Assembly: GCA_903852325.1 (NCBI GenBank)
Contig: CAINQO010000039.1
Location: 1 to 41,272 of the forward strand
Origin: Candidatus Omnitrophota bacterium
Lineage (GTDB): Bacteria; Omnitrophota; Gorgyraeia; Gygaellales; Profunditerraquicolaceae
Direction of reading: 5' to 3'
DNA: 41,272 bases
The position numbers were made by a program, and so were the translations under genes. Within the stretch, counting starts at the first letter, position 1; each line of letters starts with the position of its first letter. Under the pieces are notes generated by a model. It saw only the letters and a list, made by a program, of their open reading frames with translations, did not search any database and had not been told where the DNA came from. Of the stretch, positions 1 to 41,272 are shown piece by piece.

Positions 1-1890
1 CGCCCTTTTATACAGCCGGATGGCTTGAGCTTCCTGATGTTTATCAAAAGAAAGCTCGGCCAGATAATAGTAGGCCTGGAAAAAATCCAGGTTATTGGAG
101 ACGGCTTTTTGATACAGCGCTTCCAGGTTTTTTTGGTCATGCCCCGATTTATAAACCGCCGCCAGCTGGATATAAGCGCTTAGCTGCTCCGGGTCGATAG
201 CGATTACCCGGTTAAACTCATTGATCGCCTCCCTGGTCTTGCCTTGGCCGGCATACAGGGCGCCTAAGCTTTCATGGGCATAACCCTGTTGGGGGTTAAG
301 CTCCAAGGTTTTTAAATACAACGCCGCCGCTTGAGCATTATTGCCTAAAGTTTCATTAATATTAGCAAGGTTGCAATACGCCTCTGCCTCTATCTCATCT
401 TTATTTGTCGCGGTTATTCTGTTCTCGCGCCGCTGGCGCTGGCCCGCCGCCCCGGAAGCAACGGACGTCTCCCTGATCACCTGTTCAAATACCGCGCTCG
501 CTTCCTGATCCCTGCCCAAAGCGTGCAAAACATTACCCAGGTTAAGCGCGTAATATTTATAAAGCGGATTGTAAGGATATTTTGTCCGGCTGTTTGCGGC
601 CAAAATAAAATCGGAAAGGGCTTCCTTAAGCTGCCCCTGGCCGAAGAAATATTCCCCGCGGTTATGATAAGCCGTAGCCGAATCCGGGTAAGTCTCTAAA
701 ACATTGCTCCATAAACTGTAGTCGTCCTGCCAGATGGCGCATCTTTTGCCGGTTGCCTGCCCCAAAAAGATAATCCCTGCCGAAAGGAATAAAATTAAAA
801 CGGCCTTTACCGCCCGGGATCCCTTGCAAAAAAGCCCGTGGAAGCCTTCAGAGAAGATATAAAATACTCCGATAGAAGCCAAATAGATGTACCGGTCAGC
901 GAAAATTATTTCATCTAAAGGCAAGCCCCGGATAACCGGAAAAAGTATCAGCAGGAATAAACCGGCGCCAAGGATAATTTTTTTCGTGTACCGGGCGGAA
1001 AGAATGACCAAGGCGACCAGGATCGATACGATGATCAGACTGGATAAGTGAAGAAGCCCGGGCTTAATCTGGATATACGGATATAATACCGACAGTTTAA
1101 CCGGATAAAACAATTTACTGAGGTAAAAAATAATATCGAAAGAGGCCCCTTTTAGCTTATCCAGCAAACTGATGGGGTGCTCATCATAAAAGACTTTGGC
1201 CAGATACCCGCCGAGCATGGCGATTAAGCCAAAGACTGCGGAAAGAATAAAAAAGGGCAGCTTTTGGATCAGGCTGGATAATTTAAGTTTATTGGTCTGC
1301 CAGTAATCAAACAAAATAAGCACCAGCGGCAGAGTGATCGCCATGGATTTAGACAGGAGTGAAAAGAGAAATAAAATAAAACAGAGGAGAAGGTGTTTAT
1401 TTTGTTTAAGTTTTAGGTAATACAGGTAGCTGATCAGCGCCCCCAGGTAGAAGAAAGCATATATCAGGTTCTTCCTCTCCGCTACCCAGGCCACGGATTC
1501 CACCTGCAGCGGGTGGATACCGAATAATAGGGTAGTGAGCAAGGCCACGGGGATACTGCCTTTACTCAAGAGGTAAATCAGCCAATAGACCAGAACGCAG
1601 TTGAACAGGTGCAATAAGAGGTTATCCAGGTGGTAACCGACGGGGTTAAGCTTGAAAACCTTATACTCCAACATATAGGAGAATAAGGTTAAAGGCTGAT
1701 AGTGGGTGACAAAGAAATGCGAGGAGATATTCTTAAGACTGGCTAAAGAAATATTACGGATAGTTTTATTGGCAGTGACATACTGGTTATCGTCCCAACT
1801 GGTAAAATTATTCTTTAAAACCGGGTAAAAAGAGAACAGGACCGCCGCCAGGATTAAGCAGATAGGGATGATGTTTTTGGGGTTTTTCAT
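1..1890 (-). CDS. TPR-repeat polytopic membrane protein (partial, runs off left edge)
   Basis: Own translation of the minus strand from ATG at 1890: MKNPKNIIPICLILAAVLFSFYPVLKNNFTSWDDNQYV..., multiple TM segments then TPR repeats. Clear paralog of the next gene. Open at the window edge so absent from the ORF track. Confidence 0.85.
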   Translation of the reverse strand, partial: MKNPKNIIPICLILAAVLFSFYPVLKNNFTSWDDNQYVTANKTIRNISLASLKNISSHFFVTHYQPLTLFSYMLEYKVFKLNPVGYHLDNLLLHLFNCVLVYWLIYLLSKGSIPVALLTTLLFGIHPLQVESVAWVAERKNLIYAFFYLGALISYLYYLKLKQNKHLLLCFILFLFSLLSKSMAITLPLVLILFDYWQTNKLKLSSLIQKLPFFILSAVFGLIAMLGGYLAKVFYDEHPISLLDKLKGASFDIIFYLSKLFYPVKLSVLYPYIQIKPGLLHLSSLIIVSILVALVILSARYTKKIILGAGLFLLILFPVIRGLPLDEIIFADRYIYLASIGVFYIFSEGFHGLFCKGSRAVKAVLILFLSAGIIFLGQATGKRCAIWQDDYSLWSNVLETYPDSATAYHNRGEYFFGQGQLKEALSDFILAANSRTKYPYNPLYKYYALNLGNVLHALGRDQEASAVFEQVIRETSVASGAAGQRQRRENRITATNKDEIEAEAYCNLANINETLGNNAQAAALYLKTLELNPQQGYAHESLGALYAGQGKTREAINEFNRVIAIDPEQLSAYIQLAAVYKSGHDQKNLEALYQKAVSNNLDFFQAYYYLAELSFDKHQEAQAIRLYKRA

Positions 1891-4052
1891 GGCCTGGCCA
1901 CCTGAAAAGGCTTAAGCAGCTCTTCTAATTTGGGATTGACCGGGTAACCTAACTTTATCGCCTGTTCATAGTGCCGGGCCGCCAAGGCGTATTGTTTTGC
2001 GTAGTAGTAAGCCAGGGCCAGATTATGGTGGGCCGGGGCAAACTGCGGATCCAACCTTAAGGATTGTTCAAGCCAGTGCACCGCGGCTTCATTCTTGCCC
2101 AGCGTTAAATAGGCGGTGCCCAGGCCCAGACAAGCCTCTTTGGAATTTGGGTTAATTTGCAGGGCCTTTTGGTATAGAGGAACCGCTTCTTTATCTTTAG
2201 CCGACCCGGAACAAAGATTAGCCAGGTAGTAGTAGGCAGAGAAAAACGGCAAATCCTGTTCTACCGCTTTTTTATATAATTCTTTCAGCTCATTTTGGCG
2301 GTTTAAGGCATGGTAAACAGTGGCTAACCGCAGATAAGCCGAAATCTGGCCCGGATCGATTTGGATCGACTGCTTAAACTCCGCAATTGCTTCCGAGTAT
2401 TTCTTTGCGGAAGCCAGGAGCGCGCCAAAATCGCTATGCATTTGGGCGGAATCAGGAAAAACCTCAAGGGCTTTTTTATACACCTTAACCGCCTGATCAA
2501 AATTGCCCATAGCCGAATACAGAAGAGCAAGGTTAGCGTATGGCATTTCCAGTTCCGGGTTAAAATTAATGACTTCCTTTAACGCGTTTATCGCTTCCTC
2601 TTTCCTTCCCAGCGCATTGTAGGCGGTAGCCAAATTGATCGTGGCGTATAAGGAAAGAGAATTGAAATGCGGAAGGTTTTTTTCCGCACTCCCGCCGGAG
2701 GGATTACCCATTCTTACCGCCCGCTCTAAATCGAGCCGGGCCGCAGGATAATCCCCATTCCTAAGGAAAGCTAAACCGCGGCCAAGATAACCCAGGGAAA
2801 CGCCGGGATAGGTGCGGGTAAAATAATTCCACAAGCTTAGATCATTCTTCCAGATCTTGCTTCTTTGCCAGCTGGCCTGCCCCAGAAAAATCAAAGCCGC
2901 GGCAAGAATGAGGATTAAAACCGCCCGGGCCAAGGAAGAACGCCGGCGGAATAGCCAAAGGCACCCTTGCGCCAATAAATAAAATATCCCCAAACAGGCA
3001 AGGTAAGCGTAACGGTCGGCTACCATCATTGCGGCAGACGGCAAAAACCGGATCGCCGGAAAGATCATCAGCAAAAACAGTCCGCTGCCTAAGATCACTT
3101 TTTTGCCAAAGGGGCGGGAAAGCGTAACCAGCGCAAGCAAGGCAAATACGGCAATACAACAGCAGGGATAATAATATGGATCGGCTTTAATATCGCCGCC
3201 ATAAGGATGCGGGACGGAAATCAGGAAAATTTTATAAAGATAAGCCAGGCTGTCCGCGCAGATTACCGTTAATTTGGTAAATAACCCCGCCCCGCTTTCC
3301 AAAAGATAAACATGCGGATCACTTGCTGCGTAAAGCGCTACCCCTCCAAAAATAACCGCGAGGACAAGAAACGGTATCTTTTCGATCAATACCCTGGGCC
3401 GGGCCTTACGGGAAGCAGCGTAATCCAGGAGTAAAAGCACCAGCGGCAGGGTAACCGCCATGGATTTAGATAATAGGGAAAATAAAAACAGGCCCAGGCA
3501 AAAATAATAGAACTTTGCTCGATTTTGTTTTAGGTAGTAAAGATAGCTGATCAGCGCTCCCAAATAAAAAAAAGCATATAACAGGTTCTTTCTCTCGGAT
3601 ATCCAGGCAACCGATTCGACCTGTATAGGGTGGACGCCAAAGAGCAGGGTGACTAAAAGCGCGCACCCGGTGCTTGAGCTTAAGCGGTAAATGAACCAGA
3701 AAACCAGGAGGCAGTTAAACAGATGCAGGATAAGATTATCCAAATGGTAGCCGAAGGGATTGAGCCCGAAAAAATGGTACTCCAGCATGTAGGAAAACAT
3801 GGTGAGGGGATGATAGTGCACCGCAAAGAACCCGGTAGAGATGATCTTTAAATTTGCCGCGGAAATGGCGTGAACAGCGTTATTCCCCACCACGTATGCG
3901 GTATCATCCCAATCGATAAAATTATTTTTTAAAGCGGGGAAAAATGAAAGTAACACCGCCGCCAGGATCAGGCAGAGGGCAATGATTGTTTTTGGGCTTT
4001 TCATAGTTAAGATATTCTCGCGGAGAATATTCGCTATATTCCAATACGCCAA
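1887..4052 (-). CDS. TPR-repeat polytopic membrane protein (paralog of 1..1890)
   Basis: 721 aa ORF; N-terminal TM region with FNWDD-type motif (NNFIDWDDTAYVVGN), C-terminal TPRs (EEAINALKEVINFNPELEMPYANLALLY). Likely true start MKSPKTII at 4004. Stop overlaps the next ATG (ATGA). Confidence 0.85.
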   Translation of the reverse strand: MAYWNIANILRENILTMKSPKTIIALCLILAAVLLSFFPALKNNFIDWDDTAYVVGNNAVHAISAANLKIISTGFFAVHYHPLTMFSYMLEYHFFGLNPFGYHLDNLILHLFNCLLVFWFIYRLSSSTGCALLVTLLFGVHPIQVESVAWISERKNLLYAFFYLGALISYLYYLKQNRAKFYYFCLGLFLFSLLSKSMAVTLPLVLLLLDYAASRKARPRVLIEKIPFLVLAVIFGGVALYAASDPHVYLLESGAGLFTKLTVICADSLAYLYKIFLISVPHPYGGDIKADPYYYPCCCIAVFALLALVTLSRPFGKKVILGSGLFLLMIFPAIRFLPSAAMMVADRYAYLACLGIFYLLAQGCLWLFRRRSSLARAVLILILAAALIFLGQASWQRSKIWKNDLSLWNYFTRTYPGVSLGYLGRGLAFLRNGDYPAARLDLERAVRMGNPSGGSAEKNLPHFNSLSLYATINLATAYNALGRKEEAINALKEVINFNPELEMPYANLALLYSAMGNFDQAVKVYKKALEVFPDSAQMHSDFGALLASAKKYSEAIAEFKQSIQIDPGQISAYLRLATVYHALNRQNELKELYKKAVEQDLPFFSAYYYLANLCSGSAKDKEAVPLYQKALQINPNSKEACLGLGTAYLTLGKNEAAVHWLEQSLRLDPQFAPAHHNLALAYYYAKQYALAARHYEQAIKLGYPVNPKLEELLKPFQVARP

Positions 4053-4064
4053 AAACCGGTAAGG

Positions 4065-5147
4065 CTAACGCGTGATTACTTCGATTGTGGAAGTGGTGCT
4101 GGAGACTGAACCTGCCTGGTCTCTTACGGTGAGGGTAACGGTAAAGTTACGCGATCCAAAAGTAGTGCTCCAATATGTGTTTTCAGGATTTTTCAAAGCG
4201 GAAGTATCTCCATCCCCGAAATCCCACAGATAGGCAACAATTTTACCCGACTTGGAGAATGATTTCTGCCCGGAGAATTTTACTTTTAGAGGAGAAATAC
4301 CTTTAAGGGGTTTAGCCGTGATCACCGCAACCGGAAGCTCTAATGGCTTAGGCGGCGGCAAATTTGCAATCGCTGCGGGGGCTTTTTCCGGAACTGCGGT
4401 GGCGGCGGGTTCGACGGCGGATGCAGGGGCAACCGGGGTTTCTTTTTCCGCGGCCGGCTCAACAACCACGGGAGTTTCTTTCACCGGCTGCGGGGTAACC
4501 CCAGGTTCTTCTTTTACGGCTACTGCCGCCTGTTCCGGCGCAGCTTGTCCGGGAGCCGGAAGGTTTTCTGTTTTCAGCTCGCTACTCGTCACTGCTTCTT
4601 CTTTGACCGGCTCAGGAGACACTGCTTTTGTTTCGATTGCCGAAAGCGTGGCCTCGACTGCTCCGGAACCTTGCGATTCTTTGGCTAAATCTTTAACCAC
4701 ATAGGTATCCAGGTCTTTCCTGAGCTTGGCCATCTTGGCTGTTTCCAGAGCGTCTCTTTCTTCATCCTGCCTGTCTATCCGTGCTTTATATTTAGGATTA
4801 TGGTTATATTTGTAATCTGCGGCGGCGATCCAGGGCCAGCGCAAAACCCCCCACAAAAACCCGCCGATCATTTGCGGCGGCTCGATCAGGAATTCGCTGA
4901 CCCGCGTCTGGATCTTTTCCATCTTTTTATAATAATATTCGACAGTGGCCTTGCGGCGTTTAAAACGCTCTTTGGCCAGGGCCAGGTCCGGCAAAGATTT
5001 ATCTTTTCCCAGGGTGTATTCCGGGAGCGGATATCCGTCGTAACTGACCAGATACCCCTGGGGGCCGGAGGTAGATTTCTGGAATTTATAGGTGGCGCAG
5101 CCGGAGAGGATAAAACAGGAAATTATTAAAATCGCTATTTTTTTCAA
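4065..5147 (-). CDS. Lipoprotein with Pro/Ala/Glu-rich linker and C-terminal PKD domain
   Basis: Lipobox ILSGC in the signal peptide; C-terminus PLKVKFSGQKSFSKSGKIVAYLWDFGDGDTSALKNPENTY...FTVTLTVRDQAGS is PKD. Confidence 0.8.
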   Translation of the reverse strand: MKKIAILIISCFILSGCATYKFQKSTSGPQGYLVSYDGYPLPEYTLGKDKSLPDLALAKERFKRRKATVEYYYKKMEKIQTRVSEFLIEPPQMIGGFLWGVLRWPWIAAADYKYNHNPKYKARIDRQDEERDALETAKMAKLRKDLDTYVVKDLAKESQGSGAVEATLSAIETKAVSPEPVKEEAVTSSELKTENLPAPGQAAPEQAAVAVKEEPGVTPQPVKETPVVVEPAAEKETPVAPASAVEPAATAVPEKAPAAIANLPPPKPLELPVAVITAKPLKGISPLKVKFSGQKSFSKSGKIVAYLWDFGDGDTSALKNPENTYWSTTFGSRNFTVTLTVRDQAGSVSSTTSTIEVITR

Positions 5148-5175
5148 AAGCTCTTCCTTTCCTTTTTAATTTATT

Positions 5176-5739
5176 TTAGCTGCTGCGCATCAGCGCCAGG
5201 GCTTCGGAACGGGTTTTTTCATTCTCTTTGAAAATCCCGCGCACCGCGCTGGTCACGGTCATTGTCCCGGGCTTCCTTACCCCGCGCATAGACATGCACA
5301 GGTGCTCGGCTTCGATCACCACCATTACTCCCAGTGGCTTCAATTTATTCATCACCATCTCGGCGATCTGAGTGGTCAATCTTTCCTGCACCTGCGGCCG
5401 GCGCGCCAGGATATCCACCACCCTGGCCAACTTGCTTAATCCGGTCACCCGCCCGTTTTTCGGGATATAGGCGATATTCGCCTTCCCCAGGAAAGGCAGT
5501 AAATGATGCTCACAGACCGAATATAAAGGTATGCCGCGCAATAAAATTATTTCATGGTGCTTCTGTTCCAAAACTACTTCCAGCTCTTTTTCCGGATCCT
5601 GCTTGATCCCGGAAAATATTTCTTCGCACATTTCGGCGTAACGCCGGGGTGTTTCCAAAAGATCCTTTCTCTGGGGGTCCTCCCCGATAGCTTCCAGGAT
5701 CTGGCGTACCGCTCTCTCGATTTTAGCTTTATTCATCAT
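5176..5739 (-). CDS. folE: GTP cyclohydrolase I
   Basis: [59 protein letters not shown] signatures. Confidence 0.95.
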
Positions 5740-5839
5740 GCCTTCTTAGTTGAATACCAAATAATAGGGTATTATCTAATGAAAACCCGCTTTCCGCAAG
5801 AGGAAAATAGGCGCCACCGGCTCCGCCCGCCGGAAAGGA

Positions 5840-7237
5840 TCACTTGCCGATGCAGAAATCCTTAAAAATTTTATCCAAAAGATCCGCGGAAAAATCCTTA
5901 CCCAGGATTTTATCCAGACAGGCGCAGGAGTCTTTTAAGTTTTGGGTGATCAATTCCGGGGACAATCTTTCCTCCAGGCTTAAAGCCTGGGCCTGCGCCG
6001 CCAGTTTCTGCGCTTCCCGCAGCGACTGGATGTGCCGGAGGTTGCTCACCAGCATAAGCTCAGGCAGCGGCTGTTTCCCCTGGAACACAAAATTATAGAT
6101 TGCCTCCTCCAGGAGCCTGAGGTTCTTGCCGGTTTTAGCCGAAAGCATCACTACGGTAGGGAAAAACCCGGCGATCCGGTTTTTTTCGATGCGGGATTTC
6201 AAATCAATCTTATTGATTACCGCGATCGTCTTTTTATTTTTTATTTCCCGGATTAACCCCCGGTCGGCATTATCCAGGCCGCTGGCGGAATCAAACAGCA
6301 TGATCACCAGGTCGGCGGATTTGATCTGGCGGCGCGCCAATTTCACCGCTTTTTTCTCGATCAGGTTGCGCGGTTTAAGAATCCCGGCAGTGTCGACGAT
6401 CTTAACCGGGATGCCTTTGATCTCGATCAATTCTTCGATGGTGTCCCGGGTGGTCCCGGCCACCGGGGTGACGATCGCCCGTTCCTGTTTGAGCAAAGCA
6501 TTTAAAAGGGAAGATTTACCCACATTGGGTTTACCGCAGATGACCACCCGCAGCCCCTCCCGTAAGATCCTGCCGCCGGAAGCGCCGGCCAATAACTCTT
6601 TCAGCCGAAAGTCAAGTTTAGCGATCCTGCGGCTGGTTTTAACCGCATCCTGCTGCCCCAGCCCCTCCTCGGGAAAATCAATGCCGGCCTCAAGGACAGC
6701 CAGGATATCCAAAAGCCCGCGGCGGATCTCATTGACCCTGGCGGACAAACTCCCTTTTAATTGTTCCAGGCTTACTTTAAGCGCCGAATCGGTTTTGGCG
6801 CGGATCACATCGATCACCGCTTCGGCTTGCGCCAGGTCGATCCTGCCATTTAAGAATGCCCGCTTGGTGAATTCTCCGGGAGAGGCCAAGCGGCACCCTT
6901 GCTTTAAAACCAGTTCCAGGATTTTCTGTAAAGACAGCATTCCCCCGTGGCAGTTTATCTCGACAACATCCTGGCGGGTGTAGGATCTGGGCGCGCGCAT
7001 CACGGTGAGGATTACCTCGTCGATCACCTGGCCCCCGTCAAGGATCCTGCCGTAATGCATCGAATAGCCCTTAAACTCCTTGAGCTTCCCGGCCAGGCGA
7101 AAGAAAATTTTCTTAGCGATTTCCAGGGAGCGTTTCCCGCTCAAACGTACGATCCCTATCCCTCCCTCTCCGGGAGCGGTAGAAATGGCGGCAATCGTGT
7201 CCTGCAAATTATTTTCCCGCATCCCTGTATTCTCCAA
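5840..7237 (-). CDS. mnmE: tRNA modification GTPase MnmE
   Basis: DTIAAISTAPGEGGIGIVRLSG N-terminus, GKPNVGKSSLLNAL P-loop, C-terminal FCIGK. Confidence 0.95.
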   Translation of the reverse strand: MENTGMRENNLQDTIAAISTAPGEGGIGIVRLSGKRSLEIAKKIFFRLAGKLKEFKGYSMHYGRILDGGQVIDEVILTVMRAPRSYTRQDVVEINCHGGMLSLQKILELVLKQGCRLASPGEFTKRAFLNGRIDLAQAEAVIDVIRAKTDSALKVSLEQLKGSLSARVNEIRRGLLDILAVLEAGIDFPEEGLGQQDAVKTSRRIAKLDFRLKELLAGASGGRILREGLRVVICGKPNVGKSSLLNALLKQERAIVTPVAGTTRDTIEELIEIKGIPVKIVDTAGILKPRNLIEKKAVKLARRQIKSADLVIMLFDSASGLDNADRGLIREIKNKKTIAVINKIDLKSRIEKNRIAGFFPTVVMLSAKTGKNLRLLEEAIYNFVFQGKQPLPELMLVSNLRHIQSLREAQKLAAQAQALSLEERLSPELITQNLKDSCACLDKILGKDFSADLLDKIFKDFCIGK

Positions 7238-8552
7238 CTACGAATAATGAGCCGGTGACTAAAATTAAATCCTCTTTAGCGGCCAGCTTTGCGGCTAAAT
7301 CTCCGGCCTCCCTTACGCTTTGCGTCAAATAAGTCTTCTGCCTAAAATAACCGGCTAATTTTTGCGGTGCGATTGCCCGGGGAGTAGCCGCGCGGGTAAG
7401 AATCACTGTGTCCGCTAAACTACTCAGCGGTTTACATATTCCGGCAATATCCTTATCTGCGGAAATTCCCAGGACCAAGATCAGCTTCCGGTATTTTTTT
7501 ACGGCGGAGACGGAAAAATTATCGCTGATCGCTTTTTTTAAAACCTGCGCCGAAGCCGCATTCTGCGCTCCGTCCAAGATAACCAGCGGATGCTGCTTGA
7601 TACGCTCGCATCTTCCCGGCCAAACGGTTTGGGCAAGCCCCCGGCGCAAGGCCACCTCCTTGATCTCCCATCCGTAAAAACCCAAAGCCTCGACTATCCC
7701 TGTCGCTAAGGCCGCGTTGGCTGCCTGATGCTTGCCGATCAGGTTTATCTTCAAATCCCGGTATTCATTACTTAAACCCTTAACCGTCAGTCCGCCCTTA
7801 GCAACAGAATATTTTATCTGCCTGCCCACTTCATAAAGCCTGGCGGAAAATTTCTTGCACCGGGAGAGGATTACCCGCCGGGCTGGTTTTTCCTGGTGCG
7901 CCGAGATTACCAGCGCGCCTTTACGTTTAATGATCCCGGCCTTTTCCGCAGCTATTTTTGCCAGAGTGTTGCCTAATTTATCGACGTGCTCCAGGCTTAA
8001 AGGGGTGATCCCGCAAATCAGCGAATCGGCGGCATTGGTCGCATCCAGCCTGCCGCCCAAGCCGGTTTCCATTACCGCAAAATCGATCCGTTTTTGCTTA
8101 AAGTATAAAAAAGCCAATACGGTATACACTTCAAAGAATGAAAGCTGCCCATAGGGTGAACGGCGATTGAACCGTGCGATACCGGGTTTTATTTGGCCGA
8201 CTAAATCCGCCAGCGTGCCTTTAGGGATCATCCCTTCAAAATCCCTGCCCGCGGTGCGACTTAGCGGTTCCAGAACGCGGATCCTTTCCCGGAAATCCTG
8301 CAGGTGCGGAGAAGTATAGAGCCCGACACGAAAACCCGCTGCCCGCAAAACATAGGCCACCATGGCGCAGGTCGAACCTTTTCCTTTTGATCCGGCAACG
8401 TGAATGATCCGCAAAGATTTCTGCGGAGCACCGAGCCCCTCAAGAAAATCCCGCACCCGTTCCAGCTTAAAGGTCTGCGGATAAGAATAATTTATATTTT
8501 TTTCGTAATTAGCGAGAGAATTTAAATATGCGCAAACTTGCGGGTAGGTCAT
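7209..8552 (-). CDS. folC: Bifunctional folylpolyglutamate synthase/dihydrofolate synthase
   Basis: HVAGSKGKGSTCAMVAYVLRAAGFRVGLYTSPHL, ETGLGGRLDATN, LDGAQNAAS. Confidence 0.92.
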   Translation of the reverse strand: MTYPQVCAYLNSLANYEKNINYSYPQTFKLERVRDFLEGLGAPQKSLRIIHVAGSKGKGSTCAMVAYVLRAAGFRVGLYTSPHLQDFRERIRVLEPLSRTAGRDFEGMIPKGTLADLVGQIKPGIARFNRRSPYGQLSFFEVYTVLAFLYFKQKRIDFAVMETGLGGRLDATNAADSLICGITPLSLEHVDKLGNTLAKIAAEKAGIIKRKGALVISAHQEKPARRVILSRCKKFSARLYEVGRQIKYSVAKGGLTVKGLSNEYRDLKINLIGKHQAANAALATGIVEALGFYGWEIKEVALRRGLAQTVWPGRCERIKQHPLVILDGAQNAASAQVLKKAISDNFSVSAVKKYRKLILVLGISADKDIAGICKPLSSLADTVILTRAATPRAIAPQKLAGYFRQKTYLTQSVREAGDLAAKLAAKEDLILVTGSLFVVGEYRDAGK

Positions 8553-8560
8553 GCACTGGA

Positions 8561-10117
8561 TTAATGTTTGAAATGCCGGATACCGGTAGTGACCATGGCG
8601 ATTTTATATTTATCGCAGGCGGCAATGATCTCTTGGTCGGCAATCGAACCGCCGGGCTGGATAATTGCCTTAGCCCCGGCTTTATAAGCCCAGGTTATCG
8701 CGTCCGGCTTGGGGAAAAAAGCATCGGAAGCCAAACAGCAGCCGCCTTTTTGCTTTCCGGATTTATTTTTGGCGATCATTACGGAATCTACGCGGGACAT
8801 CTGCCCGGCGCCGATCCCGATCGTTTTTGTCCCGCTGGATAAAACAATCGCGTTAGATTTAACGTGTTTGGCCACTTTCCAGGCAAAAATCAGGCTGGCC
8901 ATCTGCGCTTTAGTCGGTTTTTTCCGGGTCACAACTTTAAGGTTGCGCGTATCCAAGGTAAGGGAATCAGCGGTTTCTAAAAGCATTCCCCCGGCTACCC
9001 GTTTAAGCTGCAGGTCGGTAACCGCTCCCCAATCCGCTAATTCGATCAAGCGCAGGTTTTTCTTTTCCTTGAATAATTCCGCGGCCGCCGGGTCAAAACC
9101 CGGGGCGATGATGCACTCCAGGAACCCGCTTTTAACGATCAATTTGGCGGTCGGCAAATCCATTTTGCGGTTCAGGGCGACGATGCCGCCGAAAGCGGAA
9201 AGCTTATCCGTTTTCCAGGCGGACAGATAAGCCCCGGATAACGTTTTGTCCTCCGCCGCTCCGCAGGGATTGTTATGCTTGACGATCACCGCGGCCGGCC
9301 CCTTAAACTCCTTGGCCAATTCCACGGCAGAATTAAGGTCAAGGATGTTGTTAAAAGAAAGCTCCTTGCCCTGCCATTGTTTAAGATTAATTAAACCGGA
9401 CTGCTTTCCTTCTTCTTTATAGAAGGCGGCTTTCTGGTGCGGGTTCTCTCCGTAGCGTAAATCCTGGATCTTTTCAAAAGAGAGGCTGAGTTTGCGGGGA
9501 AATTCTTCCGCCGGTGGGTTAAATTTGAAATACCGGCTCAGGTAATTATAGATCGCAGAATCATATCTGGCGGTGTGGCCGTAAACTTCGATCCCCAGCT
9601 GGAGCATTAACTCCTCGGGCAGGCAGCCGTCGTTTTTCTTCAGCTGCGCGACCACTTCCGGGTAACGCGCGGGATTACAAATTACCGCCACCGACCGGCA
9701 GTTCTTCGCCGCCGAGCGCAGCATTGCCGGGCCGCCGATATCGATATTTTCGATCACTTCGGTGATATCTACCCCCGGTTTTTGGATGGTTTTTTCGAAA
9801 GGATAAAGATTGACCACGAGCATGTCAATTAACCCGATATCCTGCTCGGCTAAAGCCTGCATATGCCCGGGATTATTGCGCAGGGCAAGCAGGCCGGCGT
9901 GGATCTTCGGGTGCAGGGTCTTTACCCTGCCGTCGAGCATCTCCGGAAAACCGGTATAGGAAGAAACCTCGGTTACGGCGATGTTGTTTTCCCGCAAAAG
10001 CCTTGCCGTTCCACCCGTAGAAATTATCTCTACGCCGAAATTGCGCAATTCCTGCGCGAATTCGCCGATGCCTACTTTATCGGAAAGACTGATGAGCGCG
10101 CGTTTGATCTTTACCAT
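8561..10117 (-). CDS. purH: Bifunctional AICAR formyltransferase/IMP cyclohydrolase
   Basis: [59 protein letters not shown]. Confidence 0.95.
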
Positions 10118-10125
10118 TGTAGGAT

Positions 10126-10827
10126 TTATTTATTGAACCGGAAGTTAACCAGGTCCGCGTCCTGCATAATATAATCTTTTTGCTCCAGGCGCATTTTTCC
10201 CGCCTGCTTGGCCTGAGTTTCCCCGCCGGCGGCGATAAAATCGTCAAAGCTGATGATTTCCGCGCGGATAAAACCCTGCTGGATATCCGAATGGATCACT
10301 CCGGCGGCTTCCCAGGCAGTAGTACCTTTTTTTATCAGCCAGGCGCGGTTTTCCTTGTCCCCCACGGTCAAAAAACAAAGGTAGCCGCTTTGCGCTAAAA
10401 CCTTAGCCAAGAGCGCCCCGAAATCTTCCAGCTCTTCTTTCTGCACGACAACTACCGGCTTAAGGGTTAATAAGCCATAGCCAGAAATAACCTCTTTTTC
10501 CGCGTCGGTCAACCCCAGAGAAGAAATAAACTCTTCTTTTTCCAAAGCCGACTTCATCTTGCTTAAAATTATTTTTTCATTCTCCTGCGGGGCTTTGCCC
10601 AGCCGGGTTTCCACGAAATCCAGGTCCGCCAGGATAAGGTCCATCTTGGCCTCGGCGGGAATGATGATTACATCTGCCTCCATCGCCCCGTCCTGGCCGA
10701 CTAAATCTATCTGGGGATAGGTCTTCTTTTTCGCCTTGACCAATTTATCCGCTTGGTCCAGCCGGGTATCCTTGACATTGTGTTTACCTACGGTGATCCC
10801 CTCAATCGCGAATGCGCTTATTTTCAT
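10126..10827 (-). CDS. YchF-like protein lacking the GTPase core (TGS/DUF933 C-terminus retained)
   Basis: C-terminus [39 protein letters not shown]...[24 protein letters not shown] matches the YchF TGS tail; N-terminus has no Walker A. Confidence 0.85.
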   Translation of the reverse strand: [233 protein letters not shown]

Positions 10828-10856
10828 GGATTAAAAAAGTTTCTCCGGGTTAAAGT

Positions 10857-10915
10857 CTAAGGGACGGGTCTGTTTTTTAAAAGCCCGATTGATTAAAAAC
10901 AGATCCGTCCCCTTA
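10857..10915. repeat. Near-perfect palindrome (REP/MITE-like)
   Basis: ctaagggacgggtctgttttttaa ... ttaaaaacagatccgtccccttaa: arms of about 20 bp with few mismatches around a ~14-nt centre. Confidence 0.7.
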
Positions 10916-10936
10916 ACTTGGCTTAAACTAAATAAA

Positions 10937-12124
10937 TTATTCCAGGTAGGTATAAATCTTGCCTTTATAATTACGCAGCACATACTTACCTTTGGCCTGG
11001 GAAAGGATGTAGTTTGGCCCCACGGGAATTTTCCCGCCGCCGCCCGGCCCGTCGATCACATAAGTGGGCACGGCATAACCGGAGGTGTGGCCGCGTAATT
11101 TTTCGATAATATTTATACCGGTAGCCACCGGGGTACGGAAATGCTGCGTTCCCCTGACCGGGTCGCACTGGTAAATATAATACGGCCTGACCCGGATCTG
11201 CAAAAGGTCATGTACCAGGCGGCGCATAATAAATGGCCGGTCATTGATCCCTTTCAGCAGCACGGTCTGGCTGCCTAACGGGATGCCGCTTTCAGAAAGC
11301 ATGTCACAGGCGTTTTTACAGCGCTTGGTGATCTCTTTGGGATGATTAAAGTGGATGCTCATCCAGATCGGGGAATATTTTTTCAACATCTGGACCAGGT
11401 TTTCGGTGATCCGCTGCGGCAGAGTAACCGGTACACGGGTGCCGATCCTTAACATTTCCACGTGCGATATCTCGCGGATTTTAGAAACCAGTCTTTCCAG
11501 GGCGTCGTCTTCCAAAGTAAGCGGGTCTCCTCCGGAGATCAGGACATCCCGGATCTTCCGGTTGGATTTAATGTATTCGATGGCCGCGTCAAACTTGGTT
11601 TCCGGGTTCAAATCTTTTTCCTCGTGTTCACCCACCAGCCTGCGGCGGGTGCAGTGGCGGCAATACATCGCGCAATGATCCGTCGACAATAAAAGTACCC
11701 GGTCGGGATACCGGTGCACCAAATGCGGCGCCGGAGAATCCCGGTCCTCGGCGCAGGGATCGGCCATTTCATGCGGAGAAACGCAAAATTCATCATTGAC
11801 CGGAACAGCTTGCCGGCGGAAAGAGCAATTCGGGTCTTCAGCATCGATCTGGCTGGCCCAATAAGGGGTAATCGCCATTGCCAGCCTGCCCTTGGCTTTG
11901 TCCACCCCCTTTTCCTCCTCCGGAGTAAGCTTGATAATCTGGACCAATTCTTCCTTAGTCCGAATCCTGTGTTTTAACTGCCAATGCCAATCTTCCCAAT
12001 CTAAAGGGTTAACGTCTTTGTAGAGAGAAATCTGCTGATAATCCCGGGAGCGTTTGGGAGGCCGCAGGATAACGGGCGGCTCAATCTGCGCTTTTTGGTT
12101 CTCTAAGCTTGCGGGGTTGTTCAA
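10937..12124 (-). CDS. kamA: Lysine 2,3-aminomutase family radical SAM enzyme
   Basis: HRYPDRVLLLSTDHCAMYCRHCTRRR (CxxxCxxC), ISGGDPL, RVRPYYIYQCDPVRGTQHFRTP, RGHTSGYAVPTYVIDGPGGGGKIPV. Confidence 0.9.
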   Translation of the reverse strand: MNNPASLENQKAQIEPPVILRPPKRSRDYQQISLYKDVNPLDWEDWHWQLKHRIRTKEELVQIIKLTPEEEKGVDKAKGRLAMAITPYWASQIDAEDPNCSFRRQAVPVNDEFCVSPHEMADPCAEDRDSPAPHLVHRYPDRVLLLSTDHCAMYCRHCTRRRLVGEHEEKDLNPETKFDAAIEYIKSNRKIRDVLISGGDPLTLEDDALERLVSKIREISHVEMLRIGTRVPVTLPQRITENLVQMLKKYSPIWMSIHFNHPKEITKRCKNACDMLSESGIPLGSQTVLLKGINDRPFIMRRLVHDLLQIRVRPYYIYQCDPVRGTQHFRTPVATGINIIEKLRGHTSGYAVPTYVIDGPGGGGKIPVGPNYILSQAKGKYVLRNYKGKIYTYLE

Positions 12125-13122
12125 TTCAGCCTTTTCCTTTCCGAGGCGCTTAAAAGTATGGCCTCAATCAGGTCCTCATATTTCATGCCGGCGGCATACG
12201 CCATTAGGGGAAAATTCGATTCCTTCGGGTCCAGCCCCGGTAAGGGATTAATTTCCAGCACATAAGGCACATTGAACTTGTCCAGGCGGATATCCGTGCG
12301 CGAGATATCCAGGCACCCGACCGCCCGGTGCGTGCGCAGGGCGACATCCTTTATTTTTGCTTCGGTCTCTTTGTCCAGCCGGGCCGGGCAATGAAATTCC
12401 GGCACCAGACCTAACTCCTGATTTCCCTGGAATTCTTTCATCTTCCAGGAATAAAAATACTCCCCGCTCTTTTTGCAATTTGAAAAATCTATCTCTAAGA
12501 TCGGCAGCACCCGGGTTTTCCCGTTCTCCAGGATCCCCACCGTCAATTCCTTACCCTCGATAAACTCCTCCACCAGCGCTTCCTGGCGGTAAATTTCGAT
12601 ACATTCTTTCACCTGGGATTTAAGGTCCTGGATGTTATGGACGACATTCTTTTTGTTGATCCCTTTGGCCGAACCTTCGCAATTGGGCTTGACGATCAGG
12701 GGGAACCTTAACTCCGAATTCGGGATTTCGTTCCCTTTCACAAAAAGCTGGAAATTCGGGGTGGGGATGTTTTCCGCCTTAAGTATTTTTTTAGTTAAAT
12801 TTTTGTTTAAGGCCAGCGCTAAAGCAAAAGTGTTGCTGCCGGTATAGGGTATCTTTAAATAATCCAGCACCGCCGGCACTTCGCTCTCGCGGAAACGGCC
12901 GTGTTTACCCTCAGCGATATTAAACACCATATCCACCCGGTTGGTTTTAAAATAAGACAATAAGGCGGGATACTCTACGTCGATCGCCTCCACGGAATGG
13001 CCTTTGGTCTTCAGGGCGGTAACCACGGAGTTGATCGTCTCGGCGGAATCGCATTCGGAAAAATAATCCGCCGGTTTTAAAGGGTCTTTCTTTTTTAAAT
13101 TATAGGTCAGGGCAACACGCAT
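12121..13122 (-). CDS. D-Ala-D-Ala ligase-like ATP-grasp protein (copy 1)
   Basis: FPLIVKPNCEGSAKGI, EEFIEGKELTVGIL, DIRLDKFNVPYVLEINPLPGLDP; abuts copy 2 and overlaps kamA by ATGA. Confidence 0.85.
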   Translation of the reverse strand: MRVALTYNLKKKDPLKPADYFSECDSAETINSVVTALKTKGHSVEAIDVEYPALLSYFKTNRVDMVFNIAEGKHGRFRESEVPAVLDYLKIPYTGSNTFALALALNKNLTKKILKAENIPTPNFQLFVKGNEIPNSELRFPLIVKPNCEGSAKGINKKNVVHNIQDLKSQVKECIEIYRQEALVEEFIEGKELTVGILENGKTRVLPILEIDFSNCKKSGEYFYSWKMKEFQGNQELGLVPEFHCPARLDKETEAKIKDVALRTHRAVGCLDISRTDIRLDKFNVPYVLEINPLPGLDPKESNFPLMAYAAGMKYEDLIEAILLSASERKRLN

Positions 13123-14112
13123 TTAATTTAGTTTGTTGCGCACCATGGCGCTGTTTAAGATCTTGCCGACCATCTGGGCGTAAGTGATCCCCAGGTTCTT
13201 GGCGACAAGCATGAACACATCTTCCGTCGATAAAGAAGGCAGCGGGTTTATCTCCAGGACATAAGGGTTGCCGTCATTATCCACCCGGAAATCCACCCGG
13301 CCGAAATCACGGCACTCCACGCTGCGGTAAACCTTTAAAGCCAACTCATCCAATTTTTTCTTCAAATCAGCGGAAATCTTTGCCGGACAGATATACTCCA
13401 ACCGGTCGGAGGTGATCCGGGCAAAGGTATAAAATTTGTCGTTTAATTTAAGCTTTCCGTCTATTTTTATCTGCACTACCGGCATGGCCTCGGGATTATC
13501 ATTACCCACGATGGCGACGGTAAATTCCTGCCCGGAAATAAATTCCTCGACCAGCGCCGGCTGCTTGTAGGTTTTCACGATAAAATCCACCTGCTTCTTC
13601 AGTTCCTCGATATTTTCCACCCGGGAATTCTCGGTCAAACCTTTGGAGGAGCCTTCAAAACGCGGCTTCACGATCAGGGGGAACGCGCAATGGTCCCGGT
13701 TGATCAATCCCTCGGCTGAACTTACTTCGAAAAATTTCGGGGTAGGGATCCCCTCGGCGATAAAGATTTTTTTGGCCATCACCTTGTCCAGGGTCAACCC
13801 CAAGGTAAGCGCATCGGCCCCTACAAAGGGGACCCCGGCCATTTCCAAAAGAATAGGCACCTGGGATTCCCGGTTCCTGCCGGTAAGCCCCTCGGAAATA
13901 TTAAAAACGATGTCGACATCCAGCTTGTCGATCTTCTCCATCAAATTCGAAGCGTTGCCGATCTTCTTGACTTTAAACCCGTTGGCGGAAATCGCTTCGG
14001 CGATAACATCGATAGTCGATAAAGAATCAAACTCCGCGTTGGCGTCAAGCGGATCCCCTTCTTTAAATTTATAATCTGTTTTTAAATCGTAAGTCAATCC
14101 GACGGTTTTCAT
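13123..14112 (-). CDS. D-Ala-D-Ala ligase-like ATP-grasp protein (copy 2)
   Basis: FPLIVKPRFEGSSKGLTENSRV, EEFISGQEFTVAIV, DFRVDNDGNPYVLEINPLPSLS. Confidence 0.85.
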   Translation of the reverse strand: MKTVGLTYDLKTDYKFKEGDPLDANAEFDSLSTIDVIAEAISANGFKVKKIGNASNLMEKIDKLDVDIVFNISEGLTGRNRESQVPILLEMAGVPFVGADALTLGLTLDKVMAKKIFIAEGIPTPKFFEVSSAEGLINRDHCAFPLIVKPRFEGSSKGLTENSRVENIEELKKQVDFIVKTYKQPALVEEFISGQEFTVAIVGNDNPEAMPVVQIKIDGKLKLNDKFYTFARITSDRLEYICPAKISADLKKKLDELALKVYRSVECRDFGRVDFRVDNDGNPYVLEINPLPSLSTEDVFMLVAKNLGITYAQMVGKILNSAMVRNKLN

Positions 14113-14190
14113 GATTTTTTTAATTTTTACCCCTTTAATTCTTCCGGATCAAGCCCCCGGGCGGGAATTTTAGCAAAGATTCAATAAAAA

Positions 14191-14226
14191 AGGGCTCACT
14201 TTCCACTACTTTATTTAGAGAGCCCT
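14191..14226 (-). terminator. Rho-independent-like terminator/possible attenuator
   Basis: Minus strand AGGGCTC-(22 nt)-GAGCCCT followed by TTTTTTATT. Confidence 0.6.
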
Positions 14227-14303
14227 GAAAAATCTATCCGATTTTTTCCAACTTAGTTATAAACCTCCGCTAATTTTGCCCAAAATGTTGTATTTATATT
14301 ATT

Positions 14304-14332
14304 TTTTTACCACAATATACCGGCATTGTCAA
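14304..14332 (-). promoter_or_regulatory. Candidate sigma-70 promoter for the ATP-grasp/kamA operon
   Basis: Minus strand TTGACA-17 bp-TAAAAA in an AT-rich gap. Confidence 0.5.
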
Positions 14333-14396
14333 GCATTTTTTGCTTAAATACCCCGGTATTTTCTCGTCGGAGAATTTGGTTTTTTGGAAAACCGGG

Positions 14397-15059
14397 TCAA
14401 AAATCTCTCTGCTGGAGGGAAGGGGATTTTTGCGGCTGGAAAAAATTTATTCCGCCGGCTTTGAGGCTGGCGGTTAACTGGTCAAAACCAGTAAAAACGC
14501 ACCCCCGGATACCCAGGGAAGAGGCGCTTTCCACCAGTTCCTGGCGGTCGTCAATATAAAATATCTCCTCCGGCAGCACCCCCAGCCTGGCCACGACCAG
14601 GCTGTAGAGCTGTTTATCCGGCTTGACCAAGCCCAGTTCGAAAGAAAGGAAAATATTATCAAAAATCCCGAACACCGGGAAATTTTTTTTAAGATACTCA
14701 TAGTGTAAAATATTGATATTGGAAAGCAACGCTGTTTTATAGTGCCTGCGCAGAAGATTCGCCAGCCCGAATACCGCGCGGTTCTTGGCGCTTAAGTAAA
14801 ATATATCGTCCCAGATCGGGGCAAATGAAGCGTAGCTTAATTTCAGGTCCAGCGCCTGCTTAACCTGAAGGTAAAAATCCTCGGGGGAAATTTTCCCGGC
14901 CTCGAAAGCGATCGTTACCGGGGACTCAAAGAACATATCGTAGATTTCCCGCGGGGTTTTGGAACAAAAAGCCGCTATCCTCTGCGCCGCCCTTAAATGG
15001 TCGAAATCCACCAGCACTCTGCCCAGATCAAAAAGTAAAACCTTAGTTTCTGCGGGCAT
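14397..15059 (-). CDS. HAD-superfamily hydrolase
   Basis: VLLFDLGRVLVDFD, TALLSNINI, LVKPDKQLYSLVVARLGVLPEEIFYIDDRQELVESASSLG. Confidence 0.85.
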   Translation of the reverse strand: MPAETKVLLFDLGRVLVDFDHLRAAQRIAAFCSKTPREIYDMFFESPVTIAFEAGKISPEDFYLQVKQALDLKLSYASFAPIWDDIFYLSAKNRAVFGLANLLRRHYKTALLSNINILHYEYLKKNFPVFGIFDNIFLSFELGLVKPDKQLYSLVVARLGVLPEEIFYIDDRQELVESASSLGIRGCVFTGFDQLTASLKAGGINFFQPQKSPSLQQRDF

Positions 15060-16052
15060 CTAATTTCCCTTATCCTTATTTTTGCCGAAAAGGTCCAGGA
15101 ACTTATCTTCGTACTCTTTATAGACATTCCACTTGTCCAGCTCGATTTTCAATTCCTTGGCCTTGCTGATGTCTTTACGGCTTTCTTCAAAAAGCTTTTC
15201 GATCCTTTCTTTTACCGAAACCGGCAGGTTGGTGAGCTGGCTTAAAGTTTTTTTGATCAACTCCACCTCTTCTTCGCCGATCGGAGCGGGGGAGCCGGAG
15301 CTGCCTCCCAATTTCAAATACTCCAGCAATTTATTAATTTCGCTTTCCATTGCCTGCGCCTGCTCTTTCAGTGGGGTGGTATTGATCCGGATATTGATTA
15401 TTTTTTCCAGGGCCTCCAGAACCGCCGCCGAAGCTTTGGGGTTTTCGATCTGGATCGTATAAAGAGGGATTTCTCCCAGAAGGCAAAACCCTTTTAGGCC
15501 GGCCTTTTTGGCGATCCCTAAAAACAAACCGTTCATCCCGCTGATCTGCCCTTCGACCAGAGGAGAAAAATTATATTTTTTCAGGTTATCCTTTATTTTC
15601 TGGTCGGTAGCGGCGAACCAGACCCCAGAATCCTGGGTGTGGTCATTAGGCTGAGGCATCGAAGCGAAACTGACTACCGATTCCACCCCCAGCTCCTTAG
15701 CCAGGCCGATAATCGCCTTGGCGTAATCATCCACCCGGGCAAGATCAGGCTGGGCATTGCTTAAAAAAATTACCAGGTCATTCCTGGCTCCGGATGCTCC
15801 TTTGGGAGCGGGATTTTTCCAGTAATAAAATGTACCCTGGGGCAGCCGGGGGACTTCCAGTATCCCGTCGGAAATAACGCTTCCGCTCAAGTAAAAAAAT
15901 TCATCCGGAAGAATCCGGGCGAACTCCTGCGCCTTAAGTTCCTGCACCAGGAATTCCGCGGCCTTAAAAGCCACCTCCCCCATTCCCGGCCAGGCAACGA
16001 TCAAATAAGGTTTTTTCAACCGGGGCTTTTTTAGCATAACCAATGCGTCCAT
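15060..16052 (-). CDS. PAC2 (proteasome assembly chaperone-like) family protein
   Basis: KPYLIVAWPGMGEVAFKAAEFLVQEL ... GQISGMNGLFLGIAKKAGLKGFCLLGEIP. Confidence 0.75.
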   Translation of the reverse strand: MDALVMLKKPRLKKPYLIVAWPGMGEVAFKAAEFLVQELKAQEFARILPDEFFYLSGSVISDGILEVPRLPQGTFYYWKNPAPKGASGARNDLVIFLSNAQPDLARVDDYAKAIIGLAKELGVESVVSFASMPQPNDHTQDSGVWFAATDQKIKDNLKKYNFSPLVEGQISGMNGLFLGIAKKAGLKGFCLLGEIPLYTIQIENPKASAAVLEALEKIINIRINTTPLKEQAQAMESEINKLLEYLKLGGSSGSPAPIGEEEVELIKKTLSQLTNLPVSVKERIEKLFEESRKDISKAKELKIELDKWNVYKEYEDKFLDLFGKNKDKGN

Positions 16053-16102
16053 TTTTTCTCCTTAAATTAAAAATTGTTTATAATAAATGGCAATTTTTAA
16101 TT

Positions 16103-16165
16103 TATACCTGGCGATACAACATTCGAATATATTCAAGCGTAACATTTAGGTTTGCGCCAGGTATA
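16103..16165. repeat. 11-bp perfect inverted repeat in intergenic gap
   Basis: tatacctggcg (16103-16113) and cgccaggtata (16155-16165). Confidence 0.7.
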
Positions 16166-16183
16166 ATCCAAACACTGCTTATT

Positions 16184-17353
16184 TCAGTAATTAAATTTAT
16201 AATTTTTTAAAAATTCCACCAGGACCCTTGCCCCATCATATAAATTATTCAAGCCGGCGTATTCATCGGCGATGTGCGCGCAACCTTCGGCGCCGAAACC
16301 CGTCGCCACCGCCGGGATCTTCAGCGCCTTAAAAAAAGTGATCACCGTCGCCCCTTCCGATCCGCTGATCCGCGGTTTGATCTTTAAATTATTCATCGCC
16401 CCCGCCAGCCCCTGCACCAGGGGGTGGCCGGGGTCAATATAATAAGGGTCCTGAATACCCTGGATCTCAATTTTATAATCGGCCGCGTGGCGGCGGATCA
16501 ACCGGTGCAAAGAACGCAAAAGCTTTTTGTCGGAGGTGCCGGGGAGAAACCGGAAATCCAATTCGAATTCGCACCAGTCGCTGACCACATTCACCTTGTC
16601 CCCCCCTTTGATCGTGCCCACGTTTATCGTCGGTTCGCGCAGATAAACATTCTTTCTATAACGCGGGTGCTGATTTTGCAGGTCGGCGATTATTCCGGAG
16701 GCAATCACGATCGCGTTCTTCCCTAACCAGGGGTAGGCGCCGTGGGCTTTTTTGCCCCGGATAAAAACTTTCAGATGCATCAATCCTTTTTGGGTAACCA
16801 CGATCTCAAAATCATCGGCGTCCAAAACCACCGCGGCATCCGCTTTTAAAATCTTGCGTTTCAATAAAGGGATCAATCCCAGATCAGAGCCGCTTTCTTC
16901 GTCGGCGGTCGCGGCAAAGATCAGGTCGTAATCCAGTTTTATCCCCTCTTCGACTATCGCGTTAATCGCTTCCATTCCGCTGGCCAGATTACCTTTGCAA
17001 TCGGTGGCCCCTAAACCGTAGATCCGGTCACCGATAATCTTGGCTTTTAAGGCCGGGGTTTTCCAGCTGGCGCCGGCGGGGACCGTATCCAGATGCGGAG
17101 TAAGTAAAAGGGACCGGGCGTGTTTTTTCCCCGGCAGCCTGGCCAACACGTTCACTCTTTTGGCGCTGAAAGTATGGGTTTTGATCTCCAGGCCCAGGTT
17201 TTTCAAATAGCCGCAGACAAAAGCGGCGACCGCCCGCTCATCTCCGGGTGGATTCTGGGAATCCAGGGAAATCAACTGCTGCAGGGTACGGGTCAGTCTT
17301 TTTTTATCGACCTTAGCGGGCAAATTTCGCATTTTGGGTTTTGTTTGCGGCAA
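16184..17353 (-). CDS. M20 family metallopeptidase (ArgE/DapE/ACY1 type)
   Basis: LLTPHLDTVPAG, YGLGATDCKGNLASGMEAI, ATADEESGSDLGL, NVGTIKGGDKVNVVSDWCEFELDFR. True start probably MRNLPAKV near 17332. Confidence 0.88.
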   Translation of the reverse strand: MPQTKPKMRNLPAKVDKKRLTRTLQQLISLDSQNPPGDERAVAAFVCGYLKNLGLEIKTHTFSAKRVNVLARLPGKKHARSLLLTPHLDTVPAGASWKTPALKAKIIGDRIYGLGATDCKGNLASGMEAINAIVEEGIKLDYDLIFAATADEESGSDLGLIPLLKRKILKADAAVVLDADDFEIVVTQKGLMHLKVFIRGKKAHGAYPWLGKNAIVIASGIIADLQNQHPRYRKNVYLREPTINVGTIKGGDKVNVVSDWCEFELDFRFLPGTSDKKLLRSLHRLIRRHAADYKIEIQGIQDPYYIDPGHPLVQGLAGAMNNLKIKPRISGSEGATVITFFKALKIPAVATGFGAEGCAHIADEYAGLNNLYDGARVLVEFLKNYKFNY

Positions 17354-17940
17354 TAATCCTTGCCTAGTTTTACCAATAAAGCGTGATATTCATTGAATAA
17401 TTTCACATCCGGTTTTAAATTACGCATAAAAATATCCTGCACCTCCCGGTAAGGCGCGTCTTCTTTTGCCAGGCCGTGGCGGGAAAGGATTCTTTTGGTA
17501 TACGCATCGACCACGAACACCGGCTTACCCAAAGCATAAAGCAGGATGGAGTCGCAGGTTTCCGGGCCGATCCCCTTGACGGCCAGCAGCTGTTTACGCA
17601 ATACTGCCGGCTCCTGGCCGGCTAAATCCCCGAGTTTTGCGGAATAATGCCGGGAGAAAAATTCAAGGAAGCTTTTAAGCCGGGCGGCTTTAATATTATA
17701 ATATCCTGAACTTTTTATCAAGCCGGCTAAACGACGCACCGGCATCCGCTGCATCCGGCGGGCATTTAAAAGTTTATTTTTTCTAAGAACAGCGACGGCC
17801 TTCTCCACATTGGACCAGCTGGTGTTCTGGGTGAGGATCGCCCCGACAATCACTTCAAAAGCGCTCTGCGCCGGCCACCAGTGCTGCGGGCCAAAAACAA
17901 AATATAACCGCTTGAATATTTTTTCTAACTCACCCTTCAT
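17293..17940 (-). CDS. Endonuclease III-related HhH-GPD DNA glycosylase
   Basis: GPQHWWPAQSAFEVIVGAILTQNTSWSNVEKA, LLAVKGIGPETCDSILLYALGKPVFVVDAYTKRILSRHG, CRKQNPKCEICPL. Confidence 0.85.
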   Translation of the reverse strand: MKGELEKIFKRLYFVFGPQHWWPAQSAFEVIVGAILTQNTSWSNVEKAVAVLRKNKLLNARRMQRMPVRRLAGLIKSSGYYNIKAARLKSFLEFFSRHYSAKLGDLAGQEPAVLRKQLLAVKGIGPETCDSILLYALGKPVFVVDAYTKRILSRHGLAKEDAPYREVQDIFMRNLKPDVKLFNEYHALLVKLGKDYCRKQNPKCEICPLRSIKKD

Positions 17941-19871
17941 TCCTTTAATTTTAAAGGATTGAAACCGTAATAGGCGAACAGGGTGTAGGTTGTTCCGGAC
18001 ACTGATCCGGTATGACTACCCTTGGGGGTCGCCCAGCCATGCCCGGTATCTACCTGATCCTGAGTGGCATAAGGAAGGCAGCCTTCCCCCTGGCCGGAAG
18101 GAGAAGGGCTGGAAATGATCATGTTACCCAGCTGGCTTAAATACATCCTGGCTTTAAGCCCGTAATCTTCGGCTTTCTTTATCTCTCCTTTTTTCCGGTA
18201 AAAATCTTCCATAATTTTATATGAGACGATCATCTGCCCGGTCCACTCTGAAGAAACTACCCCGCCCCGGGCGGTATGGCGCTGGGGAGCAAAATCAAAT
18301 CCCCTGACCTTTACGCTCTGGCCGTTTGCCCGCATGAAATCAACCTCCACACTGCAATTTTCCTCCACGAATTCCAGGATCTTATCCGGGTTCATGCCTA
18401 AGGCCAGCAATTTTTCCGGGCCGATCGCGGCAATGCTCCAGGCATAAGTATCCGTGGCAATCGTCGAGTCCCCCTTGCCGCGTTTGATCGGCAAATCCGG
18501 GCGATCATAGGTATTGCTCACCATCCAACTGAGCGCCTTTTGCGCGGCCTGGGCATAAATTGGTTTTTGCGTCACCTCAGCCAACATATTAAAAAAAGCG
18601 TAACCGTCTAAATTATGTTCCGTAGCATACCAGCTCACCGCCGGCCCGCCGCGGATACCCCCGGCGGCGTCCTCATTTTGCAGCCGGATAATCGTCCCGG
18701 CGATATCTTCCGCTAATCCCAGGTAACTTTTATCTCCGGTGCCCTGGATGTACTGCATGATCGCCAGGCCCAGCCAGATGTTCGGCCCGCTGTGCATCAC
18801 AAACTCCGCCGGAGCCCCGTCATCGACATAGTAAGCATTAAAAAACCAGCCGTTTTCTCTCTTGGCTTCCGTGGCAAAAAACTCTAGGATCTTTTTGGCC
18901 CGGTCAGGATCCCCGAACCGCGTATACGCCTGGACCAACAACGCTTGGTCGTAGGTAAAAGACCAGTTGGCGATTTCCTTATCCCCCTCGAAACTGGAGA
19001 CCAGGCCGGTGCGTTTACTTTGATGGATTTTAAGCCATTGGTACATCTTGTCAAAATTGGCTTTTTCCAACACCCCCTGCTGCTCATCCAGCTTGACAAT
19101 TTCTTTTGCCGCTGAATTTTCTTTTTGTTTTACCGCGGCCAGCTCCGCCTCCAAAACCAGTTTCTCCTTGGTCAGGCCGGCGACTAAACCGTTAAGCTGC
19201 TTAAAACGCATCGAATCCCCGGTCTGGATCTGGGCTTTCCGGGATTCAATGGATTGGATACGTTCTTCCAGGCCGTTTAATTTTGATTGAAAAGCCTGGC
19301 GCTGCGTAATGACCCGGTTAATTTTTTGCCTGGCCAGGGTCGAATCTTTGATCACCCCGGCCAGCCTTTCAATGAGCAGTTTATTCCCCCGGGTCAATTT
19401 ATAATTTAAATAACTGTTTAAACCCAGGCCCGCCGCCAGGATGATTACCGCCGTTAAAGCCACCGGAACAAAAAGTTTCCTTGCCCAGGCATAACGCATG
19501 AGCTTGCTGTTTTCTTTTGCCGGGATCGAATCATAGTTCAGCCCGGCCAGGCAGCGGTATTTCTCTCCGGGAATCTCCCTAAACCAGACAATGCTGGCCT
19601 GGGCGGTTACGGGTTTGCGGCTGACCGGGATGTCGATCTCCAGGGCTAATTTTATCCCCCGGTCGTTAAATAACCCGCGCAACCCGGGCTCAAGGTTATT
19701 GACCGACAGACACATCCCCCCCCGGCTGATGTTATTGGTAAATCCCTGCTGCCAGGGGGAAAGAAAAACATCTCCCTGCCGCTTAAAACGGAACTGCACG
19801 GGAAACACCGTATCCAAACGCAGGTACTGGCGGTGCTCTTTGGGAATTAGTTTTTTATTACGGTGCGGCAT
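17937..19871 (-). CDS. PilZ domain - TM - coiled coil - (alpha/alpha) toroid-like protein
   Basis: PilZ-like EHRQYLRLD and NNISRGGMCLSV; TM FVPVALTAVIILAAGLGL; coiled coil; repeat-helical FTYDQALLVQAYTRFGDPDRAKKILEFF / WLGLAIMQYIQGTGDKSYL. Confidence 0.7.
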   Translation of the reverse strand: MPHRNKKLIPKEHRQYLRLDTVFPVQFRFKRQGDVFLSPWQQGFTNNISRGGMCLSVNNLEPGLRGLFNDRGIKLALEIDIPVSRKPVTAQASIVWFREIPGEKYRCLAGLNYDSIPAKENSKLMRYAWARKLFVPVALTAVIILAAGLGLNSYLNYKLTRGNKLLIERLAGVIKDSTLARQKINRVITQRQAFQSKLNGLEERIQSIESRKAQIQTGDSMRFKQLNGLVAGLTKEKLVLEAELAAVKQKENSAAKEIVKLDEQQGVLEKANFDKMYQWLKIHQSKRTGLVSSFEGDKEIANWSFTYDQALLVQAYTRFGDPDRAKKILEFFATEAKRENGWFFNAYYVDDGAPAEFVMHSGPNIWLGLAIMQYIQGTGDKSYLGLAEDIAGTIIRLQNEDAAGGIRGGPAVSWYATEHNLDGYAFFNMLAEVTQKPIYAQAAQKALSWMVSNTYDRPDLPIKRGKGDSTIATDTYAWSIAAIGPEKLLALGMNPDKILEFVEENCSVEVDFMRANGQSVKVRGFDFAPQRHTARGGVVSSEWTGQMIVSYKIMEDFYRKKGEIKKAEDYGLKARMYLSQLGNMIISSPSPSGQGEGCLPYATQDQVDTGHGWATPKGSHTGSVSGTTYTLFAYYGFNPLKLKE

Positions 19872-19942
19872 TTTTTGCTCCGGGTAAAAATATCGAGAAA
19901 CCTATTTTATAACAAAACCGGCTTAAGGCAAATTGAATATCT

Positions 19943-20764
19943 TTAAGGGTTTTCGAAACTTAAAATATTATCCAGCCGGAAGGTGAGCTCCTCTTTCTTT
20001 AAACAACAATAACCGACCAGGTACTGATGCTTGTTCTCCTGCCTGACTTCCCGGGGGATCACCTCCCTCAGGGAAACCCTGGCGTCATGGCTGGAAAAGT
20101 AACGCATCTTCAGGGGAATTTTGTTTACGATATGCTGCTGGATTAAAATTGTTTTGCGGTGGTTGGAGTGCTCCAGCAGTTCGGGATTAAACGCGAACAG
20201 GCCGCAATAATCTGCAAATCCGGGGATCCCTTTGTCCCGGCAGATTTTGTTCAATTTATTGAACACTTCCCGGGTCATTTCCACGTCGGCCATCGCCCGA
20301 TGCATCTGCATTTGCTTGACCTCCAGTTTCTGGGCGACAAACCAGAGCGGATACCGTTCCAGCCCGGGCAGGAGCCTTCTGGCCATAGTCAAAACATCAA
20401 AAACAATCAGATCCTCCACCGCCGGACGGCCCAAAAGCCTGAGTTCATTATTCAAAAACCCCAGGTCGAACCTGGCATTATAAGAACAAAGATAACTCCC
20501 TTTAATAAACTCCAGGAACTGCGGCATTATTTTCTCTATTCCGGGGGCGGCGGCCAGCATTTCCGGAGTAATTTTATTTACCGCGAAGGCCTCCGGAGAA
20601 ACCGCCCTTCCGGGATTAACCAATGCGCCGAATTCCGCCAGCTTTTTTTCTCCCTTAACCCTTAAAGCCGCCAGTTCCACGATCCGGTCTCCGCAAGCAG
20701 GATCCAACCCGGTAGTTTCGGTGTCAAATATGGTAAATTCTATTTCTTCGATGTTCTCGGTCAT
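19943..20764 (-). CDS. DnaQ-like 3'-5' exonuclease with C-terminal WYL-like domain
   Basis: FTIFDTETTGLDPACGDRIVELAAL, YNARFDLGFLN, HRAMADVEMT; tail LKMRYFSSHDARVSLREVIPREVRQENKHQYLVGYCCLKKEELTFRLDNI. Confidence 0.8.
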   Translation of the reverse strand: MTENIEEIEFTIFDTETTGLDPACGDRIVELAALRVKGEKKLAEFGALVNPGRAVSPEAFAVNKITPEMLAAAPGIEKIMPQFLEFIKGSYLCSYNARFDLGFLNNELRLLGRPAVEDLIVFDVLTMARRLLPGLERYPLWFVAQKLEVKQMQMHRAMADVEMTREVFNKLNKICRDKGIPGFADYCGLFAFNPELLEHSNHRKTILIQQHIVNKIPLKMRYFSSHDARVSLREVIPREVRQENKHQYLVGYCCLKKEELTFRLDNILSFENP

Positions 20765-21654
20765 TTTTCGGTAGCGATGTAAGCAGGGACTAAGCGCGCC
20801 GGTTTATAGGAGAGTTTGGTTTTCCGTAAGTTCTCCAAACCCGAATCATCCATAATGTTAATATATCTGTAATCTTTAAGTTCCTGGCTGAAGCGGCGGA
20901 AGATAAATTGGGCCAGGCCTTTTACCCCCAGGTCGGTAATTTCATAAAGTATGCAAAAAGTGTTTTTGTTTAACGGATAACCGAAGCTGAAAGCCTTGAG
21001 TTCCCGGTTTATCCTGACGGTAATGCCGCGCAGCCCGAGCTTTTTATAATTATCCAGCGCCTCCCGGAGCACCTTGCGGTTATCCTCAAGCATACCACAA
21101 TAAACAGGATCAAGACAATGGGCTTTGCGCTGCCTGGCCCAAAAGTCAAATAAAACCAGGCAATCCTCCCGGTCCGCCGGGCCCAGCGCGGCTGCCGCGC
21201 CGACATAGTGCTTAGTGAAATAATTGTAGGCGGCGCGCTGCGATTTGAATTTATTCCCTTTCAGCAGCGCCAGGTCGCTGCGCAAACAAAGGTAATCCGG
21301 GAATTTTTCCCGGACGCAATATCCCAGAGAACGGTAATACTCCGTCTCTTTTAACGGTATATTTTCGATGCGCGAGAGTTCTTTATTCTTATTGATCCGC
21401 CCCATCTGCGCAAAAGCGCGGGAAGCTGCCTGCGGGTCAGGATCCTTGGCCAGCGGCGGCAGGTACATAAAACTTCCCAGCGCATCGCGGAAAAAAACGC
21501 ACAGGCTTTTGCCGCACAGAAACCATTCAATGGTATAAAGGGAACGCCAGATATAGATATTGGCGAAGGAAAATGCCGCCAGCTCCGCAGGGGCAAAACC
21601 GAGGAAACGGTTGAATAATTTTTGATCTTTTAAAGATAATTTATTTAATTTCAT
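20761..21654 (-). CDS. DUF2156 (phosphatidylglycerol lysyltransferase C-terminal domain-like) protein
   Basis: LNKLSLKDQKLFNRFLGFAPAELAAFSFANIYIWRSLY ... GITVRINRELKAFSFGYPLNKNTFCILYEITDLGVKGLAQFIFRRF. Confidence 0.65.
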   Translation of the reverse strand: MKLNKLSLKDQKLFNRFLGFAPAELAAFSFANIYIWRSLYTIEWFLCGKSLCVFFRDALGSFMYLPPLAKDPDPQAASRAFAQMGRINKNKELSRIENIPLKETEYYRSLGYCVREKFPDYLCLRSDLALLKGNKFKSQRAAYNYFTKHYVGAAAALGPADREDCLVLFDFWARQRKAHCLDPVYCGMLEDNRKVLREALDNYKKLGLRGITVRINRELKAFSFGYPLNKNTFCILYEITDLGVKGLAQFIFRRFSQELKDYRYINIMDDSGLENLRKTKLSYKPARLVPAYIATEK

Positions 21655-22174
21655 CCGGCAGGCTTATTTCCGCGACTTCCCTGACCTCCTCGTAAGCCTG
21701 GATAATCTGCGGATTATCCTTAAGCAGGGAACGCAGGGTTGAGGAGTTAAGATAATCCGCCAGGTAAGCAATATAATCTTTGGCCTCCTGGCTGTTTATG
21801 TGCTCATAAACATAGGGGCAATTTAAATCTACTGTCAATAAAACCTTGCCTTTGCGAAAATTGATCAGGAAAGGGTAAAGCTGGCATTCAAACGGCCGGA
21901 AAGCATAGATGCGGCATTGATTACCGGCGGTTTCTAAAAACGGGCAAAGAAAATCCGCTCCGGCGGGATTGGGGACCGGCTGGATCCGGCGGTCGATGGA
22001 GATCGAAGCAACCGGGATCCCTTTTTTATCCAGCAGCATCTGGATCTCTTCCTCCAGAAGGCAGGGGCTCCAGACGGAATCGGCTTCTTTAAACCGACAG
22101 CACCCCCGGCATTTAAGGCAAAACTCCTGAGGCACAAATTGTTTCAAGGCTAAAGCTTTACTTTTGGCGCTCAT
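21641..22174 (-). CDS. YkgJ-type cysteine cluster protein
   Basis: FCLKCRGCCRFKEADSVWSPCLLEEEI, CPFLETAGNQCRIYAFRPFECQLYPF. Confidence 0.8.
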   Translation of the reverse strand: MSAKSKALALKQFVPQEFCLKCRGCCRFKEADSVWSPCLLEEEIQMLLDKKGIPVASISIDRRIQPVPNPAGADFLCPFLETAGNQCRIYAFRPFECQLYPFLINFRKGKVLLTVDLNCPYVYEHINSQEAKDYIAYLADYLNSSTLRSLLKDNPQIIQAYEEVREVAEISLPDEIK

Positions 22175-22512
22175 TTTACGATACTTCCCAATTTCAATGG
22201 TTTAGTCGGAGTGATGATCGCCAGGGTGTTCTCATCGGAGCCGGCCAGGATCATTCCCTGGCTTTCCACTCCGCGCAGGATGACTGGATCAAGGTTATCC
22301 ACCACCACTACCTGTTTACCCAGCAGCTCTTCTTTGGAATAATGCGCTTTGATCCCGGCCACCACCTGTTTTTGCCGGTCCCCTAAATCCAGGATCAAAA
22401 CGACCAGCTTGTCCGCGTTGGGATGGTCGTTGACTTCTTTGATCTGGGCGATCCTAAACTCTAATTTTCTAAAATCCTCGATAGTGGCCATTCTTTCCTC
22501 CGCTGATTGCAA
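22171..22512 (-). CDS. Stand-alone MetG C-terminal-like tRNA-binding (EMAP/OB) domain protein
   Basis: LEFRIAQIKEVNDHPNADKLVVLILDLGDRQKQVVAGIKAHYSKEELLGKQVVVVDNLDP...LRGVESQGMILAG. Probable start MATIEDF near 22491. Confidence 0.85.
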   Translation of the reverse strand: MQSAEERMATIEDFRKLEFRIAQIKEVNDHPNADKLVVLILDLGDRQKQVVAGIKAHYSKEELLGKQVVVVDNLDPVILRGVESQGMILAGSDENTLAIITPTKPLKLGSIVK

Positions 22513-22514
22513 AT

Positions 22515-23993
22515 TTAAAACTTAAACTCCGCGTAAAACTCGAACTGGTAGGCGTTATTCGCCTGGCCGTCTCCGCGGACAAAAGGGCTAAAGGTACTTC
22601 CATCCGTGTCATCCCGCTCTTCTTTATAATAACCTCCGGGGACATAATAACCACCCAGAAAACCTACCGTAATATGCTCGCTTATTTTATAATCGACAAA
22701 TAAATCTGTTTCTATCCCCAGATCCCGGGAAAGATACTTGCCCTCGCCGTTCAAAGTGCCTACCGGACGGGCAAAAGCGCTTAAATAGTAAGCATACACG
22801 CTGGCGCTAAGCTTATCCGTAAAATTATAATCGAATCCTGCCGAAGGCATGATCAGGTTGTCAAAATCCGCGGAAAAAAATGTTCCCGGACGGGGCACCC
22901 CGTAATTCAAACCGTAACCTCCTCCCATCGCCACGATCGGAAGCATATCGGCATTACTGCTGGAGACCGTATCGCTGAGATTGCGGTTAGTGGGAGAAGA
23001 GTAACTAAAGGCCCGGTTTTTCCCGGAAACATAAAGCGCATCCGGCGAACCGGCGGTATCCGGGCTAGTTTTATTACCCGAACAAAGCAGAAAGCGCATT
23101 CCCGGGACAAATTTCCCAAGTATATAATTCAATCCGGAATAAAACATGTAGCCGGTATGCTGAATATCCTTGAACTCGCTGTCCTGGCTTTGGGCATAGC
23201 CGAAATTATGCGCCGCTTCCAGTTTTATGTTTAGCTTTTCCCCCGCGTATTCCCAGGCGCCGCCGACCGTGCCCAGGAAATCCTTATTTACCGGGGCGGC
23301 AAAAAGATTATCCCTTTTGCCGTTGGAAGTATAGTCCGCCAGCATGCCCACGTACGGCCAGAAGGTTTGTTTCCCGGAGGTAATTTTAATATCAGTGGCA
23401 AAAAAATTAGCGGCATTGGGTTCATATTTCTGCCCCTGGTCGATCTCCTGCTCGATGCGCGGACCCAAAGGATTTTTATAAACTAAATCCGGCCGGCAAT
23501 AATAAAGGCGCCAGATAACCCCTTCGCTCTCCCGGGATAAGGTCGCCCCGTAATTTTCATAACCGCCGTTTAAAGCAAAACCGTTACCGACCGCATAAGG
23601 ATATAAACCGGTTTTTAACCGGAATTTTTCCCAAAGCTTGTTCTCCAGCCAGAATTCTTCAACCTGGGGAAGCAGTTCGGCATTCCGGTATTTCTCGATC
23701 CTGCCTCCGGAAGTGATCAGGGTGTTGTGGATAAAAAGCGGGGCGTCGTAATCGTAAGGGCCGTTACGTTCGAATTTAATATAAAACTTACTGCCGGAAT
23801 CCTTAAAATCAGCATTGAGCGAAAAATTATAATCGATACCCAAATAAGTAGTATGATCATCCTGGTTATGGCTGTCCAGTCCCGCTACATTTTTCAGGGT
23901 GACCAGGTCGGCGCGTAAATAGGTATCCAGCCCAACCGTTACTTTGTCGGTATTCAACAGTTCGTAGGCGGTTGCCGGAAGGTAAAAACCCAA
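22515..23993 (-). CDS. Secreted outer-membrane beta-barrel protein, unknown function
   Basis: Alternating amphipathic strands, C-terminal FYAEFKF; signal-peptide coding sequence continues in frame upstream to about 24029. Confidence 0.65.
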   Translation of the reverse strand: MGFYLPATAYELLNTDKVTVGLDTYLRADLVTLKNVAGLDSHNQDDHTTYLGIDYNFSLNADFKDSGSKFYIKFERNGPYDYDAPLFIHNTLITSGGRIEKYRNAELLPQVEEFWLENKLWEKFRLKTGLYPYAVGNGFALNGGYENYGATLSRESEGVIWRLYYCRPDLVYKNPLGPRIEQEIDQGQKYEPNAANFFATDIKITSGKQTFWPYVGMLADYTSNGKRDNLFAAPVNKDFLGTVGGAWEYAGEKLNIKLEAAHNFGYAQSQDSEFKDIQHTGYMFYSGLNYILGKFVPGMRFLLCSGNKTSPDTAGSPDALYVSGKNRAFSYSSPTNRNLSDTVSSSNADMLPIVAMGGGYGLNYGVPRPGTFFSADFDNLIMPSAGFDYNFTDKLSASVYAYYLSAFARPVGTLNGEGKYLSRDLGIETDLFVDYKISEHITVGFLGGYYVPGGYYKEERDDTDGSTFSPFVRGDGQANNAYQFEFYAEFKF

Positions 23994-24166
23994 CCCTAAA
24001 ATCAGTAATAAACAGGCCTTTTTAAAGATCCTCCGCCTCCGGATAGGTAAATTATGCCGAAAAACTTAAAATTATAATAACACCCGGGAGTAGAAAACTC
24101 AAGGCAAATCAGGGGGCCACGGAGAGCAATTCAGGCGCAGGGCCTGACTGCTATTTATTATAAGAA

Positions 24167-24196
24167 AAATCCGCTAATAATGAAATTAGCGGATTT
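24167..24196 (-). terminator. Rho-independent terminator downstream of tRNA-Asp
   Basis: AAATCCGCTAAT / ATTAGCGGATTT 12-bp perfect stem, 6-nt loop, T-rich flank on the minus strand. Confidence 0.8.
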
Positions 24197-24200
24197 ATTT

Positions 24201-24279
24201 TGGCGGGGCCGACGAGATTCGGACTCGCGATCTCCTCCGTGACAGGGAGGCGCTTTAAGCCAGGCTAAGCTACGACCCC
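24201..24279 (-). tRNA. tRNA-Asp(GTC), CCA encoded
   Basis: Minus strand GGGGTCGTAGCTTAGCCTGGCTTAAAGCGCCTCCCTGTCACGGAGGAGATCGCGAGTCCGAATCTCGTCGGCCCCGCCA; anticodon loop CTGTCAC. Confidence 0.92.
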
Positions 24280-24374
24280 AAAATGTTTATCCTTTTAAAT
24301 CTGAACTACTATTGTATTAAAATTACGGATTATTGCAACAACTACTTATTCTGAATTTGCCGCTGAAATTAAAG

Positions 24375-24448
24375 TGGGCGATAGAGGAGTTGAACCCCTG
24401 ACCTTCTGAATGTAAGTCAGACGCTCTAACCAACTGAGCTAATCGCCC
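24375..24448 (-). tRNA. tRNA-Val(TAC), CCA not encoded
   Basis: Minus strand GGGCGATTAGCTCAGTTGGTTAGAGCGTCTGACTTACATTCAGAAGGTCAGGGGTTCAACTCCTCTATCGCCCA; loop CTTACAT. Confidence 0.92.
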
Positions 24449-24582
24449 GAAATTCTATCCCGATTCCCAATCCTCACCGCCGACCGGAAACAGGAACAGG
24501 CAAATTATACCTGCTTTTTTAATTGCTGTAAAGCGTTCTTATCCGATCTCTTTTGTCTTGAGGTAAAACCTGGCCTGCAAAA

Positions 24583-25278
24583 TTAATTTTGCGCTACGGA
24601 TAATTCCTTTAAGAATTCCTTGGCCTGCGTTAAAGGATCCCCGGCCTTTAAGATCGGCCGTCCGATGACTAAAAAATCACTCCCGGACTTGACTGCCTGG
24701 CTTACGGTAGCGGTCCTTTTCTGGTCATCCTTGCCAAAACTATCCGGCCGGATCCCCGGAGTCACCATAACAAAATCCGCCTTGATCTTATTTCGTAAGA
24801 TCTCCCCCTCTTGTGCCGAACAAACAATCCCATCCAGTCCGCTGGCGATCCCCTGTCCGGCTAAAGCAAGCACCTGTCCGGATTTGGCTTTCTGGCTGGT
24901 CAGCACCGTCACCCCGATCAATAAGGGCCGGGAAATTTTCAGGGCATTGGACTGCGCTTTTGCCGCGCTAACCGCCGCCATAAGCATTTCCTGGCCCCCG
25001 GAAATATGCAAAGTAAGCATTTTCACCTTGAGCCGCACCGCCTCTCCTACGGCAGCGGCAACGGTATTAGGTATATCGAAATATTTAAGGTCCAGAAAAA
25101 CCTCTCCCCCCTTGGCGCGGATCAGTTTAATGATTTGCGGGCCGTAGGCGGTAAAAAGGTGGCTGCCCACCTTAAATATTTTTATCCGCGGATAAAGCTT
25201 GTTTACCAGCGCGCTTGCCTCTTTTAAAGTATTTACATCCAAAGCAAGAATGATTTGAGGGTGGTTTAATTTTTGCAT
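24583..25278 (-). CDS. pyrF: Orotidine 5'-phosphate decarboxylase
   Basis: IILALDVNTLKEA, GGEVFLDLKYFDIPNTV, MVTPGIRPDSFGKDDQKR, FLVIGRPIL. Confidence 0.93.
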   Translation of the reverse strand: MQKLNHPQIILALDVNTLKEASALVNKLYPRIKIFKVGSHLFTAYGPQIIKLIRAKGGEVFLDLKYFDIPNTVAAAVGEAVRLKVKMLTLHISGGQEMLMAAVSAAKAQSNALKISRPLLIGVTVLTSQKAKSGQVLALAGQGIASGLDGIVCSAQEGEILRNKIKADFVMVTPGIRPDSFGKDDQKRTATVSQAVKSGSDFLVIGRPILKAGDPLTQAKEFLKELSVAQN

Positions 25279-26201
25279 GCTTTTAATTTTCCGGTAAGGG
25301 CGCTTAGGTTTTGCAGGTTATGCTCTGCCATGTACCGCTCTAAACCCGTGATTATTTCCAGGCTGGCGCGCGGGTTGACAAAATTGGCCGTTCCTACGCT
25401 TATGGCCGCGGCCCCGGCCAGAAAGAACTCCAAAGCGCTTGACACATCGATTATCCCGCCCATCCCGATGATGGGGACTTTAGTTTTATTGTATACTTCC
25501 CAAACCATTTTTACGGCTACCGGCCGGATTGCCGGCCCGCTTAAGCCGCCCACCCAGGCTCCTAATTTAGGGGTCTGCTTGTTTACGTCGATACACATCC
25601 CCCCCAAGGTATTGATTAAAGCCAGGGCATCGGCGCCCGCCTGCACCGCGGAAAGGGCGATCTCGGTGATCGAGCTTACATTCGGGGAAAGCTTTACAAT
25701 CAAACATTTTTCCGTAACCCGGCGCACCGCCTCTACCAATGCAAAAGTTGCCCGGGGATCCTGGGAAATTAATTTATCTTTTTGCAGGTTCGGGCAGGAA
25801 ATATTCAGTTCGATCGCGGCGATTTCCATAAACCCGTTTAGCTTGTTCGCTAAAGTTATAAACTCTTCCGGGTTGTTTTCGGCGGCGATACTGACGATCA
25901 CCGGGACTCCCAGCTTCTTCAGAAAAACAAGTTTTTCCCCGATAAACCGGTCGATCCCGGGATTCTCCAGGCCGATAGAATTAAGCATCCCGGCGGGAGT
26001 TTCGCAGGTGCGGGGAGGAAGATTTCCCTGGCGCCCCTTAAGGGTGATCGTCTTGGTAACGATCGCTCCTAATTTTTTTAAATCCATCAACTCCCGGAAT
26101 TCAGCGGCATAACCGAAAGTTCCGGAAGCCACCATTACCGGGTTCTTCATTTCCAGCTTCCCTATTTTTACGCTTAAATTCGGTTTGATTTTTTTTACCA
26201 T
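25266..26201 (-). CDS. pyrD: Dihydroorotate dehydrogenase, class 1B catalytic subunit
   Basis: MKNPVMVASGTFGYA, ELNISCPN, VKLSPNV, GGLSGPAIRPVAVKMV, GMGGI. Confidence 0.93.
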   Translation of the reverse strand: MVKKIKPNLSVKIGKLEMKNPVMVASGTFGYAAEFRELMDLKKLGAIVTKTITLKGRQGNLPPRTCETPAGMLNSIGLENPGIDRFIGEKLVFLKKLGVPVIVSIAAENNPEEFITLANKLNGFMEIAAIELNISCPNLQKDKLISQDPRATFALVEAVRRVTEKCLIVKLSPNVSSITEIALSAVQAGADALALINTLGGMCIDVNKQTPKLGAWVGGLSGPAIRPVAVKMVWEVYNKTKVPIIGMGGIIDVSSALEFFLAGAAAISVGTANFVNPRASLEIITGLERYMAEHNLQNLSALTGKLKACKN

Positions 26202-26968
26202 ATTAAATCCTGGCCGGAAAAAACCGGACCGTCCTTACAGACACTTTTATAGCCATCCTTAGTGGAAACCACACACCCTAAGCAGGCCCCGATCCCGCAA
26301 GCCATGTGCGCTTCCAGGGAAAGCTGCGCGGGGAGCTGACTGCTTGCAGCAATTTGTGCCGCCGCCTTAAGCATCGGATGCGGTCCGCAGGCAAAGATAA
26401 CCGCTGCCCGGGTTTGTTTCAGTTCGATCTCTAATAGCTGGGTTACTCTGCCGTTAAACCCTGCCGAACCGTCATCGGTGGCCAATTTAATCTCCGCCCC
26501 CAAAGCCTTAAACTCCGGAGTGCAAATGATCAATTCTTTGGCGCGAGCTCCAATTAACACTAAGGGCTTAAGTGTTTTTAATTTTTCCGCTAAAAATAAC
26601 AGTGGGGCAACTCCCATGCCTCCGGCAACTAGGATATATTTTCCTTTGGATTTAGCCGCGGAAGGATAATCAAAACCGTTACCCAGGGGGCCGATAATGT
26701 CTAAAAATTCTCCGGATTTTCTTTGCGACAACGCCTGCGTTCCTTTGCCCAGAACCTCATAAATGACTTTCACCCGCGCGCCTTTTACCCCGTGGATGCT
26801 CAGCGGCCGGCGCAATAGCGGCTCCAGGAGATCATTAACCCGGATATTCACAAATTGGCCGGGACGGGCGCTCCTGGCGATCAGGCCGGATTCAAATTCC
26901 AGGTGCCAGTAATTTGCTTTGAGCCGGCGGTTAGTAATAATTTTGGTTTTAATTTGCGCTGCTGGCAT
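26195..26968 (-). CDS. pyrK: Dihydroorotate dehydrogenase electron transfer subunit
   Basis: PLLRRPLSIHG, GPLGNGF, GGMGVAPLLFLAEKL, C-terminal CGIGACLGCV...VCKDGPVF. Confidence 0.92.
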   Translation of the reverse strand: MPAAQIKTKIITNRRLKANYWHLEFESGLIARSARPGQFVNIRVNDLLEPLLRRPLSIHGVKGARVKVIYEVLGKGTQALSQRKSGEFLDIIGPLGNGFDYPSAAKSKGKYILVAGGMGVAPLLFLAEKLKTLKPLVLIGARAKELIICTPEFKALGAEIKLATDDGSAGFNGRVTQLLEIELKQTRAAVIFACGPHPMLKAAAQIAASSQLPAQLSLEAHMACGIGACLGCVVSTKDGYKSVCKDGPVFSGQDLIW

Positions 26969-27704
26969 ATTTTTTGGCGGTACGCTTATTCAGTAAAAAA
27001 ATTAAAGTTACGCATATAATAAAAGTGAGGAATAACCACCCGGATTGCCGTAAATAAGCCCGCAAACTTCCCTGAATGATCTCCTCCCCGGCTTCTACCG
27101 CCAGGACAAGGAAAAGCAGGGTAAGCATCGAGCCGATCTCTTTATAAAACCAGCTTATTTTTACCGGCAGGTATTGGCTGACATCCAGCTTTATCAACCG
27201 GGATAGCGAAGGAAAGATCCGCGGTACTTTTGAACAATACTGCGGATACTCCTGCGGGAACATCGCCGAAAGTTTTTTCTCTTCGCTATAAATAAGCAAA
27301 ATGTAGCGGAGGGTAAAAACTGCGATAAATATCAACGCCGCCCACCATTTAAATACCATAAGCACTACTCCCAGTCCGATCGACAGTATCCCTAAATACA
27401 TCGGGTTGCGCACGACCTGGTACGGCCCGCCCTGGATCAATGCCTGGCTGTCCCGGGAATGTTCGGCTTTATATCCGCGCGCAGATACCCGGATAACCTG
27501 CCCCAGGATGATAAAAGCAAAACCAAAGGTTACGAGCATATCCTGCGCAGCGCTGCCTGAGGTTCCCCGCAGGAAAACCCGGGGAAAGAAAATGATCGGC
27601 AGGGCCGCTGCGCCCATAATTATCCCGTTAATTTTGAGGCGTTTTTTCACCGGGGATTTTCCTTTCGGGCGCCGGAAGAAGGTACCGCCTGGCATTTGGA
27701 ACAA
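26949..27704 (-). CDS. Isoprenylcysteine carboxyl methyltransferase-like integral membrane protein
   Basis: GPYQVVRNPMYLGILSIGLGVVL ... EEKKLSAMFPQEYPQYCSKVPRIFP signature; start probably downstream of the listed one. Confidence 0.75.
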   Translation of the reverse strand: MFQMPGGTFFRRPKGKSPVKKRLKINGIIMGAAALPIIFFPRVFLRGTSGSAAQDMLVTFGFAFIILGQVIRVSARGYKAEHSRDSQALIQGGPYQVVRNPMYLGILSIGLGVVLMVFKWWAALIFIAVFTLRYILLIYSEEKKLSAMFPQEYPQYCSKVPRIFPSLSRLIKLDVSQYLPVKISWFYKEIGSMLTLLFLVLAVEAGEEIIQGSLRAYLRQSGWLFLTFIICVTLIFLLNKRTAKKYASSAN

Positions 27705-28525
27705 AAAAATGTACCTCTTCCTCCCTGGGCAATGCGCTTAATCGGCGTCCTGCAAACAAGGCAGGGCTTGCCGTTTCTTCCGTAAACCTGATGGAAACGC
27801 GCGTAATCCCCGTTTTTTCCGGAAACACGCACATAATCGTCTACCGAAGAGCCTCCGTGCTTGATCGCGCTCTGCAGCACCTTGAGCATTTCTTTATAAA
27901 GGACGGTTTGTTCCAGCGGGCTCAGATCATGTACCGGCCGCTGCGGATCGATCTTGGAGCGGAAGAGGATCTCCGAGGCATAAATATTCCCGATCCCGGC
28001 GATAAATTTCTGGTCCAGCAATAGGGGCTTAATTTTAGTTTTCTTTTTGGCCAGCATTTTTTTAAAATCCGTCAAACTTAAACCAAAAGGTTCCGGCCCC
28101 AGTTCCTGAATAAATTTCAGTTTGCGCCAGTCATCGATCAGGCGCAATTCGCCAAATAAACGCAGATCGTTATAATCCAGCGCCAGCCCGGGATCAAGAT
28201 AAAAGGTCACCCGGGTGATGCTTTTTTTGCTTCCGGCGTCAGGGAGTTTTCTTTCCCCGGCCGGCTCCTGCTTCCGCAGCACAAGCTGGCCGGTCATTTT
28301 AAAGTGCACGGTCAGGAATTTAGCGTTAGACAGTTCTAAGATTAAAAGTTTACCGCGGCGCAAAACCCGCTTCACCCTTAACCCGGTCAGAGAACGCTTA
28401 AACTCCGCCGCCTGGGGCTGACGGATCACTTTGGGGTTAAAAATCTCGATCCGGCTGATCTTTTTGCCGATCACTGTTTTTTCCAGATCCCCCTTGATGG
28501 TTTCTACCTCGGGTAATTCCGGCAT
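27647..28525 (-). CDS. mutM: Formamidopyrimidine-DNA glycosylase
   Basis: MPELPEVETIKGDLE N-terminus, IAGIGNIYASEILFRSKIDP, C-terminal zinc finger CLVCRTPIKRIAQGGRGTFFCSKCQ. Confidence 0.95.
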   Translation of the reverse strand: MPELPEVETIKGDLEKTVIGKKISRIEIFNPKVIRQPQAAEFKRSLTGLRVKRVLRRGKLLILELSNAKFLTVHFKMTGQLVLRKQEPAGERKLPDAGSKKSITRVTFYLDPGLALDYNDLRLFGELRLIDDWRKLKFIQELGPEPFGLSLTDFKKMLAKKKTKIKPLLLDQKFIAGIGNIYASEILFRSKIDPQRPVHDLSPLEQTVLYKEMLKVLQSAIKHGGSSVDDYVRVSGKNGDYARFHQVYGRNGKPCLVCRTPIKRIAQGGRGTFFCSKCQAVPSSGARKENPR

Positions 28526-30211
28526 CTATTTAACCTCTTTACATTTCATTTTATGATATTCTTGTAGGGATTTGACCCCCAGGTCTTTTTTGATCAGCCT
28601 TTCCATACCGTTAACCGTGGCCTGGGCTCCGCAAATCGTCGTGGTATAGGAAATATTATAAAGAATGACCTGGGAGCGGATCTTTATTTCATCCTGGCGG
28701 GGTATGCGGCCGGAAGGAGTGTTGATCACCATCTGGATCTTGCCGTCTTTCATCAGATCCAGGATGTTCGGCCGGCCTTCATTGATCTTCGGCAGGACCT
28801 TGGCCGGTATATTGTTCTTTTCCAGTACCGCGGCCGTGCCGCCGGAGGCGTAAATTTTAAACCCCAGGTCTTTGAGCTTCCTGGCGATAAAAACGATATC
28901 CCTTTTGTCCCGGTCATGCACAGAGATAAACACATTGCCGTTTTTAGGTATGGTCTGTCCGGCGGCGATCTGGCTTTTAATATATGCCCCCGCAAAATCC
29001 GTATCGATCCCCATTACTTCGCCGGTGGATTTCATTTCCGGCCCCAGCATAACATCCACCCCGGGAAACCGGTTAAAAGGGAACACGGATTCCTTGACCG
29101 CCACATAGGGAGGAATAACTTCCCTGGTAAATTTCAGGTTTTTTAATTTCTGCCCCAACATCACCTTGGTCGCCAGTTTCGCTAACGGCACTCCGATAAC
29201 CTTGGAAACAAAAGGTACGGTCCGGGAAGCGCGCGGATTAACTTCCAACACATAAACCTGGGTGCCTTTAACCGCATACTGCACATTCATTAAACCGATA
29301 ACATGGAGTTCTTCCGCCATGCGGTAGGAAGCCTCCCTCAATTTTTTTAAAATTTCCGGGCTCAAAGAGTAGGTGGGCAGGGACATGGCCGCGTCCCCGG
29401 AATGCACTCCGGCCTGCTCGATATGCTCCATGATCCCGCCGATAACGTAAGTTTCCCCGTCTCCGATCAGGTCGACATCGACTTCAATCGCGTCTTCCAG
29501 GAATTTATCGATCAATATCGGATGCTCACCGGAAACCTCCGCGGCTTCCTTGATAAATCTTTCCAGCAATTCCTGGTCGTAAACAATCTCCATTGCCCTC
29601 CCGCCCAAAACATACGAAGGCCTTACCAGGACGGGATAACCGAGCTCTTTGGCTACTTTTTGCGCTTCGGCAAAAGTAAATACCGTGCCGCTTTCCGGCT
29701 GCAGCAATCCGAGCTTATTGATCATCTGCTTAAAGCGTTTCCGGTCCTCGGCGATATCAATGCTGTCGGAACTAGTGCCCAGGATATTCACCCCGGCTTT
29801 GCGTAAAGCTACCGCCAAGTTTATCGGAGTCTGCCCGCCAAACTGCACAATTACCCCCAAAGGTTTCTCTTTTTCCATAATGCTCATAATGTCTTCGAAA
29901 GTAAGGGGCTCAAAATAAAGCTGGTCTGAGGTATCATAATCCGTAGAAACGGTTTCGGGATTACAATTCACCATAATGCTTTCTACTCCTGCCTCTTTAA
30001 GCGCGTAGGCGGCATGGCAGCAGCAGTAATCGAACTCAATCCCCTGGCCGATCCGGTTGGGCCCTCCCCCCAGGATGATCACTTTTTTCTTTTCTCCGGA
30101 GGTATTCTTCCTTTGCGCCGCATAAAGCTTCGGAGAATTGAGTTTCTCCGCAGCGAAATCTATCAGTAGTTTTTTAGGCGCTTTTTTACCCTTTTTAACC
30201 GTATGTTTCAC
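28526..30211 (-). CDS. carB: Carbamoyl-phosphate synthase large subunit, C-terminal half only (split gene)
   Basis: KKVIILGGGPNRIGQGIEFDYCCCHAAYALKEAG to the MGS domain; GTG start preceded by AGGAGGA. Confidence 0.9.
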   Translation of the reverse strand: MKHTVKKGKKAPKKLLIDFAAEKLNSPKLYAAQRKNTSGEKKKVIILGGGPNRIGQGIEFDYCCCHAAYALKEAGVESIMVNCNPETVSTDYDTSDQLYFEPLTFEDIMSIMEKEKPLGVIVQFGGQTPINLAVALRKAGVNILGTSSDSIDIAEDRKRFKQMINKLGLLQPESGTVFTFAEAQKVAKELGYPVLVRPSYVLGGRAMEIVYDQELLERFIKEAAEVSGEHPILIDKFLEDAIEVDVDLIGDGETYVIGGIMEHIEQAGVHSGDAAMSLPTYSLSPEILKKLREASYRMAEELHVIGLMNVQYAVKGTQVYVLEVNPRASRTVPFVSKVIGVPLAKLATKVMLGQKLKNLKFTREVIPPYVAVKESVFPFNRFPGVDVMLGPEMKSTGEVMGIDTDFAGAYIKSQIAAGQTIPKNGNVFISVHDRDKRDIVFIARKLKDLGFKIYASGGTAAVLEKNNIPAKVLPKINEGRPNILDLMKDGKIQMVINTPSGRIPRQDEIKIRSQVILYNISYTTTICGAQATVNGMERLIKKDLGVKSLQEYHKMKCKEVK

Positions 30212-30232
30212 ATTTCCTCCTGAACAAATCTG

Positions 30233-30333
30233 CCACTTTTACTCCACTTTTGCCTATTTTTAAGCTATTTTGTACCACTTTTATCCATAAATTAAGATAA
30301 AATTAGTATTTTTGTTCCATTTTAAACTATTTT
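30233..30333. promoter_or_regulatory. Phased ~10-11 bp degenerate CCACTTTT/CTATTTT repeat array upstream of carB
   Basis: Units begin at about 30233, 30244, 30253, 30264, 30275, 30285, 30296, 30306, 30317, 30327 (units at 30285 and 30296 are weak). Confidence 0.55.
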
Positions 30334-30427
30334 CCTAAACCACACCCTCAGCCAGAGGGCTACACTGGCGCAACACCATTAAACGTCGGGTGCTTTTGGT
30401 TCGACTAGAAACTCTGTTACTTTTAAT

Positions 30428-30456
30428 TTATTGCCCCTGACAGGAGTCGAACCTGT
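30428..30456 (-). repeat. Duplicated 3' end of tRNA-Arg (29 bp direct repeat)
   Basis: ttattgcccctgacaggagtcgaacctgt identical to 30617-30645. Confidence 0.9.
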
Positions 30457-30616
30457 CACTCCTTGCCTGGCGGCTGCGTCGTTTCCCAAGGGGCTCTGCC
30501 CCTATGGCGTTCCCCGCCACAAAACTCGGCGGGTCACTGTTACCCCGACTGCGTGGGGAAAATTTATATTTTCCCCACACACCCTTTGGTTCGACAATAA
30601 GTTTTATTGCTCAAAC
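30457..30616. repeat. Structured GC-rich intergenic element, copy 1
   Basis: Hairpins AGGGG/CCCCT, GGCG/CGCC, CCCGCC/GGCGGG, GTGGGGAAAA/TTTTCCCCAC; shares order and sequence blocks with 37603-37740. Confidence 0.6.
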
Positions 30617-30620
30617 TTAT

Positions 30621-30692
30621 TGCCCCTGACAGGAGTCGAACCTGTACCATTAGCTCCGGAGGCTAATGCGCTATCCATTGCGCTACAGGGGC
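30621..30692 (-). tRNA. tRNA-Arg(CCG)
   Basis: Minus strand GCCCCTGTAGCGCAATGGATAGCGCATTAGCCTCCGGAGCTAATGGTACAGGTTCGACTCCTGTCAGGGGCA; loop CTCCGGA. Confidence 0.92.
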
Positions 30693-30706
30693 ATTAATTT
30701 AACCGT

Positions 30707-31948
30707 TTAAAATAAATTTAACTGCTCTTCGTTTTTTACCGCAGAAGATTCCTCGGCATATACGGAAACTATCCCGTATTCGCCATCGTAACCGGGTTTA
30801 ATATTAACCTTCCCCTCCCGCGCCAGTAAAACCCCTTCGGCAATTTTAGGAGGAAGCTGCTTAAATAATTCTTCCCGGGGGGCTTTAAGTAAAACCCCGA
30901 ACTCCGTACCAAACTTACTTAAATAAAGCAAATATTCTCTTTCTACCGCTAGCGAACCTTTGCCTAAGCCTTTTGCGGAGGCGATGATCTCATCCAGGGG
31001 GATCAGGTTTTTAAAAGGAATCGCGTTTTGCGGCTTAAAGCCTTCTGGCCGGTCGGCTAATGCTTCCACCCGGTTAACCACGCCTACCGTAACGGCTTTT
31101 CCGCATTTAGGGCACTTGCCGTTATTCTCCCTGGTTTCCTGCGGGCTCCAGCGGATGCCACAAAGCCGGTGCCCGTCAAAATGATATTTCCCTTCCTCGG
31201 GGAAAAACTCGATGGTATACAGGAATTTTTCTTTATCTTTGCTTTTTAAAACCTGCCGGATAGTTGGATAATCCAAAGCGCAGTTAAAAACATTCGCTTC
31301 CCTGCCGATCTTTTGCGGCGAATGAGAATCGCTGTTGGAGATCAGGGTAAACCTGTCCAAAGCGCTCAACCGCCAATTCATCGCCGGGTCGCTGGATAAA
31401 CCGGTTTCCAGGGCAAATATTTTATCCGTCTGGTCACCGAAACAGTCTTCGATCTTATCAAACCCGGACATTGAGCCAAACAGGCTGAACCAGGGGGTCC
31501 AGATATGCCCTGGCACGACCATGCAATTTTCATCGATATCGAACACAAGGCGCGCCAATTCATCCGCGGGCAATCCAATGATCGGCCTGCCGTCGCTGGA
31601 CAAGTTCGCCCCCCGGCGGAAAAGCGCGTTGTTAATTTTATCTACGGCGGCAAAGGAAGGGGCAAAAATAAGGTTGTGGATACGGTAACCCTTACCGCCC
31701 TTGGAATAAATGCTGCTGATCTCGGCGGTAAGCATGAAAAAAACGTCCGCGTACTTAAACAATCCGTTGCCGCAATCCTCAAGAGTATGTTTTAATTCTT
31801 CCAGCCATAAATGATGGGTAAAATCACCGGTGCCCATCAGGGTAATCCCTTTTAATTTGGCCCAGTGCGCCAGGTGCTTGATATCCATATCCCGGCTGGT
31901 GGCCCGTGAATATTTGGAATGGATGTGAAAGTCGGCGATAAATTCCAT
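30707..31948 (-). CDS. Endonuclease Q-like PHP-domain protein
   Basis: EFIADFHIHSKYSRATSRDMDIKHLAHWAKLKGITLMGTGDFTH, VPGHIWTPWFSLFG, LETGLSSDPAMNW, LISNSDSHSPQKIGREAN, CPKCGK; C-terminus EEQLNLF. Confidence 0.8.
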   Translation of the reverse strand: MEFIADFHIHSKYSRATSRDMDIKHLAHWAKLKGITLMGTGDFTHHLWLEELKHTLEDCGNGLFKYADVFFMLTAEISSIYSKGGKGYRIHNLIFAPSFAAVDKINNALFRRGANLSSDGRPIIGLPADELARLVFDIDENCMVVPGHIWTPWFSLFGSMSGFDKIEDCFGDQTDKIFALETGLSSDPAMNWRLSALDRFTLISNSDSHSPQKIGREANVFNCALDYPTIRQVLKSKDKEKFLYTIEFFPEEGKYHFDGHRLCGIRWSPQETRENNGKCPKCGKAVTVGVVNRVEALADRPEGFKPQNAIPFKNLIPLDEIIASAKGLGKGSLAVEREYLLYLSKFGTEFGVLLKAPREELFKQLPPKIAEGVLLAREGKVNIKPGYDGEYGIVSVYAEESSAVKNEEQLNLF

Positions 31949-31950
31949 GC

Positions 31951-33225
31951 TTACTTTTGGTAAACTATTTTACCGTTGCAAACAGTATACTCCACCCGCC
32001 CCTTTAGTTCCCTGCCTAAAAAACAGGAGTTTTTCGATTTAGAAACCAGCGCCTGCTTTTGCACTGTCCAGAGATCTTGAGCGGCCACTACCGCGATGTC
32101 GGCAAAACAGCCTTCCGCAATGCTTCCTCTTTCTAAACCCAATATCCGTGCCGGATTGAAACAAAGTTTTTGGACCAATTGCCCCCAATCTAAAACTTTT
32201 TTATCCAGCAGCTCCGTGATCCCCGCGGACAGCTCTGTTTCCAGGCCGACGACCCCGAACTCCGCCCGGTCAAATTCTATATCTTTTTCATTTTCGGTAT
32301 GCGGAGCATGATCCGAAGCGATCACATCGATGGTGCCGTTGCGTAAACCCTCCCTTACTGCCTCAAGGTCTTCTTTAGCCCTTAAAGGCGGGTTCATTTT
32401 CATATTAGTATCATACCCTAAAACTTCCTCTTCGGTAAAGGAAAAATAATGCGGGGCGGTCTCGCAGGTAACCCGGGCTCCTTGTTGTTTGGCGCGGGCG
32501 ATTATTTCCACGGACTCTCTGCAGCTGACATGGGCGATATGCACCGGGCAGCCGGTTTGCTGCGCTAATTCGATATCCCGTTTGACCCGGGTATATTCGG
32601 AAGCGTTGGATACGCCGCGCAACCCCAGGCGCGTCGAATTAAAGCCCAGGTTGATCACTCCTTTTGCGGAGAGTTTTTTATCTTCGCTGTGGCAGATCAC
32701 CAGAAGCCCGGCTTTTTTTGCCTGAGCAAAAGCCTCCTGCATCAAGCCGTCATTATCCACCGAGCTTCCGTCGTCGCTCAGGGCGATAACCCCGGTTTTT
32801 TTAAGTAATGCGCTATCGCACAGCTCCTGGCCCAGGCGGCCTTTAGTAATTGCACCGCAAACCTGCACATTAACCTTGGCGGTTTTTTTAATTATCTCCC
32901 ACAATAATTCCACGCTTGCCGCACAATCCATCGCCGGTTGGGTATTGGGCATGGCCAACACCGTAGTCACTCCGCCCTTGGCCGCAGCCGCGGTGGCGCT
33001 GGCCACGGTTTCCTTATCCTCCCTGCCCGGCTCACGCAAATGAACATGCATATCCACGATCCCGGGAATAACGATTTTATCGGCGGCATCGATCACGGTG
33101 GCGGCTTGCACTTTAAGGTTTTGGCCGACTTTAGATATTTTATCTTCCTGAATAAAAATATCCAAAACCGCGTCAATTTTATTTACCGGGTCGATCACCC
33201 TGCCTTGTTTGATTAATATGCTCAC
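31951..33225 (-). CDS. pyrC: Dihydroorotase
   Basis: IVDMHVHLREPGREDKET, MPNTQPAMD, ASDHAPHTENEK, ARILGLERGSIAEGCFADIAVV. Confidence 0.93.
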   Translation of the reverse strand: MSILIKQGRVIDPVNKIDAVLDIFIQEDKISKVGQNLKVQAATVIDAADKIVIPGIVDMHVHLREPGREDKETVASATAAAAKGGVTTVLAMPNTQPAMDCAASVELLWEIIKKTAKVNVQVCGAITKGRLGQELCDSALLKKTGVIALSDDGSSVDNDGLMQEAFAQAKKAGLLVICHSEDKKLSAKGVINLGFNSTRLGLRGVSNASEYTRVKRDIELAQQTGCPVHIAHVSCRESVEIIARAKQQGARVTCETAPHYFSFTEEEVLGYDTNMKMNPPLRAKEDLEAVREGLRNGTIDVIASDHAPHTENEKDIEFDRAEFGVVGLETELSAGITELLDKKVLDWGQLVQKLCFNPARILGLERGSIAEGCFADIAVVAAQDLWTVQKQALVSKSKNSCFLGRELKGRVEYTVCNGKIVYQK

Positions 33226-34193
33226 TGGCGGCCTTTCTTTGCTTCTCTTGCCTGGCTGACTAAAAATAAAACCGCCATCCGTACGGCGATCCCGTTGGTT
33301 ACCTGCTCCAAAATTACCGAATTGTCTCCGTCGGCCACACCGCTGGACATTTCGATCCCCCGGTTTATCGGCCCCGGATGCATGACGACAATGTCTTTTT
33401 TGGCCTTTTCCAGCCTTTCTTCGGTAATCCCAAACTTCTTAAAATAATCCAGCTGCTCGGGAAAAGCGGCGTTCTCATCCCGCTCAAACTGCATCCGTAA
33501 AACATTGACCGCGTCGGCATCTTTAAGCACCGCGTCGATATCGCTAGAAGTCCGGGCCCCGGTTAATTCGATCCCCGCCGGAAGCAGCATCGGCGGGGCG
33601 CAGACGGTGACCTTGGCCCCTAATTTTACCAGCCCCCAGATATTGGAGCGCGCTACCCGGGAATGGGCAATATCCCCGACGATAGCGACATTCAAGCCTT
33701 TGATTTTTCCCAGTTTTTCTTTCAGAGTAAAAATATCCAGCAGCGCCTGCGTCGGGTGCTCGTGCCAGCCGTCCCCGGCATTGATGACGCTGATATCCAG
33801 GGCGCGGGCCAGCATATTGGCGGCCCCGGAACAATTATGCCGCATAATAATGATATCCGCCTTGAGCGCCTGAATGTTTTTCCCGGTATCGATCAGGGTT
33901 TCCCCTTTGCGGACGCTGGAGGTTTCCGTGGCGATATTAATCACGTCGGCGGAAAGCCTTTTAGCGGCCACCTCGAAGGAGACGCGGGTGCGCGTCGAAG
34001 GTTCATAAAAAAGATTGACGGCGGTCTTACCGCGCAGGGCGGGAACTTTCTTGATTTCCCGGGTAGAAACTTCCTTGAAAGACTCGGCCGTATCTAAAAT
34101 CAGTTCGATTTCCTGCGGGGTTAAGTATTCCAGGCCTAAAAGGTCTTTTTTCGTCCAGGACATTCTATTTCTTCTCCGCGATAAAAACCTCAT
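33222..34193 (-). CDS. pyrB: Aspartate carbamoyltransferase catalytic subunit
   Basis: [60 protein letters not shown]. Confidence 0.95.
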
Positions 34194-34704
34194 CTTTCCC
34201 GTCGGATTCCTTGAGGCGCACCTCTACGGACTCCTTGACGGAAGTGGGGATGTTTTTGCCTACAAAATCCGCCCGGATCGGCAGTTCACGGTGCCCCCGG
34301 TCAACTAAAACCGCCAGCTGTATGGTTTTGGGGCGCCCGAAATCAATCAACGCGTCTAAAGCGGCGCGGATAGTGCGCCCGGTAAAAAGCACGTCATCGA
34401 CCAAGATCAGGTTTTTATCATTGATATCAAAATCTATTTCTGTTTTGCGCACCAGCGGTTGGCCGGTGGCCAAAGCCAGGTCGTCCCGGTACAAGGTAAT
34501 ATCCAGCGCGCCGGTTAAAACCTCCTCCCCGGAGATCTGTTTGATCGCCCCGGAAATCCGCTGAGCAATATACACTCCGCGGTTACGGATACCGATTACG
34601 CACAGGCTGGCGCTATCCTTGTTTTTCTCGATAATTTCATGGGCAATCCGCTGGATCGCCCTCTGGATACCTTCTTGGTCTAATATTTTAGGGTTTTCAG
34701 GCAT
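34165..34704 (-). CDS. pyrR: Bifunctional pyr operon regulator/uracil phosphoribosyltransferase
   Basis: [60 protein letters not shown]. Confidence 0.95.
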
Positions 34705-34753
34705 AGATTGAAAACGGCGCCCGCAGCTTCCTGCGCCACCGTGGTGATAAAAA

Positions 34754-34781
34754 AACCCAACCGGGTATGTTCGGTTGGGTT
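34754..34781 (-). terminator. Attenuator terminator in the pyrR leader
   Basis: Minus strand AACCCAACCG-8 nt-CGGTTGGGTT followed by TTTTT. Confidence 0.85.
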
Positions 34782-34818
34782 AAATTGTTCATCGCCAATA
34801 TTGTATGCATATTTTTCA

Positions 34819-34850
34819 CCTTGCCGGCTTCACTGAGCCGGACTTAAAGG
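34819..34850 (-). promoter_or_regulatory. Probable PyrR-binding RNA (anti-antiterminator)
   Basis: Minus strand CCTTTAAGTCCGGCTCAGTGAAGCCGGCAAGG: CCTT/AAGG lower stem, CCGGCT/AGCCGG upper stem, CAGTGA hexaloop fitting CNGNGA. Confidence 0.65.
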
Positions 34851-34864
34851 TTAACTTTTACTAA

Positions 34865-34892
34865 ATTATAACACCTGATCCTGTTTTGTCAA
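34865..34892 (-). promoter_or_regulatory. Sigma-70 promoter of the pyr operon
   Basis: Minus strand TTGACA-16 bp-TATAAT. Confidence 0.75.
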
Positions 34893-34893
34893 G

Positions 34894-35547
34894 CTAAACT
34901 ACGATCACAAATTCCCCGCGCGGCTTGTTTTTGGCCAACTTTTCCTGGATAACTTTGGGGCTGGCGCGCAGGACTTCTTCGAATTTTTTTGTTAACTCCC
35001 TGGCCACCGTGACCTCTTTTTCCCCGAAAACCGCGGCGATATCTTCCAGGCTGGCTAAAATCCGGTGGCAGGATTCATAAAACACCAGGGTACAACCCAG
35101 GGATTTTAATTTCTCCAGCTGATTTTTCCGGGCAATGGTCCGGTTAGGCAAAAATCCTCCGAAATAAAATTCATGCGCCGGTTTTCCCGATAATACCAGC
35201 GCGTTCACAAAAGCCGCGGCGCCGGGAATATAGGTCATTTCCAGGCCGTTTTTGATCGCCAGATTGATCAGGTTATACCCGGGATCAAGGATCCCCGGGG
35301 TGCCGGCATCTGAGACCAGGGCGATATGCTTGCCGGATTTTAATAACTCCAGCAGGTGTTCGCCTTTAATAAAACGATTGTGTTGAAAAAAACTTGTAGT
35401 GGGAGTCTTGATCCCGTAATGATCCAGGAGTATTTTAGTGTGCCGGGTATCTTCGCAGGCGATCAAATCCACGCTGCCTAAAACTTCCACCGCTCTTTTG
35501 GTGATATCCTGCAGGTTACCGATTGGGGTAGCAACGATATAAAGCAT
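34894..35547 (-). CDS. rsmI: 16S rRNA 2'-O-ribose C1402 methyltransferase
   Basis: MLYIVATPIGNLQDITKRAVEVL, CEDTRHTKILLDHYGI, LVSDAGTPGILDPG, GFLPNR. Confidence 0.92.
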   Translation of the reverse strand: MLYIVATPIGNLQDITKRAVEVLGSVDLIACEDTRHTKILLDHYGIKTPTTSFFQHNRFIKGEHLLELLKSGKHIALVSDAGTPGILDPGYNLINLAIKNGLEMTYIPGAAAFVNALVLSGKPAHEFYFGGFLPNRTIARKNQLEKLKSLGCTLVFYESCHRILASLEDIAAVFGEKEVTVARELTKKFEEVLRASPKVIQEKLAKNKPRGEFVIVV

Positions 35548-37385
35548 TATTCCACGGTTACGGATTTTGCTAAATTTCGCGGTTGGTCAACGTCGCATCC
35601 GCGCTTCACGGCGATATGGTATGCCATTAACTGCAGAGGCAGCACCACCAGAAGAGGGGAAAATAATTCTTCAGTCTTGGGCACATAAATCACTTCCCGG
35701 GTTAATTCCTTGATCTCCTTGTCGCCGCTGGTGGCGATAGCGATAATTTTCCCTTTGCGGGAACGGATCTCCTGGATATTGGAAACCATTTTGTCATACA
35801 CTTTGGAAGCGGGAGCGATACAGACTACCGCCCGGTATTCGTCAATCAAAGCGATCGGCCCATGTTTCATTTCTCCGGCGGCGTAACCCTCCGCGGGGAT
35901 ATAGGAAATCTCTTTCAGCTTTAACGCCCCTTCCAAAGCCGAAGGATAATTAAGGTTCCGGCCCAGGTATAAAAAAGAGCCCAAGTGGGAATGCTTGCGC
36001 GCCAGGGCGGCAATTTTATTTTGTTGTTTTAAAATCTGGGACTGATAGCCGGGAATTTTGCGCAGCTCGGCCAGCAGCTTATCCACCTTGGCGCAGGAAA
36101 GCACCCCGCGGATCTGCCCCAGATAAAAAGCGAATAAATACAAAGCGGTTAACTGGGCGGTATAGGCTTTTGTCGAAGCCACCCCGATTTCCGGGCCGGC
36201 GTGAATATAAATTATCCCGTCGGATTCCCGGGTAAGGGTAGAACCTAATACGTTACAGATGGAGATGACGCTGGCCCCCCGGCGCTTAGCCTCCCGCACC
36301 CCGGCTAAAGTATCCGCGGTCTCCCCGGACTGGCTGATCGCGACTACCAGGGTCTCCGGCCCGATCAAAAGGTCCCGGTAGCGGAATTCACTGGAAACAT
36401 CGATCTGCGCGGACACTTGACAAAGGGTTTCCAGCACGTACTTAGCGACCATTCCGGCATGGTAAGCCGTACCGCAGGCGACAATAAAAATATTCTCTAT
36501 TTCCTGGAGTTTGCTTTCCGGAATATTCTGCTCCCGAAAAAATATCTGACCGCTTTGGGTGTGGATCCGGGAATTGATCAAATTTTCCAGGATCCCCGGC
36601 TGTTCATTGATTTCTTTAAGCATAAAATGCTCGTAGCCGGATTTTTCCGCCTGGTCAATATCCCAGTTGATGTGGGTGGTCTCCCGCAGAACGGTTTTAC
36701 CTCCCAGGGTGGTAATCCTGAACTTTTCCTTACTTAAAACCGCGAGTTCGTTTTCATTCAGGAAAACAACTTCCTTGGTAAAACCCAGTACCGCCGGCAC
36801 ATCCGAGGCCAAAAAGTTTTCTCCCTCGCCCACCCCGATAATCAAGGGGCTGCCCAGCCTGGCGCCGACCAACTTATCCGGTTCGCTGGCGGAAACCACT
36901 CCGATCGCGAATGAACCGACCAGCAGCTTGAGCGCCGCGGAAACCGCTGCTTCCAAAGGAACGCCTTTATAGAATTTTTCGATAAGGTGGACGATGACTT
37001 CAGTGTCTGTCTGGCTGCGGAAAACATGCCCCTCTTTGATCAATTGCATTTTGAGGGTTTCAAAATTTTCAATAATCCCGTTATGCACCACGGCAATCCG
37101 GCCGCGGCAATCCTGGTGCGGATGCGCATTAACCTGGGTAGGGGCGCCATGGGTAGCCCAGCGCGTATGCGCAATCCCCGCAGTTCCGCGCAAAGGTTTA
37201 TCTTTGACCAGTCTTTCCAGGATATTGATCTTACCGGGAGCTTTTCTTATTCCGATGATTTTTTTGTCAGGCAGGATTAAGGCGATGCCGCTTGAATCAT
37301 AACCGCGGTATTCCAGGCGTTTCAAGCCGGCGATAAGGATAGATTGCGCGTCTTTGTTACCGATGTACCCGATTATTCCACACAT
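35547..37385 (-). CDS. glmS: Glutamine-fructose-6-phosphate aminotransferase (isomerizing)
   Basis: MCGIIGYIGNKDAQSILIAGLKRLEYRGYDSSGIA; C-terminal LAKSVTVE. Confidence 0.97.
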   Translation of the reverse strand: MCGIIGYIGNKDAQSILIAGLKRLEYRGYDSSGIALILPDKKIIGIRKAPGKINILERLVKDKPLRGTAGIAHTRWATHGAPTQVNAHPHQDCRGRIAVVHNGIIENFETLKMQLIKEGHVFRSQTDTEVIVHLIEKFYKGVPLEAAVSAALKLLVGSFAIGVVSASEPDKLVGARLGSPLIIGVGEGENFLASDVPAVLGFTKEVVFLNENELAVLSKEKFRITTLGGKTVLRETTHINWDIDQAEKSGYEHFMLKEINEQPGILENLINSRIHTQSGQIFFREQNIPESKLQEIENIFIVACGTAYHAGMVAKYVLETLCQVSAQIDVSSEFRYRDLLIGPETLVVAISQSGETADTLAGVREAKRRGASVISICNVLGSTLTRESDGIIYIHAGPEIGVASTKAYTAQLTALYLFAFYLGQIRGVLSCAKVDKLLAELRKIPGYQSQILKQQNKIAALARKHSHLGSFLYLGRNLNYPSALEGALKLKEISYIPAEGYAAGEMKHGPIALIDEYRAVVCIAPASKVYDKMVSNIQEIRSRKGKIIAIATSGDKEIKELTREVIYVPKTEELFSPLLVVLPLQLMAYHIAVKRGCDVDQPRNLAKSVTVE

Positions 37386-37438
37386 TGAGCGCCTTGGTTA
37401 CTTGCCCATATCCGCAAGTATGGAACTGATGATATTTA

Positions 37439-37513
37439 TGACCCTGACGGGATTTGAACCCGTGTCGAGAGCTTGAAAAGCTCTTGTCCTAGACCAGGCT
37501 AGACGACAGGGTC
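37439..37513 (-). tRNA. tRNA-Glu(TTC)
   Basis: Minus strand GACCCTGTCGTCTAGCCTGGTCTAGGACAAGAGCTTTTCAAGCTCTCGACACGGGTTCAAATCCCGTCAGGGTCA; loop TTTTCAA. Confidence 0.92.
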
Positions 37514-37821
37514 GTCATTCGCTACAGCTTATTCTATGCCGAAGCACCGGTAAATACCAGTGCTTTGTCTTTTGCTAATTGAGCGTTTTTGCGACGCTCA
37601 TTCCCCATAAGGGGCAACTACGTTTCCCCTTATGGCGCTTCGCCGCTAAATTAAACCGGGGGGCGGCTCGCTGTCATCCCCTTCCTTACGGTTGGAAGAC
37701 TTCCTTGGGGGGAAAGCTATCTTTTCCCCCCAATCCCCCTATTTGTGTTTTTATCAGCAACAACTTAAAATAACGGTATCCGCTGCGCGGATAGCTGATA
37801 AAAACACTCTGCTACTAAAAA
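37514..37821. repeat. Hairpin-rich intergenic element, copy 2, between gyrA and tRNA-Glu
   Basis: At least six consecutive inverted repeats including TTGGGGGGAAA/TTTCCCCCCAA and a nested cruciform at 37745-37807; shares blocks with 30457-30616. Confidence 0.6.
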
Positions 37822-40254
37822 TTATTCTTCTTCCTCAGCGATCACGGGGGCGACGCAGGCAACCCGGTCTTTATCTTGAAGCTTGATTAAGCGCACCCCT
37901 TGAGAAGAGCGGCCGGTTTCACGGATATCTTTGATCGCGCAGCGCAGGAATATGCCGTTTTGCGTAATGACCATCAACTCGTCTTTATCGTTTACCGTTT
38001 TTAAATTTACCGCTTCCCCGTTTTTGTCGGTAACCTTGATATTGATCACTCCTTTACCGCCGCGGCTGGTAAGCCGGTATTCTTCGACGGTGGTGCGCTT
38101 GGCAAACCCCAGCTCGGTTACCGTAAGAATAGTGGAAGATTTTTGCGGGACGACCATATCGATTACTTCGTCTTTTTTCTCCAGGGATATTGCCCGCACG
38201 CCGTGGGCCCCCCTGCCCATTTCCCGGACTTTTTCTTCGGAAAACCTGATCGCCTTGCCCTGGCGGGTCCCGATAAGCAGTTCCTGCTTGCCGTCGGTCA
38301 TCTGAACGTCGATCAAAGCGTCATCTTTATCCAGAGTAATCCCGATAATCCCGCCTTTACGCGGGTTGCCGTAAGCATCGAGCTTGGTCTTTTTGATCTG
38401 CCCCAGCTTAGTCGCCATCACCAGGTATTTATCCGGAGAGAATTCTTTCACCGGAATCGTGGAGCTGATTTTAGCGGAGGCTTCCATCTGCACCAGATTA
38501 ACAATCGCCTTGCCTTTAGAGATCCGGCTAGCCTGGGGAATCTCGTAAACTTTTAACCAGTGCACCTGGCCTTTATCCGTAAAGATAAGCAGGTAATCTT
38601 TGGTAGAAGCGACAAAAAGATGCTCGCTGAAATCTTCGTCTTTTAACTCCGCCGCCGTGGATCCGGCCCCCCCGCGCTTTTGCTTGCGGTAGGAGCTGAC
38701 CGGCAACCGCTTGATGTAGCCGCCGTGGCTGATCGTTACCACGACATCCTCTTCGGCAATCAAATCTTCGACTTCCAACTCTTCCGCTTCAGCCACGATA
38801 TCCGTGCGGCGGTTATCCCCGTATTTCTTGATCAGCTCCTGCAGCTCTTCTTTAATGATCGCTTCGATTTTTTTGATTGAAGCCAGGATCGCCTGGCAGA
38901 ATTCGATTTTTTTGAGCAGCTCGGCGTATTCCGCATCGATCTTATCCCGCTCCAAAGCGGTCAAGCGCTGCAACTGCATCTCTAAGATCGCCTGCGACTG
39001 GATCTCCGAAAGTTCAAACTCTTTCATCAAGTTGACTTTGGCCGCTTCCACGCTCTTGGAGGTTTTGATCACCTTGATGATCCGGTCAATGAATTTCAGG
39101 GCTATTTTTAACCCCTCTAAAATATGCGCGCGTTTTAAAGCTTTATCCAGTTCAAACTGAGTACGCCGGCGGATGACCACCCGGCGGTGCTCGATATAAC
39201 AATCCAGGACCTGACGTAAATTTAAAACCTTCGGACGGTTATCGACCAAGGCCAGCATGATGATTCCGAAGGTCGTTTCCAGTTGCGTATGTTTGAAAAG
39301 CTGGTTTAAAACGATCTGGCTTTCGGTGTCGCGCTTTAGCTCAACCACTATGCGCATTCCTTCTTTATCCGATTCGTCGCGGATATCCGAAATCCCTTCG
39401 ATTTTTTTATCATCGACTAGCCCGGCGATCGCTTCGATCAGGCCGGATTTTTGCACCTGATAAGGGATCTCGGTGAAAATAATCAGGTCTTTACCGTTCT
39501 TCTGGTGCTCAACAGTGGCCCTGGCCCGCACCAACAGTTTGCCCCGGCCGCTCAGATATGCTTCTTTGATCCCATCCTTGCCGCAGATTAACCCGCCGGT
39601 AGGGAAGTCCGGGCCTTTGATATAACGCATCAAGTCCTTAATTTCGGCTTCCGGATGGTCCAGTAAATAAATAATCGCTTCACAAACTTCATTTAAATTA
39701 TGCGGCGGGATATTAGTGGCCATGCCGACGGCAATCCCGCTGGAACCGTTAACTAAAAGATTGGGCAGGGTCGCCGGCAACAGCAGCGGCTCCTTTAAAG
39801 AAGAATCGAAGTTGGGCCCGTAATTTACGGTTTCTTTTTCAATATCGCCCAACATATCATCGCTAATTGCGGCCAAACGGGCTTCAGTATAACGCATGGC
39901 GGCTGCCGCGTCTCCGTCTACAGATCCGAAGTTGCCTTGACCGTCTACCAAAGGATAACGCAAAGAAAAATCCTGCGCCATTCTTACCAGAGTATCATAA
40001 ATCGCCACGTCCCCGTGGGGATGGTATTTACCCATGGTTTCACCGACGATACGGGCGCATTTTTTATAAGGTTTGGAGTGCTCCAGATTAAGTTCGCGCA
40101 TGGCATAAAGGATGCGCCGGTGCACCGGCTTCAGGCCGTCACGCACATCCGGCAGGGCCCTGCCGACAATAACACTCATCGCGTAGTTAAGATAAGAGTC
40201 CTTAACCTCTTCTTCGATATAAACCTGGATTATTTTATCATTACGGGTATACAT
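37822..40254 (-). CDS. gyrA: DNA gyrase subunit A
   Basis: [69 protein letters not shown]. Confidence 0.97.
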
Positions 40255-40260
40255 AAAGTT

Positions 40261-41076
40261 TTATGCTGCCTCTTTCAGTTTTTTATACAATATGACCAGC
40301 ATTGTGGTCCAGAAGGGGTTGAGTATGGCGCTGAGCAGGATAATATACACCGTCATGCTCAGTGACACGGCCGCATTCTGGGAATTGGCGCTGCCAACAT
40401 GTTTGCCCGAAATTGTCACGACGATAACCATAGGCAGTAAACAACAAATATAGGTCAGGGCTTTTAAGCAATAAACGCCCAATAACGGATTAATATTCTT
40501 TTTCACTAAAGTAAAACTTTGCTTTAGTGAAGCGGGGGCTCCGCTATTCTCTAAAACGCAGACCGCGGTTGCCACGGACCAGCGCAGAATAAAGAATACA
40601 AAAACCCCGATCAGGGCGATGATCGCCAGCAGGCAGACAAAGGACAGCGGTACGTTTGCCGCCAAGAAACTGGTCCGGAAAAAAGCGGCGCATATGCCGC
40701 CGGCAATAAAAATACTTCCCACAAATAAACCGATGCTTAAAACAGTTAAAATATACTTTCCTAAAAAAAGCTGCGCCTGGCTTATGCTTTGGCCTACCGT
40801 ATACTCCTGTCCGCCGAGCACTTTATTTACCGCCAGCAATAAGGCAATACCTCCCCAGCTGCCGATGACTATCGCCAGAACCATCCAAATCCACATAAAA
40901 CCGGGAAGGGATTGGAGCTGCGGGATCAATGAAACCACCGTGAGCGGCACATTAAAAATCAGGTAGATCACACTTAATTTTCCTAAGTGGCCCCAGCATG
41001 CCCCCCAGGCTTGTTTAAAAATAACTACGGGATGGATCGCGTTCTTTTCCGGCTGTTTAGGGATAATGATTTCCAT
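40261..41076 (-). CDS. Polytopic membrane protein of unknown function
   Basis: Several hydrophobic segments (LSVIYLIFNVPLTVVSLI, IWMVLAIVIGSWGGIALLLA, ILTVLSIGLFVGSIFIAGGICA); closely packed between gyrB and gyrA. Confidence 0.7.
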   Translation of the reverse strand: MEIIIPKQPEKNAIHPVVIFKQAWGACWGHLGKLSVIYLIFNVPLTVVSLIPQLQSLPGFMWIWMVLAIVIGSWGGIALLLAVNKVLGGQEYTVGQSISQAQLFLGKYILTVLSIGLFVGSIFIAGGICAAFFRTSFLAANVPLSFVCLLAIIALIGVFVFFILRWSVATAVCVLENSGAPASLKQSFTLVKKNINPLLGVYCLKALTYICCLLPMVIVVTISGKHVGSANSQNAAVSLSMTVYIILLSAILNPFWTTMLVILYKKLKEAA

Positions 41077-41078
41077 AA

Positions 41079-41272
41079 TTAGATATCCAGATTTTTGACC
41101 TGATGCGCGTTTTCCTCAATAAATTCACGCCTCGGTTCAACCTGGTCTCCCATTAATACAGTAAACATTTTGTCCGCCTCTACCGCGTCCTCTAACACCA
41201 CCTGTAAAATCGTTCTCTTTTCCGGATCCATCGTCGTATCCCAAAGCTGCTGGGGGTTCATTTCACCCAAAC
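41079..41272 (-). CDS. gyrB: DNA gyrase subunit B, C-terminal fragment (runs off right edge)
   Basis: [54 protein letters not shown]. Confidence 0.95.

Follow-up and report, generated by a model that had tools for sequence, protein, structure and literature searches.

The operon described here combines a lysine 2,3-aminomutase-type enzyme (KamA) with two Ddl-like ATP-grasp ligases, and we propose, with a probability of roughly 0.6, that it makes a small beta-lysine-containing amide or peptide. The pairing of KamA with such a ligase recurs in at least nine phyla, sometimes as a fusion, and so has the look of a widespread route to some small beta-lysine compound. The established fates of beta-lysine made by KamA enzymes include catabolism, the osmolyte acetyl-beta-lysine, EF-P modification and antibiotics; the breadth of this module and its fusions suggest that there is another, perhaps common, fate. 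A broader version of the proposal is that KamA and a Ddl-like ligase constitute a widespread, biochemically uncharacterised pathway to a new class of beta-lysyl peptide metabolites, placed in Omnitrophota under an operon-specific attenuator-like or riboswitch-like leader without an Rfam match; this we offer tentatively, at somewhat short of even odds.

The operon and its leader

The window, by which we mean the whole stretch of 41,272 nucleotides analysed, is contig C39 of a 1.63-Mb Omnitrophota MAG that is 94.6% complete, and the operon lies among housekeeping genes. Its sequence contains three ORFs on the minus strand in the order ligase A, ligase B, kamA, preceded by a putative promoter and leader:

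14304–14332, minus strand: sigma70-like promoter (TTGACA at 14332–14327, a 17-nt spacer, TAAAAA at 14309–14304)
14186–14304, minus strand: conserved operon leader (GGAGG box, (A/G)TTG(G/A)AAAAA motif, then the intrinsic terminator)
14186–14225, minus strand: terminator hairpin (GGGCTC at 14225–14220, GAGCCC at 14197–14192, T-run at 14191–14186)
13123–14112, minus strand: ligase A, first gene of the operon, a 329-aa Ddl-like ATP-grasp ligase (from PF07478, AlphaFold and neighbourhood)
12121–13122, minus strand: ligase B, a 333-aa Ddl-like ATP-grasp ligase (from PF07478, AlphaFold and clade)
10937–12124, minus strand: kamA, a 395-aa radical SAM lysine 2,3-aminomutase-type enzyme (from phmmer, TIGR models and active-site residues)

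The three ORFs are found where the first-pass annotation of this DNA had placed them, and the junction that it described between the ligases is also correct, the end of ligase A (13123) abutting the start of ligase B (13122) with a gap of 0 bp. Ligase B and kamA overlap by 4 bp, which had been read as ATGA, but the overlap is TTGA and the start codon of kamA is TTG. Directly 3' of kamA (10126–10827, minus strand) is a gene for a YchF-like protein that has a DUF933 C-terminus and is without a Walker A motif, a shortened form common to 15 of the 17 proteins in its cluster.

A covariance model of the leader (R1) matches 19 of 25 relatives, once in each genome and always 5' of ligase A, and several of the relatives that it matches had no part in building it. 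In most relatives TTGACA is situated at a near-constant 78–81 nt before the leader motif, and at the equivalent place other families have hairpins with different stem sequences. Within the close set 97.7% of the cells of the terminator stem are paired, with no significant covariation, the stem there being too conserved to test. The single leader copy per genome, together with a promoter and an intrinsic terminator 5' of ligase A, suggests attenuation, and it is probable that the terminator-bearing leader gates transcription of the operon; alternatively, the leader might act as a separate small RNA. With RNAalifold the leader gave no consensus structure, and an Rfam gathering scan for a known riboswitch 5' of ligase A gave tRNAs only. 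There is also a suggestion, and only that, of a mini-ORF: the frame TTG-GAA-AAA reaches a stop within 7 codons in 31 of 37 leaders, compared with 22 and 17 in the other two frames, and from its TTG start would encode the peptides LEKIG, LEK or LKK, at a long spacing from the SD sequence.

The aminomutase and the two ligases

The kamA product aligns with clostridial lysine 2,3-aminomutase (2a5h) over 364 residues (phmmer, 8.4e-144) and scores 355.5 bits against TIGR00238, the KamA radical SAM family, well clear of the cut-off of 199.2. With TIGR03820 (AblA lysine 2,3-aminomutase) it scores 520.9 bits, just below the curated cut-off of 525.4, which we count against the proposed pathway, and it falls below the cut-offs for EpmB (TIGR03821; 255.6 vs 369.3) and glutamate 2,3-aminomutase (TIGR04368; 467.7 vs 650). 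The two aspartates pointed out earlier in YQCDPVRG and VIDGPGGGG are indeed there, aligned to the positions of D293 and D330 in 2a5h, and the enzyme further retains the CxxxCxxC cluster cysteines, R112, R116, R130, R134 and K337. From what is known of the clostridial enzyme, we take D293 and D330 to be the residues that bind lysine and K337 to be the PLP lysine. All three are kept in 110 of 110 aligned KamA rows, and the FeS cysteines and R134 in every row that reaches those columns. The zinc site is another matter, as an arginine stands at position 268 instead of C268 and the C-terminal CxCxxC occurs in none of the 110 rows. Ligase-linked KamAs are separate from the AblA clade containing 2a5h in a tree that, like the ligase tree below, is a FastTree estimate with local support only. 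Its residues make L-lysine the very probable substrate of the window KamA, which by the tests run is neither AblA nor EpmB and would be expected to carry out the same chemistry.

Both ligases are predicted with good confidence to adopt Ddl folds (PF07478 at 1.1e-39 for ligase A and 5.4e-37 for ligase B; AlphaFold pLDDT 88.7 and 88.8 respectively), and the best PDB matches of each are Ddl. They are paralogues with 40% identity. The equivalents of Ddl K97, K144, E187, R255, D257, E270 and N272 are present in both, which leaves the catalytic residues intact. Those of K97, K144, E187, R255, D257 and N272 are kept throughout the ligase groups, the only departures being a gap or a D in a few rows. 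The substrate pocket, compared with the host Ddl and the PDB matches as references, is altered: Ddl H63 is replaced by E in all ligase A, B and C rows reaching that column, and the S281/L282 pair is replaced in ligases A and B. Ligase A also has an invariant E27/D29 pair (alignment A4), and these extra carboxylates could suit a diamino acid. The canonical ddl of the host is elsewhere in the genome, between murB and ftsQ. Judged in this way, ligases A and B are predicted Ddl-fold enzymes that keep the ATP and metal residues of the Ddl and Van ligases and differ from these in substrate pocket, model scores and genomic context; they are not the cell-wall Ddl.

Conservation of the KamA–ligase pairing

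Ligase B and KamA were searched for in 285 genomes, and gene maps were drawn from the regions fetched. A ligase is located within 2.5 kb of KamA and on the same strand in 69 of 80 sampled Omnitrophota KamA regions (script count), of which the first 40 were chosen partly for a proximity of the two genes that was known beforehand and the last 40 came mainly from the KamA list. Among the 11 exceptions, three are true ablAB operons and a further three belong to the same AblA-like clade; there are also two KamAs of a third clade, and contig ends. The order A-B-kamA is seen in the family of the window and in several other Omnitrophota families, whereas further families have A-kamA without ligase B; ligase A adjoins KamA in either case. 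Families f16, f34, f36, f43 and f45 have kamA-C-A2, often with a GNAT, and in more distant Omnitrophota classes kamA-ligase lies beside TldD/TldE. The first-pass annotation had called the aminomutase fused into one operon with the ligases. The genes of the window are separate, but KamA and a ligase do share one open frame in four Omnitrophota genomes (L106, L193, L194 and L195).

We also scanned GTDB genomes with a ligase alignment and kept the best 80 loci, 72 of which contain KamA. They come from nine phyla (Chloroflexota, Planctomycetota, Thermodesulfobacteriota, Myxococcota, Acidobacteriota, Schekmaniibacteriota, Margulisiibacteriota, Caldifarciminota and Omnitrophota), and in all 72 the ligase is within 2.5 kb and on the same strand. 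The median gap between KamA and ligase is 4–7 bp across the Omnitrophota regions and these loci. This linkage is far beyond chance. The usual order outside the lineage of the window is kamA, ligase C, a second ligase and a GNAT acetyltransferase, and 36 of the 72 modules have a GNAT no more than 4 kb away. In the ligase tree the A, B, C/D and second-ligase groups are separate, and the ligase B orthologues fall into a single clade with members from Omnitrophota only. In the KamA tree the ligase-linked enzymes divide, for the most part, in the same way into an A/B and a C side, from which it appears that KamA and ligase travel together.

The first-pass annotation was prepared to abandon its reading if the neighbourhood proved unconserved or the ligases ordinary Ddl; the neighbourhood is conserved, as described above, and as far as sequence tells the ligases are not ordinary Ddl. 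The GNAT in the usual form of other phyla, the lack of ligase B in some Omnitrophota families and the terminator-bearing leader are observations beyond that annotation.

Several other neighbours were seen. In other Omnitrophota classes (as in L087, 3924–8302), TldD and TldE metallopeptidases and a 470-aa protein without a Pfam match lie beside kamA-ligase. In L116, L118–L121 and L168 (Syntrophaceae and related) genes judged by eye to be sensor-kinase-like and response-regulator-like are situated between ligase and kamA. In several Chloroflexota loci (as at 5197–6936 of L183) the module is followed by a protein in which a GNAT is fused to a histone deacetylase-like part, and an S66 LD-carboxypeptidase adjoins the module of L198. 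The third KamA clade (L197 and L199) adjoins genes that, again by eye, are saccharopine-dehydrogenase-like and polysaccharide-deacetylase-like.

Proposed pathway and alternatives

What linkage and fusion show is that these genes work together; as the amino acid taken by the ligases, beta-lysine is on this basis only a candidate. In the proposed pathway KamA would use PLP, SAM and a 4Fe-4S cluster to make L-beta-lysine from L-lysine, as its conserved residues indicate. Ligase A would then turn a carboxylate into an acyl phosphate and join it to an amine, a chemistry suggested by its fold and catalytic residues, with beta-lysine as one likely partner in view of the linkage and fusions. Ligase B may add a second bond or partner, so that families with ligase A only would have a simpler end product, and in other phyla the GNAT probably acetylates the product. 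The negamycin cluster, where beta-lysine formation likewise occurs together with an ATP-grasp enzyme, is a precedent (PMC12154649). By analogy, the product would most likely be a storage peptide or a soluble peptide resembling a compatible solute, and less likely a precursor of the cell wall. Against this, the TldD/TldE, S66 carboxypeptidase and PIG-L genes beside the module in some lineages are equally in keeping with peptide processing. The class of pathway put forward by the first-pass annotation is thus well supported by the lysine-type KamA pocket, two catalytically intact non-housekeeping ligases, the conserved neighbourhood and the fusions, although we infer its chemistry and product; the module provides a concrete gene set for finding the latter.

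Two familiar routes for beta-lysine were considered for this genome. AblB and EpmA had been reported as not adjacent to the operon, and neither is found genome-wide: AblB has zero matches, with no relative above the cut-off, and all EpmA model matches are under the cut-off, the best being in a 485-aa frame of LysRS size. The AblAB osmolyte pathway and the EpmA/EF-P route are accordingly rejected here, their partner genes not being found; true ablAB operons are present in other Omnitrophota. The module resembles ablA-ablB, which leads to N-epsilon-acetyl-beta-lysine, in the substrate residues of KamA and, in other phyla, in its GNAT partner, but AblB has no match in this genome, and the window KamA, which is without a zinc tail, groups apart from AblA.

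The nearest described relatives are the MXAN_4097-like ligases of M. xanthus and the type 3 D-Ala-D-Ala ligase operon of lichen Nostoc, likewise Ddl-like ligases beyond the housekeeping Ddl. Related ligases have thus been noted earlier, and the module is biochemically uncharacterised; our literature search found no paper with both '3-aminomutase' and 'ATP-grasp'. In MXAN_4097 two C-terminal domains of Ddl follow one another in tandem. Disrupting it had no obvious effect on morphology or growth (PMC9108774), which we count against the pathway. LAM, for lysine 2,3-aminomutase, is one of the abbreviations given in the Nostoc paper (PMC5987646). Compared by description only, the window operon differs in having two separate ligases, kamA and an operon-specific leader.

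The Nostoc authors suggest that their operon modifies peptidoglycan peptides (PMC5987646), and ligases that make an alternative peptidoglycan dipeptide or a side branch with beta-lysine are the best surviving alternative, albeit an unlikely one. The Ddl fold and the S66 LD-carboxypeptidase beside one module are in keeping with this, but the D-Ala pocket residues are replaced and a GNAT partner is not a cell-wall hallmark. No mur or other cell-wall genes are recognised adjoining the window operon and the canonical ddl has its own place between murB and ftsQ, for which reason the peptidoglycan branch of the first-pass reading is left without positive support.

Slightly less probable still is a secreted beta-lysyl compound of the negamycin or streptothricin type. 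The negamycin cluster does pair beta-lysine formation with an ATP-grasp enzyme (PMC12154649), and the accessory genes of our modules differ by lineage (TldD/E, GNAT, PIG-L, S66). However, conservation at the level of order and class in small Omnitrophota genomes argues against a specialised metabolite, as do the housekeeping surroundings of the window operon, beside which transporter, resistance and tailoring genes are not recognised; the window also has no recognised hydrazine gene (KinJ/NegJ-type), and scale and context differ from those of the negamycin cluster.

Some other ATP-grasp enzymes modify proteins, and the attachment of beta-lysine or a beta-lysyl peptide to a protein side chain would have a precedent in EpmB/EpmA acting on EF-P, as described in two reports (PMC2821294, PMC4231759). 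This we regard as highly unlikely, as EpmA is not found in the genome, the ligases are of the Ddl type that acts on free amino acids, and no conserved target gene occurs in the neighbourhoods. Least probable of all is that the ligases are ordinary D-Ala-D-Ala ligase duplicates next to an unrelated KamA, an identity that we reject notwithstanding that their best NCBIfam matches are Ddl models, since the scores (203.6 for B and 193.3 for A) are below the 243-bit Ddl cut-off, the pocket is changed, the canonical ddl is separate, and KamA is linked and at times fused. Given the wide conservation of the module, the name D-alanine--D-alanine ligase would seem to be wrong for many of the genes that carry it.
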